Shown: positions 1 to 53,876 of the stretch, piece after piece
Numbering within the stretch: position 1 is the stretch's first letter
How the letters are laid out: the number at the start of each line of letters is the position of its first letter
From: Bacteroidaceae bacterium
Lineage (GTDB): Bacteria; Bacteroidota; Bacteroidia; Bacteroidales; Bacteroidaceae
Reading direction: 5' to 3'
NCBI GenBank assembly: GCA_024401215.1
Contig: JAKSLL010000020.1
Span: 1 to 53,876 of the forward strand
Length of the DNA stretch: 53,876 nt
Notes under the pieces: generated by a model
What the model was told of the DNA's origin: nothing
Seen by the model: only the letters and a program-made list of their open reading frames with translations
The model's database searches: none
Program-made: the position numbers and the translations under genes

Positions 1-95
1 TGCAGATTTCTCAGCAGTGATGAATCCAAAGCTCTCTCTTCTTTCCAGAACGTCATCCCGCCGAAATATGTGGCGGATGGCCGGCAAACGAGACA
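1..95 (+). other. 23S-5S rRNA spacer (right part)
   Basis: This stretch runs directly into the 5S rRNA and carries no open reading frame of merit. Its position implies it is the transcribed spacer after a 23S rRNA gene that lies to the left of the window. A short inverted pair around ccgcc and ggcgg (about 58-76) may be part of the processing stem. No 23S sequence could be identified with certainty. Confidence 0.45.
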
Positions 96-96
96 T

Positions 97-207
97 TCAG
101 GTGGCTACAGCCCCGGGGCTCCACCTCTTCCCATCCCGAACAGAGAAGTTAAGCCCGGGCGCGCCGATGGTACTGCACCGCAATGCGGGAGAGTAGGTCG
201 CCGCCTT
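97..207 (+). rRNA. rrf: 5S ribosomal RNA
   Basis: The sequence has the conserved 5S core: the CACCTCTTCCCATCCCGAAC segment, the AGAAGTTAAGC segment, the GCCGATGGTACTG segment and the GGGAGAGTAGGTCGCCGCC 3' end. Length of about 111 nt matches the family. The ends are placed by pairing the terminal helix and could be off by two or three bases. It is the last gene of an rRNA operon. Confidence 0.95.
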
Positions 208-213
208 CTTTAC

Positions 214-252
214 GAAATAGTCTTCGAAGAGCAATCTTCGAAGACATATTTC
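214..252 (+). terminator. Hairpin after 5S rRNA
   Basis: A 10-bp perfect stem (gtcttcgaag / cttcgaagac) is extended by six more pairs (gaaata / tatttc) around a single bulged base, with a 6-nt loop. It lies seven bases after the 5S gene and is the likely transcription end or processing signal of the rRNA operon. It has no clean T-tract. Confidence 0.6.
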
Positions 253-307
253 AAAACATAGTTATATTTTGTAGATGAGGGGTGCTTGTCTATATTATAT
301 AAGTAAT

Positions 308-379
308 TGGGATATGGTGTAATTGGCAACACAACAGATTCTGGTCCTGTTTTTCCTGGTTCGAGTCCGGGTATCCCAA
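308..379 (+). tRNA. tRNA-Gln (anticodon CTG)
   Basis: The acceptor arms TGGGATA and TATCCCA pair fully, followed by discriminator A. The D-arm is GTG/CAC, the anticodon loop is TTCTGGT giving CUG (Gln), and the T-arm is CCTGG-TTCGAGT-CCGGG. The terminal U-A pair is typical of tRNA-Gln. CCA is not encoded. The last pair of the anticodon stem is A31 opposite C39, a mismatch. The gene follows the rRNA operon by about 100 bp and has its own terminator. Confidence 0.9.
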
Positions 380-382
380 CTT

Positions 383-419
383 AAGTGTCAGTAATAATTT
401 AATTGCTGACACTTTTTTT
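383..419 (+). terminator. Rho-independent terminator of tRNA-Gln
   Basis: A nine-base perfect stem (aagtgtcag / ctgacactt) with a 14-nt loop is followed by a run of T. It starts four bases after the tRNA. Confidence 0.85.
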
Positions 420-599
420 ATGCTTTTATCTCATATATGGTATATGCTTTATTATTTACGATGAAATTTTGTCGTTCATGTCAAGAAAGAATGTCATGAA
501 TAATTATCTTTTGTGAAAAAGTGGTCAGTTATTCATAAATTTTCTTAAATTTTGTACTTCATCACAATAATTGCATGTGATTTGTTGTTATTGATAATA

Positions 600-676
600 A
601 GTAGGTGACAAAATTGAGTATAGATATTTATATATCACCTACGCAGAAGAATATATAAATAATTTGATTACCTAAT
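600..676 (+). mobile_element. MITE copy C, internally deleted (77 bp)
   Basis: The left 16 bases (agtaggtgacaaaatt) and the right ~60 bases match the two ends of the 184-bp elements at 44038 and 50424, but the central ~110 bp are missing. The termini are inverted relative to each other (agtaggtg... / ...attaccta) and flanked by TA on both sides (598-599 and 677-678), which fits a TA target duplication. It carries no gene. Its right end lies 22 bp before the start codon at 699. Confidence 0.75.
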
Positions 677-698
677 TATTACTAAATAACTGAACATT

Positions 699-962
699 AT
701 GAAACAAAAAACTATCGCTACAATTAAGGGTAAACTTAACTCTTCAATTGAAATCTTTTTTGATTCGATAAATCAAGTTGGTGATATCATTAACTTCAAT
801 AACATTATAAATATTATCCCTTCAGGAGAAGATTGTACTCAATTCTTTTATAAGATAATCAAGTTTTGTTCTTGCAATGATGATTCTCGTGCTTTCAGAA
901 TTGACAACATATATGTTAGTGGAGATAAATATGTTGTAATGGTAAGCCCTGTCAGAGTTTGA
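699..962 (+). CDS. Small hypothetical protein
   Basis: An 87-residue open frame starts at ATG 699 and has Bacteroidetes-like codon use (Asn, Ile and Lys rich). I do not recognise the family. The protein has no signal peptide or transmembrane helix. It contains a short Cys-x-Cys motif (FCSCND) around residue 57. It stands alone between a MITE copy and the DUF4332 gene with about 180 bp of AT-rich DNA on its 3' side. It may be a real small cytoplasmic protein, but a chance frame in AT-rich DNA is not excluded. Confidence 0.5.
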   Translation: MKQKTIATIKGKLNSSIEIFFDSINQVGDIINFNNIINIIPSGEDCTQFFYKIIKFCSCNDDSRAFRIDNIYVSGDKYVVMVSPVRV

Positions 963-1070
963 CGAATGTATCGTGTAGTTGATTTCACTATGAATTTGCT
1001 TTAATATTAGAGTTGCTTATCCTGACATTTGCAAAAAATATAATAAATGTGCATTATTTTGTCCGTAAAA

Positions 1071-1102
1071 TTTGTAAATGACATACATTGTTTTTATTTT
1101 TG
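1071..1102 (+). promoter_or_regulatory. Sigma-AB type promoter for DUF4332 gene
   Basis: TTTG at 1071-1074, 20 bp, then TATTTTTG at 1095-1102. This matches the Bacteroidetes -33/-7 consensus (TTTG, 19-21 bp, TAnnTTTG). Transcription would start about 30 bp before ATG 1143. Confidence 0.65.
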
Positions 1103-1142
1103 CATATAGAAAATGTTTTTACTAATCTAAATTATCAATACT

Positions 1143-1550
1143 ATGTCTTATAAAGTAGAACAAATTGAAGGTGTCGGAAGTGTTTATGCTGAAAAATTAA
1201 ATGCTGCCGGCATTAAAACAACAGATGATCTTTTAGCAAAATGTGCGTCTCCTAAGGGACGTAAGGAAGTTGAGGAAGCAACAGGAATCGCTCATGGATT
1301 CATCCTTAAGTGGACAAATCATGCAGATTTGATGCGCATAAACGGTATTGCAGGACAATTTGCAGAGCTCCTTGAAGCTGCTGGAGTAGATACTGTGAAG
1401 GAATTCCGTCATCGTGTTGCTGCAAACCTTCAGCCTAAGCTTGTAGAAGTAAATGAGCAGAAGAATCTCTGTAATCGTGTTCCTTCAACTTCTGAGTTAG
1501 AGCGCATGATAGCTCAGGCAAAAGAACTTGAGATACTTGTATCTTATTAA
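1143..1550 (+). CDS. DUF4332 helix-hairpin-helix protein
   Basis: The 135-residue protein begins with a helix-hairpin-helix pattern (IEGVGSVYAEKLNAAGIKT, residues 8-26) and repeats it in the middle (INGIAGQFAELLEAAGVDT, around 66-84). This doubled pattern is the hallmark of DUF4332 proteins, related to the helix-hairpin-helix segments of DNA ligases and polymerases. The family is thought to bind nucleic acid, but its role is not established. It has no signal peptide, so it is cytoplasmic. It has its own promoter and is directly followed by a small gene, so the two probably form one unit. Confidence 0.85.
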   Translation: MSYKVEQIEGVGSVYAEKLNAAGIKTTDDLLAKCASPKGRKEVEEATGIAHGFILKWTNHADLMRINGIAGQFAELLEAAGVDTVKEFRHRVAANLQPKLVEVNEQKNLCNRVPSTSELERMIAQAKELEILVSY

Positions 1551-1562
1551 TTGCTGCGATAT

Positions 1563-1757
1563 ATGAGAAAGAGACTTGCAAAGAAAGCTTTGTCTAATGA
1601 CTATTTCGAAATTTGGGAGCATCCTGATTTTGAAGATGGCGTTGTAATGCCTCGTAATAGCAAATGCTGGGGGATGATACAGCGTGCTTGTCTTTATTAT
1701 AAGCGCGCAGATGTGCTTGAAGAATTTAGAAATAATATTCTAAAGTTTGTTGATTAA
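1563..1757 (+). CDS. Small basic hypothetical protein
   Basis: A 64-residue frame starts at ATG 1563, 12 bp after the stop of the DUF4332 gene. The same frame extends back to a TTG at 1551, but ATG is preferred. The N-terminus is basic (MRKRLAKKAL) and the middle is rich in aromatic residues (FEIWEHPDF, CLYYKR). I do not recognise the family. It ends just before a good terminator, which supports co-transcription with the DUF4332 gene. Confidence 0.6.
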   Translation: MRKRLAKKALSNDYFEIWEHPDFEDGVVMPRNSKCWGMIQRACLYYKRADVLEEFRNNILKFVD

Positions 1758-1791
1758 TCATTTTGACGCAGTAACAAACATGATATAAATA

Positions 1792-1848
1792 GGTTGACCA
1801 TGATTATATCTTTTCTTACAGACATAATTATGGTCATCCTCTTTTTTG
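1792..1848 (+). terminator. Terminator after DUF4332 unit
   Basis: A 16-base stem with two mismatches (ggttgaccatgattat / ataattatggtcatcc) is followed by a T-rich run (cttttttg). Confidence 0.75.
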
Positions 1849-1908
1849 TTAAATATTGATTTCACAGTATTCTTCTTAATTCTGTGAGATGTTTCTATTA
1901 TATTGTAT

Positions 1909-3324
1909 ATGAGAAAGATATTTAGTTTTACTTTACTTGTTTTGTTCGCTATTCTTGCTAATGCTCAGCAGAAAGCTAAATATGTATTCTATTTTATTGG
2001 CGATGGTATGGGTGTGAATCAAGTTAATGCAGCAGAGACATATTTAGGTGCTCTTGAAGGGCGCATAGGAATAAAGCCTCTTTGTTTTCCTTCATTCCCA
2101 TATTCTGCATTTGTGAATACGCAGAGTGCTTCGAGTGGAGTAACAGATTCGGCGGCTGGTGGTACTGCATTGGCTACAGGTTCGAAGACAAAAAATGGCG
2201 CTCTTGGTGTTACAGATGACTTGTCAACAGAAGTGACAAGCATAGCATATTGGGCTCAGCAACATGGCGCAGCTGTAGGTGTGTCAACGAGTGTTACTGT
2301 AGATCATGCCACCCCAGCAGCATTCTATGCTCATGTGCCAGATCGTGGCATGTACTACGAAATAGGTAAGCAGATGTTGGCAACAGACTATGACTTCTTT
2401 GGAGGTTCTGATTTCAATCATCCTACCAATTCAAAAGACAAAAACGAATCTGACCTCTATTCGCAGGCAGCGAGTGCAGGATATACTATTGCGAGAGGGT
2501 ATGCCGATTATCAAAAGAAATGTGGTAATGCCGATAAGATGATATTATTCCAAAGCGAAGAAGCGAGTAAGGTGAATAGAAGCAGTCTGCCATACGCCAT
2601 TGATAGAGATAGAAATGCTCTCACATTGCAAGATATTACACGCGCAGGAATCAATTTCCTTAACTCAAAGAATAAAGAAGGATTCTTCTTGATGGTGGAA
2701 GGAGGAAAGATTGACTGGGCATGTCATGACAACGATGCGGCAACTTTCATACATGAGCTCATAGATATGGACGATGCCATTCGTGTGGCTTATGAGTTCT
2801 ATCAGCAGCATCCAGACGAAACATTGATTGTTGTTTCTGCTGACCATGAGACAGGCTGTATGACATTAGGAAGAGGTGCGTACGAACTCCATCTCGATGT
2901 GCTTCGCAATCAGCAGATAAGTATAGAGAAACTTGGTAAAGAGCTGCATCAGCTCAGAGAGAAGGCAGGGGCAAAGTACAACTATGCTATGGTGAAGAAA
3001 CTTCTAACCCAGAAATTCGGTTTCTGGAAAAGTGTGAATCTCTCTGAATCGCAGAACAGGCGTCTTGAAAAAGCTTTTGAAAGAATACAGCAGGGAATTG
3101 CAGAAATGAGCAAATCACTCTATCAGCAAGATGATGAGTTGGCTGTTGTTGTACGCCAGATAATGTCTGAAAATGCTATGGTAGGTTGGGTAAGTGGTTC
3201 GCATAGCAACGGATATGTGCCTTGCTTTGCTGTTGGTGTTGGTGCAGAGCAGTTTCAAGGCAGAATTGACAATACAGAAATCTGCATGAAGATGGCAAAA
3301 GCTGCTGGATGGGATGTAAAATGA
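1909..3324 (+). CDS. Exported alkaline phosphatase
   Basis: The ~470-residue protein is a PhoA-superfamily alkaline phosphatase, which hydrolyses phosphate monoesters in the periplasm. ATG 1909 is chosen over an upstream TTG because it gives a clean signal peptide ending in ANAQ. Metal and catalytic motifs are all visible: GDGMG (near residue 31), TDSAAGGTALATG with the phosphoserine nucleophile (near 81), a late cluster with EGGKIDWACHDND, SADHETG, and SGSHSNGYVP, which supply the Asp and His ligands for two zinc ions and magnesium. Length fits the family. The stop is seven bases before the next gene, so it is probably co-transcribed with the MnmD-like gene. Confidence 0.93.
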   Translation: MRKIFSFTLLVLFAILANAQQKAKYVFYFIGDGMGVNQVNAAETYLGALEGRIGIKPLCFPSFPYSAFVNTQSASSGVTDSAAGGTALATGSKTKNGALGVTDDLSTEVTSIAYWAQQHGAAVGVSTSVTVDHATPAAFYAHVPDRGMYYEIGKQMLATDYDFFGGSDFNHPTNSKDKNESDLYSQAASAGYTIARGYADYQKKCGNADKMILFQSEEASKVNRSSLPYAIDRDRNALTLQDITRAGINFLNSKNKEGFFLMVEGGKIDWACHDNDAATFIHELIDMDDAIRVAYEFYQQHPDETLIVVSADHETGCMTLGRGAYELHLDVLRNQQISIEKLGKELHQLREKAGAKYNYAMVKKLLTQKFGFWKSVNLSESQNRRLEKAFERIQQGIAEMSKSLYQQDDELAVVVRQIMSENAMVGWVSGSHSNGYVPCFAVGVGAEQFQGRIDNTEICMKMAKAAGWDVK

Positions 3325-3331
3325 TGAGGTG

Positions 3332-4015
3332 ATGGTTGATATAGAAACGACAGCAGACGGTAGTCAGACACTTTATGTGCCGGCATTAGACGAGCATTAT
3401 CACTCCGTAAAAGGAGCAATAACAGAGTCTGTGCATATCTTCATCAATACAGGTCTTAAACAATGTAAGGCAGTTCAGCCACATATCCTTGAAGTAGGGT
3501 TTGGCACAGGCTTGAACGCATTATTGACTTTGCAAGAGGCGGAGGAAACTGAGAGGCGTTTATTCTACACCTCATTCGAGAAATACCCGTTGCAGATGAA
3601 TGTAGTCGAAAAGCTGGATTATCCAAAACTTGTATCAGCTAATGCAGCGCAATATTATGTTGAGATGCATAAAAGCAAGTGGGGAGTGTGGAATGATATA
3701 ACTCCCCATTTCTCACTCCGAAAAATAGAATCAGACTTTGTCACATATCCTATAGAAGAGTTTTATGATGTGATATATTTTGATGCTTTCGCACCAGAGA
3801 AACAGTCTGAAATGTGGAGTCAAGATATTTTCGACAAACTCTTCGCCCATTTAAATGATGGTGGAATACTTGTCACATATTGTGCCAAAGGAATCGTTAG
3901 ACGTATGCTTCAGGCTTCAGGGTTTGTTGTTGAACGTTTAGCAGGTCCTCCTGGAGGGAAGCGAGAGATACTGCGAGCAACAAAGTTATGCAATTCGAAC
4001 GATTACGTCAATTGA
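3332..4015 (+). CDS. mnmD: MnmD-like tRNA 2-thiouridine methyltransferase
   Basis: The 227-residue protein matches stand-alone MnmD/MnmC1 (DUF752) SAM-dependent methyltransferases, which finish methylaminomethyl-2-thiouridine at the tRNA wobble base. The SAM-binding motif is ILEVGFGTGLNALLT (near residue 50). The catalytic segment is DVIYFDAFAPEKQSEMWS, followed by GGILVTYCAKGIVRRML and the PPGGKREILRA C-terminus characteristic of the family. Unlike E. coli MnmC it has no fused FAD oxidoreductase domain, which is usual outside the proteobacteria. ATG 3332 is chosen; a GTG immediately upstream is also in frame. It follows the phosphatase gene by seven bases. Confidence 0.88.
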   Translation: MVDIETTADGSQTLYVPALDEHYHSVKGAITESVHIFINTGLKQCKAVQPHILEVGFGTGLNALLTLQEAEETERRLFYTSFEKYPLQMNVVEKLDYPKLVSANAAQYYVEMHKSKWGVWNDITPHFSLRKIESDFVTYPIEEFYDVIYFDAFAPEKQSEMWSQDIFDKLFAHLNDGGILVTYCAKGIVRRMLQASGFVVERLAGPPGGKREILRATKLCNSNDYVN

Positions 4016-4300
4016 AATAGTCAAAGGCTCTTTAAAAAGAAAATAGAGACGCATCACTGCGGCTCTAGTTCCTCTTGCAATTTTCGTGCAAGTCATAACG
4101 ATTATATAAGTATAAAAAAGTAATTCTATATCTAAAGGGATTAACCTAATATGTCAAATAGGCTTAGTCCCATATTCTTTCACATTGCAAATTTACAGAT
4201 AAAAATCAAGGAATTTTGCAAAAATAGTGTTAATAATTGTTAATATAGTGTTATTGAATTGATTTTTCTTAAATAAGCGAATGAAAACTTCCATTTTCTA
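4016..4300. other. Gene-free stretch with hairpin
   Basis: No coding region is visible. An imperfect inverted repeat at 4137-4171 (gggattaaccta / taggcttagtccc) could be a weak terminator for the upstream gene. A shorter stem (cttgca / tgcaag) lies near 4075-4095. The rest is AT-rich DNA leading to the promoter of the GH9 gene. Confidence 0.4.
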
Positions 4301-4331
4301 TTTGTTGCTGCAGTGAAAAATACTATCTTTG
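4301..4331 (+). promoter_or_regulatory. Sigma-AB type promoter of GH9 gene
   Basis: TTTG at 4301-4304, exactly 19 bp, then TATCTTTG at 4324-4331: a full match to the Bacteroidetes consensus. It implies a leader of about 100 nt before ATG 4436. Confidence 0.75.
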
Positions 4332-4435
4332 TCACATATAACGTAACAGGTTTGTCTTGTTGTACACAAATTTGTCTGAAGGTCACGATAACATAAATTT
4401 AATAAGCTAAATCTAAAACCACGTAATAAATATAT

Positions 4436-6211
4436 ATGTATAAGAAATCATTCAACGCATTTGCAGCACTTGCTATCGGCTGTATGACAGCCAGTCCAAG
4501 TTTTGCCCAAAGCGATATTATTAAAGTGAATCAAGTTGGTTTTGCTCCGAATGCAGAGAAAACCGCAACGATTGAATGGCCAATTCCTAATGGAAATAAG
4601 GCTACTTTGAAGCAGCATGCTGTCTCTGTTGTCATCAAAAATGATAGAGGGAAGCAGGTATGGAAAGGAAAAGTCTACGAGATGCGTTCTTCAAAAGTGT
4701 CAGACAAGAAGCGTATGCTTGTTGACTTCAGCACTCTTACTGAAGAAGGCAAATATACCATCACTACGTCTGATGGAGTAAACAAAGGCAAGGCTACATT
4801 TGTAATAAGCAGTCGTCCATACAAAGAACTTGCTGCTGCTGCCATCAAAGGATTCTACTTCCAAAGAGCGTCAATGCCTATCGAGGAGCAGTATGTTGGA
4901 AAATGGGCGCGTCCTGCAGGTCATCTCGACACTCAGGTTATGATACATCCAAGTGCTGCTACAGCAGAACGCCCTGCAGGTATGATAATCAACAGTCCAT
5001 GGGGATGGTACGATGCAGGCGATTACAACAAATACATTGTCAACTCATCATTTGCAGTGGGAGTGATGATGGGTGCCTATGAGCAGCGAAAGGATTATTA
5101 CCGCACACAGGAAGTGGACATTCCTGAAAAGAACAATGGAGTGCCAAACATCCTTGATGAGATATATTATAATCTGAAGTGGATGCAGACAATGCAAGAC
5201 ACAGATGGTGGACTTTACCACAAACTTACTACTCCAAGTTTTGAGGGCTTTGTAGCACCTTCTGAATGTAAGCAGCAGCGTTATGTTGTCAAGAAGACTA
5301 CAGCGGCAACACTTGACTTTGCTGCAAGCATGGCGATGGCATCACGAGTGTACAGAGAGTTTGGCAACTACTTTCCTGGATTCTCATCTATTGCTATAGG
5401 ACAGGCCGAGAAAGCTTATGCGTGGGCAAAGAAAAATCCTAATGTAGAGTATGATCAGAATAAGATGAACGCCGCTTACGACCCAGATGTGTCAACTGGT
5501 GCTTACGATGATAAATACTTTGGCGATGAATTCTTTTGGGCAGCTACAGAGTTGTATCTTGTGACAGGCAAGCAGGAGTACCGTGAAGATGCTATGCGAT
5601 ACATCCCAAAGGAGTCATTCCCAACAGCCTCATGGGGCAATGTCACCGAACTTGCCGTATTGGAGTGGGCACGACTGAAGGATGCTAAGCCAGAGGACGC
5701 AAAAGTTGCTGCCGATATGAAAAAACTCTTCTTTGCTCACATAGCAAAATACAGTGACATAGCAGGCACACCTTTCAATTCACCTTATGGTAATGATGCT
5801 AGTGACTTCTTCTGGGGCTGCAATTCAGAGGGTTGCACATGGAGAGGAGCAGAACTCATGTATGCCTATGACTTCACAGGCGATGCCTCATACAAAGAAA
5901 ACGCCAGAAGGTGTATGAACTATGTGCTTGGGCAGAACGCCACAGGTTATTGCTATGTGACAGGCTTTGGCACAAAGCCATCAATTCACCCTCACCAGCG
6001 TTTAGCTTCTACGCCTAACGGTGCTTATCCTGGTTTCCTTGTAGGTGGTCCTAATCCTGGACAGCAGGACAAGGGTGAGAATCTCAAATACACATCAAAC
6101 GTTCCTGATGAGTCATATATGGATGATATGAACAGTTATGCCAGCAATGAGATTGCTATTAACTGGAATGCAACTCTTGTTGCTCTTGCAGGATGGCTTG
6201 ATTCTGAGTGA
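4436..6211 (+). CDS. GH9 endoglucanase, exported
   Basis: The 591-residue protein has a signal peptide (about 1-25, ending SFAQ), an N-terminal Ig-like CelD_N domain (about 28-125, starting IIKVNQVGFAP) and a GH9 (alpha/alpha)6 catalytic domain. The GWYDAGDYNKY motif near residue 190-200 supplies the catalytic base aspartates. The HPHQR segment near 518 and the NSYASNEIAINWN segment near 565-575, which holds the acid glutamate, are both intact. GH9 enzymes cleave beta-1,4-glucans by inversion. There is no C-terminal CBM and no lipobox, so the product is periplasmic or secreted. It has its own promoter. It lies about 10 kb from the SusCD locus and probably serves the same glucan pathway. Confidence 0.93.
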   Translation: MYKKSFNAFAALAIGCMTASPSFAQSDIIKVNQVGFAPNAEKTATIEWPIPNGNKATLKQHAVSVVIKNDRGKQVWKGKVYEMRSSKVSDKKRMLVDFSTLTEEGKYTITTSDGVNKGKATFVISSRPYKELAAAAIKGFYFQRASMPIEEQYVGKWARPAGHLDTQVMIHPSAATAERPAGMIINSPWGWYDAGDYNKYIVNSSFAVGVMMGAYEQRKDYYRTQEVDIPEKNNGVPNILDEIYYNLKWMQTMQDTDGGLYHKLTTPSFEGFVAPSECKQQRYVVKKTTAATLDFAASMAMASRVYREFGNYFPGFSSIAIGQAEKAYAWAKKNPNVEYDQNKMNAAYDPDVSTGAYDDKYFGDEFFWAATELYLVTGKQEYREDAMRYIPKESFPTASWGNVTELAVLEWARLKDAKPEDAKVAADMKKLFFAHIAKYSDIAGTPFNSPYGNDASDFFWGCNSEGCTWRGAELMYAYDFTGDASYKENARRCMNYVLGQNATGYCYVTGFGTKPSIHPHQRLASTPNGAYPGFLVGGPNPGQQDKGENLKYTSNVPDESYMDDMNSYASNEIAINWNATLVALAGWLDSE

Positions 6212-6267
6212 TGGCGTGAAAGCTCCTATTCGTAATCAATTATTCTAACAGGTGTTTATTTACTAAT

Positions 6268-6341
6268 GGGGTGTTCTATAAATGACGTCAAGTGAAAGAA
6301 TCATATTGACAGAGAACAAAAGCTAATTTATAGAACACCCC
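6268..6341. repeat. Inverted repeat, GGGTGnTCTATAAAT family, copy 1
   Basis: Perfect 16-bp arms (ggggtgttctataaat at 6268-6283, atttatagaacacccc at 6326-6341) enclose 42 bp. A second member is at 9437-9481. It stands 56 bp after the GH9 stop and may end that transcript. The two copies share the arm but not the loop, which fits a mobile palindromic repeat. The remainder of the 6212-6588 interval shows no gene. Confidence 0.75.
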
Positions 6342-6588
6342 TAAAGTAAGTGGGCAAATATAATTTCTTGTTTGCAGATGTCAATGCAGAAATGCTCTTT
6401 GCTATAAAGGGTTATTTTGAACCACCTACATAGTAACTTATCTGTTTAAATATTCAAAAAAAATATTCTAATCATAAATAATCAAAATGGCGACTTATCC
6501 AATCGTGATAAAATAAGTTGTTAGTTTGTACTCAATTACAATGAGTTGTAATGTTTGTGATTAAACAATCTTCCTAGTTTTACAAGCA

Positions 6589-8442
6589 ATGAAAAAATAT
6601 TTTGTTAGTTTTTGCGAATCAACACATGTGGTGTTGAAAAGTGTAGTTATTGTATTTGTTATGTCTGTCTTGTGCATTTCTAAAGCACAATCTATAGAAA
6701 AGACTGTAACTGTGGACAACTTTACAAGTACAGCGGGTGACATGGATTCTTATGTGTCATATTCAACAGCTATAGAACAAAGTTCTACGAATCCCCGTGT
6801 TTTGAATGGTAATATAAGGTTATACAAGAAATCTGGGACTTCAAAAGAAGGAAATGGAAATTCAATAACAATTACATCCCAACCTAATGTGTCCATACTG
6901 AGTGTATCATATACGATAAATATGGATTATTCTTGCAATTATCTTTATTCACTTGACGGTCAAGATAAAACAGCAGCGAAAGTGACTAAGAATCCTATAC
7001 TGATAAAAACCAATGGTGCTACTTCCGTGCTTCTGCAAAATGCTAATGCTGATAAATATTTGGAAATCATTTCGCTGACAGTTGTGTATGATTTGCATAA
7101 TGGAAAGACAGACACTTCGCTGTCATGGAGCAATACTGTTTTTACGGCAAAACTTGGAGAAGAAAACATTTTCCCTACTTTACAGACAACTCCCTCCATA
7201 TTAGTCGGGGTTATATACAAGAGTTCTGACGAATCTGTTGCAACAATAAATGCAGATGGAGAGATAACCCTTCTTGCTTCTGGTACTACAGAAATAACAG
7301 CACAGTATCCTGAAGATGAAACCTATAACTCATCGTCCGCAAAATACGTGTTGACAGTATTATTGAAAGACAATCCTGTGATATTCTATGAGTCGTTTGA
7401 TGGATGCAATGGCAAAGGTGGCAATGATGGGGTTTGGAGTGGAATATCAACAACGGTAAATGCTGTTTGCGATGTTGACGGTTGGACTCTCTCGTCAGAT
7501 GTAAAAGGAATGTGTCAATGTGTGAAGAGTGGAACCTCCAGTAGCGGTGGTGTCGCCAAAACTCCTCAACTGAGTTTTGAAGGCGATGCAGTATTGCTTT
7601 TTTCTGCTGGCGCATGGAAAGGTGATGCTGGTAAATTGAAATTGTCAATGAACAATGGAACGATATTTTCCACATCGTCGGGAGCGTCATCTGTGTCGTT
7701 AGAGTTGCAGCAATCAAATTGGACACGATACTTCTTCCCAATTCATTCATCGTCATTATCTTCAACAATATCTTTTGATGGAGGAAAAACCAGCAATAAC
7801 AGGTTTTTTCTTGATGAGGTGAAAATTGCAAGAGGCCATATTAGAAACTTAAGTGGCAGTTATGGAACTGTTTGTCTTCCATACTCTGTTGCTGCTGGTG
7901 ATTATAAAGGAGCGAAATTCTATGAACTTAAAGGTTTTCCTTCGTTGACCGAGACAGACGTTCTTCTGTTCGAAGAGGTAGAATCGCTTGAAGCTGGTGT
8001 TCCTTATTTGTATGTGGCAGATGAGCGTCGGCTGATTCTTGCTTATTCTGGAACTGCTGTGAAAGAGGCAACATCACTAAATGGTATGTATGGCTCTTTA
8101 GAGAAATATGCATTTGCTGATGATGTTGCTTACAGGGAATATGATTATCTTATTGTGAAGTCTGATGGTGTGTTGCGAGCAGCATCAGCAAAATCTGGCG
8201 TCAATGCTAATTGTGCATTCATAAAGCTGAGCGAGGTTCCTGTATGTGGAGAGCAATTAGCCAAGGAACGAACAATAGCCATATCTTTAGATGATGATAC
8301 CGCAATAAGAGATGTTGACTTTTGTGGTAGTGAGGCTGAACTCTGTATTAAGGTGGATGGTCGCGTTTCCAAATTGAAACGAGGAATAAATATCCTTCGT
8401 TCGTGTGATGGCAGAGTAGTAAAAAAGATAACATCAAAATGA
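6589..8442 (+). CDS. Secreted Ig-like (Big_2-type) protein
   Basis: The 617-residue protein starts with a long, atypical signal segment (hydrophobic core near residues 17-30, likely cleavage after SKAQ). A Big_2-like bacterial Ig domain is visible around residues 175-255 (pattern YKSSDESVATI...GTTEITA). A central region near 260-410 looks like a beta-sandwich. The C-terminal ~200 residues resemble the long tail domains of large Prevotella exported proteins and end in GINILRSCDGRVVKKI, similar to a type IX secretion sorting tail. No catalytic motif is recognised. A small gene follows 13 bp later. Surface attachment or adhesion is an inference. Confidence 0.75.
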   Translation: MKKYFVSFCESTHVVLKSVVIVFVMSVLCISKAQSIEKTVTVDNFTSTAGDMDSYVSYSTAIEQSSTNPRVLNGNIRLYKKSGTSKEGNGNSITITSQPNVSILSVSYTINMDYSCNYLYSLDGQDKTAAKVTKNPILIKTNGATSVLLQNANADKYLEIISLTVVYDLHNGKTDTSLSWSNTVFTAKLGEENIFPTLQTTPSILVGVIYKSSDESVATINADGEITLLASGTTEITAQYPEDETYNSSSAKYVLTVLLKDNPVIFYESFDGCNGKGGNDGVWSGISTTVNAVCDVDGWTLSSDVKGMCQCVKSGTSSSGGVAKTPQLSFEGDAVLLFSAGAWKGDAGKLKLSMNNGTIFSTSSGASSVSLELQQSNWTRYFFPIHSSSLSSTISFDGGKTSNNRFFLDEVKIARGHIRNLSGSYGTVCLPYSVAAGDYKGAKFYELKGFPSLTETDVLLFEEVESLEAGVPYLYVADERRLILAYSGTAVKEATSLNGMYGSLEKYAFADDVAYREYDYLIVKSDGVLRAASAKSGVNANCAFIKLSEVPVCGEQLAKERTIAISLDDDTAIRDVDFCGSEAELCIKVDGRVSKLKRGINILRSCDGRVVKKITSK

Positions 8443-8455
8443 TGGGGGGTGAAGA

Positions 8456-8662
8456 ATGAAACGAACATACATAAATCCTACATCTTCAAAAGTTGTTTTT
8501 GTCAATCACAATCTTTTGCAGCAAAGTTCAACACAAGGAAATACTTTGGAATTACAAATAGACAGATCGTCTTTGGATGACGAATGGGGATGTGCAAAAG
8601 CATTCACTCTTGACAAAGCTTTAGATGAGGAAGAACAGATAGGTGACGATTACTTGTGGTAA
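8456..8662 (+). CDS. Small acidic protein, MKRTYINP type
   Basis: The 68-residue protein starts MKRTYINPTSSKVVFVN and is followed by a short polar stretch and an acidic tail ending GDDYLW. Short proteins with an MK(R/K)xYIxPxxxVV start are frequent after secreted-protein genes in Prevotella and Bacteroides. Their function is unknown to me. It begins 14 bp after the stop of the secreted Ig-like gene and is followed directly by a strong terminator, so it is the last gene of that transcript. Confidence 0.65.
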   Translation: MKRTYINPTSSKVVFVNHNLLQQSSTQGNTLELQIDRSSLDDEWGCAKAFTLDKALDEEEQIGDDYLW

Positions 8663-8687
8663 TTGCCATAAACAATAACGTAGCGTG

Positions 8688-8723
8688 AAAAACTGTCGCA
8701 AAGAAGTCTTGCGACAGTTTTTT
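8688..8723 (+). terminator. Rho-independent terminator
   Basis: A twelve-base perfect stem (aaaactgtcgca / tgcgacagtttt) with a nine-base loop is followed by a T-rich run. It closes the unit of the secreted Ig-like protein and its small companion. Confidence 0.9.
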
Positions 8724-9436
8724 GTTTTTTCAAAAATGTTTGTGTAGATTATTTCAAAAGAAAATATATATTGTTATGGCTTCTGTAATGTTTTTCGTGT
8801 GTAAAAAAATTGTTAATATACAAGTTATCTTTTCATAATCTGAGCTATTTTTGGCAGAGATAAATGTTTGTTATAGGATAAAATTGATAATTCCAATAAA
8901 AAAAGTTGTTGTTGAAATCAATACATGTGTAGTCTAAAATTATATAAACAAGAATAAATGCTCATGAAATAGGAGTAATAATGCCTTTTTGACGGCTTAT
9001 TTTGTAACATTTACCCCCTTTTGGTGTAACATGTAGTAAAAATGTAGTAAAAATCGAAAAAACAAAAAAAATTGTAACGTGGTTGAAAATGGTTTTCATG
9101 AATTGTGCTTAACTTTGCATCGTCGAAAGACAAAAAGACATAGTTAAGTCGTAGTTAATAATGGTATAGCATTAGTTAGTTATTTAGTTAATTAGATTGT
9201 TAGTTATTTATAGTTAGTAAAAGTTAGTTAAATTATTCCTTGTGGTTGGAAAGATAATTTGCAGGTGCAAATAAGTCTTGAAACCTATGAACCATTAAAA
9301 GTACAGTTGGAGTTAAGCTCCTTTGTAAAAAGAGAGATTTTGGTGTGAACCAGAGTCTTTCTTTTTTTTGTGGCTGTCTCCATTCTTTTACCATTGTAGT
9401 CGTTACTTGATAAAAGATCAATTTCCCCCAAAACAT
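8724..9436. other. AT-rich gene-free region with TTAGTTA leader
   Basis: No convincing gene is present in about 710 bp. A -7-like box TAACTTTG is at 9110-9117 on the plus strand without a clear -33 element. It is followed at about 9140-9236 by many AGTTAGTTA-type repeats. Their complement (AACTAACTAA) also occurs upstream of susC near 16255-16340. Two copies of atgtagtaaaa lie near 9031-9052. No reading frame follows the plus-strand box before the oppositely oriented epimerase gene. Confidence 0.4.
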
Positions 9437-9481
9437 AGGGTGCTCTATAAATGAGTTTCAAACTGATTTATAGAGCACCCT
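9437..9481. terminator. Long hairpin, GGGTGnTCTATAAAT family, copy 2
   Basis: Arms agggtgctctataaat (9437-9452) and atttatagagcaccct (9466-9481) pair perfectly. The stem continues inwards (gagttt / aaactg) with one mismatch, making a nearly loop-free hairpin of about 22 bp. It lies 20 bp downstream of the epimerase stop on the minus strand and probably terminates it. The outer arm is shared with 6268-6341. Confidence 0.7.
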
Positions 9482-9500
9482 GCATATTTATTATATTAGC

Positions 9501-10619
9501 CTATTTTGCTGAGAACTTGTAGATGCAGGTGTGTGTGTATTGCTCTCCTGGTGCGAGGGTTGTTGATGGGAATTCTGGATGATTAGGTGAGTCTGGATAC
9601 ATTTGCGATTCGAGTGCTATGGCTTTTCTCGCTCCTGTATATACCTGAAGACCTGGGTGGTCGTTCCACACTTCCATTGTTATTCCTGATTGAGGAGAGT
9701 ATAATGTTGCAACTTTCTCTACTTTGCCTTTTTTTGTGTGTCGTAGGCAGAAATTGTTGTCGTACATCATAACTTTGCCTTCAGGGATTTCAAATTTCTG
9801 TCCGAACTGGAAACCTTTCATCACCATCTGTCGGTCTCCAATCTTGCATGGTTTGCGGAAGTCGTATGGCGTGCTATCTACAGCGAGGAGCTTTCCTGAA
9901 GGTATGCCTTCGCGGTTTGTCTCTGTGATGCTGTCTGCTTCTATTGTCAGCATGTGTTCCATAATGTCGCCATCGCTGTTGGTGCCGTTTAGGTTGAAGT
10001 AGGCGTGGTTGGAGAGGTTGACAATTGTCTTCTTGTCTGTTGTCGCTGCATAGTAGATTTTCAGTCCGCCATCGCTGATTGAGTAGGTGAGTGTAGTGGT
10101 TAGATTTCCAGGGAATCCATCGAGTCCGTCAGCGAGTGTGCATTTGAGAACAAGCTCATTTTTGTTGTGTGAAACGACATCCCATACGGTGTGGTCAAAA
10201 CCTTTAAGTCCTCCATGCAGTATGTGCTGTCTGCTGTTCTTTGTCACATCGAAGCTCTGTCCGTCAAGTTCAAAATGAGCGTTGGCTATTCTGTTGGCAA
10301 ATCGTCCGAGGGCAGGTCCTACTTGCCCAAGGTTGTAAGTCATATACTTATGTATGTCTGCGTAGCTTGTTACAAGGTTGTTGTAATTGCCATTTTTGTC
10401 GGGAGCGAATAATGTGATAATGAATCCTCCATAGTTGGAAATTTGTGCGCCAACTTTGCCGTCGGTGATTGTGTAGAGAGCCACCTTCTTGTTCTCCATC
10501 AATGTGTCATAGGGAGCGGCATCGATGAAAGGAATATCTCCGCCTTTCATCTCTTTGTTTTGTGCTAATGCTATCGATGACATTGCGATAGCAATAAGTA
10601 AAGAAGTAATTTTTTTCAT
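9501..10619 (-). CDS. galM: Exported aldose 1-epimerase
   Basis: The 372-residue protein is a GalM-type mutarotase that interconverts alpha and beta anomers of aldoses such as glucose or galactose. A signal peptide (first ~19 residues, ending ALAQ) places it in the periplasm, where it can act on sugars released from oligosaccharides. Family motifs are present: NYGGFIITLFAPD, ALGRFANRIA, HILHGG with a catalytic-region histidine, NLSNHAYFNLNG with the second histidine, and the C-terminal LESQMYPDSPNHPEFPST segment that carries the base glutamate. The minus-strand gene has its own promoter at 10661-10691 and probably ends at the hairpin at 9437. Confidence 0.93.
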   Translation of the reverse strand: MKKITSLLIAIAMSSIALAQNKEMKGGDIPFIDAAPYDTLMENKKVALYTITDGKVGAQISNYGGFIITLFAPDKNGNYNNLVTSYADIHKYMTYNLGQVGPALGRFANRIANAHFELDGQSFDVTKNSRQHILHGGLKGFDHTVWDVVSHNKNELVLKCTLADGLDGFPGNLTTTLTYSISDGGLKIYYAATTDKKTIVNLSNHAYFNLNGTNSDGDIMEHMLTIEADSITETNREGIPSGKLLAVDSTPYDFRKPCKIGDRQMVMKGFQFGQKFEIPEGKVMMYDNNFCLRHTKKGKVEKVATLYSPQSGITMEVWNDHPGLQVYTGARKAIALESQMYPDSPNHPEFPSTTLAPGEQYTHTCIYKFSAK

Positions 10620-10660
10620 TTTTTTGATTAGTAAAATTGGTGTTTTGATTATTCACGATA

Positions 10661-10691
10661 CAAATTTAATGATTGTTGTTTTAATGGCAAA
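10661..10691 (-). promoter_or_regulatory. Sigma-AB type promoter of galM
   Basis: Read on the minus strand: TTTG (complement of 10688-10691), exactly 19 bp, then TAAATTTG (complement of 10661-10668). This is a full consensus match about 40 bp before the start codon. Confidence 0.75.
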
Positions 10692-10841
10692 GAAAAGAAG
10701 ATAAAAAGGCATAAGAATTTAGGCCCAATAACTATCCATAAAAGTACATTTAATGTATGTTTTTCGCCCGACAATCAACCTTTTAATGCCAAAAAGATGA
10801 TAAAAGGGTCATATCTACGCATGGATGTCACGATTATTTTG

Positions 10842-10849
10842 TAATTTTG
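10842..10849 (+). promoter_or_regulatory. Candidate -7 box for caspase-like operon
   Basis: TAATTTTG matches the TAnnTTTG consensus, but no TTTG lies 19-21 bp upstream. A start near 10856 would exclude the in-frame ATG at 10825 and supports ATG 10885, which opens directly into a signal peptide. Confidence 0.4.
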
Positions 10850-10884
10850 TACAATTAAGTAAAACATTGTTTGTAAATAAAGAA

Positions 10885-12309
10885 ATGAATCGATTAATAT
10901 TTTTATTTGCTTTTTTAAGCATTTCGCTTATAACGAAAGCGCAGACATTCTATGAAGTCAACTATATAGATGACGGCACAGAATACCTTGGTTTGATGAT
11001 ATACTATAGTGATGAGAAGTGCGTGATGCGACTTATCAATGCCGAGTCAATTGAAGAAAATAGTGTTTATGAATCTGAATATGTGAATTACATCGCAGAG
11101 AAAGAGGATGAACAAGACGTCGGCATGATGGCATATTTGCCTACAGAAAAGAAATTTCCGACCTTTGTATGGTATTGGGAAAAAGATGATGCAAGTGACA
11201 TCAGCGAGAGACCTTACGTCACATATAAGATAAAGAAGACTGATAGCTATTTTGAATCTGAATACTTCAAAGAGATAGGTCTTGAGGATATGGACGAAAA
11301 CTATGTTGCGCAGTTTTACGGCAAGGAAGAGCCTGAGTATCAAATGCTCGTTAGCGGCATCAATATCGTAAAGACTCAGTCCGGCGTACAATCTGCTTTC
11401 TCAACAAGACCAGCCGACATTGAAGTTACGGTGGACGACCCTATTGTGAGCAGTAATGTTGTCTTGAGCGAGGATGATGCAGAAGAGGGAGCCAACATTG
11501 AACCAGGCTCGGGAGGCAACACGCTCAATATGTCTGCGACAGCTGATATGCAAAAGGTTGACTCAAAATTCCATCTTATTGTTGTTGCCAATACAAATGT
11601 CAGCGACATAGGTTTGGCTTGCAAGCGAGATGTTGCAAATCTTTGTGGTGAGTTTGATGGAATATCAAGAGTGCTGGGTATGGAATATGATGTGCAGGTT
11701 ATCTCTGACAGAAATTTCAATAAAGAGAATCTGGTGAATCTCATAAGCGGATTTAGTCCTGCCAGCAATGATGTTGTGCTTTTTGTCTATACTGGTCATG
11801 GCTTCCGCTTTAATAATCAGCAAGATTATTATCCAAATATGGACTTGTGCCCATCTCAATATGACGACCCTAAAGACAACTATGTTGCTGTAAGTGATGT
11901 GTTTAAGCAGATTGTAGCAAAAGGTGCACGCTTGAACATCGTGATGAGCGACTGTTGCAACAGTAAGATAGGCGCAACAATCCCCCTCATCAATTCCAAC
12001 ACTCTTTTTTCACGCTCCAACACCAACTTTGACAAAGAGAAGCTGAAGCAGCTCTTTTTAGAAAGTTCAGGCACAATAATTGCTACTGCGTCAAGCCCGG
12101 GAGAAGCTTCATGGTGTGGCGTGAATGGAGGATTCTTCACATTGAGTTTTCTTGAAAGCCTTCGCAATCAGATCAGCGTGCTGACTACTACAAAGCCGAA
12201 TTGGGAGACTCTCATGAATGATGCTATAGCTGCTGCTGCAAAGAAATCGGCAGAAAATAGCAACTGCAAGACTCAAAATGGCATGAAGATGGTGAGAATC
12301 AAGAATTAA
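10885..12309 (+). CDS. Exported caspase-like cysteine protease 1
   Basis: The 474-residue protein has a signal peptide (about 1-20, ending TKAQ), an acidic N-terminal region of about 200 residues with no recognised fold, a low-complexity Ser/Glu linker, and a C-terminal caspase-fold (peptidase C14-type) domain. The catalytic dyad is visible: His in YTGHGFRF (near residue 304) and Cys in MSDCCNS (near 357). An upstream in-frame ATG at 10825 is rejected because it would mask the signal peptide. Bacterial members of this family are usually Arg/Lys-specific; here specificity cannot be read. It is followed by a second caspase-like gene and a Cys/Asp-rich lipoprotein gene on the same strand. Confidence 0.88.
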   Translation: MNRLIFLFAFLSISLITKAQTFYEVNYIDDGTEYLGLMIYYSDEKCVMRLINAESIEENSVYESEYVNYIAEKEDEQDVGMMAYLPTEKKFPTFVWYWEKDDASDISERPYVTYKIKKTDSYFESEYFKEIGLEDMDENYVAQFYGKEEPEYQMLVSGINIVKTQSGVQSAFSTRPADIEVTVDDPIVSSNVVLSEDDAEEGANIEPGSGGNTLNMSATADMQKVDSKFHLIVVANTNVSDIGLACKRDVANLCGEFDGISRVLGMEYDVQVISDRNFNKENLVNLISGFSPASNDVVLFVYTGHGFRFNNQQDYYPNMDLCPSQYDDPKDNYVAVSDVFKQIVAKGARLNIVMSDCCNSKIGATIPLINSNTLFSRSNTNFDKEKLKQLFLESSGTIIATASSPGEASWCGVNGGFFTLSFLESLRNQISVLTTTKPNWETLMNDAIAAAAKKSAENSNCKTQNGMKMVRIKN

Positions 12310-12447
12310 GTAATGGCGAAAAAATAACTTTCTAAAGTTACTTAAGCAATCATTATTAACAATCGAAATCTTTCGAAGTAATTATTTCACCATCATTAAA
12401 TGTTGTAAACTAAGTATGGAGAATTCCTCAAATTTAATTGAAGGCAA

Positions 12448-13401
12448 ATGAATTTATACATGAGAAAGTGTTTTACAATTATACTTCTGTTATGCGTCAC
12501 GCTGGCATCTTATGCTCAGCAGGAATCATTAGTGCCTTTTGCTGATAATGAGCAGGAGGCTGATCTTCAGTATTGCTATGCTATTGATGAGGCTGACGAG
12601 GAGGTGATGAGTCGTGCAACGCAATATGATAATGAGATATCTAACATATCAGATGCGAGCGACGAGCCAAGCAAATTGTGGGCTATACTCGTGGCAGACA
12701 CCTATGACAGAAGTATAGGCGATGATGATAAGCTTGACAATCAGATGCTTAATCGCGAACTTAAAGCTATAGCCAACTGTTTGGGTATAGAGATAAGTAT
12801 CACAAACATCTTGGCGAACGATGCTTATAACAAGCGAAATCTTGCTAATGCAATAAGTCGCATCAATCCCGGTCCTAACGATATCGTCTTCTTTTGTTTC
12901 AATGGACATGGGTTTAGATGGAACAATCAGAAAGACATGTATCCTAACATCTGCATGGGAAGTGGCAACAATAATTATGTATCTACCACCGACATCTACA
13001 ATGCGATAAAGGAAAAAGGCGCACGCTTGAGCATAGTATTTACTGACTGTTGTAATTCCAATTCAGGAAGTTATCGACCAAGGTACACAGAGAATACGCT
13101 TTACAGCCGTGCTAATGTACGGGCAAGCAAAAAGCGCATCCGCAGTCTTTTCCTTGAGTCTAAAGGTGTGTTGCTTGCTACAGCAGCAAAGCCAGGAGAA
13201 TACTCATGGTCATTCAGTAGTTCGGGAAGTGCATTCACACAGTCTTTCATCGCGCAGCTGCGTAGAGAGGTGAGCAATGATCGCACAGACGACACGAGTT
13301 GGCAGCGTCTGATTGACAACACGATAGAGGCGGCTAGAAAGAAGACGCTTGTATGCAAGAATAGTCAGCATGGAATGAGATATCTTAAAATGTCAAAGTG
13401 A
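12448..13401 (+). CDS. Exported caspase-like cysteine protease 2
   Basis: The 317-residue protein has a signal peptide ending SYAQQ (an ATG four codons later, 12460, is also possible), a short acidic spacer and a caspase-fold domain. The catalytic His lies in FNGHGFRWNN (near residue 154) and the Cys in FTDCCNSNSG (near 201). It resembles the catalytic half of the upstream protease (shared NGHGFR/TGHGFR, KGARL, DCCNS and C-terminal NGMK/HGMR segments) but lacks that protein's N-terminal region. The pair therefore looks like a duplication followed by divergence. The Cys/Asp-rich lipoprotein gene begins 19 bp after its stop, indicating an operon. Confidence 0.88.
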   Translation: MNLYMRKCFTIILLLCVTLASYAQQESLVPFADNEQEADLQYCYAIDEADEEVMSRATQYDNEISNISDASDEPSKLWAILVADTYDRSIGDDDKLDNQMLNRELKAIANCLGIEISITNILANDAYNKRNLANAISRINPGPNDIVFFCFNGHGFRWNNQKDMYPNICMGSGNNNYVSTTDIYNAIKEKGARLSIVFTDCCNSNSGSYRPRYTENTLYSRANVRASKKRIRSLFLESKGVLLATAAKPGEYSWSFSSSGSAFTQSFIAQLRREVSNDRTDDTSWQRLIDNTIEAARKKTLVCKNSQHGMRYLKMSK

Positions 13402-13420
13402 TAAATATAAAACACACAAG

Positions 13421-14014
13421 ATGAAAAAGCTTTTTACTCTTTTTATGGCAAGTATATTTATGCTTGCCTTTACATCATGTGACTTCGATTTCAACGAAGC
13501 AGAGCAGTTCTTATATGATGCGTCTATGGAGAATACATCTGATGCTTTGGATGAGTTTGATGAAGTCTATGAAAATTTTGAAACATACTCTACAGAAGAT
13601 CAAAACAATGTACTTGCCGGAGTTGCGAGTCTTATGGCGCAAGTAAAAAATGGTTCAGACACACAGAAGACACTTGAAGAAGCATTTGTCGAGATGTATT
13701 CTTATCTTGAAGAGAATGGCACTCTCGACAGTGAAGCTAAGTCTATGCGACATATTTATGTGGCATGCTGCAATGGCACCTATGGTAGCTGCGGAGATAA
13801 TGGCAGCTGTGGAGATTGCTATGATGACGATGAATGTGGAGGTTGCGAAGATGATGATGAATGCGATGGTTCTGGCGACTGCACTGGCGGTGGAAACAGA
13901 ACAAGAGTTGACAGGACAAATACCACGCGAACAGATGGCAATGCTGACGATTTCTACGGTGGTGCTACTGACGATGATGATGTGGAAAACAACAATGTCG
14001 CTCCAGGAGAATAA
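13421..14014 (+). CDS. Cys/Asp-rich lipoprotein next to caspases
   Basis: The 197-residue protein starts with a lipoprotein signal peptide (LAFTSC, Cys about 20). A helical acidic segment follows (about 25-105). At about 112-155 there is a dense cluster of nine cysteines interleaved with Gly and runs of Asp/Glu (CGDCYDDDECGGCEDDDEC). The tail is rich in Thr, Arg and Asn (RTRVDRTNTTRTDG) and ends in another acidic run. No family is recognised. The cluster could be disulfide-bonded or bind metal such as calcium or zinc; that is inference. Because it directly follows two caspase-like genes it may be their substrate, inhibitor or cofactor. Frame and stop are clear. Confidence 0.75.
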   Translation: MKKLFTLFMASIFMLAFTSCDFDFNEAEQFLYDASMENTSDALDEFDEVYENFETYSTEDQNNVLAGVASLMAQVKNGSDTQKTLEEAFVEMYSYLEENGTLDSEAKSMRHIYVACCNGTYGSCGDNGSCGDCYDDDECGGCEDDDECDGSGDCTGGGNRTRVDRTNTTRTDGNADDFYGGATDDDDVENNNVAPGE

Positions 14015-14048
14015 GGGAACTTAATAATATGTAAAGCAAAGGATTAAG

Positions 14049-14975
14049 ATGAGTGTAAGCGAAGTTCCTATTTTATCCATCACAGGTTCTGACAGTTCAG
14101 GTGGTGCTGGTATTCAGGCTGACATAAGGGCTATTTCAAGTCTTGGAGGTCTTGCCGTGACTGTTGTAACGACACTCACAATCCAAAACTCACTTGGCAT
14201 TCAAGAGTTTTATGACATTCCTGCTGAAGTGGTGGAAAGGCAGATTGCAGCTGTGGCTGACGATGCTGCTCCTCACATATTTAAAATTGGCTTGATACGC
14301 AATGTTTATATGCTCGATGCTGTAGTGAGATGCATAAAGCGTTACCATCCTCAGTGGGTGCTTTACACTCCTATTGCTGCGTCAAGTCATGGTGATGAAT
14401 TGTTGAACGAAGAGCTCATAGACACTATACAGCTGCGTCTCATTCCGTTGTGCTCAGCCATTGTTGTTCATAGTCAGGATGTCGATCGCTTTGAGTGCCC
14501 AAACACTATCATAGCTGCCGACAGACACGGACATTGCAATGAACTATGTTCTGCCATTGCCGTTTTCCTCACTCAGGGATGCTCTCTCGATGAGGCTGAG
14601 AGAAAGGCTCGTAACATTACGGTTTCCAAGGAGATAGACTCCGAACTCTCAGGTCGCAATTTGGCTTTATACCGCGACTTCCTTGCAATGCAGGAAGAGC
14701 AATGTCTTAACAGCCATGATGTCAACTATTATGCTGAGCAGTTGAACATTAGCACTCGCTATCTCGCACAGATTGTGAGAAAGGTCGCCAACAGTTCGCC
14801 AAAAGTTATAATTGACAACACTCTTCTTTCAAAGGTGAAAAGCGCGTTACACTCCAATAAGACAATTCAAGAAATAGCATACGAATTGGGATTCTCATCG
14901 CAGGCTCACCTTACTAAATTCTTCCGCAAGATGACAGGTGTTCCACCAAGCGAATGGAGAAGACCTGCTCAATGA
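14049..14975 (+). CDS. Degenerate ThiD-like domain fused to AraC DNA-binding domain
   Basis: The 308-residue protein has two parts. Residues 1-200 match the ThiD/HMP-P kinase fold: ITGSDSSGGAGIQADI (11-26), the TTLTIQNSLGI segment and a C-terminal SAIAVFLTQGCSLDEAERKA helix. The active site is degraded: the family DPVM motif reads YTPIA (106-110), the TPN segment reads VHS (139-142), about 60 residues of the core are missing, and the catalytic GTGC motif is replaced by GHCN (161-164). Residues 222-305 are an AraC-type double helix-turn-helix (YYAEQLNISTRYLAQIVRK; IQEIAYELGFSSQAHLTKFFRKMTG). It is probably a transcription factor that senses a pyrimidine, B-vitamin precursor or related ligand without phosphorylating it. 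It is not next to thiamine genes. It starts 34 bp after the lipoprotein stop. Confidence 0.88.
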   Translation: MSVSEVPILSITGSDSSGGAGIQADIRAISSLGGLAVTVVTTLTIQNSLGIQEFYDIPAEVVERQIAAVADDAAPHIFKIGLIRNVYMLDAVVRCIKRYHPQWVLYTPIAASSHGDELLNEELIDTIQLRLIPLCSAIVVHSQDVDRFECPNTIIAADRHGHCNELCSAIAVFLTQGCSLDEAERKARNITVSKEIDSELSGRNLALYRDFLAMQEEQCLNSHDVNYYAEQLNISTRYLAQIVRKVANSSPKVIIDNTLLSKVKSALHSNKTIQEIAYELGFSSQAHLTKFFRKMTGVPPSEWRRPAQ

Positions 14976-15008
14976 CGCAGCAGATTCAAAATGCTTTCTT
15001 ACAATAGC

Positions 15009-15083
15009 AGCAACAGCAGCTACAAAACAAATGAAAATAGAAAGTAATAATACTATTTTTATAGTTTTGTAGTTGCTGTTGCT
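15009..15083. terminator. Bidirectional hairpin between convergent genes
   Basis: Arms of 20 bases (15009-15028 and 15064-15083; agcaacagcag... / ...ctgttgct) pair with one G-T wobble, and the stem continues inwards through AT-rich pairs (gaaaatag / ctattttt). It separates the ThiD-AraC gene from the minus-strand lipoprotein gene and can serve both. Confidence 0.85.
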
Positions 15084-15134
15084 GTTTTATTACGTGAGAA
15101 AAGCTGTTGATATTGATTATGAACTTAGGTGAAA

Positions 15135-15557
15135 TTAAACAGCCTTTTTCGTTGAAAAGGTGATTTTAAGTTCAGAAGCAATATCTGTAGGGTCTTTCTT
15201 GCTGACAACATCACCACTTGGGATAACAAGTCTATATTGTTTTCCCTTTTCGAGTCTTAGGTTCACAATGATGTCATTTCCATTTACGCTGATATTTGCT
15301 GTGTCAATTATTATGTCATTGAGTGTTATTGTAGCACTTTCAGCTACATCAATCGCTGTGCTATAAGTGATTGTTATTGATTTTGTTATGTCGGCATCAA
15401 CTTCTGCTCCATTGGCTATTGATGAACTAACCCAAAGCACAGATGCTTCTGGCTTTGAGTCATCGTCTGTGTCACTCGAACATGCCACCGACATCAAAGC
15501 TGCGATGCATAGAGTGACACATATACATACATAAGAAATAAAACGTGTAGATTTCAT
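15135..15557 (-). CDS. Stand-alone Ig-like (SbsA/Big_5-type) lipoprotein
   Basis: The 140-residue protein has a lipoprotein signal (MSVACSS, lipid Cys about 27) followed by one Ig-like beta domain of about 100 residues. The pattern GAEVDADITKSITITYSTAI ... ITLND ... YRLVIPSGDVVSKKDPTDIA closely parallels the N-terminal domain of the GH5 lipoprotein encoded at 25099 (GAEVNADEVTSITLLYNTTV ... YTLVIPAGAIVSTKDAK). It therefore looks like that module without the enzyme. ATG 15557 is chosen; an ATG three codons earlier is equally possible. Surface exposure next to the SusCD locus is inferred, as is a role as a spacer or glycan-contact protein. Confidence 0.75.
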   Translation of the reverse strand: MKSTRFISYVCICVTLCIAALMSVACSSDTDDDSKPEASVLWVSSSIANGAEVDADITKSITITYSTAIDVAESATITLNDIIIDTANISVNGNDIIVNLRLEKGKQYRLVIPSGDVVSKKDPTDIASELKITFSTKKAV

Positions 15558-15566
15558 TGTAACCAT

Positions 15567-15785
15567 TGTTATTTGTGATTGATTAAGTTTTCCATAAAAG
15601 CATGTAAGCTTCTTTTTAGATTATTTGCAAAGTAACGTTTTTTTTTCCTTACTGCAAAAAGAAAAGTAACGTTTTTTATTGTAGATAGGTTGATTAGTGC
15701 TTTTGGGGCTCTGTAAGAAGTCCTTAAATAGGCTAATGCAAAACCACAAATTGAACTTACAAACTGTAGTGTACTGTTGCTTTGT
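15567..15785. other. Gene-free stretch before the palindrome array
   Basis: This AT-rich interval contains a homopolymer-rich pair of near-identical stretches (aagtaacgttttt at about 15630 and 15664), which form a short direct repeat. No gene is supported here on either strand. Confidence 0.35.
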
Positions 15786-15877
15786 GTTACAAGCGTAACA
15801 CGCGGCATGTTACACTTGTAACACGGGGCGTGTAACATTTGTAACATACAGCATGTTACGCTTGTAACATAGAGCAT
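15786..15877. repeat. Four-unit 23-bp array of GTTAC-N4-GTAAC palindromes
   Basis: Palindromic cores start at 15786, 15809, 15832 and 15855, an exact 23-bp period. Cores read GTTAC-AAGC-GTAAC, GTTAC-ACTT-GTAAC, GTAAC-ATTT-GTAAC (one half degenerate) and GTTAC-GCTT-GTAAC. The separating segments are variable but end in GC(A/G)T. The period is not a multiple of three, so it is not a coding repeat. It lies about 530 bp upstream of susC in the divergent region between the Ig-like lipoprotein and the PUL. Confidence 0.85.
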
Positions 15878-15988
15878 TATGAAAATGTGACAAGAGGATA
15901 GAGTCTGTAAATGGGGTGTTAATCTTGACATACGTTAATAAAACACAATAAAATTTAATAATAATTATCGTACAAAAGAAAATATTTG

Positions 15989-15996
15989 TATTTTTG
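15989..15996 (+). promoter_or_regulatory. Candidate -7 box of the susC operon
   Basis: TATTTTTG matches TAnnTTTG but no proper TTTG is present 19-21 bp upstream. A second box (TATCTTTG, 16091-16098) is an alternative. Either would give a leader of 300-400 nt before susC, which contains TAACTAACTAA-type repeats near 16255-16340. The 15878-16405 interval has no gene. Confidence 0.35.
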
Positions 15997-16405
15997 CATC
16001 AAGTGTTAACGAAACTATAAGTATAACAATAGTCTGATATAATTAGACAAGTAATAAACGGCATTTACTAAACTGAATCAAATCTGTATTTATCTTTGCT
16101 TGCTTTGAATAAAACTATGGCATAGGTGATAAAAGAGTGAGAAAGCCTTCATTCCACTCCGAAAGCAGTAATTTCCTTTTTATGGAATCAAGATTCTAAT
16201 GGTATAAGAATCCCGAATATTTGTGTCTAAAAGAAAATGTGACGTATTTTACTAACTAAACTTTAATACTTAAATCCTTCTATATCTGACTATTTATTTT
16301 AACTAACTAATATTTGTTTATATAACTAACTGATTTTTCTCTATCAAGCCAAATTTTGCAGAAAAAGAAATACTATATTATTATTAACTATTAAAAGCCA
16401 TTAAG

Positions 16406-19400
16406 ATGGAAAAAACATTTAACGTGAAACTTGCGTTGGTAGCGTTACTTATGTTCTTTGTGGCCCAGATCAATGCTCAGATTACCGTTTCTGGTACTGT
16501 GTTTGACGATATGGGTGAAGGAGCAGTAGGTGCAACCGTACGTGAGAAAGGTACTCAGAATGGCGCGGCAACTGACATCAACGGTAATTTCAAATTGGAT
16601 GTCCAGAGTGCTAATGCTATCCTTACAGTATCCTATGTAGGCTTCCAAAGCCAAGATGTAAAGTTGAACGGTCGTAAGGCTGTGAAGATTGTTCTCGTTC
16701 CAGATTCTAAGATTCTCAACGAGACTGTAGTTGTTGGTTATGGTACAATGAAGCGTTCAGACCTTTCAGGATCTTCTGTCACAGTGGGTGAAGACGCTAT
16801 CAAGGGTTCGGTAATCACAAACATTGACCAGTCGCTTCAAGGTCGTGCAACAGGTGTAACTGCTGTTACTACTTCTGGTGCCCCTGGTTCCGCTTCTTCA
16901 ATTCGTGTGCGTGGTATTGGTTCTATCAATGCCAATCAGGAGCCACTTTATGTTGTGGATGGTGTGATATTCCAGTCTTCTGCACAGAATGGTCAGGGCC
17001 TCGGACTTGGTGACCGTCTCGGTAACGGTAAGGTTTCTACTGTTTCTCCGCTTTCTACTATCAACCCTTCCGACATTGTGAGCATGGAAATTCTCAAGGA
17101 TGCTTCTGCGACTGCAATCTACGGTGCTCAAGGTGCAAATGGTGTTGTGCTTATCACAACAAAGCGAGGTAAAGCAGGTGAGGCTAAGTTTAACTATGAT
17201 GGCATGCTTGCAGTAAACCGTCAGATGGCTCGTCTTGACATGATGAATCTTCGCGAATACGCGGAATACTATCAGGATTTCGTTGACAATGGCTGGATTC
17301 TTTCAAGCCAGGCTAACAAGCGTTACTCAGACCCATCAATTCTCGGCAAGGGTACAAACTGGCAGGATGCGATGTTCCAGACTGCTATTCAGCACCAGCA
17401 TCAGCTTTCAGCTCAGGGTGGATCTGACAATGTTCAATACTATGTGTCAGGTAACTTTATGAACCAGGAAGGAACAATCATTGGTTCTGAGTTCCATCGT
17501 TATTCAGTACGTGCTAACCTCGATGCTCAGCTCAAACCTTGGTTGAAGCTCGGATTCTCAGCAACATACTCTGATACATTCGATGACCTCAAACTTGCCG
17601 ATGGCGAGGCAGGTATCATCCGCTACTCTCTCACCACTCTTCCAGACATTCCAATCTATGATGTTGATGGCAACTATTATTCAGAAGCACGTGAGGGTTA
17701 TACAAATCCTAACCCTATTGCAATGGCAATGCTGAATAGCTATACTCTTGGTCGCCGCAAGCTCACAGGCAATATCTTTACAGAGATTGACTTCATGAAG
17801 AATCTTGTTCTTCACACAGAGCTTGGTTATGATATTTCTGGCTCTAATGCAGAGACTTTCGAACCTTCTGTTAATCTCGGTGGATGGATTAAGCCTGCAA
17901 ACTCTGACCACTGGCAGAGCAATAACAATAATTTCTGGCAGCTTAAGAACTACCTCACATATACGGGTAAGATTGATAAGCACAATTTCACAGCCATGCT
18001 CGGTCAGGAGTGCTGGGAGTCAACATGGAGATATCAGGGTATTACTGGTACAAATCTCCCTCTCAACGACGTACAGAACCCTTCGCTCGTAGAGAAGACT
18101 AACAAGGACTTCACTTCTGGTTTCGGTAGTGCAGCAATGGCTTCATTCTTCACGCGCGAAACTTATAATTATGATGATCGCTATTATGCGACTTACACAT
18201 ACCGCTATGATGGTTCTTCAAACTTTGGTCCTAAGAACCGTTGGGCAGGCTTCCACTCATTAGCTGCTTCCTGGCGCTTCAGTAACGAGGCATTCATGGA
18301 TGGAATCGAATGGTTGTCAAATGGTAAGATACGTGCTGGCTGGGGTCAGACAGGTAATTCAAACATCGGTTCTTATAAGTGGGGTGTAGCTCTCGCAACA
18401 ATGCCTTCAGCTCTCGGTCAGTCATACCGTCCAACAGGTCTTCCAAACGAAGCAATTAAATGGGAGACACAGGAGCAGATTGACCTCGGACTCGACCTCA
18501 GTTTCTTTAACAATCGCATCAACCTTACTCTCGACTGGTATCGCAAGGAATCAAAGGACATGCTCATGGTAATGCAGCTTCCTTCTTACCTTGGCACACA
18601 GGGTAACGGTTCTTCAGCTCTCCAGGCTCCTTCAGGAAACTATGGCACAATGCGCAACTCCGGTTTTGAAATCGACCTCAAGACTCGTCCTGTTCAGACT
18701 AACGATTTCTCATGGGATAGCGACATCCAGTTCTCATTCAACCGCAATAAGCTTGTTGCTCTTCAGGGCACAACATCAGCTGCTATTATTGGCTATGGTC
18801 AGTGGGATGACGTTGTGTCAATGTCTTCAGTAGGACGTCCAATGTACGATTTCTATGGATATCAGGTTGAAGGTGTTTACAAAGATTTCGACGACATCCT
18901 CAGCTCGCCTGTAAATGCTCTCTATGCTCAGTCTTGCATCAAGCATGATGATGGCACATACGAGCATGTTACAGACCCATCTAAGTACAGCAAGAACAAC
19001 ACAGTATGGCCTGGTGACCTTAAGTTCAAGGATGTGAATGGTGATGGTGTGATCAATGAAAACGATAAGACTCAGATTGGTTCTCCACTTCCAAAGTGTA
19101 CATTCGGTTGGACAAACACATTCCGTTACAAGAATTTTGATCTCTCAATTTTCATCAATGGTTCTATTGGCAACAAGGTTATGAACTATACCTCTGTCAG
19201 CCTTACTTCAATGACTTCTACATGGACTAACCAGATTAAGGAGCAGATTGCAGACCGTGCTCAGCTCGCTGCTATCGATCCAACAAAGGTTTATGAAGCA
19301 GGTAATTATTGGTACAATGATATTACTAATGTACGCGTGACAAACCCAAATACAAAGACTCCACGTGTTGCAATAGGTAATACATACAACCAGAATTATT

Positions 19401-19672
19401 CTGACCGCTACATTGAAGACGGATCATACGTTCGCTTGAAGAATATCTCTCTTGGCTATACATTCCCTAAGGAAATGATAAAGAAGCTTTCTCTCAGCAA
19501 TCTTCGTGTGTATGCAAATATTCAGAACCTCTACACTCTGACAAACTATAAGGGCTATGACCCTGAAGTTGGTGCTTCAACTACAGATGCTAATGGTTAT
19601 GTGTTTGGTCTTGATAACGGCCGTTATCCTTCACCAACTACATTCTCATTCGGTCTTAATGTATCATTCTAA
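16406..19672 (+). CDS. susC: SusC-like TonB-dependent outer-membrane transporter
   Basis: The 1088-residue protein is a SusC/RagA-family transporter that imports oligosaccharides across the outer membrane with energy from TonB-ExbBD. It has a signal peptide (ending INAQ), a carboxypeptidase-D-like regulatory domain (about 25-100, TVSGTVFDDMGEG), the conserved VVVGYGT motif before the plug, a plug domain (about 125-235, with IRVRGIGSINANQEPLYVVDG) and a long beta-barrel ending in a terminal aromatic (NVSF). Length is typical. It is the first gene of a polysaccharide utilisation operon and is followed 52 bp later by susD. Confidence 0.95.
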   Translation: MEKTFNVKLALVALLMFFVAQINAQITVSGTVFDDMGEGAVGATVREKGTQNGAATDINGNFKLDVQSANAILTVSYVGFQSQDVKLNGRKAVKIVLVPDSKILNETVVVGYGTMKRSDLSGSSVTVGEDAIKGSVITNIDQSLQGRATGVTAVTTSGAPGSASSIRVRGIGSINANQEPLYVVDGVIFQSSAQNGQGLGLGDRLGNGKVSTVSPLSTINPSDIVSMEILKDASATAIYGAQGANGVVLITTKRGKAGEAKFNYDGMLAVNRQMARLDMMNLREYAEYYQDFVDNGWILSSQANKRYSDPSILGKGTNWQDAMFQTAIQHQHQLSAQGGSDNVQYYVSGNFMNQEGTIIGSEFHRYSVRANLDAQLKPWLKLGFSATYSDTFDDLKLADGEAGIIRYSLTTLPDIPIYDVDGNYYSEAREGYTNPNPIAMAMLNSYTLGRRKLTGNIFTEIDFMKNLVLHTELGYDISGSNAETFEPSVNLGGWIKPANSDHWQSNNNNFWQLKNYLTYTGKIDKHNFTAMLGQECWESTWRYQGITGTNLPLNDVQNPSLVEKTNKDFTSGFGSAAMASFFTRETYNYDDRYYATYTYRYDGSSNFGPKNRWAGFHSLAASWRFSNEAFMDGIEWLSNGKIRAGWGQTGNSNIGSYKWGVALATMPSALGQSYRPTGLPNEAIKWETQEQIDLGLDLSFFNNRINLTLDWYRKESKDMLMVMQLPSYLGTQGNGSSALQAPSGNYGTMRNSGFEIDLKTRPVQTNDFSWDSDIQFSFNRNKLVALQGTTSAAIIGYGQWDDVVSMSSVGRPMYDFYGYQVEGVYKDFDDILSSPVNALYAQSCIKHDDGTYEHVTDPSKYSKNNTVWPGDLKFKDVNGDGVINENDKTQIGSPLPKCTFGWTNTFRYKNFDLSIFINGSIGNKVMNYTSVSLTSMTSTWTNQIKEQIADRAQLAAIDPTKVYEAGNYWYNDITNVRVTNPNTKTPRVAIGNTYNQNYSDRYIEDGSYVRLKNISLGYTFPKEMIKKLSLSNLRVYANIQNLYTLTNYKGYDPEVGASTTDANGYVFGLDNGRYPSPTTFSFGLNVSF

Positions 19673-19724
19673 AGTTTAACAAGAAATCTCGATTATTGGG
19701 AAATTCGATAACTCGAAATATAAC

Positions 19725-21506
19725 ATGAAACTCAAATCAATAAAATATATTGCAGCAGCCGTAGTGCTTGGACTTGGAATGACTTCATGCGAAGACTTCC
19801 TCGACCGTCCAACAGAGGACAGCTATGTGGCTGGTGGCTATTACAAGACAGATGCACAGTGCATAGCAGCTGTTGACTATCTGTACAATTCACCTTGGTA
19901 TGACTTCCAACGTGGATTCTTCAAGGTTGGCGAGGTTCTCTCTGGTAATTACTATTGGGGATCATCACCATACCTCAACTTCTCCCTCAACTCTAACGAT
20001 ACAGACCTTCGCAACATGGCGTATTCTCTCTGGGCTGTGAATGGTCACTCAAATGTCGTGCGCAATTACATAAAAAATGGAGGAGCTTCTGAGGCTGTTA
20101 AGAACCAGACAATGGGCGAGTGTCTTCTTTGGAAGGCAATGGCATATTTTTATCTTGTTCGTACATTCGGTGATGTACCTATCGTGCATGACAACGCAGG
20201 TATGATTGAGGGTGGTAGCTATAATGATCAGTATAAAGTTCAGAAGTCTGATGTTTACGACTATATCGTAATGACTCTTGAGAAGGCAATAGAACTTCTT
20301 CCTGAGCAGTGTGCAGAGGGTCGTCTTGACAAGGACTGTGCTCGCGGTCTTCTTGCAAAGGTCTATCTCCAGAAAGCAGGTGTTTCTGGTACTCTCAACA
20401 ACGACGACCTTGATAAAGCTGTAAAATACGCCACAATGGTGATCACAGGTGTGACTAAGGTAGATAAAGATGGTAAGGTAATAGAGAGTCATGAGCCACG
20501 TCAACTTGAAGAAAATTATGCTGACGTGTTCAAGCTTGAGGGCAACAAGTCCAAGGAGAATATGATTGCTTGGCGTTGGGTCGTTTCTTCACAGTGGACT
20601 TCTCAAAACTCTCTCCAGTCAGACCTTGGTATGACAGGTATCGATGAGTTTGGTGACGTTTGGGGTGAATGGGCTGGTCCTTCTGTTGACCTCCAGGATG
20701 CATTCAACTACAACATCCTCTTGGCTCCGGCAAGCCGTATCTGTCCAGACACACGTCGTGCTGCTACATTCATGACAGTAGGTGACGTTGTTCCTTATCT
20801 CTGGCGTGATAAGGGTGGTTTCGATTACATGCGCTTCGAGTACGACAAGACATACAATGAGGCTGCTTGGGGTCAGCACCGTTGTCCTACAGGTGCTAAT
20901 GTAGTTAAGCACATGTATGGTAACAACGCAGACCATCTTGCCGCTCTCGGCACATCAGCCGACCGTATGGCAAGCTCACTCTGTACTCCTATCCTCCGTC
21001 TTGCTGACGTTTACCTCGTGCTCGCTGAGGCTCGCTGCCTCCTTGGTGGTGGTCAGACAGACGAGAAGGATGCTCTTGATGCATTCAATGCTGTTCACCA
21101 TCGTGCTATCCCAACAGCAAAAGATAAGGGGTCAATTACATTTGACGAAGTTTGGAAGGAGCGCCGCCTCGAACTCGCTTGCGAGGGTGACCGCTGGTAC
21201 GATTTCGTTCGCCTCTCTTACTACAATCCTTCTAAGGCTATCGCAGAACTTAAGGCACAGCGTCGTAACACTTACTGGAACCTCGACGGTATGTTCAAGA
21301 CTTACTACGAGACAGGTCAGTGGCAGCTTGTAAACAAGGATGAAGATGGTAACGATCAGACTGCAATGTACGACACAGAAACTCCTGTACCTAACATTAC
21401 AGAGGCAAGCTTCACTATTCCGTTCCCAATGGAAGACCTCACATTCAATCCACACCTCAGCGAAGATGCTGTTCACGTGGATGTTCGTGCAACTTATAGC
21501 TATTAA
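19725..21506 (+). CDS. susD: SusD-like glycan-binding lipoprotein
   Basis: The 593-residue protein is a SusD/RagB-family surface lipoprotein that forms the lid of the SusC transporter. The lipobox is GMTSC (Cys about 22), followed by EDFLDRPTED, the usual start of mature SusD proteins. The KAMAYFYLVRTFGDVPIV segment is the family tetratricopeptide signature and the C-terminal region contains VWKERRLELACEGDRWYDFVRL, another hallmark. The ligand is not readable from sequence; neighbouring GH5 and glycan-binding proteins suggest a beta-glucan. It is followed by two surface glycan-binding protein genes in the same orientation. Confidence 0.95.
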   Translation: MKLKSIKYIAAAVVLGLGMTSCEDFLDRPTEDSYVAGGYYKTDAQCIAAVDYLYNSPWYDFQRGFFKVGEVLSGNYYWGSSPYLNFSLNSNDTDLRNMAYSLWAVNGHSNVVRNYIKNGGASEAVKNQTMGECLLWKAMAYFYLVRTFGDVPIVHDNAGMIEGGSYNDQYKVQKSDVYDYIVMTLEKAIELLPEQCAEGRLDKDCARGLLAKVYLQKAGVSGTLNNDDLDKAVKYATMVITGVTKVDKDGKVIESHEPRQLEENYADVFKLEGNKSKENMIAWRWVVSSQWTSQNSLQSDLGMTGIDEFGDVWGEWAGPSVDLQDAFNYNILLAPASRICPDTRRAATFMTVGDVVPYLWRDKGGFDYMRFEYDKTYNEAAWGQHRCPTGANVVKHMYGNNADHLAALGTSADRMASSLCTPILRLADVYLVLAEARCLLGGGQTDEKDALDAFNAVHHRAIPTAKDKGSITFDEVWKERRLELACEGDRWYDFVRLSYYNPSKAIAELKAQRRNTYWNLDGMFKTYYETGQWQLVNKDEDGNDQTAMYDTETPVPNITEASFTIPFPMEDLTFNPHLSEDAVHVDVRATYSY

Positions 21507-21525
21507 TATATAAAGATTATAAACA

Positions 21526-22842
21526 ATGAAAAAAGCATATAACATTCTCTTCTTGTTTGTCGCTCTCATCTTCGCCTCATGTGCTGACGAGCCAGACAAG
21601 TATGAGGTTACAGGTGGTACTCCTACCATCAGCTATATCCGTCCGGTGGACAAGGCAAGTGCCGACTCTCTTCTCACTGGTGCCTTCATGGACAACGAGA
21701 TTTGTATCGTGGGCGAGAACCTTCGAAGCATCGTTGATATGAAGTTCAACGACCAGAAGGCACAGCTCATCCCTTCTCTCATCACTGACAATACTCTCAT
21801 CGTTACAGTTCCTGGAACAATCCCTGGTGAGGTGTTTAACAAGATTTTCATGACTAACAACAAGGGTGTTGTTACTGAGTACGATTTCAAGGTGCTCGTG
21901 CCTGGTCCAAAGATTCTTACTATGGAAAACGAGTGGGCTCCTGCTGGCGATGCTCAGAGTATTTACGGTAGCTACTTCATCAATGACCCTAACGTGCCTC
22001 TTACTCTTAAAATTGGCGGTCAGGCTGTAAAGATTGATAAGTTTACTGACAGCCAGATTCAGTTTACGGTTCCTGATGGTCTTACTGCAAATAGCGAGAT
22101 AGAGATCACTACTGTCTATGGTTCTAAGAAAGCTCCTTTCCGCTATAAGGACTCTCGTGGTATGATTACCAACTTCGACAACCCTGACGGTTTTGGTGAT
22201 AACTCTGGAACAAAGGGTATCGTACCACAGGGATGGAACCTTGCTGTAACTTACTCTGCTGAAGGTGGTATTGATGGTTACTACGCCCAGGTTGGTGATG
22301 GAACTCTCAAGATGCCTGCTGATGGTGGATGGACTGAAGGATTCAAGATTTCTTGGTGGTGTGGTAATTGGAATGGTGATCCAATGAGCATTACAGAAGG
22401 TGCCGGTGCTCCATTGCGCAACATCTTCCCTGCTGGCTACTTTGCAGAGCCAGAGAAGCTTGCTTTGAAGTTTGAGATGTGCATTCCTGCATCAAACAAA
22501 TGGGAGGCAGGTGTGCTTCAGGTGCTCTTCATGAACAATAAGGTGGCAGCAAACGATTCATGGCAGAACAATACATACATTCAGCCAGAGACAGGTCTCT
22601 GCCGTGGTCTATATGCTCCATGGAATGGCTCGGGTTCGTTTGATACAAATGGTAAGTGGATTACTGTGACAATGCCAATCGAAAACTTTACATATAATAT
22701 GGATGGCACAGCAGGTTCTACTCCAATCACTCCAGAGAGCTTCGATAGCTTCACAATTTGGCCTGTAAGCGGTGGCCTCGAAGGCAATGCGTGTACTCCA
22801 ATCATCCGCTACGACAATATCCGTATTGTACCTATTAAATAA
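21526..22842 (+). CDS. Surface glycan-binding lipoprotein (SGBP-B-like)
   Basis: The 438-residue lipoprotein (FASC lipobox, Cys about 19) starts 19 bp after susD. Residues about 30-215 contain two IPT/TIG-like Ig domains (PTISYIRPVDKAS..., VLVPGPKILTMENE...). Residues about 225-438 form a beta-sandwich with many surface tryptophans (GWTEGFKISWWCGNWNG, SDSWQNNT-like segments) that resembles the C-terminal xyloglucan-binding domain of SGBP-B proteins. The role would be to capture polysaccharide at the cell surface for the SusCD transporter and GH5 enzyme. Assignment to the SGBP class is firm by position and architecture; the exact ligand is inferred. Confidence 0.82.
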   Translation: MKKAYNILFLFVALIFASCADEPDKYEVTGGTPTISYIRPVDKASADSLLTGAFMDNEICIVGENLRSIVDMKFNDQKAQLIPSLITDNTLIVTVPGTIPGEVFNKIFMTNNKGVVTEYDFKVLVPGPKILTMENEWAPAGDAQSIYGSYFINDPNVPLTLKIGGQAVKIDKFTDSQIQFTVPDGLTANSEIEITTVYGSKKAPFRYKDSRGMITNFDNPDGFGDNSGTKGIVPQGWNLAVTYSAEGGIDGYYAQVGDGTLKMPADGGWTEGFKISWWCGNWNGDPMSITEGAGAPLRNIFPAGYFAEPEKLALKFEMCIPASNKWEAGVLQVLFMNNKVAANDSWQNNTYIQPETGLCRGLYAPWNGSGSFDTNGKWITVTMPIENFTYNMDGTAGSTPITPESFDSFTIWPVSGGLEGNACTPIIRYDNIRIVPIK

Positions 22843-22861
22843 TAAGTTGACAAGTTTGAAG

Positions 22862-22895
22862 GCAAGCGGGTGTGACAACTCGTACGCTCGCTTGC
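22862..22895 (+). terminator. Intra-operon hairpin
   Basis: gcaagcg and cgcttgc form a seven-pair GC-rich stem enclosing 20 bases between the two surface glycan-binding protein genes, without a T-tract. It may attenuate transcription or stabilise the upstream mRNA. Confidence 0.5.
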
Positions 22896-22922
22896 TTAAT
22901 AAACTAAATAACTATAATACAA

Positions 22923-24824
22923 ATGAAAAAGATATTCAATTACATAATGCTGTTTGCTGTGGCACTTTCTGGTCTCACACTGACAGCGTGTAGCGAGGAT
23001 GAACTTGACACCAACCAGTATAACAAGAGTGGTGTTAACATTCTTGCTTTCGGCCCAATGCCTATTACGCGAGGCGAAACAATGCGTTTGACAGGCACTA
23101 AGCTTGACAAAGTTAAGGAAGTGCTTTTCCCTGAAGGCAATCAAAAGATTGAAGCGTCAAAAACATACATACAGGGAGAGTTTACTTTGACAAATTCAAA
23201 GGAGATGACTGTCAAAATTCCTGATCTTTGTGTTCCTGGTAAGCTTCGTCTCGTTACAAAAAGCAACGACACAATTGTCTCTGCTTCCAACATCACATTC
23301 GTTGAGGAAATCAAGGTAGATGGCATTTCTCCAATGTCTGTTCATGCTGGAGACATTGTAACTATCAAGGGTGAGTATGTTTGGAACGTTGCCGAGGTTG
23401 TATTCTCAGCAGGTGTAAAAGTTGAAGCAGAGGATTTTGTTAAGAATACTCGCAAGGAGATTCAAGTCGCTGTGCCTGCAGAGGCAGTGAGTGGTGTGGT
23501 AACTTGCAACGATGGTAGTGAAAATGCTGAGCCAATTGTTGTAACAGACAATCTCATTGTTGATGTAGCAGCTGTTACTAGTCTTTCTAAAGAAAATCCT
23601 GATTTCAATGAAGAGATTTCAATTTTGGGTGAGAACCTTGACCTTATCAAGCAGGTTGATTTCCCTTCTGTAGCAGACGTTAAATTCGATGTAGCAGACG
23701 ATGGCAAGTCTATCAAAGTCGTAGTTCCTGCTGCAGCTACAAGTGGCGACATCATTCTTACTTCTTATTCTGGTCTCACTACATCTATAGCTGTGACAGT
23801 TCCTCTTGTTGCTTACGAGGCAGGTTCAATTGCTCCTGCAAAGAATCTCAAGGCTGGTCAGAAAGTCACATTGAAGGGTGAAAATCTTGACCGTGTTGTC
23901 AAGTTGAATCTCCCAGGTGATGTTACTCTCGAAAAAGGTCAATTCACTCAGAGCAAGGATGCAATCTCATTTGTTGTTCCAGAAGCTATGGGTGACGGCA
24001 AGGTTGTGCTCGTGCAACATGACAATTGGAGTGTTGAGACAGACCGCATCACTATGTACGCAGAGGATGGTCCTGTCAAGGTTCTCTGGAAGGGTTCTCA
24101 GGCTCTCGGATGGGATGCTGCAGGTCAGATTTATCTCGGTACAGATGGCGCACCTGAACTTATTGATGCTGGTGTCAAGGCTGGTGACAAACTCCGTATT
24201 GCTTTCGAAACAAAGTCTGACGGATGGTGTGCTCAGATTTGGGAAGGTCACTGGGGTGGTCAGATCGATGAAATCAAAGCAGAAAACTATGACCTTGTAG
24301 GCGAAGGCGGTTACTATACAATCACTCTCACAGACGAACTCATAGCAACATTCACTAAAGTTGTGGGATGGGGTGGTATCTTCGTTGTTCAGGGACAGGA
24401 AATGAATGTAACAGAGCTTGCACTCGTACAGAAGTCAGATGAGAAGACACTTTGGACAGGTGAACTCGTAGTTGAGGATTGGGCTAATCAGCCATACGCT
24501 CTCTCTGATGCAGGTCAGGAACTCAAAGACGCAGGTGCAAAGGCTGGTCAGAAAGTGAACTTCTATATTTCACCTGTGAACTCAAATTGGAAACTTGAAA
24601 TATTGGAAGGTCACTGGGGTCCATCTTATGCCGCATTCTGCGGTGTTGGTGCTGACACAGAGAACGGAAAGTTTACAGAGTGGAATCTTGACGCAAATGG
24701 TGGAAAAGTCACCATCACCCTTACTCAGACAATGCTTGATGCGGCTTACACTCAGAAGTGGTGGGGTGGTGTATTCGTTCTTAATGGCGATGAGCTGAAG
24801 TGTACAAAGATTACTCTTCAATAA
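22923..24824 (+). CDS. Multi-IPT surface glycan-binding lipoprotein with two C-terminal modules
   Basis: The 633-residue lipoprotein (LTACSED lipobox, Cys about 24) has at least four IPT/TIG-type Ig repeats between residues 35 and 380, recognisable by recurring GE(T/N)LD...V.FP and V.VPA patterns. Two related C-terminal modules of about 120 residues follow (about 385-505 and 510-633). Both contain (W/E)GHWG and WGG(I/V)FV.(Q/N)G(Q/D)E signatures and aromatic residues, so they look like tandem carbohydrate-binding modules. It is probably the distal binding arm of the PUL. The stop is 28 bp before a long terminator hairpin. Confidence 0.8.
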   Translation: MKKIFNYIMLFAVALSGLTLTACSEDELDTNQYNKSGVNILAFGPMPITRGETMRLTGTKLDKVKEVLFPEGNQKIEASKTYIQGEFTLTNSKEMTVKIPDLCVPGKLRLVTKSNDTIVSASNITFVEEIKVDGISPMSVHAGDIVTIKGEYVWNVAEVVFSAGVKVEAEDFVKNTRKEIQVAVPAEAVSGVVTCNDGSENAEPIVVTDNLIVDVAAVTSLSKENPDFNEEISILGENLDLIKQVDFPSVADVKFDVADDGKSIKVVVPAAATSGDIILTSYSGLTTSIAVTVPLVAYEAGSIAPAKNLKAGQKVTLKGENLDRVVKLNLPGDVTLEKGQFTQSKDAISFVVPEAMGDGKVVLVQHDNWSVETDRITMYAEDGPVKVLWKGSQALGWDAAGQIYLGTDGAPELIDAGVKAGDKLRIAFETKSDGWCAQIWEGHWGGQIDEIKAENYDLVGEGGYYTITLTDELIATFTKVVGWGGIFVVQGQEMNVTELALVQKSDEKTLWTGELVVEDWANQPYALSDAGQELKDAGAKAGQKVNFYISPVNSNWKLEILEGHWGPSYAAFCGVGADTENGKFTEWNLDANGGKVTITLTQTMLDAAYTQKWWGGVFVLNGDELKCTKITLQ

Positions 24825-24852
24825 TGCTTTTGCAAATGACAACGATAGATTT

Positions 24853-24921
24853 AAAAATCTTGTAATAAATGAAGGAGCGGGCGCACATGTCAATGTTGCG
24901 TCCGCTCATTGTAAGATTTTT
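24853..24921 (+). terminator. Terminator of the susCD operon
   Basis: The inner stem gagcgggcgca / tgcgtccgctc (one mismatch) and the outer stem aaaaatctt / aagattttt form a long hairpin ending in a T-run. The GH5 gene downstream therefore probably relies on its own promoter. Confidence 0.75.
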
Positions 24922-25029
24922 ACGAATCAAATGAAGTTATATTTTACCATTACCAAATAGAATTCTCTTGATTTCTAAGTAGGAAGTAAGCGGTAAATGA
25001 TTGTGAAATTTATAAAAACACTTCATTAT

Positions 25030-25061
25030 TTTGGTTTGAACAAAAATATGTTGTTACTTTG
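25030..25061 (+). promoter_or_regulatory. Promoter of the GH5 gene
   Basis: TTTG (25030-25033), 20 bp, then TTACTTTG (25054-25061), one mismatch from TAnnTTTG. The same pair of boxes with the same spacing precedes the sigma factor gene at 36478. It lies about 38 bp before ATG 25099 and argues against the upstream in-frame start at 24997. Confidence 0.6.
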
Positions 25062-25098
25062 TACTTTGGTTACAACAATAATAAACATATATGACTTT

Positions 25099-26685
25099 AT
25101 GAAAATAAACAGATTTATAAATTACATCTGCATTGCCTTTATGGCGTGTACATCAATGTTTGTTGCTTCTTGTGACGATAATGATACTTCTGAAACACCT
25201 TCAACTTCATCTGAAGAAGTGAAACTTCGTAATGCTTCCATCAATGAGGGTGCAGAAGTTAATGCTGATGAAGTTACATCAATCACTCTGTTGTATAACA
25301 CAACTGTTGCGGTTGCGTCTAATGCTAATATCACTTTGAATGGAACTCCTGTCATTGCCGAGAGTGGCAAGACAACAATAATGGAAGTTGTTGTGAAGAT
25401 GTCTCTTGAGGATGATAAGAGTTATACCCTTGTAATCCCAGCAGGCGCTATTGTAAGCACGAAAGACGCAAAATCTTTTGCACAAGAATTTAAATTGAAT
25501 TTCAAGACAAAGAAGATTGACCGTCCAAATGATGATTTACCTGACAATGATGCAATGGCAATGACTCGTAAGCTTGGCTATGGCTGGAATCTGGGTAACC
25601 ACTTCGACACCAGTGGAGGCCCGGCCGGACCATTCGACAAGTTCCCGGAGAGTTGGGGGAAATATTGGGACACAAAGTCTGTCACAGAGTCTTTGTATAA
25701 AAATCTTGCAGCAATTGGTGTTAAGACTGTTCGTATGCCAGTCACATGGGGTAACTATCAAGATTCAACATCGGTGGCTTATACCATTGAAAAGGCATAT
25801 ATGGATGAAATTGCTCAAAATGTAGAGTGGGCTGAGAAGGCCGGGTTGAACGTCATCCTCAATACTCATCACGATGAATATTGGCTCAATATTTTGGGTG
25901 CTTCTAAGAATAATGACACAAATGAGAAGGTAAAGGCACGTATTGAGGCTACTTGGAAGCAGATTGCAGAACGCTTCAAGGACAAGGGAGATTTCCTCAT
26001 GTTTGAGACTTTCAATGAGATTCAAGATGGAGGATGGGGCTGGGGAGCCAGCCGTACTGATGGAGGCAAGCAATACAGAGTTCTCAATGAGTGGAACCAG
26101 CTGGTTGTTGATGTAATCCGTGCTACTGGAGGCAACAATGCTACGCGCTGGATTGGTGTGCCAGGCTATGCTGCCAACCCAGCTTTCACATTAGACAATC
26201 TTACTCTCCCTAATGACCCTGCCAGCCACATCATGGTGGGTGTACATTGCTACGATCCATACGAATTCTGTACTACACGCAAATACTCAGAGTGGGGGCA
26301 CACAGGTGCAGCAAACAAAAAGGTTTCTGGCTCTGACGAGGACTATCTCGATGGACTCTTTAATAAGCTCAAGACAAAATACATCGATCACAACATCCCT
26401 TGCTACATGGGAGAGTTTGGCGCCACTATTCAGCCAACCAGCCGTGGCGAATTGTTCCGTGCCTACTATCTTGAGTACTTCTGTCGTTCTGCCTATTTCC
26501 ATGGCATTCCTGTCATGCTTTGGGACAACAACGCAAAAGATCAAAACGGTGAACCTTTCTATTTCGTCAACCATACAGATGGCACATTATATAATAAACC
26601 ATTGATGGAGATGATGATAAAAGCGTCAACAAGCGATGATGCAAACTACACACTTGAATCAGTTTATAATAACGCTCCAAAATAG
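25099..26685 (+). CDS. GH5 endo-beta-glucanase lipoprotein
   Basis: The 528-residue protein has a lipoprotein signal (FVASCDD, Cys about 25), an N-terminal SbsA/Big_5-like Ig domain (about 38-145) and a GH5 TIM barrel (about 155-525). Visible catalytic features are ETFNEI with the acid/base glutamate (near residue 307), VGVHCYDPYEFC, and YMGEFGA with the nucleophile glutamate (near 439). The RMPVTWG motif near 216 is also typical. The sequence style is like GH5_4 endoglucanases or xyloglucanases, but substrate cannot be fixed. As a surface lipoprotein it would make the first cut for SusCD import. ATG 25099 is chosen because it opens the signal peptide and fits the promoter at 25030. Confidence 0.92.
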   Translation: MKINRFINYICIAFMACTSMFVASCDDNDTSETPSTSSEEVKLRNASINEGAEVNADEVTSITLLYNTTVAVASNANITLNGTPVIAESGKTTIMEVVVKMSLEDDKSYTLVIPAGAIVSTKDAKSFAQEFKLNFKTKKIDRPNDDLPDNDAMAMTRKLGYGWNLGNHFDTSGGPAGPFDKFPESWGKYWDTKSVTESLYKNLAAIGVKTVRMPVTWGNYQDSTSVAYTIEKAYMDEIAQNVEWAEKAGLNVILNTHHDEYWLNILGASKNNDTNEKVKARIEATWKQIAERFKDKGDFLMFETFNEIQDGGWGWGASRTDGGKQYRVLNEWNQLVVDVIRATGGNNATRWIGVPGYAANPAFTLDNLTLPNDPASHIMVGVHCYDPYEFCTTRKYSEWGHTGAANKKVSGSDEDYLDGLFNKLKTKYIDHNIPCYMGEFGATIQPTSRGELFRAYYLEYFCRSAYFHGIPVMLWDNNAKDQNGEPFYFVNHTDGTLYNKPLMEMMIKASTSDDANYTLESVYNNAPK

Positions 26686-26693
26686 AGTGGTGG

Positions 26694-26869
26694 TTTGAAT
26701 ACAAGTTTCGCTTCACTTGTTGTGGAGTTAAAGGGTAGTTAAAGAGTAGTTAAAGTGACGAATGTCTGTATATGGCAAACGTCCCTTTAACTCCGAACGA
26801 AGTGATAACTCCTCTTTAACTCCACTTTAACTGCTAAAACTGAGCAAGTTGCAAACTTACGAAAGTTAA
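26694..26869. repeat. Dispersed GGAGTTAAAG-type intergenic repeat, copy 1
   Basis: The segment contains direct repeats of (g)gagttaaag and agtagttaaag followed by inverted copies (ctttaactcc), bounded by acaagtttcgc on the left and gcaagttgcaaac on the right. Related copies are at 28586, 30325, 37108 and 47472, always between genes. It can fold into a long hairpin. No gene is present. Confidence 0.7.
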
Positions 26870-26871
26870 AT

Positions 26872-26895
26872 TAAATAATATTGAATACCTACTTA
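26872..26895 (+). mobile_element. Solo right end of the MITE family
   Basis: These 24 bases match the right terminus of the 184-bp MITE at 44038 in 22 positions (taaataat.ttga.tacctactta). No left end is found upstream, so it is a remnant. It contains the TTG at 26881 that opens the DUF6057 frame. Confidence 0.6.
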
Positions 26896-28524
26896 ATTGC
26901 CTTGAATACAAAACAATTAAATATTATTACTATAGGAGTATCGCTATTATTAGGAATAGCGGTATTCCTGTTTTACTTCTTACGCTATCCACAAGCTCTA
27001 TCATATCAGGAGCAGTATCAGCTGTTTCTGCTTACAGGTGAGTATTTCGTTAACAATATAAAAAATGTGGGCGGGCTTGTCGAATATTTAGGGGAGTTCG
27101 TCATACAGTTTGGCTATGTAGAATGGGCAGGTGCTTTATTTGTCGGGGCAGTTTTCGCATTGCTCAATTTTGTTATTGCTAAAAGCTATTCCAATCCATT
27201 CCTCTCTTTAGTCCCATGCGCTTTGTTGCTTTGGCACCTTGGCGATGAAAATGTGCTTTTCACTTTTGTTATCGCGATTTTTCTTTCTGTGTCTCTCTAT
27301 CTCGTGATGAGGCGTACACATATACTATATGACGCGGTGACTATTCCTCTGCTTTATTGGTGTGTAGGTCCATGTGTGTGGATATATGTATTATTGAGAT
27401 TTATTCTCAGCGATGACAAGCGCAAGCTGTGGATATGGTCTGCATTGTCATGCATCTATATTGTTGCTATCCATCTTCTTGCTGCATATACAATTCTTGA
27501 TCAGCAGCCTATGACGAGTGTGATGAGCGGCACAAATTATTTTCGCGAACCTTTCTCTGTACCAGATTTGCAATATATAATTCCGGGTGTGATAGTCATT
27601 CTCGCTTTTCTTTCCCTGTATCTTGAAAAGCTAAATAAATATGTCAGTTACTCAATCTGCCTGATACTGTCAGCCGTGCTGTTTTATTATGCGGACAGCC
27701 AGGGGTATGACAAAGACAAATACGAGATGATGCGTCAGGATTATCTCGTCAGAAATGAGCGGTGGGATGAGGTCGTGAGAAATGCAGAAGAATATCAGGT
27801 GCCGGCGAATTTCTCGTCTGAATGCGTGAATCTCTCCCTTGCCATGACAGGTCAGCTTGCTGAACGCATGTTCACGTTTTATCAAAGCGGAGGTGATGCG
27901 TTATTCATGCCTATGGTGCGTGATCTCACAAGTAATCTGCCTACGATGGAGGCTTTCTACCATCTTGGCATGATAAATGAATCCTTGAGATATGCATGCG
28001 ACATGCAAGAGAGCATATTGAACGGTAAGAAAAGCGGTCGTCTGTGCAAGCGTATAGCAGAATGCTACATCATCAAGGGAGAGTACCAAATCGCCGCCAA
28101 ATATCTTAATCTGCTCAAGCAATCTCTCTACTACAGAGAATGGGCAGAAGAGGCTGAGGCATATCTTGGTGACGAGGCTCGAATAAACAATCATCCTCAA
28201 TGGGGCAAGCTGCGTGCCAATCGCTTCAACTTCGATTTCCTCTTCTATTATGATGATATGTATCTTGTTCTTGGACACCTGTTCAACAGCAATAAAAACA
28301 ATAAGATGGCATTAGAGTATTTCTTTGGTCAGTTGTTGCTGATAGGCAAAGCAGACATTTTTATGGAGTATCTCGAATGGGCCCAGCAGTATGGTGGGTA
28401 TTCATCAATGCCTCAGGGTTATGCTGACGCGTATAGATGCATCCAAAGTGGCGGCGACGTCATTGGGTCAAGCTATGGCGAATATGTGAGACGCATAGCA
28501 CAAGAAGCAGGTTTAGGCAGATAA
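26881..28524 (+). CDS. DUF6057 membrane protein with TPR-like tail
   Basis: The ~547-residue protein has about nine hydrophobic helices between residues 15 and 275 (the first being IITIGVSLLLGIAVFLFYFL), then a soluble C-terminal half of about 270 residues rich in helical Tyr/Ala/Leu repeats of TPR type (CKRIAECYIIKGEYQIAAKYL). This is the architecture of DUF6057 proteins of the Bacteroidales; function unknown. There is no ATG before residue ~140, so the start must be a TTG: 26881, which lies in a MITE end, or 26902. A CxxCH/PD40 lipoprotein gene follows about 110 bp later, and the two probably work together. Confidence 0.8.
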   Translation: MNTYLIALNTKQLNIITIGVSLLLGIAVFLFYFLRYPQALSYQEQYQLFLLTGEYFVNNIKNVGGLVEYLGEFVIQFGYVEWAGALFVGAVFALLNFVIAKSYSNPFLSLVPCALLLWHLGDENVLFTFVIAIFLSVSLYLVMRRTHILYDAVTIPLLYWCVGPCVWIYVLLRFILSDDKRKLWIWSALSCIYIVAIHLLAAYTILDQQPMTSVMSGTNYFREPFSVPDLQYIIPGVIVILAFLSLYLEKLNKYVSYSICLILSAVLFYYADSQGYDKDKYEMMRQDYLVRNERWDEVVRNAEEYQVPANFSSECVNLSLAMTGQLAERMFTFYQSGGDALFMPMVRDLTSNLPTMEAFYHLGMINESLRYACDMQESILNGKKSGRLCKRIAECYIIKGEYQIAAKYLNLLKQSLYYREWAEEAEAYLGDEARINNHPQWGKLRANRFNFDFLFYYDDMYLVLGHLFNSNKNNKMALEYFFGQLLLIGKADIFMEYLEWAQQYGGYSSMPQGYADAYRCIQSGGDVIGSSYGEYVRRIAQEAGLGR

Positions 28525-28585
28525 AGTTAATGTAAGTAGCTGTTCAGAAATAGTTATGGACACCTGCATAAATTATAAAAATACA

Positions 28586-28627
28586 AGTTTCGCTCTACTT
28601 TAACTCTCCAAAACGAGCAAGTTTGAA
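28586..28627. repeat. Dispersed intergenic repeat, short copy 2
   Basis: caagtttcgctctactttaa and gagcaagttt match the ends of the repeat at 26694 with the middle missing. It sits between the DUF6057 gene and its lipoprotein partner. Confidence 0.55.
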
Positions 28628-28637
28628 TTATAAAAAT

Positions 28638-30173
28638 ATGACTTTGTTCTTAAAACAAAATATGATAGAAGAGGCAATAAAGCGATTTCAGTCGCAAAAT
28701 ATCTCAATCATCAATACTCTCTTGGCAGTATGCCTTACCTCCAGCATCTTGCTTTCTTCCTGTATGAAGGCTGTAGAGAACCCGCAAGTTGTCAATGAGA
28801 ATCCGCAGATATTCCCCGACTATGTGGGGGTTACCATTCCTGCAGGCATTGCACCTATGAATTTCAATGTCATTGGTGAGGATGTGGAGTGTGTGGATGT
28901 GGTGGCTAAAGGCAGCAAAGGGGGTGAAATGCATGTACAAGGCGATTATGCCGACTTTGATATAGATGAATGGCATGCGTTGACATCCCAGAATAAGGGG
29001 GCGGAAATTGTCTTTACCGTTAGTGTTCTTTCAAAAACTAAATGGATTCAATACAAGCCTTTTGCAATGTTTGTAAGCAATTATCCGCTTGACGACTATG
29101 GCATTACCTATCGTCTTCTCGCTCCAGGCTATGAGACGGCTGGCAATATAGGCATTTATCAGCGTGACATTCACTCTTTTGATGAGGATAAAATCTTTCA
29201 TGAGACAGCTGTCCCAGGTCAATGTATGAACTGCCATACTGCCAATCGTTGCAATCCAGAGCAGTTCCTCATCCATCTTCGTGGCGATAAGGACGGAACA
29301 ATCATACAGCAGAAAGACAAGAGGGTCGTTATGAACACTCTGACAGATCAGACAAGAGCCAATTGCAGTTATAGCTATTGGCATCCTAATGGCAAATATA
29401 TAGCATCGTCAACTAATGTTATCCGTCAGTTATTTCACGTGAGTGATGAGCGGCGTATAGAGGCATTCGACACAATGAGCGATGTGCTTGTCATAGATGT
29501 AGATAACAACCAACTCATTGTTGACGAGCGTTTTCAGACGAATGATTTTGAGACTTACCCTGTGTTCTCCGCAGATGGAAAGACAATCTTTTATTGTTCA
29601 AGCCGATACTATCAAATTCCGCAAGAACTTGACAGCATAAAATATAGCTTGTGCAAGGTGTCTTTTGATGTTGAGAAAGGGCGTTTCGGAGAAAGGATAG
29701 ATACGTTGCTTAATGCCGAAACTCTTCATAAGAGTTTCACATTTCCTCGCCCTTCTTACGATGGGAAATGGCTGCTGCTCAGCGTCGCCAACTATGGCAA
29801 TTTCCCTGTAAACCATAAAGAAGCAGATATTCATATTATGAATCTTGCGACGGGTGAGATGCGCAGTATGGATGAGATAAATAGTGATGATGTGGATTCT
29901 TTTCACAATTGGAGTTCAAATAGCCATTGGATAGTGTTCTCTTCTCGCCGTGGCGATGGATTATTCACAAAAGCATATTTCTCGTCGATAGATGAGCAGG
30001 GCAGAGGCACAAAGCCTTTCCTACTGCCGCAGCGCAATCCTTTGAGATACTATTCAGAGCAGTTTCATGCTTTCAACTGTCCTGACTTCACAGCAGGTAA
30101 GGTGTCTTTTGATGCTCGTTCTGCGGGCAAGGATGTGATAGATGGCAATAGAACGAATGTGTCTGTTAGATAG
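28638..30173 (+). CDS. PD40/TolB-like lipoprotein with CxxCH motif
   Basis: The ~511-residue protein has a lipoprotein signal (ILLSSCMK). An N-terminal beta domain of about 130 residues is followed by a CMNCH motif near residue 195 (a CxxCH heme-binding signature) within a Cys-containing segment (CMNCHTANRC). From about 225 to the end are WD40-like/TolB propeller repeats (YSYWHPNGKYIASST, YPVFSADGKTIFYCSS, RPSYDGKWLLLS, WSSNSHWIVFSSRR). One CxxCH suggests a single c-type heme if a cytochrome maturation system exists; otherwise the cysteines may bind metal. ATG 28638 is chosen; ATG 28662 is an alternative that shortens the n-region. It follows the DUF6057 gene in the same orientation. Function unknown. 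Confidence 0.8.
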   Translation: MTLFLKQNMIEEAIKRFQSQNISIINTLLAVCLTSSILLSSCMKAVENPQVVNENPQIFPDYVGVTIPAGIAPMNFNVIGEDVECVDVVAKGSKGGEMHVQGDYADFDIDEWHALTSQNKGAEIVFTVSVLSKTKWIQYKPFAMFVSNYPLDDYGITYRLLAPGYETAGNIGIYQRDIHSFDEDKIFHETAVPGQCMNCHTANRCNPEQFLIHLRGDKDGTIIQQKDKRVVMNTLTDQTRANCSYSYWHPNGKYIASSTNVIRQLFHVSDERRIEAFDTMSDVLVIDVDNNQLIVDERFQTNDFETYPVFSADGKTIFYCSSRYYQIPQELDSIKYSLCKVSFDVEKGRFGERIDTLLNAETLHKSFTFPRPSYDGKWLLLSVANYGNFPVNHKEADIHIMNLATGEMRSMDEINSDDVDSFHNWSSNSHWIVFSSRRGDGLFTKAYFSSIDEQGRGTKPFLLPQRNPLRYYSEQFHAFNCPDFTAGKVSFDARSAGKDVIDGNRTNVSVR

Positions 30174-30324
30174 AATTCAGTTTTTCTTGTTAAGTAGTTA
30201 TTCAAAACAAATCATCTTTTATTACGCGACATTAAGTCCGCCACAAAGTTACAATATATTTCTTAAATGTCAGCAAGTAATCATTGTCTTTAAGTATGTG
30301 TTCAGAATTAGTTTTTCAATTTCT
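30174..30324. other. Gene-free AT-rich stretch
   Basis: No gene is supported. The segment ttaagtagttattcaaaac near 30189 resembles the MITE terminus (agtaggtgatcaaaa) but is too degraded to call. Confidence 0.3.
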
Positions 30325-30396
30325 ATTCAACTTTCGCTTTGCAACTTGCTCTATTTAGGGAGTTAAAGAGATGTTAAAAGCGGAGTTATCGCTTCG
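30325..30396. repeat. Dispersed GGAGTTAAAG-type repeat, copy 4
   Basis: It starts caactttcgc and contains gcaacttgctc, gggagttaaagag and cggagttatcgcttcgctcc, all of which recur in the copies at 26694, 37108 and 47472. It is abutted on the right by a half MITE. Confidence 0.6.
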
Positions 30397-30470
30397 CTCC
30401 TTCTGTTGAAGATAGTAATCTGTATCAAAATAGAGAATATCTATTATGAATCTAATTTTGATCGCCTGCT
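30397..30470 (-). mobile_element. Half MITE, reverse orientation
   Basis: The reverse complement matches the left ~74 bp of the 184-bp MITE (taatctg, atcaaaatagag, atatctattat, ctaattttgatc, cct.ct all conserved) with about ten differences. The terminal end faces right and is followed by TA at 30471-30472. The other half is missing and its place is taken by the dispersed repeat. Confidence 0.75.
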
Positions 30471-30667
30471 TATGAAATTATGCCGCATCTTCTACGCTAT
30501 GAATAATATAGGTTGTGAAACATGGAGAAAAAATGTATGTTTACAAAAAAAACCAGAATTGATTGAACAATCCTGGGGATAGGTTCGAGACGCAAATATG
30601 ATTCACGGCTCATACCATTGCAAATCTACAACATTATTTAATTCCCACCAAACATTTATCAAAAAAA

Positions 30668-30928
30668 ATGCCACAAGACGCAGAAAAACTCACTCTCGCC
30701 ATCGAAAAAGTCAAATCCGACATCCTCCGCGAAGTAAACGACATCCTTCCGCGCCGTGTCGGAGTACTCGCAGTCAACCTCTTTCGGCAGAACTTCCGCA
30801 ACGCAGGATTCATGGACGGCACAAACCACCCATGGAAGACTACAAGACGGCAGCTCGGCAAAGGCAAAGACTCCAAATACACCCCGCTCACATCACGCCG
30901 CAACCACCTCATGATGTCCACCACCTAA
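30668..30928 (+). pseudogene. Phage virion morphogenesis (gpG-like) gene fragment
   Basis: The 86-residue frame resembles the N-terminal part of Mu-like phage virion morphogenesis proteins from Bacteroidales prophages: an N-terminal helix (AIEKVKSDILREVNDILPRRVGVLAVNLF, written here only as a description of residues 10-38), then FRQNFRNAGFMDG, HPWKTTRRQLGKGKDSKY and PLTSRRNHLM. The real protein normally continues for 60 or more residues. Here the frame stops at 30926, while the expected continuation (TLVTVNS) is found in another frame just after, so a frameshift plus truncation is likely. The GC content is visibly higher than in the flanks. No other phage gene is nearby, so this is a remnant. 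Confidence 0.65.
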
Positions 30929-31066
30929 CCCTTGTAACGGTAAACTCCAATAGCCAAAAAACGTTTTAATAATCATCATTTGGAAGACGTTTCATGTCGT
31001 CAACGAAAAATGTCTGTCAAAAGAAGTGATGCTTCGTTTTTTATTCGTAAATTTGCAATTTTAGTA
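30929..31066. other. Gene-free stretch after phage remnant
   Basis: About 140 bp without a gene. Several short stems occur (gaagacgtttcatgtcgtc). Boundaries of the phage remnant could not be defined. Confidence 0.3.
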
Positions 31067-31293
31067 AGTGTTCATCATATTACTTGTATTTTACGCTTTC
31101 TTCTTGAAGCAGTTTTTCGTGAGTTATGAATGATTAATGTGAGCATAGTGACAGGATATTCAGCTTCTGAGAAATCAAAAAGGACAAGCGGAAAGATGCC
31201 GAGAAGGTATGCTGCAAGGGAGTGTCAAAAGAGGACACCATAAATAATGAGAACACCTGCTGTGTATCATACACTTTATTTTGAACACCAACT
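31067..31293 (+). mobile_element. Diverged MITE relative (about 227 bp)
   Basis: The right terminus (ttattttgaacaccaact, then TA) matches the MITE right end in about 16 of 19 positions. The left terminus (TA, agtgttcatcatatta) is a shortened form of the left end. Internal patches (gcatagtgac.ggat, tcaaaagag, agaacacct) align with the central part of the 184-bp elements. Overall similarity is low, so this is a tentative family member. It ends about 76 bp before the prfC start. Confidence 0.4.
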
Positions 31294-31369
31294 TATAAAT
31301 TAAATACGCTCTGCGCTTCGTGACTTTTTGTTTGCACCGCCGCAAGAGAATTCAATAGTTATAGTTTTT

Positions 31370-32962
31370 ATGAATGAGATAGAAAGAAGACGCACATTTG
31401 CCATCATTTCACACCCGGATGCGGGTAAGACAACCCTTACAGAAAAACTCCTGCTTTTCGGAGGCCAGATCCAAGTGGCTGGAGCCGTAAAAAGCAATAA
31501 GATAAAGAAGACTGCCACATCCGACTGGATGGAAATAGAGAAGCAGCGTGGTATCTCCGTCAGTACATCTGTGATGGAGTTCGACTATCTTCCATCTTCT
31601 GCCGACCAAAGTCAAGCTCCATACAAGGTGAATATCCTCGACACTCCTGGACACCAGGATTTCGCCGAGGACACATTCCGCACACTCACAGCCGTCGATT
31701 CTGCAATCATCGTGATTGACGGAGCGAAAGGTGTGGAGGCGCAGACACGCAAGCTCATGACGGTGTGCCGTATGCGCAAGACTCCTGTGATTGTGTTCAT
31801 CAACAAGATGGACCGCGAGGGCAAAGACCCATTCGACCTCCTCGACGAGGTGGAGAGCGAACTGCAAATCAGCGTCCGCCCACTCTCATGGCCTATCAAT
31901 CAGGGAGCACGCTTCAAGGGCGTATATAACATCTATGAGCAGAATCTCAACCTCTTCACCCCAAACAAGCAGATTGTGACCGAGAAAGTGAATGTGGATA
32001 TCAACTCCGCTGAACTTGACGAGCGTGTCGGAGCAGACGACGCAGAGAAGTTGCGCGAAGACCTTGAGATGATTGATGGAGTGTATGACGACTTTAATGT
32101 GGAGTCATATCTCAATGCAGATGTCGCTCCTGTATTCTTCGGTTCGGCTCTCAACAACTTCGGTGTGCAAGAGCTCCTTGACTGCTTCGTGGAGATAGCA
32201 CCAAACCCTCGCCCAACAACAGCCGAGGAGCGCATGGTGCAGCCAGAAGAGCCAAAGTTCACTGGATTCATATTTAAGATAACAGCAAACATCGACCCTA
32301 ACCACCGTTCATGTACAGCTTTCTGCAAGGTTTGTTCAGGAAAGTTCGTTCGCAACGCTCCATATCTGCATGTAAGAAATGGCAAGACTGTCAGATTCTC
32401 TTCTCCAACACAGTTCATGGCACAGAAGAAGAGCACTATCGACGAAGCTTATCCAGGCGACATCGTCGGTCTGCCAGACAATGGCATATTTAAGATTGGC
32501 GACACACTCACAGAAGGTGAGAATCTCCATTTCAAAGGCCTGCCTTCTTTCTCTCCAGAGATGTTCAAATACATCGAGAATGCTGACCCTATGAAGACAA
32601 AGCAGCTCGAAAAGGGTATAAACCAGCTTATGGACGAAGGTGTTGCCCAGCTGTTTGTCAACAAATTCAATGGTCGTAAGATCATCGGTACTGTAGGCCA
32701 GCTCCAGTTTGAGGTTATCCAGTACCGCCTTGAAAACGAATATAACGCAAAATGCCGTTGGGAACCTGTGAGCCTCTACAAGGCATGCTGGGTGGAAAGT
32801 GACGATGAGGCAGAACTTGAGGCATTCAAGAAGCGCAAGTACCAGTTCATGGCGAAAGACAAAGACGGCAGAGACGTGTTCCTTGCCGACTCCAACTATG
32901 TGCTCCAGATGGCTCAGCAAGATTTCAAGCACATTAAGTTCCACTTCACAAGCGAGTTTTAG
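31370..32962 (+). CDS. prfC: Peptide chain release factor 3
   Basis: The ~530-residue GTPase recycles RF1/RF2 from the ribosome after peptide release. The G1 motif is [12 protein letters not shown] (near residue 16), the switch segment is [15 protein letters not shown]3 is [12 protein letters not shown] and G4 is [12 protein letters not shown]. These are RF3-specific forms rather than EF-G. The C-terminal domain II/III segments ([29 protein letters not shown]) are complete. ATG 31370 is chosen because it opens [19 protein letters not shown], the standard RF3 start; the frame is open further upstream. It is followed 34 bp later by the threonylcarbamoyl-AMP synthase gene. Confidence 0.96.
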
Positions 32963-32996
32963 TAACAAATAAACAGGTGTTCATAAATAAATCAAT

Positions 32997-33563
32997 ATGC
33001 TTCAAGACGAGATAAAAAAAGCTATAGAGGTGCTTAAGGCTGGCGGCGTGATTCTTTACCCTACCGACACGGTATGGGGCATAGGTTGTGACGCCACAAA
33101 TCCAGAGGCTGTGAAAAAAGTCTATGACATAAAGAAGCGCGAAGACAGCAAGGCTCTCATCTGTCTGGTTGACAGCGATGTGCGTCTGCAGAGATACGTA
33201 CGCAATGTGGCAGATGTGACATGGGACCTCATTGAGTATGCCGACAAGCCGCTCACAATAATATATGACAACGCTTTTGGCTTGGCGGAGAATCTCCTTG
33301 CAGAAGACGGCAGCGTAGGCATCCGCATCACAAAAGAGGAGTTTTCGAAGGAGCTGTGTTTTCGCTTCCAGAAAGCTATCGTCAGCACAAGTGCTAACAT
33401 CAGCGGCGAACCTACTGCTGAGACTTTCGACGAAATCAGCGAGGAGATAAAGAATGCTGTTGACTATGTTGTGAAATACAACCGCCAATGCCGCGAAAAG
33501 CATAAGCCATCAAGCATCATCAAGATGAAGGATAACGGAGAATTTACTATCATCCGCAAATAA
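32997..33563 (+). CDS. tsaC: L-threonylcarbamoyladenylate synthase (Sua5/YrdC family)
   Basis: The 188-residue protein makes threonylcarbamoyl-AMP for the t6A modification of ANN-decoding tRNAs. The YrdC-type fold is shown by GGVILYPTDTVWGIGCDA (near 17-34), IKKREDSKALICLV, VGIRITKEEF and IVSTSANISGEP. It lacks the extra C-terminal Sua5 domain, so it is the short TsaC/YrdC form. It starts 34 bp after prfC and precedes the ClC gene in the same direction. Confidence 0.93.
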   Translation: MLQDEIKKAIEVLKAGGVILYPTDTVWGIGCDATNPEAVKKVYDIKKREDSKALICLVDSDVRLQRYVRNVADVTWDLIEYADKPLTIIYDNAFGLAENLLAEDGSVGIRITKEEFSKELCFRFQKAIVSTSANISGEPTAETFDEISEEIKNAVDYVVKYNRQCREKHKPSSIIKMKDNGEFTIIRK

Positions 33564-33596
33564 TTCGTTTATAAGTAGCTGTTCAAAAGAGAGTTA

Positions 33597-35408
33597 ATGA
33601 ATATTACAAGCATACGACGAAAAGAGATTATCATCTTGAACACCCTCACGGAGTGGATAAAAGGTGAACATAGCGAGCGTCAGATTGTCTTAATGATAAG
33701 TCTGATGGTTGGCGTATGCACAGGACTTACCGCCTTCGTGCTGAAGACTCTTATTCATGAGATTAAGCATCTGCTCACTTCACAATTTGCTGAGGACGAG
33801 GCCAATCTGCTTTATCTCGTGTTTCCATCAGTAGGAATCTTGATATCGATGCTCTTTGTCAGGTATATCGTGAGAGGCGACATCAGCCATGGTGTCACAA
33901 AGATTCTCTACGCAATGTCGAGAGGTAGAAGCCGCATAAAGTCACACAACAGGTGGTCGAGCATCATTGCCAGCGCCATAACTATCGGCTTTGGAGGCTC
34001 GGTCGGTGCGGAGGCGCCTATTGTGCTCACTGGTGCCGCATGGGGTTCGGATTTTGGCAAGCGTTTCCATCTGCAGCCAAAAACACTCATGCTCCTCGTT
34101 GGATGTGGTGCTGCTGGTGCTGTGTCAGGCATCTTCAAGGCGCCAATAGCGGGTCTTGTCTTTGTGCTTGAGGTGCTTATGCTCGACTTGAGTTTTTCTT
34201 CCCTCCTGCCTCTGCTCGTCACGAGCATCACATCGGTATGCGTCTCTTATGCTTTTTACGGCACTTCACCACAGTTTGAATTCAGCCTTAGCAAAGCATT
34301 CTCTATAGACATCATCCCAGGATGCATACTCCTTGGAGTAGCATGCGGACTTGTGAGCTTGTATTTCACACGCACGATGAACTGGTTTGAGATGATTTTT
34401 GGCCGCATAAAAAAGAAAAGGTTCAAATTCCTCTTGGGTGCCTCTGTGCTCGGCATACTCATCTTCTTCTTCCCTGCGATGTATGGAGAGGGATATGACG
34501 TTATAAATCAGCTTATAAACAATGCCTCTGCAAAGGAGATTATGCATAACGCATTCTTCTACGAGAAGGATAGCAACCTCTTGATATATTTGGGGCTGGT
34601 GCTTGTCTTCAAGGTGTTTGCAACAACAGCCACCAATGGAGGTGGGGGATGTGGTGGTACTTTCGCGCCAAGCCTCTTCCTCGGCTGTATAGCAGGCTTC
34701 ATCTTCGCAAACTTATGGGATGACATCTTCGGTCTCTCGATGGGCGATTCTTTCTATGTATCGCCCAAAAACTGCGGATTGTACGGAATGGCAGGCTTGA
34801 TGTCAGGAGTCATGCACGCCCCACTCACAGGCATATTCCTCATTGCCGAACTTACTGGAGGCTATGACTTGTTCGTGCCGCTCATGATTGTATCTGTGGT
34901 CTCCTATCTCACAATCAATGTGTTTGAGCCACACAGCATCTACGCCATGCGACTTGCACGACGCGGACAGCTCATCACTCACGACAAAGACAAAGCAATT
35001 CTTACCATACTGAGTCTGCAGTCAGTAATAGAGAGAGACTTCCTTTCGGTAACAGCAGACATGAAACTGGACAAGTTTACATCTGTAATATCCAAGTCAC
35101 ACAGAAATATCTTCCCTGTGGTAGATATCAGCGGACGCCTCATCGGCGTTGTCTCACTTGATGCGGTAAGACTTTATATGTTCCGCTCCGAACTGTATCA
35201 CTTATATACCGTAGCCTCTTTCATGAAAGAGCCACCAGCACAGCTGTCAATCAATGACTCATTGAAAGTTGCTACAAAGAAATTTGAAGACACAGGAGCA
35301 TGGAATCTGCCTGTGGTTGACGAGGAAGGCAAATACATAGGTTTTATATCACGTTCTGGACTTTTCAACTCCTACCGTGAAACTCTTATTAAATTCAGTC
35401 AGGAATAA
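33597..35408 (+). CDS. ClC chloride channel/transporter with CBS domains
   Basis: The 603-residue protein is a ClC-family anion channel or H+/Cl- exchanger. About ten hydrophobic helices span residues 28-440. The selectivity motifs are GGSVGAEAPI (near 132-141; the gating glutamate is present but the usual GxEGP glycine is Ala), GCGGTFAPSLFLG (near 352) and a late MSGVMHAPLTGIFLIAELTG. Two CBS domains fill residues about 475-600 and probably regulate gating by nucleotide. The stop codon TAA overlaps the A of the fmt start, so the two are translationally coupled. Confidence 0.93.
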   Translation: MNITSIRRKEIIILNTLTEWIKGEHSERQIVLMISLMVGVCTGLTAFVLKTLIHEIKHLLTSQFAEDEANLLYLVFPSVGILISMLFVRYIVRGDISHGVTKILYAMSRGRSRIKSHNRWSSIIASAITIGFGGSVGAEAPIVLTGAAWGSDFGKRFHLQPKTLMLLVGCGAAGAVSGIFKAPIAGLVFVLEVLMLDLSFSSLLPLLVTSITSVCVSYAFYGTSPQFEFSLSKAFSIDIIPGCILLGVACGLVSLYFTRTMNWFEMIFGRIKKKRFKFLLGASVLGILIFFFPAMYGEGYDVINQLINNASAKEIMHNAFFYEKDSNLLIYLGLVLVFKVFATTATNGGGGCGGTFAPSLFLGCIAGFIFANLWDDIFGLSMGDSFYVSPKNCGLYGMAGLMSGVMHAPLTGIFLIAELTGGYDLFVPLMIVSVVSYLTINVFEPHSIYAMRLARRGQLITHDKDKAILTILSLQSVIERDFLSVTADMKLDKFTSVISKSHRNIFPVVDISGRLIGVVSLDAVRLYMFRSELYHLYTVASFMKEPPAQLSINDSLKVATKKFEDTGAWNLPVVDEEGKYIGFISRSGLFNSYRETLIKFSQE

Positions 35409-36352
35409 TGACAAAAGAAGATCTTAGAATAGTATATATGGGCACTCCCGACTTTGCAGTGGAGAGCCTCCGCGCCCTTGTTGAGGGTGGATATAATGTT
35501 GTTGCTGTAGTCACAATGCCCGACAAGCCTATGGGGCGTCATGGAAGTGTGCTTCAGCCAAGTCCTGTAAAGCAGTATGCTGTAGAAAAAGGACTTAAGG
35601 TGTTGCAACCTGTCAAGCTTAAAGACCCAGAATTCATTGAAGAGCTTCGTTCTCTCCATGCTGACTTGCAGATTGTTGTGGCTTTCCGTATGCTGCCAGA
35701 AGCAGTATGGTCAATGCCACCTATGGGAACCTTCAACGCTCATGCAAGCCTGCTTCCAAAATACAGAGGGGCAGCTCCAATAAATTGGGCTGTCATCAAT
35801 GGCGATACAGAAACAGGCATGACAACATTCATGCTCAAACATGAGATAGACACTGGCGACATCATTGATCAGGTGAAGATACCTATTGCTGACACCGACA
35901 ATGTGGAGATTGTGCATGACAGACTCATGGAACTCAGCGGCAAGCTCGTTGTGAAGACTGTGGACAATCTCATAGCAGGCACTTTCACAACAACGCCACA
36001 AGAGGAGGGAGAAGTGACAGCCGCGCCAAAGATCTTCCGTGACACATGCAGAATAGACTGGAAACAGCCAACAAAGAAAATATATGACTTCATCCGTGGA
36101 CTAAGTCCCTATCCCGCAGCATGGACCACGCTCAATGGCAAGTCTGTCAAGATTTTTGAGACAGAGAAAGACGCGACTACAGCAGACAAAAAACCTGGCT
36201 CGATAATTAGTGACGGAAAAACTTACCTGAAAGTTGCAACCGAAGATGGCACCTTATCCATCAAGGCAATACAGCTTGAAGGAAAGAAAAGAATGAATAT
36301 TGTTGACTTGCTCAGAGGCTTTAAGATAGAAGAAAATGCATTTTTTGAGTAA
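35408..36352 (+). CDS. fmt: Methionyl-tRNA formyltransferase
   Basis: The 314-residue enzyme transfers a formyl group from 10-formyl-THF to initiator Met-tRNA. Family motifs are YMGTPDFAVESL at the start, NAHASLLPKYRGAAPINWAVINGD (catalytic Asn and His, described at residues 110-133) and EIDTGDI. The C-terminal OB-like domain (about 205-314) is complete. Start ATG overlaps the ClC stop by one base. It is the last gene of the prfC-side cluster before the sigma factor gene. Confidence 0.96.
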   Translation: MTKEDLRIVYMGTPDFAVESLRALVEGGYNVVAVVTMPDKPMGRHGSVLQPSPVKQYAVEKGLKVLQPVKLKDPEFIEELRSLHADLQIVVAFRMLPEAVWSMPPMGTFNAHASLLPKYRGAAPINWAVINGDTETGMTTFMLKHEIDTGDIIDQVKIPIADTDNVEIVHDRLMELSGKLVVKTVDNLIAGTFTTTPQEEGEVTAAPKIFRDTCRIDWKQPTKKIYDFIRGLSPYPAAWTTLNGKSVKIFETEKDATTADKKPGSIISDGKTYLKVATEDGTLSIKAIQLEGKKRMNIVDLLRGFKIEENAFFE

Positions 36353-36356
36353 AATG

Positions 36357-36388
36357 TTTGGATATTCAATATAAATGTTGTTACTTTG
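36357..36388 (+). promoter_or_regulatory. Promoter of ECF sigma factor gene
   Basis: TTTG (36357-36360), 20 bp, then TTACTTTG (36381-36388), one mismatch from TAnnTTTG. The same combination precedes the GH5 gene. Confidence 0.55.
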
Positions 36389-36477
36389 CAGTCGATTCAT
36401 CGAAATAATTATCATTTTTTAACTCTAAAAATTTATTGCCTATAGAAAAAACATTACGCTAACAAAACATAAGCATA

Positions 36478-37068
36478 ATGAAAAATTTGAATACACTTAC
36501 CGACGAAGTGCTGGTAAGATATTATTTAGAGGGCAATAATAGCGCATTCGATGTAATATTAAAGCGCTATGAGAGTTTGGTATTTTCATACATAATTCGC
36601 TCTGTAAAGAATAAAGATATAGCCGAGGACATCTTTCAGGATGTCTTCGTAAAGATTGTTGTCCAACTCAAAAATGGGAATTATTCTGAAACAGGAAGGT
36701 TCTCTGCATGGGTAATGCGCATCACTCACAACTATCTGCTTGACTACCATCGTTCTGCTGCTGTAAAGCGAATAGAAACTGACGCAAAGATAGACAGCAA
36801 TGTGATGAACAATCTTTCATATTCAGAAAAGAACACTGGAGAAGGAATGCTTATCTTCAACCAAACAGTAAACGACATCAAGCGACTCATAGAGCTCCTG
36901 CCTGACAATCAGAAAGATGTTGTCATAATGCGCTACTTTGAAGACTTGTCTTTCAAGGAAATCGCCCAGAAGACAAACTGCAGCATCAATACAGCACTTG
37001 GCCGTATGAGATACGCACTTATCAATCTGCACAGAATGGCAGTAAAGAACAGCATAAATGTGGCATAA
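36478..37068 (+). CDS. ECF-type RNA polymerase sigma factor
   Basis: The 196-residue protein has a sigma-70 region 2 (about 22-95: DIAEDIFQDVFVKI, GRFSAWVMRITHNYLLDYHR) and a region 4 helix-turn-helix (about 138-190: LPDNQKDVVIMRYFEDLSFKEIA then NCSINTALGRMRYAL). It lacks regions 1 and 3, which is the ECF layout. No anti-sigma factor gene is next to it: downstream lies only a repeat and a minus-strand ABC gene. Its regulon cannot be inferred. Confidence 0.93.
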   Translation: MKNLNTLTDEVLVRYYLEGNNSAFDVILKRYESLVFSYIIRSVKNKDIAEDIFQDVFVKIVVQLKNGNYSETGRFSAWVMRITHNYLLDYHRSAAVKRIETDAKIDSNVMNNLSYSEKNTGEGMLIFNQTVNDIKRLIELLPDNQKDVVIMRYFEDLSFKEIAQKTNCSINTALGRMRYALINLHRMAVKNSINVA

Positions 37069-37107
37069 CCCACATGTTAGTTCCCAGATTTGTTATATAT
37101 ATTATTC

Positions 37108-37250
37108 AACTTTAGCAATTAGTTTCGCTCTACTTGTTGTGGAATTAAAGTGGAGTTAAAGAGGAGTTATCACTTTGCAAGACGTTTGCCTTGTCGGACA
37201 TTTGTCCCTTTAACTCCTCTTTAACTCCTCTTTAACTCCCCATAATATAA
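37108..37250. repeat. Dispersed GGAGTTAAAG-type intergenic repeat, copy 3
   Basis: It contains tagtttcgctctacttgttg, several ggagttaaag units and the inverted ctttaactcc units, closely matching the copy at 26694 including the central pattern acgtttgcc / ggacatttgtcc. It fills the space between the convergent sigma factor and ABC ATPase genes and could act as a bidirectional terminator. Confidence 0.7.
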
Positions 37251-37251
37251 G

Positions 37252-37926
37252 TTAAAGTTCAACCTCATCCACTATCTGTCCGTCATAAAGATTGATGATG
37301 CGGTCGGCATAGCTTGCATCGTGTCGAGAGTGGGTTACCATCACGATTGTTGTGCCTTCCTGATTGAGCTGTCGGAGCATTTCCATCACCTCTTTGCCGT
37401 TTTTAGAGTCGAGGTTGCCTGTTGGCTCATCGGCAAGGATAATCTTTGGATTTGGAAGCACGGCGCGAGCAATTGCCACACGCTGCTGCTGACCGCCTGA
37501 GAGCTGGCTTGGGAAATGCTTTGCGCGGTGTGACATTGCCATACGCTGCATGACCTTCTCCACTCTCTCCTTGCGTTCTTTGGTTGGCGTGTTCATGTAG
37601 AGCAGAGGCAGTTCGATGTTTTCTGTCACATTAAGCTCGTCGATAAGGTTGAAGCTCTGGAAGACAAAGCCTATCACCCCCTTGCGGATGTCTGTACGAT
37701 CGTTCTCCTTGAGTGTGCTGACATTCTTGCCGTCGAGAATGTAGGTGCCGTCTGTTGGTGTGTCAAGCAAACCGAGTATGTTGAGGAGCGTTGACTTGCC
37801 ACAGCCTGAAGGTCCCATGATGGCAACGAACTCACCTTTTTTCACTTCAAGACTTACGCCATTTAGCGCTGTTGTTTCAACTTCTTCTGTACGGAATACT
37901 TTCTTGATATTCGATAGTTTGAGCAT
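37252..37926 (-). CDS. ABC transporter ATPase (MacB/LolD type)
   Basis: The 224-residue protein is an ABC ATPase of the macrolide/lipoprotein export class. Walker A is GPSGCGKSTLLN (near 39), the signature is LSGGQQQRVAIARA (near 141), Walker B is IILADEPTGNLD and the switch histidine is in MVTHSRHDA. It ends with the minus-strand efflux cluster of FtsX permease, HlyD adaptor and TolC-like protein. About 110 bp separate it from the permease gene. It is the last gene transcribed. Confidence 0.93.
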   Translation of the reverse strand: MLKLSNIKKVFRTEEVETTALNGVSLEVKKGEFVAIMGPSGCGKSTLLNILGLLDTPTDGTYILDGKNVSTLKENDRTDIRKGVIGFVFQSFNLIDELNVTENIELPLLYMNTPTKERKERVEKVMQRMAMSHRAKHFPSQLSGGQQQRVAIARAVLPNPKIILADEPTGNLDSKNGKEVMEMLRQLNQEGTTIVMVTHSRHDASYADRIINLYDGQIVDEVEL

Positions 37927-37934
37927 AATTTAAT

Positions 37935-38015
37935 GACCCTCTCCGCCCTTTGGGCACCTCCCCTTTGTGTGTGGGGGGAAGAGCCTTTCGGTTGGTATCT
38001 CAATTGGTGAGGGTT
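37935..38015. repeat. GC-rich palindromic intergenic repeat
   Basis: accctctccgccc near the left end and ggtgagggt near the right end form outer arms, with an inner stem cctcccc / ggggg. It lies between the permease and ATPase genes of one operon. The base composition is unlike the AT-rich flanks. It may stabilise or attenuate the polycistronic mRNA. Confidence 0.45.
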
Positions 38016-38034
38016 ATGAGATATATTTGGTTTA

Positions 38035-40440
38035 TTATTCTTTTTTTATCATTTCTGATGGGTTGAGGCGTGCAATCTTATTTATCTTCTGCCAGATAGT
38101 GCAGAATGTGACGGTTGTGATTATGCTGATGCTGGCGGCATAAGCAAATAGAAGGTATATGAATTCGTTATTGTCAGTAGCTGACCCACCTGTAGTCATT
38201 GAAATAATAGTCAATATTGCCAATGCAACAATAAAAGCTATTACAAATGCTATGCAGAGAGTGACGATGTGGTAGCGACAAAAAAGCATCACGATATCTT
38301 TTGTCTTTGCACCATTCACCTTGCGTATTGCCACCTCCTTCTGGCGACCGCGAGTATCGAGAGACACCGTTGAATAGACACTCAGGATGATGCTGATGAT
38401 GCTGATGAATGCGAGCAGATAGCAGAGCTGGCGGATAAGGTTTATGACGATGAGTTCCTTAAACCACAGTTCGTATGCGTTTGTGAGATTCACGTCGCCA
38501 TCTAAGGATGGAATGAGCAAGCGATATACATTGGATATCTCTTCGCACATTTTCTGGTACTTGCCCTCCTTTGCTTTCAAAATTGTCATTCCCAAGTGAC
38601 TTTCGAGTCCCGTATTAGAGTAATTGTCGGCTTCCCAATCATTGTCTGTGCGTATGATATACAAGTCTTTACCCCCACTTCTGTCATCTAAGACATGTGA
38701 ATATCCCAATCGCACATATTCAACTCCCGACGAAAGGATGTAAGTGTTCCGCTCATACTGATAATCTAATCCCAGTTCTTTGGCTATTTGTCCTGCTTCA
38801 GATGCAGGAACATATACCGGAATCATTATTTTATAAATACTATGACCTGCGTTTTCATTGTTTTTTGCCTCGACTTTCATATTCATGATTGCTGCGGCTT
38901 GTGGTGTAAGCACCTTAACTTGATAGTTATAATATGATGAGGTGTCGATATTTTCGCGGAAATTATGAACAGATGAAATTAGATCATAACTGAGCGAATC
39001 GGTAACACGCCAATAGATGTCTTTCATCTTTCCTATCCTCTCGGCAGATGGGATGAGTGATTGGCAATTAATGTTGTCGGAATCCACAGCCCTCATGAAT
39101 GTCACTTCCTTGTAGTAGTCTGGAGGGTTTGAATAATGTTTGTCACCATTGATTGTTTGAATTGCCACAAAGGTCGATATGATGACAAATAGCAGTATTG
39201 TGGCTACGAAGTATTGTACCACTTGCATCACACTATGCATTGCGCTCTTTGTTGAATTGCTTCTTCCTGCAGTCTTTCCAAGGGGTATGCTTATCACCTT
39301 GCGTACTGAGAACCATGAAATGATGATGGAGCAAATAAGTGTGGCGATGATGATTGCCATTTCTATGTTGAAGATGTCGAAGATATTGAGATTGATGTAA
39401 CGCATTGCATCTATTGATGCGAGTATAGGCATCAGATATTCGGAAATTGCCAGGCTCAACAAGATAGTCACAACTGCTACAATCAAGAATGCAATAAGCA
39501 GTTCGGCGAGAAGCAGCATGAAAAGGTGAATGGGCTTTGCTCCATTGCAACGGCGGAGTGCCAGCTCCCTGCTGCGAAGGTTGAAAAGCTGAATCTGCAT
39601 CTTCAGATATCCTGAAAGGCCGATGACAAGCACGCTTGAACCGAGAATGATGAATGCAAGAAAATAAATCAGTGTCAAAATGCGCGCTTCATCGTCATCA
39701 TCAATAAAGACGACTTTCTTATTTGGGACGACCTTCTTTACCTCTTTTTCAAACTCGGCGAAGCTTGAGTCGTCATTTATAGTTACATAAATAGTGCTTA
39801 AGATAAAGTGGTAATCACCTTTGATGTTTTTATTTGAACCGTCCGTAACAAGATAAAAACCTTCAAGACCGTCAAATGATGATGATGTGTCTATGACATC
39901 ATCTATCCTGCGCTTAGGGTCTATCATAACCTCAAAGCCAACAGGGTTTACTGTCTTGGTGAACCACATGTCGCGAGTGCGGTCAACCATCAGCATTGTG
40001 CCGTTCTCCAATGTGCCATATCTCTTGCCTGTGATTGCCGATTTGAATTTCTGCATTTTACACCAGTTAGGCGAAACAGCAAAAACAGCTGCATGCCGCT
40101 CGTGCTGTTTGCCTTTGTCGTCCATGATATTGGCTGCTACTCCTAATGCTGCAAAATAGTTCAGTTCTTTCACCGATGGCAGCTGCTGAATTTTCATCAA
40201 TTCTTGAGACTCTAGGTAATGAATGTTAGATGATTCTCCATCGAGATTTTCAAAGAAAACTATTTTTGTGCTGTTATCGAATCGCAATGATGTGCCGGTA
40301 TTCCATATACCAAGCATTATCCAAACAACAACAGCAAAGAATACTGTGCCGACAGAAAGGCAAAGAACAGAGATGATGTTCTGAGTTTTGTATTTGAGGA
40401 TGTTTCTCCATCCCGAGATAAGATTATGTTGTAGTAACAT
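38035..40440 (-). CDS. ABC transporter permease with two FtsX domains
   Basis: The 801-residue protein has an N-terminal helix (about 20-45) and a periplasmic region, then a three-helix FtsX domain (about 250-390, with LALRRCNGAKPIHLFML). A helix near 405-425 and a second large periplasmic loop follow. A C-terminal FtsX domain (about 665-795) contains VAIRKVNGAKTKDIVMLF. The repeated R(K/R)xNGAK motif is the coupling segment of FtsX permeases. Double-FtsX permeases are typical of Bacteroidetes MacB-like exporters. It works with the ATPase at 37252 and the HlyD and TolC proteins upstream. Confidence 0.92.
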   Translation of the reverse strand: MLLQHNLISGWRNILKYKTQNIISVLCLSVGTVFFAVVVWIMLGIWNTGTSLRFDNSTKIVFFENLDGESSNIHYLESQELMKIQQLPSVKELNYFAALGVAANIMDDKGKQHERHAAVFAVSPNWCKMQKFKSAITGKRYGTLENGTMLMVDRTRDMWFTKTVNPVGFEVMIDPKRRIDDVIDTSSSFDGLEGFYLVTDGSNKNIKGDYHFILSTIYVTINDDSSFAEFEKEVKKVVPNKKVVFIDDDDEARILTLIYFLAFIILGSSVLVIGLSGYLKMQIQLFNLRSRELALRRCNGAKPIHLFMLLLAELLIAFLIVAVVTILLSLAISEYLMPILASIDAMRYINLNIFDIFNIEMAIIIATLICSIIISWFSVRKVISIPLGKTAGRSNSTKSAMHSVMQVVQYFVATILLFVIISTFVAIQTINGDKHYSNPPDYYKEVTFMRAVDSDNINCQSLIPSAERIGKMKDIYWRVTDSLSYDLISSVHNFRENIDTSSYYNYQVKVLTPQAAAIMNMKVEAKNNENAGHSIYKIMIPVYVPASEAGQIAKELGLDYQYERNTYILSSGVEYVRLGYSHVLDDRSGGKDLYIIRTDNDWEADNYSNTGLESHLGMTILKAKEGKYQKMCEEISNVYRLLIPSLDGDVNLTNAYELWFKELIVINLIRQLCYLLAFISIISIILSVYSTVSLDTRGRQKEVAIRKVNGAKTKDIVMLFCRYHIVTLCIAFVIAFIVALAILTIISMTTGGSATDNNEFIYLLFAYAASISIITTVTFCTIWQKINKIARLNPSEMIKKE

Positions 40441-40563
40441 TTGAGTTTTTGAATTTTTAATTTTTCACCATTACTTAGTATTGGTCATACCTTGTAAACG
40501 AATTCTCTATGTGAATTATTGTGTTCCTGTATGGTGGTGCTTTCCTCTTGCAGCAAAGGGGAA

Positions 40564-41814
40564 TTACTTCATCACCAGTTCTTCTGCGTCTCCCAGCTTG
40601 TTATATCCTGTCACGATGACCTTGTCGCCAGGTTTGATGCCAGAGAGTATTTCGTACTGCTGCGGATTCTGTCGTCCGATTTCTATTTCCACCTTGCGGG
40701 CAGTCTTGCCGTCGGCAGAAAGTTTATATATCCATTTGCCGCCTGTTGCCTGGTAGAAGTCACCGCGGGGGATGATTATGGCGTGTTCTGGTTTGCCAAG
40801 CTCAATCTGCACTCTGTAATTCTTGCCTAAGCGTATGTTGTTTGGTTTGTTACCTGTGAAGATGAGGTCGCACACAAAGCTGCGTTCTTTCACTTCAGGC
40901 ACCACCTTGCTGATGCGAAGAGGGTATTTCTTGTTTTGGTATTGAATATTGGCAGGGAGACCCGTTGTTATGCGGTCGATGTAATATTCAGATATTGATG
41001 TGTGAACCTTATATTCTGTCATCACCTTTATCTCGCCTATGCTCATCCCCGACGACACCTGCTGGCCGATAGCCACATTGAGGTAGCTGAGCTGACCTGC
41101 TGTTGTGGCGAGTACAACAAGATTAGCTGTGCGGTTGGTGGTGCGTGAGAGTTTCTTGTTTGCTGCGTCACGGTTGGCTTTCACCATCTCGCTGCGTAGG
41201 ATTGTGGCTACAGAGTCCTGCTTGAGACTCTGGATCTGCAGCTGCGCTTTCTTGTGCTGATAGCTGTACTCCTCTTCAGCCACATCGAGTTCGGCTTTGC
41301 TCTTTATGCCCATGCGGTACTCCTCGCGGCTTTGCTTGAGCGATTTGTCGAGGCTGCGCATCTGATGTTCTGCGTCAAGAGCCTGCTGGCGCAGAGTTAT
41401 GCTTTTCTGCTCCATCTGTATCTCTTGCTCACGGTAGTTGCGCTGGCTGTTCTCCCATTCCGACTGTTCGTCGTCGATAGAGCGCATCAGTTCGGGATTC
41501 GAGAGGATGAGGATGGTGTCGCCCACTTCGAGCATTGCGCCCTCCTCTGCCATGATGCGCTCCACAAAGCCGCTTTCGAGAGCGTTGAGTTTGATGGTTT
41601 GTATTGGCTGCACCACTCCCTCCACATCAACATACTCCATGAATGCCGTCTCTTTCGCTTCCTCTATCTTGTGTTCGTCAGCATCAACAAAGAGCTTGCG
41701 AGGGCCTAAAGCAAGGATGATGACATAGATGGCGAAGATGAGAAATACTACGCCTGCAATGATATAATAGATGTACTTGACGTACCATGGCTTCTTTTTA
41801 AGTTGTCTGTCCAT
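40564..41814 (-). CDS. HlyD/MacA-type periplasmic adaptor protein
   Basis: The 416-residue protein has a cytoplasmic basic start (MDRQLKKKPW), one membrane helix (about 15-38), a biotinyl-lipoyl-like hybrid motif (VEGVVQPIQTIKLNALESGFV), a long alpha-hairpin coiled coil (about 115-225, rich in Gln, Glu, Ser and Arg) and C-terminal beta domains ending in ILSGIKPGDKVIVTG. The ATG at 41814 is chosen because the frame upstream is basic, Arg-rich sequence without a signal. It links the inner-membrane ABC transporter to the TolC-like protein. Confidence 0.92.
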   Translation of the reverse strand: MDRQLKKKPWYVKYIYYIIAGVVFLIFAIYVIILALGPRKLFVDADEHKIEEAKETAFMEYVDVEGVVQPIQTIKLNALESGFVERIMAEEGAMLEVGDTILILSNPELMRSIDDEQSEWENSQRNYREQEIQMEQKSITLRQQALDAEHQMRSLDKSLKQSREEYRMGIKSKAELDVAEEEYSYQHKKAQLQIQSLKQDSVATILRSEMVKANRDAANKKLSRTTNRTANLVVLATTAGQLSYLNVAIGQQVSSGMSIGEIKVMTEYKVHTSISEYYIDRITTGLPANIQYQNKKYPLRISKVVPEVKERSFVCDLIFTGNKPNNIRLGKNYRVQIELGKPEHAIIIPRGDFYQATGGKWIYKLSADGKTARKVEIEIGRQNPQQYEILSGIKPGDKVIVTGYNKLGDAEELVMK

Positions 41815-41840
41815 TTTCTTGTGTATTATTTCACCATTAC

Positions 41841-43322
41841 TTAACTTGGATTGTCTATAGGAAGTTCTTCGGCGAGTGGGATGTCGTTCTCGAAGTCGTA
41901 AGCAGTCATGCTTCTGATGGTGTAGTAGAGGCTCCAATATGTCTGCATGGCGTAGATGCTGTTTCTCTTTGCCGAGTTCTTCTCGTTTATTGCCGAGTTG
42001 AAGTCAAGTATGCTGCTTCGTCCCATGACATACAGCTTCTTAGCTACGGCATGACGCTGTTCTGCTCGTCGGTCGGTGAGATTGGCAATGTGAACTTTTC
42101 GTGCTTGCATATTGAACTGCAGCACCAGCTTTTGTACGTTCTGGTTGAAGTCGTTCATGCCTTGCTCTGCCTGGGTGGTGGCGAGGGCGAGCTGCGATTT
42201 TGCCACCTTCACCCGTCCTTTGCCTCGCCCCCAGTCAAGAAGCGGAAGGGTGAGTTGCACTCTTGCATATTCCTGATTGCTGAGATTGCGGTAGGAAGCG
42301 TTTATGTCTTTCCCCGTCTGAGACAGTCCGAATTGCACATAAAGGTCTGCTTTAAGTCCAGAGTTTGCTTTAGCAAAGGCGAGGTTGCTCTCGCTCTCCT
42401 TCTTGATGAGCTTGTAGTAATCAGGGTCTGGGCTGTTTTCGAGGGCAAGCGACATAGCCTTGGCGAGAGGCACCTCAAACTGCGGAACGCTGTCGGGCAC
42501 TATGAGCCGTATCTCTCTTGTCTGCTCCACGCCGAGGAATGAGCGTACGCTTTGCATCACCTCCTTGAGGTATATCTCTGCGTCCATCACGTTTGTCTCT
42601 TCGTTGAGACGGTTGATTTCGAGTTGCAGCATCTCGTTCTCGGTGATGGTGCCTATCTCGTAGCGTCCTTTAGCCATGCGGTATAGAGTGTCGGCTGTAG
42701 CGTAATTCTGGCGCGCCATGTCAAGCTCTGTCTGTGCCGACGCGAGGGTGAAGAAATGTCGGCATGTGGTGGCTGACACGATTTCGAGAGTTTCAGCATA
42801 TTGCTTTTTTGCCTCGCGGTAGCGGAGAGGTTCGATGCTGCGGTCCCACTTCAATGAGTTGTAGCCGAAGAGGCTCTGTTCGTAGCCGACGATGAGCGGC
42901 TGGCTGCTGTATGCTGTTGTCTTGTTTTGAAACTCATCGAGACGGTTGAGGGCGCTCTTGATGAAAAGGCTGCCACCTGTAAAGCTGATATTCTGATTCA
43001 CTTTCAGCGTCAGGTCTGCTGTAAACTGGTCCTGCTTGATGAACATTGCCGTGCCGTCAGACTGCGTGATGGTGTTCATCTCTTTATTTATATAAGGTGT
43101 AGAAGAGAGAGTCACGGATGGCAGATAGTTTGCGCGGAAATATCTGTAATTCCAATAGGCGGAGAGAAATGTGTTGCGTGCGCTCTGAGCTGATGGCGAC
43201 TGCTGTTGGGCGAGTCTTATGCTCGATGGCAGGTCGAGCACCAGCGTGTCGCTCTCCGACGCTTTCGTGCTGATACTTGTTGCTGTCAGCAGCGCTAATA
43301 TTATGTGTATTGCTTTTTTCAT
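41841..43322 (-). CDS. TolC-like outer-membrane efflux protein
   Basis: The ~493-residue protein starts with a signal peptide (MKKAIHIILALLTATSIS) and has the two repeated coiled-coil and beta segments of the OEP family (about 30-245 and 270-470; typical ARQNYATADTLYRMAKGRYEIG). It would form the outer-membrane exit duct. ATG 43322 is preferred to the frame start at 43418 because the upstream part reads through the promoter at 43344-43374 and the operators. It is the first gene of the minus-strand efflux operon. Confidence 0.92.
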   Translation of the reverse strand: MKKAIHIILALLTATSISTKASESDTLVLDLPSSIRLAQQQSPSAQSARNTFLSAYWNYRYFRANYLPSVTLSSTPYINKEMNTITQSDGTAMFIKQDQFTADLTLKVNQNISFTGGSLFIKSALNRLDEFQNKTTAYSSQPLIVGYEQSLFGYNSLKWDRSIEPLRYREAKKQYAETLEIVSATTCRHFFTLASAQTELDMARQNYATADTLYRMAKGRYEIGTITENEMLQLEINRLNEETNVMDAEIYLKEVMQSVRSFLGVEQTREIRLIVPDSVPQFEVPLAKAMSLALENSPDPDYYKLIKKESESNLAFAKANSGLKADLYVQFGLSQTGKDINASYRNLSNQEYARVQLTLPLLDWGRGKGRVKVAKSQLALATTQAEQGMNDFNQNVQKLVLQFNMQARKVHIANLTDRRAEQRHAVAKKLYVMGRSSILDFNSAINEKNSAKRNSIYAMQTYWSLYYTIRSMTAYDFENDIPLAEELPIDNPS

Positions 43323-43343
43323 CTGCGTTTTGATTTTCTGATG

Positions 43344-43374
43344 CAAAATTATAGCTAATAGCATAGGTGGCAAA
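43344..43374 (-). promoter_or_regulatory. Sigma-AB type promoter of the efflux operon
   Basis: On the minus strand: TTTG (complement of 43371-43374), exactly 19 bp, TAATTTTG (complement of 43344-43351). It lies about 20-50 bp before the TolC start codon. The twin operators lie 27 bp upstream of its -33 element. Confidence 0.75.
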
Positions 43375-43400
43375 GTGAGAAGTATATAGAAAAGGCATAT

Positions 43401-43440
43401 TGTATGAAAATCATACACAATATTGTATGAAAATCATACA
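43401..43440. promoter_or_regulatory. Twin palindromic operators between efflux operon and two-component genes
   Basis: Two identical 17-bp palindromes, TGTATG-AAAAT-CATACA, at 43401-43417 and 43424-43440 (23 bp apart, about two helical turns). They sit upstream of the TolC promoter -33 element, the usual place for an activator. The response regulator at 43514 ends in a Fis-type helix-turn-helix and is the obvious candidate to bind them. Confidence 0.8.
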
Positions 43441-43513
43441 CTTTATTTTGCGAGGCGGGAAAATGATGATGCGGTACGTCATTTTTATCGCAGAAAAGCC
43501 TTAACTTTGTGGC

Positions 43514-44038
43514 ATGAACGGAAATTATGGAACAATACTTGTGGTTGACGACAATGTGGCAGTCTTGACCGCTGTGAAGATTTGCCTTGATGGAGTGTTT
43601 GAACGTGTTATAGCTCTGTCGTCGCCAGATAATATACTTAATACTCTCCAGCAGGAGAAGGTTGATGTGGTCTTGCTTGACATGAATTTCTCCCTTGGGG
43701 TGAATACGGGTCAGGAGGGCATGATGTGGCTGCAGATGATACATAGAAGTCATTCAGATGTGCCGATAGTGCTCATGACGGCGTACGCCGATGTGAAGCT
43801 TGCGGTGAGAAGTTTGAAGAATGGGGCTGTGGATTTTGTCACTAAGCCATGGGACAACTATGAACTGATACGTGTGCTGAAGGATGCTGTTGATAACAGC
43901 ACGGAGGTTGTGCCGCTCGAAAAGATGGAGGCGGAGCATGTGAAGAAGGTCGTTGACCGTTGTCATGGCAATGTGAGCAAAGCTGCCGAACTGCTTGGCA
44001 TAACGCGTCAGACGTTATACGCAAAGATAAAGAAGTAA
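43514..44038 (+). CDS. Response regulator, receiver plus Fis-type HTH (RegA/ActR-like layout)
   Basis: The 174-residue protein has a complete receiver domain (acidic pair D12-D13, phospho-acceptor D56, T89, K111) and a C-terminal Fis-type helix-turn-helix (about 142-174, GNVSKAAELLGITRQTLYAKIKK). The sigma-54 AAA+ domain that normally lies between these two in NtrC-type regulators is absent, giving a compact RegA/PrrA/ActR-like regulator. It is divergent from the efflux operon and probably controls it through the palindromes at 43401-43440. Its stop codon TAA is completed by the first base of a MITE. A -7-like box TAACTTTG ends only four bases before the ATG, suggesting a very short leader. 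Confidence 0.9.
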   Translation: MNGNYGTILVVDDNVAVLTAVKICLDGVFERVIALSSPDNILNTLQQEKVDVVLLDMNFSLGVNTGQEGMMWLQMIHRSHSDVPIVLMTAYADVKLAVRSLKNGAVDFVTKPWDNYELIRVLKDAVDNSTEVVPLEKMEAEHVKKVVDRCHGNVSKAAELLGITRQTLYAKIKK

Positions 44039-44221
44039 GTAGGTGATCAAAATTAGTTTTATAATAGATATACTCTATTTTGATGCAGATTACTATCTTC
44101 AGCTGAAGGAGCTATGCGGGCATAGTGACTGAGGATGAAGTAGTAAGGTGCGCAAAAGAGAGTATATATATTAAGAACACACCTACGAGGATGAACATGT
44201 AAATAATTTTGATTACCTACT
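44038..44221 (+). mobile_element. MITE copy A (184 bp)
   Basis: Termini AGTAGGTGATCAAAATTA and its near-perfect inverse (one mismatch in 18) bound a 184-bp element flanked by TA (44036-44037 and 44222-44223). It has no coding capacity. It is about 98% identical to copy B at 50424 (four differences). The inner part has short palindromes (ctatgcgggcatag, ttcagctgaa). The TA duplication points to mobilisation by an IS630/Tc1-type transposase, which is not in this window. Confidence 0.9.
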
Positions 44222-44226
44222 TAAGA

Positions 44227-45072
44227 ATGTGGATTGCTGTCATCATAGTTGTGGCTGTTGCCATCATAGTTTTTGGTGTGTGGTTTTACCATCACCAATG
44301 CTTGCTGCGTGACAGGGCTTACTTGATGCATGAAGCAATAAAAAACAGGGATTTCACGTTTCATCTGCCTGTCAAGGGACTTTTCTTTGGTGAGAGCGCT
44401 CTTCAGCAGACGTTGAACGAGATGGGGCAGGACATCAACCGCCTTGTCGCACAAAACGAGGTCGAGTCGTGGCAGCGCCTCACTCGTGTGCTCACCCACG
44501 AGATTATGAATGCCACAACGCCAATACAAAGCATCAGCCAGGCGTATCTTGACAGTCCGAAAATTCAAGGCACGCCATACGAGGAGGGCATACGTGCCAT
44601 TCACGACACAAGCACATCGCTTGCCGCTTTTGTGGACAGCTACCGCAAGATGACGCAGCTGCAGGAACCTAACCCCACCGATGTTGATATGTACGAATTT
44701 GTTGCTTCTGTCAGGAGCCTGTATCCTGATTTGCAATGGAGCATAGCGGTCAGGCCTTCGTGCATAATAACCGCTGATGAGAATCTTCTGCGACAGGTGT
44801 TCATCAACATCATAAAGAATGCTGTTGAGGCTGGGGCAAAGACGATAGATATTAGGGTTGACAAATCTATTTATATAAGCAACGACGGACAACCAATACC
44901 TGTGGATGTCCGTCGAGAGATATTTATTCCATTCTTCACCACCAAAAGCACAGGCTCAGGCATTGGTCTTGCATTGTCTCGTCAGGTGATGATGATGCAA
45001 GGCATGACTCTCACCCTTGCTGATACGCCTGTGAGCGGTTTCCATGTCACTTTTGTTATACAAAGACTATAA
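44227..45072 (+). CDS. Sensor histidine kinase, single-TM
   Basis: The 281-residue protein has one N-terminal membrane helix (about 2-22), a short cytoplasmic linker, an H-box (LTHEIMNATTPI, phospho-acceptor H91), an N-box (NIIKNAVEAG, N198), and a G-box (STGSGIGLALS). No periplasmic sensor domain is present, so it may sense through the membrane or a partner. ATG 44227 is chosen; the frame is open back into the MITE through a TTG at 44209. It pairs with the response regulator at 43514, from which it is now separated by the MITE. The total length is shorter than typical hybrid or NtrB-type kinases. Confidence 0.92.
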   Translation: MWIAVIIVVAVAIIVFGVWFYHHQCLLRDRAYLMHEAIKNRDFTFHLPVKGLFFGESALQQTLNEMGQDINRLVAQNEVESWQRLTRVLTHEIMNATTPIQSISQAYLDSPKIQGTPYEEGIRAIHDTSTSLAAFVDSYRKMTQLQEPNPTDVDMYEFVASVRSLYPDLQWSIAVRPSCIITADENLLRQVFINIIKNAVEAGAKTIDIRVDKSIYISNDGQPIPVDVRREIFIPFFTTKSTGSGIGLALSRQVMMMQGMTLTLADTPVSGFHVTFVIQRL

Positions 45073-45077
45073 GTAAC

Positions 45078-45123
45078 GTGTGAATAGGAGAGTCCTCTAA
45101 CTCCCACAAGTGGTTATTCATAC
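45078..45123. terminator. Hairpin between convergent kinase and rfbD genes
   Basis: Outer arms gtgtgaata / tattcatac (one wobble) and inner ggag / ctcc lie between the two stops. It overlaps the last bases of rfbD and is a weak bidirectional terminator candidate. Confidence 0.45.
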
Positions 45124-46011
45124 AAGTTTAGCAATGCACTCTGCAAGGCTGTCTTCCCAGTAAGGGATTTCGATGTTGTATGTCTGCTTAATCTTTGTTT
45201 TGTCGAGTACAGAGTAGTGTGGGCGAGCCGCAGGGGTAGGGTATTCGCTTGTGTGCAGAGGGCGCACTTTGCAAGTGTTGATGCCAGCAATGCGATGTAT
45301 TGCTTTTGTGAAGTCGTACCAGGAAATCACACCTTCGTTGCTGAAATGATAAACGCCAGGAATGATGCCTTTGTTGATAGCGGCGAAGATTGCCACAGCG
45401 AGGTCGCGTGCATAGGTAGGTGTGCCAACCTGATCGAAGATGACACCGAGTTCACTTTTCTCTTTGCCGAGACGTATCATTGTCTTTACGAAGTTGTTGC
45501 CGAATGTGCTGTAGAGCCATGCTGTGCGGATGATGAGGTGGTCTTTGCAGTTTGACTTCACGCTTTCTTCGCCAGCAAGTTTTGTGCTGCCATACACGCT
45601 GTTTGGGCATGTAGGGAGGTCTTCGGTGACAGGCTTGTGACTTGTGCCGTCAAACACATAGTCTGTGCTGACTTGAACAATGCTGCCGCCACGAGAGGCA
45701 ACAGCCTTTGCGAGGTAGCCAGGCGCAATGTTGTTGAGGAGGTTGCAGAGTTCTTCGCTGCTTTCGGCTTTATCTACGGCGGTGAAAGCTGCGCAGTTCA
45801 CAATGCAGTCAATGCTGTTGCTCTCGACAAACGCCTGTATCTCTTCCTCGTTAGTGATGTCGAGTTTCTGAAATGTATTGCCCAGAACTGTTCCTTCAGG
45901 GAACATGACATCTGTGAAGAAGTAGTTGTATTGCGTGTTTTCTTTTGCAAGCAGCTGCATCTCATTGCCAAGCTGACCATTGCATCCTGTCACTAATATA
46001 TTTTTTATCAT
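45118..46011 (-). CDS. rfbD: dTDP-4-dehydrorhamnose reductase
   Basis: The 297-residue SDR-family enzyme makes dTDP-L-rhamnose, the last step of the nucleotide-sugar pathway for surface polysaccharide. The NAD(P)-binding motif is VTGCNGQLGNEMQ (near residue 7), the catalytic Tyr-Lys pair is in SVYGSTKLAGE, and the VQVSTDYVFDG segment is family-specific. No other rhamnose gene lies nearby. It follows a DUF4924 gene and a LysE-type gene on the minus strand with 38-bp gaps, so the three are probably one operon. Confidence 0.94.
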   Translation of the reverse strand: MIKNILVTGCNGQLGNEMQLLAKENTQYNYFFTDVMFPEGTVLGNTFQKLDITNEEEIQAFVESNSIDCIVNCAAFTAVDKAESSEELCNLLNNIAPGYLAKAVASRGGSIVQVSTDYVFDGTSHKPVTEDLPTCPNSVYGSTKLAGEESVKSNCKDHLIIRTAWLYSTFGNNFVKTMIRLGKEKSELGVIFDQVGTPTYARDLAVAIFAAINKGIIPGVYHFSNEGVISWYDFTKAIHRIAGINTCKVRPLHTSEYPTPAARPHYSVLDKTKIKQTYNIEIPYWEDSLAECIAKLV

Positions 46012-46049
46012 GATTGAGTTTCAATGAATTAAAGTAATGGTGAAATATG

Positions 46050-46595
46050 TTATAATTCTAATTCGCCAGTCTTATCCTTCTTGTAGTATTCGCTGAGCAT
46101 GGCAATGAATTTGGCAATATGCTCGATGGCTGCTGCCGTCTCTGTGGATATCTCTTTCTTCTGCATTCGCAGCAGCATCACCCCATAGAGAGCGTCGAAG
46201 CAGTTTTCTATCTCTCCCTTCTCTTGGCTTTCCCCCTTCTTTGCACGCAGCTCTACGATGAAAGGCAGAGCCTTGTAGTATGCAGCAGAGTAGAATGGAT
46301 GCTTGCTTGACTTGAGCAGTTGGCTGTGGAGGTCGTTGAGCAGAATGATGATGTTGTTGTTTATTTGCAGATGACCTTTCTCTGTCACGTCTTCTTCACG
46401 CATCATTTCAATCTGGCTTTCATACCATCCTGCCAGCTCTTTCGCTTTCTCTGCATCCAGTTTGAAGAGTGGTATGTACTCTGCTGAGATGCGGTCGGCA
46501 TCAAGATTGTATGCCCTAATGATGTCTTCTACCTGCCACATATATAGCAGGTATTCTGATATGCTTTGATTTTTAAGCTGTTGAGAGATATACAT
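46050..46595 (-). CDS. DUF4924 family protein
   Basis: The 181-residue all-helical protein starts MYISQQLKNQSISEYLLYMWQ, which is the typical DUF4924 beginning, and contains NNIIILLNDLHSQLLKSSKHPFY in the centre. The family is found in Bacteroidetes and has no known function. It has no signal peptide. It sits between LysE-type exporter and rfbD genes with about 38-bp spacing on both sides. Confidence 0.88.
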   Translation of the reverse strand: MYISQQLKNQSISEYLLYMWQVEDIIRAYNLDADRISAEYIPLFKLDAEKAKELAGWYESQIEMMREEDVTEKGHLQINNNIIILLNDLHSQLLKSSKHPFYSAAYYKALPFIVELRAKKGESQEKGEIENCFDALYGVMLLRMQKKEISTETAAAIEHIAKFIAMLSEYYKKDKTGELEL

Positions 46596-46634
46596 TTCTA
46601 ATGTTTTTTAACTTTTCCTCGTCTATGGAAAACC

Positions 46635-47393
46635 CTAAGGATGTTCCACAAACGGGATGAAATTGAAGGAATGCCCTGTAAGAGCATATACAACGATGAG
46701 GGAGCTTACAATCATCACCACAATGCCGATGATGCGGTTTATCCACCAGATGACATTGGGGTTGAATCGCGATCGCACCTTGTTGAGCACCCATGTGAGT
46801 CCGAACCACCAAGCAAGCGCGCCAAACATTATGGAGATGTATCCCATGGTCAGAGCAAACGGGTTGCCAACAAGGATGAAAGTGAACTGACCAAACAGGG
46901 CTACAAAAAGCAGGATGATAAGCGGATTGGATACTGTGATGAGGAATCCAGATATTGCAAAGTTGGTAAGTCGGTTACGGCTCACTATTGGTGTTGTCTC
47001 TTCTTCATTGACCTTCTCCTTCTGCGGCTTGCTCCTGTAGGTGTAAACTCCAAAGGCAAACAGGAGAAGACTGCCTATCAGCTTTATCCATAGCGCTATG
47101 ATAGGGTTTTCGATTATGTCAACAACAAGGTACATGAAGAAGCCTGTGATGACGGCGTAGATAATGTCGCTTATTGATGCGCCAACACCCGTGGCGAAAC
47201 CCTCCCATCGTCCTTTGTTGAGAGTGCGCTGTATGGTGAGTATTCCTACTGGCCCCATAGGGGCGGAAGCAAGGATTCCAATGATGAAACCTTTGTAAAT
47301 CTCCTCAAATACTCCTACATTCTGCATCCAGTCCTGAAAGTTCAGTACTGGCATTTCTGTTATCTTGGGAATGGACTGTAATAGATTAAACAT
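46635..47393 (-). CDS. LysE-family amino-acid exporter
   Basis: The 252-residue protein has six hydrophobic helices and the LysE/RhtB start (GFIIGILASAPMGPVGILTIQRTLNKGR, described at residues 34-61, with the characteristic PxGP motif). A long basic and acidic cytoplasmic loop near 128-145 (RSKPQKEKVNEEE) splits the helices three and three. Substrate is unknown. A -7-like box TATCTTTG (complement of 47423-47430) lies about 30 bp upstream, so it is probably the first gene of the exporter-DUF4924-rfbD unit. Confidence 0.88.
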   Translation of the reverse strand: MFNLLQSIPKITEMPVLNFQDWMQNVGVFEEIYKGFIIGILASAPMGPVGILTIQRTLNKGRWEGFATGVGASISDIIYAVITGFFMYLVVDIIENPIIALWIKLIGSLLLFAFGVYTYRSKPQKEKVNEEETTPIVSRNRLTNFAISGFLITVSNPLIILLFVALFGQFTFILVGNPFALTMGYISIMFGALAWWFGLTWVLNKVRSRFNPNVIWWINRIIGIVVMIVSSLIVVYALTGHSFNFIPFVEHP

Positions 47394-47471
47394 TCTATAA
47401 GCTTACTTATTCAATTATTATGCAAAGATACATAATAAATATAAGGTGGAGAAGTAAATCGTCACTTAATT

Positions 47472-47545
47472 CAACTTTCGCTAGTTTGCAACTTACCCAG
47501 TTTGGGTAGTTGAAGTGGAGCGAAACTTGTATCACTTAACTCAAG
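47472..47545. repeat. Dispersed intergenic repeat, copy 5
   Basis: It runs from caactttcgc, through gtttgcaactt, to ggagcgaaacttgt, all of which recur in the copies at 26694, 30325 and 37108. The core also contains a small palindrome acccagtttgggt. Confidence 0.55.
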
Positions 47546-47576
47546 TATCCCATCCTTTGAAACTCTATTTTGATTG

Positions 47577-47802
47577 ATTATTTTATTTGTTATCAAGAAT
47601 TTAGAGAATTTCTTAATTGAGAGCATATCATTATTGAATGAATTAGGAATGTAGAGAATTGCTACTTGCCGTAGCATGACTCAACGGACGCAAAGCGTCA
47701 TCTCTAATTTCTATATAATTCAAAAACAAGCATTTGAGAAAAATCTCTTCATTCTCTAAATTGGCTACGCCGAGGCTAAAGGTTCTTGATAAAAGAAATA
47801 AT
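47577..47802. mobile_element. Putative second MITE-like element (226 bp)
   Basis: The left terminus (attatttta then ttatcaagaa) and the inverse of the right terminus (attatttc then ttatcaagaa) match with a small gap. The interior is non-coding and full of inverted short motifs (agagaat / attctct, gacgcaaagcgtc). It fills the gap between the LysE-type and esterase genes. No target duplication could be fixed, so this may also be a large structured repeat. Confidence 0.5.
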
Positions 47803-47820
47803 AGGGGTGGGAAAGTTTAG

Positions 47821-48675
47821 TCACTTAAATGTCTCAAGCCATGCGCTGAGGTCATTCATCATTTCGTTGTGATACTTGAAATTCTGTCGTATTCCCCATC
47901 CGTGCCCACCTGAAGGATAGATGTGCATGGTGGCTTTCACACCGTTCTTGCGAAGGGCGAGGTAGTAGTTTACACTGTTTTGTGAAGGGACAACAGTGTC
48001 GTCATCGGAGAGAAGCATGATGGCGGGCGGAGTGAGTGAAGTGACCTGCCTCTCGTTGCTGTAAAGTTCTACAAACTCATTGCTGGCTTTTTCTCCTATA
48101 AGATTGTGGCGACTTCCCTTGTGAGTGTACTTGTAGTCGAAAGTTACTACTGGGTAGAACAGAATCTGGAAGTTAGGGGCGGTGATGCTGTCGCTGTGTG
48201 TGGCTATTGTTGTGGCGAGATGTCCGCCAGCTGAAGAGCCCATGATTCCTACCTTCTTAGGATTGATATTCCATGCAGAGGCATTCTCTCTAACAAGGCG
48301 GATAGCCTCCTTCGCATCGCTGATTGGCACATCGGTGTTAGCGTGTGGCATGCGGTATTTGAGTACAATGAGAGCAATGCCTCGCTCGTTGAAGAAGTTT
48401 GCCCAGTTATAACCTTCATGCTCCATGGCAAGATGGCTGTAGCCTCCGCCAGGGCAGCATACCACAGCTCTGCCTGTCGATTGACTTTTTTCAGGGAGGA
48501 ATACTCTGATTGACGGCTTGAAATTCTGTTTTGAGTCGTCAAATGGCTGCGACTTGTCTATGCCATTGCTGTTAGGCATACCGTTCTGCCATAGGTCGAT
48601 GTCGAAAGACTTTTGCTGTGCATTGGCGCTTATCGCCCCAAAGAGAAGCATAATGTATGTGATGATTCTATTCAT
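47821..48675 (-). CDS. Exported alpha/beta-hydrolase carbohydrate esterase (BD-FAE-like)
   Basis: The 284-residue protein has a signal peptide (ending SANAQ) and an alpha/beta-hydrolase fold. The oxyanion segment is VVCCPGGGYSHLAMEHEG (residues near 70), the nucleophile is in GIMGSSAGGHLAT (Ser near 155), the acid is in the SDDDTVVP region and the His in GGHGWG. This pattern is typical of acetyl/feruloyl esterases associated with plant-polysaccharide breakdown in Bacteroidetes. ATG 48675 is chosen over an in-frame start ten codons upstream because it opens the signal peptide. It is divergent from the glucokinase gene. Confidence 0.87.
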   Translation of the reverse strand: MNRIITYIMLLFGAISANAQQKSFDIDLWQNGMPNSNGIDKSQPFDDSKQNFKPSIRVFLPEKSQSTGRAVVCCPGGGYSHLAMEHEGYNWANFFNERGIALIVLKYRMPHANTDVPISDAKEAIRLVRENASAWNINPKKVGIMGSSAGGHLATTIATHSDSITAPNFQILFYPVVTFDYKYTHKGSRHNLIGEKASNEFVELYSNERQVTSLTPPAIMLLSDDDTVVPSQNSVNYYLALRKNGVKATMHIYPSGGHGWGIRQNFKYHNEMMNDLSAWLETFK

Positions 48676-48822
48676 TGCTGTATGTTTTATAGTTATTTTT
48701 TGCAAAAATAGACAATTTTTCTTAAAATCCTAAATTCCTATTGAAACTTTTTGTAATTTTGTCGGAAGAAGGCATGCGATATGCTGCTGGATGATGATAA
48801 TAATCTTAATAACTTAAAATAA

Positions 48823-49797
48823 ATGGAATCTCAAAAACCTTATGTTATTGGTGTTGACCTTGGTGGAACAAACACAGTTTTCGGAATTGTAGATGCTCGT
48901 GGTCAGATTGTGGCTCAAGATGCAATAAAGACTCAGTCGTACAAGACAGCAGAAGATTTTGTTGAGGCAGGTGTGGCTTGTCTTAAACCTCTTATCGACC
49001 AACTTGGTGGTATAGAAAAGATTGCAGGTATGGGCATTGGTGCGCCTAACGGCAATTACTATACTGGTTCAATAGAATATGCTCCTAACCTTGCATGGGC
49101 TCATGACGGCATCGTGCCTCTTTCAAAAATGTTTTCTGATCAGCTTGGAGGCATCTCCGTTAAACTCACTAACGACGCAAATGCTGCCGCTATGGGCGAG
49201 ATGGCTTATGGTGCTGCACGAGGAATGAAGAATTTTATTGTCATCACTCTTGGCACAGGCGTAGGCTCTGGTATTGTTGTCAATGGACAGCTTCTTTATG
49301 GCCATGATGGTTTTGCTGGCGAGCTTGGTCATGTGATTATGGATCGTGGACCTAAGGGACGTACTTGCGGATGTGGCAGAACAGGATGTCTCGAGGCTTA
49401 CTGCTCAGCAACAGGCGTGGCACGTACTGCTCGTGAGATTCTCTCTTCAACAGATCGCCCATCACTCCTCCGCGACAAGGATATTGATACCATAGAGTCT
49501 CTCGACGTGTCGATAGCTGCAGGCAAGGGCGATGAAGTTGCTAATGAGATATTCAAGTTCACAGGCAAGATGCTTGGTGAGGCTTGTGCTGACTTTGCTG
49601 CTTTCTCTTCTCCTGAGGCATTCATCTTCTTTGGCGGTCTCTGCAAGGCTGGCGATTTGATTATGAAACCAATAGAAGAGGCATACAATAACTCAGTAAT
49701 GAAGATATTCCGTGGTAAGGCGAAATTCCTTGTCAGCGGACTCATGAATGCCAATGCTGCTGTGCTTGGTGCAAGTGCATTGGGCTGGGAAGAGTAA
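48823..49797 (+). CDS. ROK-family glucokinase
   Basis: The 324-residue protein is a ROK sugar kinase, probably glucokinase, phosphorylating glucose with ATP in the cytoplasm. The phosphate-binding motif is GVDLGGTNTVFGIVD (near 9). The glucose/catalytic segment LTNDANAAAMGE, the GELGHVIM motif and the zinc-binding CGCGRTGCLEAY segment are intact. It would feed glucose from the glucan pathway into glycolysis. A -7-like box TAATTTTG at 48754-48761 lies upstream without a clear -33 element. It ends at a strong terminator. Confidence 0.93.
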   Translation: MESQKPYVIGVDLGGTNTVFGIVDARGQIVAQDAIKTQSYKTAEDFVEAGVACLKPLIDQLGGIEKIAGMGIGAPNGNYYTGSIEYAPNLAWAHDGIVPLSKMFSDQLGGISVKLTNDANAAAMGEMAYGAARGMKNFIVITLGTGVGSGIVVNGQLLYGHDGFAGELGHVIMDRGPKGRTCGCGRTGCLEAYCSATGVARTAREILSSTDRPSLLRDKDIDTIESLDVSIAAGKGDEVANEIFKFTGKMLGEACADFAAFSSPEAFIFFGGLCKAGDLIMKPIEEAYNNSVMKIFRGKAKFLVSGLMNANAAVLGASALGWEE

Positions 49798-49842
49798 TTC
49801 ATTGGTGCAAGCACCACTTGAAAATGACAATTGGTGATAAAC

Positions 49843-49886
49843 AGACCCCCTCTAACTCCCTATCAATGTGGAGTTAGAGGGGGTCT
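49843..49886. terminator. Strong bidirectional terminator
   Basis: Seventeen-base perfect arms (agaccccctctaactcc / ggagttagagggggtct) with a ten-base loop stand between the convergent glucokinase and NimA-like genes. Confidence 0.9.
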
Positions 49887-49889
49887 CCT

Positions 49890-50408
49890 TTATTGCCTTT
49901 TCATGACATTCTTGATTTCGTCGCCATTGTCGTCATATTCTTTGTGTTTGCCTGTAGGTGGGGCTGTAAGCGTGATGCGCACTACTGCTGTGCGTGCAAG
50001 ACTGCGCTGTATGGATGTGTCGAAGGCATCCATGTGTTGCGGGAGAAATCGCATACAGATTAGGCGGAGGGCTTCAACTTTCTCAGCATCATCGGTGACG
50101 ATTTCTGCAATGCCTTTTGCTATCGCTGAACGAAACTGTAGCGTGAAACTGCCATCCTTAGGACCGACAGTAGGAGCGCATTTTGTGACAGCGGAAAGGC
50201 ATACATTAGGATTTGCCTTGATGCAGTCGATTTTCTCGCCTTCGAGGGCGCAATGGAAATACCATGTCGTGTCATCTTTCTTTGCTAACGATAATGGCAG
50301 ACAATAGGGGGTGCCATCAAGGTGAATCATGCCAACTGTGATGTAAGGGGCATGCTCCATCACATTCATAGCCCATTGGGCGTCCATTTCTCTACTTGCT
50401 TTTCTCAT
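49890..50408 (-). CDS. NimA-like pyridoxamine 5'-phosphate oxidase family flavoprotein
   Basis: The 172-residue protein has the split-barrel FMN-binding fold of the PNPOx-like superfamily. The pattern WYFHCALEGEKIDCIKANPNVCLS (near 48-71, described by its FH...EGEK...NP.VC positions) and FRSAIAKGIAEIV are characteristic of the NimA/5-nitroimidazole reductase-like branch. Such proteins bind FMN or other flavins, and some inactivate nitroimidazoles, but most chromosomal homologues have unknown substrates. It is monocistronic with the strong terminator at its 3' end. A MITE is inserted 16 bp upstream of the start codon, probably within or next to the promoter. Confidence 0.85.
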   Translation of the reverse strand: MRKASREMDAQWAMNVMEHAPYITVGMIHLDGTPYCLPLSLAKKDDTTWYFHCALEGEKIDCIKANPNVCLSAVTKCAPTVGPKDGSFTLQFRSAIAKGIAEIVTDDAEKVEALRLICMRFLPQHMDAFDTSIQRSLARTAVVRITLTAPPTGKHKEYDDNGDEIKNVMKRQ

Positions 50409-50423
50409 ACTTTCTTTATTTTA

Positions 50424-50607
50424 AGTAGGTGATCAAAATTAGTTTTATAATAGATATACTCTATTTTGATGCAGATTACTATCTTCAGCTGAAGGAGCTA
50501 TGCGGGCATAGTGACTGAGGATGAAGTAGTAAGGTGCGCAAAAGAGAGTATAGATATTAAGAATACACATACGAGGATGAACATATAAATAATTTTGATT
50601 ACCTACT
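50424..50607 (+). mobile_element. MITE copy B (184 bp)
   Basis: It is the same length and nearly the same sequence as copy A at 44038 (four differences, all in the right third). It is flanked by TA (50422-50423 and 50608-50609). Its left end lies 16 bp before the start of the NimA-like gene on the opposite strand. Confidence 0.9.
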
Positions 50608-50905
50608 TATATGACAAATGTAAGCACTTTTTTCAAAGAATATAGTGATAATGGCATGTTTTTTTGTTCTGAGTAGGTGAATATTTTTCTTTTCCGCGCG
50701 AAGCGTACTTTCAGAAAGAAGCACTTTCTCTTTTCGTGTCTTTCGTGCATTCCGTGTTCAAAATCCTAAAACTCAACGTTATTGTTTTTGTGGTTTCTAT
50801 AAGAAAGTGCGTGGAAGAAGATTTGTTCTGTGCGTCTGGAGGACGCTGCCTTGATGTTAGTTGCTGTAGTGTTTTCCTGACGCTGTGCCATACAATTGCT
50901 TTATA
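50608..50905. other. Gene-free stretch after MITE B
   Basis: No gene is supported on either strand. A sequence gagtaggtgaata near 50672 resembles the MITE left terminus. A minus-strand frame here has no family features and is treated as chance. Confidence 0.35.
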
Positions 50906-51012
50906 TTCACTTAGCGTGAATGCTGTCATGCTGCTAGCGTGACTGACATTATTCACACAGCGTGACTGACATTATTCACAAGAACTGAATAGCAGCATTC
51001 AGTTAGCGAGAC
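50906..51012. repeat. Five-unit 23-bp array of TTCAC-N5-GTGAA-type palindromes
   Basis: Fifteen-base imperfect palindromes start at 50906, 50929, 50952, 50975 and 50998, an exact 23-bp period with eight-base separators. Cores read TTCACTTAGCGTGAA, TGCTGCTAGCGTGAC, TTCACACAGCGTGAC, TTCACAAGAACTGAA and TTCAGTTAGCGAGAC. Two of the separators are identical (TGACATTA). The period equals that of the array at 15786 although the core sequence differs. Confidence 0.75.
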
Positions 51013-51235
51013 ATTTTTGTCAAATAAGAACACAGTTTTTGATTGTTATGTGGTAATGGATACGACCTGTATGGTTGACAAAAACAGAAAATAAACCTTC
51101 CGTTAGAACATGTACTCATCTATTTGTAAGATCTATTTGCGTAAACGGAATATCACAACACTTAATGTGGTGAGGATTTCGGTTTTTGTTTACACTTTAA
51201 TCGCCAGTATAAACGAATTTTGCTAATAACTCATC

Positions 51236-51377
51236 ACTCGTCACAATCAGCCTGTAAACGACTGAAATTAAAGCCTTTAGCACCGTGACGAGTAGTTCGC
51301 CACTCGTCACACACTCGTCACACTCCTATAGCTCGGATTTACAGGCAGTTAAAGGCTGTATGTGACGAGTGACGAGT
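51236..51377. repeat. GTGACGAGT / ACTCGTCAC inverted repeat cluster
   Basis: The nonamer occurs six times in both orientations: 51236-51244, 51302-51310 and 51313-51321 as ACTCGTCAC; 51285-51293, 51362-51370 and 51369-51377 as GTGACGAGT. The pair at 51285-51310 forms a nine-bp stem with an eight-base loop. A further pair, agcctgtaaa (51249-51258) and tttacaggc (51338-51346), allows a larger nested fold. No gene overlaps it. Confidence 0.7.
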
Positions 51378-51522
51378 GTTTTTAAATTCCTCAGGACTCT
51401 CCCCAGCTCTCCATGTAAGGGAGGGTGTCGCCATGCGGAATGATGATCAACTTTTTTAGAATAGGCTCTAAAATGAGTCAAATGAATTCGACCTGTACGA
51501 TTAACAAAAACCAAAATCCACA

Positions 51523-51716
51523 CCTTTGTCTTGATGCAACTTTCTCGCAATATGAAAATAGCGTTTGTCGCGAAGCGGTACGCGTTTCTAATTTTCGTAT
51601 TGCAAATGTCTCTTACGAGCCATTGATGCTTTTGCCGTCTGAAAATCCTTGAGACGAGCTCAGATATTTTCAGCCAGCAACAGCATCACCCTCTCGGGTT
51701 TGCATCAAGACAAAGG
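51523..51716. repeat. 194-bp element with three nested stems
   Basis: Perfect 17-bp outer arms (cctttgtcttgatgcaa at 51523-51539, inverse at 51700-51716) enclose two further stems. The left arm pairs 51547-51561 with 51588-51603 (gcaata.gaaaa.tag). The right arm pairs 51639-51646 with 51666-51673 (ctgaaaat / attttcag). The whole can fold as a three-way junction in single-stranded DNA or RNA. It could be a MITE, a structured RNA or a recombination site. It has no coding capacity. Confidence 0.7.
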
Positions 51717-52145
51717 AGATAAACAAGAGATAAACAACAGCCTCATTAAACATACAAACCTCGTTTGTGGCACGCATTGATAGTCAGAGAGTTGCATATA
51801 ATACGGTAGAAAAGTCCTATCGAGGATGTTTTGAGAATGTAAAATCGTGTAGATTTAACGTTTTTAACTTTATTTAAGGCGAAATGTATGGAAGAAATTA
51901 CAAAACAGCGAAAATGTAATGCACAAGTGAGATTGCCTCGGGAAGTATGTGACGAGCATATATACGCTGTAAAAATTGTCAGTTAATACGTACAAAATCG
52001 AAGAAAATTAGATAAATATTATTAAATAAGGTGTTAAATAAAAGCAGAAGTATGTTTATTTGATGGAAAAGTATTATTTTTGCTTTGCAAAAAGTGTATA
52101 AAGCGCACTCCTATAGAGTAACGTAAACTATAAACAAATTGAACT
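51717..52145. other. Gene-free leader of the toxin-antitoxin unit
   Basis: No strong gene is visible in 430 bp. A -7-like box TATTTTTG at 52075-52082, about 64 bp before ATG 52146, is the best promoter candidate for the antitoxin gene but has no TTTG at the right distance. Confidence 0.4.
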
Positions 52146-52316
52146 ATGGCAATAGCAATAAAAGCAATACCAACATTATATGGTGAGGATGCTGTTCGCT
52201 TCCGTGAAGCAATTGAACAGACCGAACGTGAGTATGATGCACGCCCTCAACGTGACATCACTAAAGATGCACGTTATATCATGATGAAAAACGTACTGCG
52301 TAAAGCAAGGATATAA
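52146..52316 (+). CDS. Putative antitoxin (56 aa) of GNAT toxin
   Basis: A 56-codon frame (ATG 52146, stop TAA 52314-52316) encodes a small charged protein starting MAIAIKAIPTLYGEDAVRF with a Glu/Arg-rich helix (REAIEQTEREYDARPQRD) and a basic end. Short proteins beginning MAIAIKxIPxLxGxxA are typical antitoxins in Bacteroidales, usually paired with a GNAT-type toxin. The downstream GNAT gene starts two bases after its stop. It would neutralise the toxin and probably autoregulate the operon. Confidence 0.8.
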   Translation: MAIAIKAIPTLYGEDAVRFREAIEQTEREYDARPQRDITKDARYIMMKNVLRKARI

Positions 52317-52318
52317 GA

Positions 52319-52945
52319 ATGAGTTTCATAGATCAGAAATGTACGTTTGAGGTTTTGTCTGAGGATATTCTTTCCGAGTGTCATCCCTTCACATGTGGAG
52401 AAGATGAAGATATGGACGAGTTCTTCAGTAAGGATGCATTAACCTATGCTCGCCGCAGAATTGGCAAATCGTATTGTTTTCGTTTAGAGGAGGACGAGAA
52501 GCAGATTGTTGCTTGCTTCACATTATCCAACGACAGCATTCGCATTTGGGATCTTGGTAGTTCCAAGAAGAATGCGATGTGGAAGGAACTCACCAATAGG
52601 GAGAAGATGCTGAGCCGATTTCCTGGGGTGCTGATAGGTCGTCTTGCTTTATCCGAGTCCTTTGCTGGCAAGGGAATCGGTACAGAGATACTTGACTTTA
52701 TCAAAATGTGGTTCCTCAGTGAAGAAAATAAAACGGGTTGCCGACTGGCTATCGTTGACGCAAAGAACAAACCTAGGGTATTAAATTTCTACGAGAAGAA
52801 TGGCTTTCGCTATCTTTTTAACAGAGAGATTGACGAAGACTTGTATATCAAACCTCCGAAAAACGAGGAGGAACGTAAAACAAGAATACAGAATCCGCGT
52901 ACACTCGCAACGCGCTTGATGTACTGTGATTTACTCAGTGATTAA
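52319..52945 (+). CDS. GNAT N-acetyltransferase, probable toxin
   Basis: The 208-residue protein has a GNAT fold. The acetyl-CoA-binding loop lies around FAGKGIGTEILDFIK (near residue 117), preceded by LIGRLALS, and followed by RLAIVDAKNKPRVLNFYEKNGFRYL, the usual beta-strand/helix pair. With a 56-residue protein two bases upstream it fits the GNAT toxin-antitoxin arrangement (TacT/AtaT-like toxins acetylate aminoacyl-tRNA). That role is inferred from the arrangement; a simple acetyltransferase with a small partner is possible. It is convergent with the RHS gene. Confidence 0.82.
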   Translation: MSFIDQKCTFEVLSEDILSECHPFTCGEDEDMDEFFSKDALTYARRRIGKSYCFRLEEDEKQIVACFTLSNDSIRIWDLGSSKKNAMWKELTNREKMLSRFPGVLIGRLALSESFAGKGIGTEILDFIKMWFLSEENKTGCRLAIVDAKNKPRVLNFYEKNGFRYLFNREIDEDLYIKPPKNEEERKTRIQNPRTLATRLMYCDLLSD

Positions 52946-53001
52946 ACAAAATTAGACAAAGAAAAAAATATAATAAACTCATACATATAAAAAATCGAGC
53001 T

Positions 53002-53876
53002 TCACGGCTCTTGTTCTTTTTCAGGACTATATTCGAAATTTGGATTCTTTTTCCTACCATATTCAATTATACTTCTAACTTGACTTGGAACAATGTCTGT
53101 AGCGCGTCTGTCCGCTGTCCTTTCGCCTTTCCCTGCGGAATTAAAATACATTAAATTGTCAGTACAAGTAGTGCCATCAAACATTGAATCATCGTTTGTA
53201 TAATGTATCAATCCTAATGTGTGTCCAATCTCATGTTTTGCAGTATTCTCATTATATCTTCCACTAAATAGCTTTATGTTTTTTCCATATCTAGCTATAC
53301 CTTGAGCTGAAGGACTATCAGATATAGACGTTTTTCCTATGTTAAATGTATTCATATAATGTCCATTTTCATCCGCATCAGATGTGATATTAAATCCAAC
53401 TTTATAATCACCAATATCATATGATTTAGAATTCCAAAAGTCTTTCGCTTTATTAAATACTTCTTCTGCACCTGCTCCTACTTTATAATTCGCGAAAATT
53501 GTTATCGTTTGATTTTCATGGTCAAAAATTAGACGATAATCCCTTCCGTCCGGATCCACCCTACTTATCGGATTTCCTCCACAATACACATACGGGCTGA
53601 TATGGTAGTACTTCTCGCAAAAGTCATCCATGCTTGTGAACTGCCCAAGTTCTGCATCATACTGACGCGCTATATAGTCGTACCAGTTCAAGCCATGCGT
53701 GCGGTCAAGCTCTAAGTTGTTATCTCCTTCGTTTTTGAGCTTGTCCCCTGACGGACTGCAAGCACTCAGTCGATGAGAGCGCTGCGCTAAGTTACCGTTA
53801 TACTTGTACTGTTGCCTGCTTTGATTCGTGCTGCAGGTGAGATTCGCCCCGTACGGATAGTAGTGGTTCGTCTGCA
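53002..53876 (-). CDS. RHS-repeat polymorphic toxin with C-terminal metzincin protease domain (5' end outside window)
   Basis: The frame is open from the right edge of the window to the stop at 53002. The first part reads as RHS core (HYYPYGA, QYKYNG, LDRTHGLNWYDYIARQYDAE, YHISPYVYCGGNP) and ends in the conserved cleavage motif SRVDPDGRD near 53545. The remaining ~180 residues are a separate toxin domain with a metzincin zinc motif HEIGHTLGLIH (53203-53235) and a downstream Met-turn DNLMY (Met near 53151), so it should be a zinc protease. A Lys/Glu-rich tail ends the protein. Between YNG and LDRTHGL there is an unusual insert of about 28 residues. No immunity gene follows on the same strand. 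Such effectors are exported and kill neighbouring cells. Confidence 0.85.
   Translation of the reverse strand, partial: QTNHYYPYGANLTCSTNQSRQQYKYNGNLAQRSHRLSACSPSGDKLKNEGDNNLELDRTHGLNWYDYIARQYDAELGQFTSMDDFCEKYYHISPYVYCGGNPISRVDPDGRDYRLIFDHENQTITIFANYKVGAGAEEVFNKAKDFWNSKSYDIGDYKVGFNITSDADENGHYMNTFNIGKTSISDSPSAQGIARYGKNIKLFSGRYNENTAKHEIGHTLGLIHYTNDDSMFDGTTCTDNLMYFNSAGKGERTADRRATDIVPSQVRSIIEYGRKKNPNFEYSPEKEQEP

Follow-up and report, generated by a model that had tools for sequence, protein, structure and literature searches.

The open reading frame at positions 14049..14975 (+ strand) of the window, by which we mean the whole stretch of 53,876 nucleotides analysed here, joins a ThiD-like pseudo-kinase to an AraC-type DNA-binding domain. 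It is a member of a conserved Bacteroidales family of such fusions, and this family is tied to pdxS and pdxT (pdxST), the genes of the synthase that makes the vitamin B6 cofactor pyridoxal 5'-phosphate (PLP), a cofactor essential to all known organisms according to a passage of PMC9997740. The fusion is probably a vitamin B6-responsive AraC-family regulator of pdxS-pdxT; we infer that the ligand is a B6 compound, that the protein works as a dimer, that it activates rather than represses and that the window copy acts on pdxST in trans. An earlier note on this DNA, made from the sequence alone, had found the target genes not evident, a view not supported by the co-occurrence and linkage with pdxST described below.

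The fusion of a ThiD-like domain to an intact AraC double helix-turn-helix, as proposed in that note, was borne out by domain searches with the product of this single uninterrupted reading frame of 308 aa. The N-terminal part (residues 1-198, positions 14049..14642, + strand), the putative sensor domain of ribokinase fold, matched Pfam PF08543 (Phos_pyr_kin) with an E value of 1.2e-37, over profile positions 1-124 of 246 only, and lacks the ATP-side segment; its length of ~198 aa, compared with 266 aa for E. coli ThiD, agrees with the previous estimate that about 60 core residues had gone. The AraC-type double helix-turn-helix (residues 225-305, positions 14721..14963, + strand), also seen in the model, matched PF12833 (HTH_18; E value 5.2e-21, 75.2 bits against a curated cut-off of 33.6) and PF00165 (40.5 bits against a curated cut-off of 26.6). 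The NCBIfam ThiD equivalog TIGR00097 scored 124.8 bits, below its cut-off of 204.95, and neither a GntR helix-turn-helix nor an aminotransferase domain was listed for the protein in Pfam or among the best 25 of 34 NCBIfam families. In the AlphaFold2 model, built with an alignment of 23 family members (mean pLDDT 88.7, pTM 0.66), the predicted fold of the N-terminal domain is ThiD-like, as expected from the earlier reading, and the top Foldseek matches in the PDB were ThiD-family kinases (7r8y, E value 1.7e-13; 1jxi, 4.4e-12). The matches also included 4ywr, an Acinetobacter ThiD whose entry names a pyridoxal compound in non-covalent complex with it.

The motifs described as kept or lost in the earlier note were likewise found in that state when the protein was aligned to E. 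coli ThiD. The substrate loop SITGSDSSGGAGIQAD is present (residues 13-25, GSDSSGGAGIQAD, positions 14085..14123, + strand), the catalytic HGTGC (E. coli residues 209-213) is replaced by HGHCN with Asn at the catalytic Cys position (14526..14540, + strand), DTVM (105-108), the counterpart of the DPVM motif given as lost, reads TPIA, and the KGGH segment (176-179) is missing. The comparison was extended to 31 family members (23 short and 8 long forms). The catalytic Cys213 occurred in none of the 31 (Asn in 21 and Ser in 2 short forms; Gly in 7 and Ser in 1 of the long forms), and the KGGH segment was missing in 23/23 short forms, while all 8 long forms kept Gly177 and none kept Lys176. By contrast with these losses, Gly11, Asp13, Gly19, Gln21, Asp23 and Gly79 were conserved in 31/31 and Gln44 in 30/31, so the substrate side is retained, whereas catalysis and, in the short forms, the ATP side appear to have been lost. 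On this residue pattern the domain is presumably a dead kinase with its substrate pocket loops retained.

Matches in one piece and of the same architecture were found in 35 of 101 relatives and, as short forms, in 49 of 399 genomes of the taxonomic family, which excludes the possibility raised earlier that a sequencing error had turned two separate proteins into one. Long-form fusions were present in 23 of the 399 genomes and intermediate forms, sought in 37 pdxS genomes, in at least three; in the short-form, long-form, order-wide and phylum-wide searches the first 5 to 8 candidates per genome were scored, with cut-offs of 1e-45, 1e-75 and 1e-60. Among 295 genomes from other families of the order, six fusion genes were detected in five genomes, and in a phylum sample of 247 genomes the window's own fusion alone passed 1e-60. 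The sole fusion among 80 of 584 named loci was that of Candidatus Colimorpha merdihippi, where the stretch stops just past the fusion. The search for further fusions and their conserved neighbours, suggested as a check in the earlier note, thus yielded a conserved family with pdxST as its recurrent neighbour.

In a tree of 39 fusions and five ThiDs, all fusions lay on one side of a branch with 100/100 support, which is consistent with a single origin. As trimmed for the tree, short rows were 293-332 aa and long or intermediate rows 328-388 aa, and the longer rows occurred at more than one place, so that repeated loss of the ATP-side segment is possible. Seven rows, referred to as group A, split off at 100/100; these include the window's fusion, one from another family (G078) and one from Candidatus Colimorpha. 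The fusion of G024 contains an internal stop. Two other genomes had ThiD-type matches within open frames of 506 and 513 aa (G135:C29 and G153:C5), perhaps ThiD joined to another domain. A lone ThiD, among the closest found, adjoins a fabD-like gene in B. fragilis (L043), B. faecis (L039) and G052 (L156), in the last case with an alpha-amylase gene nearby too (Pfam), and the fusion-pdxST unit of G213 (L177) adjoins alpha-amylase and acyltransferase (fabD-like) genes (Pfam); these shared neighbours suggest that the fusion arose from the lone ThiD beside the fabD-like gene.

The distribution of the fusion follows that of pdxS. Of the 399 family genomes, 86 encode pdxS, and at least 75 of these carry a fusion (49 short, 23 long and at least three intermediate), counts that come from related genomes and are not independent events. 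None of the 313 genomes lacking pdxS had a fusion at the short- and long-form search cut-offs, nor did any of 80 of them in a more sensitive control (E ≤ 1e-35), in which each match covered either the ThiD part or the HTH part but not both, and two of the ThiD-part matches ran through stop codons. No fusion was found in 11 of the 86 pdxS genomes (G057, G108, G133, G217, G230, G243, G269, G319, G365, G373 and G447), seven of which belong to one genus (g14); a candidate in G373, a ThiD match in a 393-aa frame beside a ThiH-like gene, was rejected as an ordinary ThiD with HGTGC.

Most fusion genes are also close to pdxS: of 76, 63 lie no more than 1.5 kb from it (61 share its strand and, judged by coordinates, have it downstream, and two are divergent), 6 fall within 10 kb and 7 are on another contig. 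Among the 31 loci that were read, 25 contained pdxS and 24 pdxT, the proteins matching PF01680 (SOR_SNZ) and PF01174 (SNO), respectively. Outside the family, five of the six fusion genes adjoin pdxST (G519, G699, G559, G464 and the long copy of G078); the sixth, a group A gene of G078, lies away from it. In that genome (L155, L131) the long fusion is divergent from pdxST and the group A fusion is ~57 kb off on the same contig, possibly as a result of horizontal transfer. Two further genomes stood out: G025 (L145; C27, C50) has two pdxS genes and two fusions, one fusion beside each pdxS, and G327 (L181) has an HTH-only fusion remnant, perhaps a decayed duplicate, directly before pdxS with a full long-form fusion ~7 kb away.

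The pdxST promoters, including that of the window genome, carry a position-locked operator-like site. A free motif search returned the -7 promoter box alone, and the site emerged after the promoters of pdxS or of the fusion-pdxST unit had been aligned on that box; a stricter -7 pattern missed most promoters. In groups B and C the site, TTTGTCAAAAnGGGAACA, lies 26-46 bp upstream of the -7 box and adjoins the -33 element, and in both groups the same B/C matrix showed, by computation, a second peak 20-21 bp upstream of the first. In leave-one-out tests, from which G003 (a near-copy of G002), G032f (short flank) and the group A promoters were excluded, the expected site scored highest in 21 of 29 promoters and came among the first three in 25, out of 288-476 positions in each.

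Group A promoters have a diverged form of the site, and the B/C matrix did not find the pdxS sites of the window genome (G000), G030, G037, G029 or G039. A group A matrix built on pdxS promoters from three genomes other than the window's was scanned over the window and three other stretches of its genome (~102 kb); the top of 203,546 positions was the site at the window genome's pdxS (G000:C202:66989-67015), with 18.1 bits against 13.3 for the next and a -7 box in register. The same matrix placed the G039 site first in its locus, and its scan of the G078 pdxS promoter found no group A form; the -7 anchoring had been done without the pdxS promoters of G037, G039 and G078, the G039 site coming from the group A matrix and the G037 site being read separately. 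As a pattern, drawn from four sites including that of the window genome, the group A form had one perfect match in the window genome, before pdxS, whereas at up to two mismatches it gave 3 and 4 matches against 6 and 8 for a reversed control; a second match with one mismatch (C4) looked coding and was taken as chance. Since the group A pdxS sites are mostly of one genus, promoter descent could explain part of their likeness. Before the fusion genes themselves, the B/C matrix ranked its site first in Colimorpha (20.7 bits) and G030 and second in G029. No operator was seen before the window fusion in the -7-anchored alignment or with the B/C matrix, whose top match in the window (51015, 17.3 bits) stood hardly above the next (16.3).

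In the window the fusion follows two caspase-fold (Peptidase_C14) genes in tandem (10825-12309 and 12448-13401, both on the + strand), whose products have starts resembling signal peptides, and a Cys- and Asp-rich open reading frame (13421-14014, + strand) that ends 34 bp before it. No -7 box was found within 200 bp upstream of the fusion or between 12889 and 14049, and this, together with the short gap on the same strand, indicates that the fusion is possibly co-transcribed with the caspase-like genes and the Cys-rich frame. A -7-like box (TAATTTTG) at 10842, within the first caspase-fold gene as listed, suggests that this gene may begin downstream of the ATG given for it. The caspase genes, the Cys-rich frame and the SusC/D-like genes had no match among the neighbours in 30 other loci; the caspase operon and the polysaccharide utilisation locus (PUL) were dropped as targets, given that the linkage is not conserved and that operator-like sites in the window are at chance level.

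In the window genome the fusion (C113) and pdxST (C202) are on different contigs. Within the same genus the two are unlinked also in G037 and G030, and linked in G029 (~2.3 kb before pdxS) and G039 (adjacent). The assembly has 7% contamination. The tetranucleotide distance of the whole window to the pdxST and thiamine (thi) stretches is 0.09, while its first 18 kb, which hold the fusion and are the least alike, stand at 0.169 from the pdxST stretch and so are not nearer to it than DNA from G031 of the same genus (0.133). A single organism is therefore likely, though composition supports this weakly, which slightly lowers our confidence in the best explanation. A thiamine operon on C209 encodes ThiC, ThiF, a radical-SAM ThiH-like protein, a ThiE/TenI-like protein and a true ThiD with HGTGC, and is preceded by a TPP-riboswitch-like element (G000:C209:15000-15092) that scored 52.2 bits, just below the gathering score of 54.3; at the gathering threshold Rfam returned nothing in the pdxST, thi and pdxK-like stretches. 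With its own true ThiD and riboswitch-like element, this operon was set aside as a target. The idea in the earlier note of a vitamin B1-pathway kinase turned sensor therefore stands in part: its sequence marks the protein as a transcription factor whose putative sensor is a ThiD-type pseudo-kinase, whereas the vitamin B1 role is not supported.

A cross-talk from B1 to B6, in which the family regulates pdxST in response to a thiamine-pathway compound (HMP or HMP-P), would fit a domain that scores as ThiD type and retains Gln44, Asp23 and Gly11 of the ThiD pocket; because Gln44 and Asp23 are common to true HMP kinases, the pocket itself gives no preference for B6 over HMP. The genomic context nevertheless makes an HMP signal unlikely. 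No ThiC, ThiH or ThiE match occurred among the 372 neighbour proteins of the 31 loci, and the sole ThiF-like match, with 30% identity in the G037 locus, could represent a general E1-like protein, whereas pdxS recurs in 25 of these loci; the thi operon has a riboswitch-like element of its own, and end-product feedback is the simpler logic. Continued activity of the domain as a kinase or moonlighting enzyme, with regulation secondary, would agree with the retained fold and substrate loop, but we regard it as very improbable when Cys213 is missing from every member examined, KGGH from every short form and its Lys from every long form.

There is also a small chance that the unlinked group A copies, the window's included, have been re-aimed, for example at the caspase operon or the PUL, with pdxST controlled otherwise. 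The position of the window copy, perhaps at the end of a caspase operon and far from pdxST, would suit such a change, as would the presence in G078 of a long copy at pdxST and a group A copy elsewhere. Against it, the group A copies of G029 and G039 are linked to pdxST, the group A site is present at the window genome's pdxS, and the window itself has two pattern matches at up to three mismatches where 2.1 are expected by chance.

Regulation of pdxST in response to vitamin B6 thus remains our preferred reading, and the following course is proposed for it. A ThiD-type vitamin kinase would have lost catalysis and, in the window lineage, the ATP-side segment, keeping the loops of a pocket that takes a small hydroxymethyl heterocycle, and the kinase remnant would have been joined to an AraC double helix-turn-helix. 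Without ligand, a dimer of the protein would occupy two direct repeats, spaced 20-21 bp and abutting the -33 promoter box, and would activate pdxST; a B6 vitamer (pyridoxal, PLP or similar) entering the dead active site would end the activation. The window copy would act on pdxST in trans. On balance we also favour the view that these proteins constitute a separate class of B6 sensor, in which a dead ThiD-type kinase, its ATP side worn away in a graded series (388 to 293 aa), takes pyridoxal or PLP in the old substrate pocket and switches an AraC domain that controls pdxST in most pdxST-bearing members of one Bacteroidales family. The prediction is sharp, with one operator, one main target and few candidate ligands.

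The closest functional parallel is PdxR, which passages of PMC5320631 describe as a MocR/GntR-family PLP-responsive activator of pdxST with PLP as anti-activator, and on which the proposed logic of activation and ligand shut-off is modelled. According to the same paper, several MocR regulators have direct repeats spaced by whole helical turns. Such dedicated regulators of pdxST as we met in the literature belong to the MocR type (PdxR), reported mostly in Proteobacteria, Firmicutes and Actinobacteria; MocR regulators exist in Bacteroidetes, where the PdxW and PdxQ groups are less common. Like PdxR as so described, the fusion family lies beside pdxST in most cases (not in the window genome) and would be an enzyme-derived B6 sensor, but PdxR combines a GntR helix-turn-helix with an aminotransferase-like domain, in place of the AraC double helix-turn-helix and ThiD-type kinase remnant seen here. 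The HMP/HMP-P kinase ThiD (1jxi; E. coli thiD) shares the fold and substrate loop, whereas the fusion lacks the Cys of GTGC and, in the window, the ATP-side segment, and has a fused helix-turn-helix. With the AraC/XylS family (AraC, MarA, SoxS) the fusion shares the C-terminal double helix-turn-helix; AraC has direct repeats ~21 bp apart and a cupin sensor, where the putative sensor of the fusion is a kinase remnant. Vitamin enzymes turned or joined into regulators of the genes of that vitamin are exemplified by ThiR, related to thiamine phosphate synthase, and by the archaeal bifunctional riboflavin regulator, which differ from the fusion in vitamin, enzyme fold and type of helix-turn-helix and are from Archaea. 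Neither a ThiD-AraC regulator nor a Bacteroidetes pdxST regulator was found named in a literature search that stayed largely outside subscription papers and covered long hit lists in part. Enzyme-derived vitamin regulators are a known kind, while the ThiD-AraC combination and its link to B6 appear to be new: a Bacteroidales group appears to have made a pdxST regulator unrelated to MocR out of a kinase, and its long and short forms illustrate the stripping of an enzyme down to a sensor.
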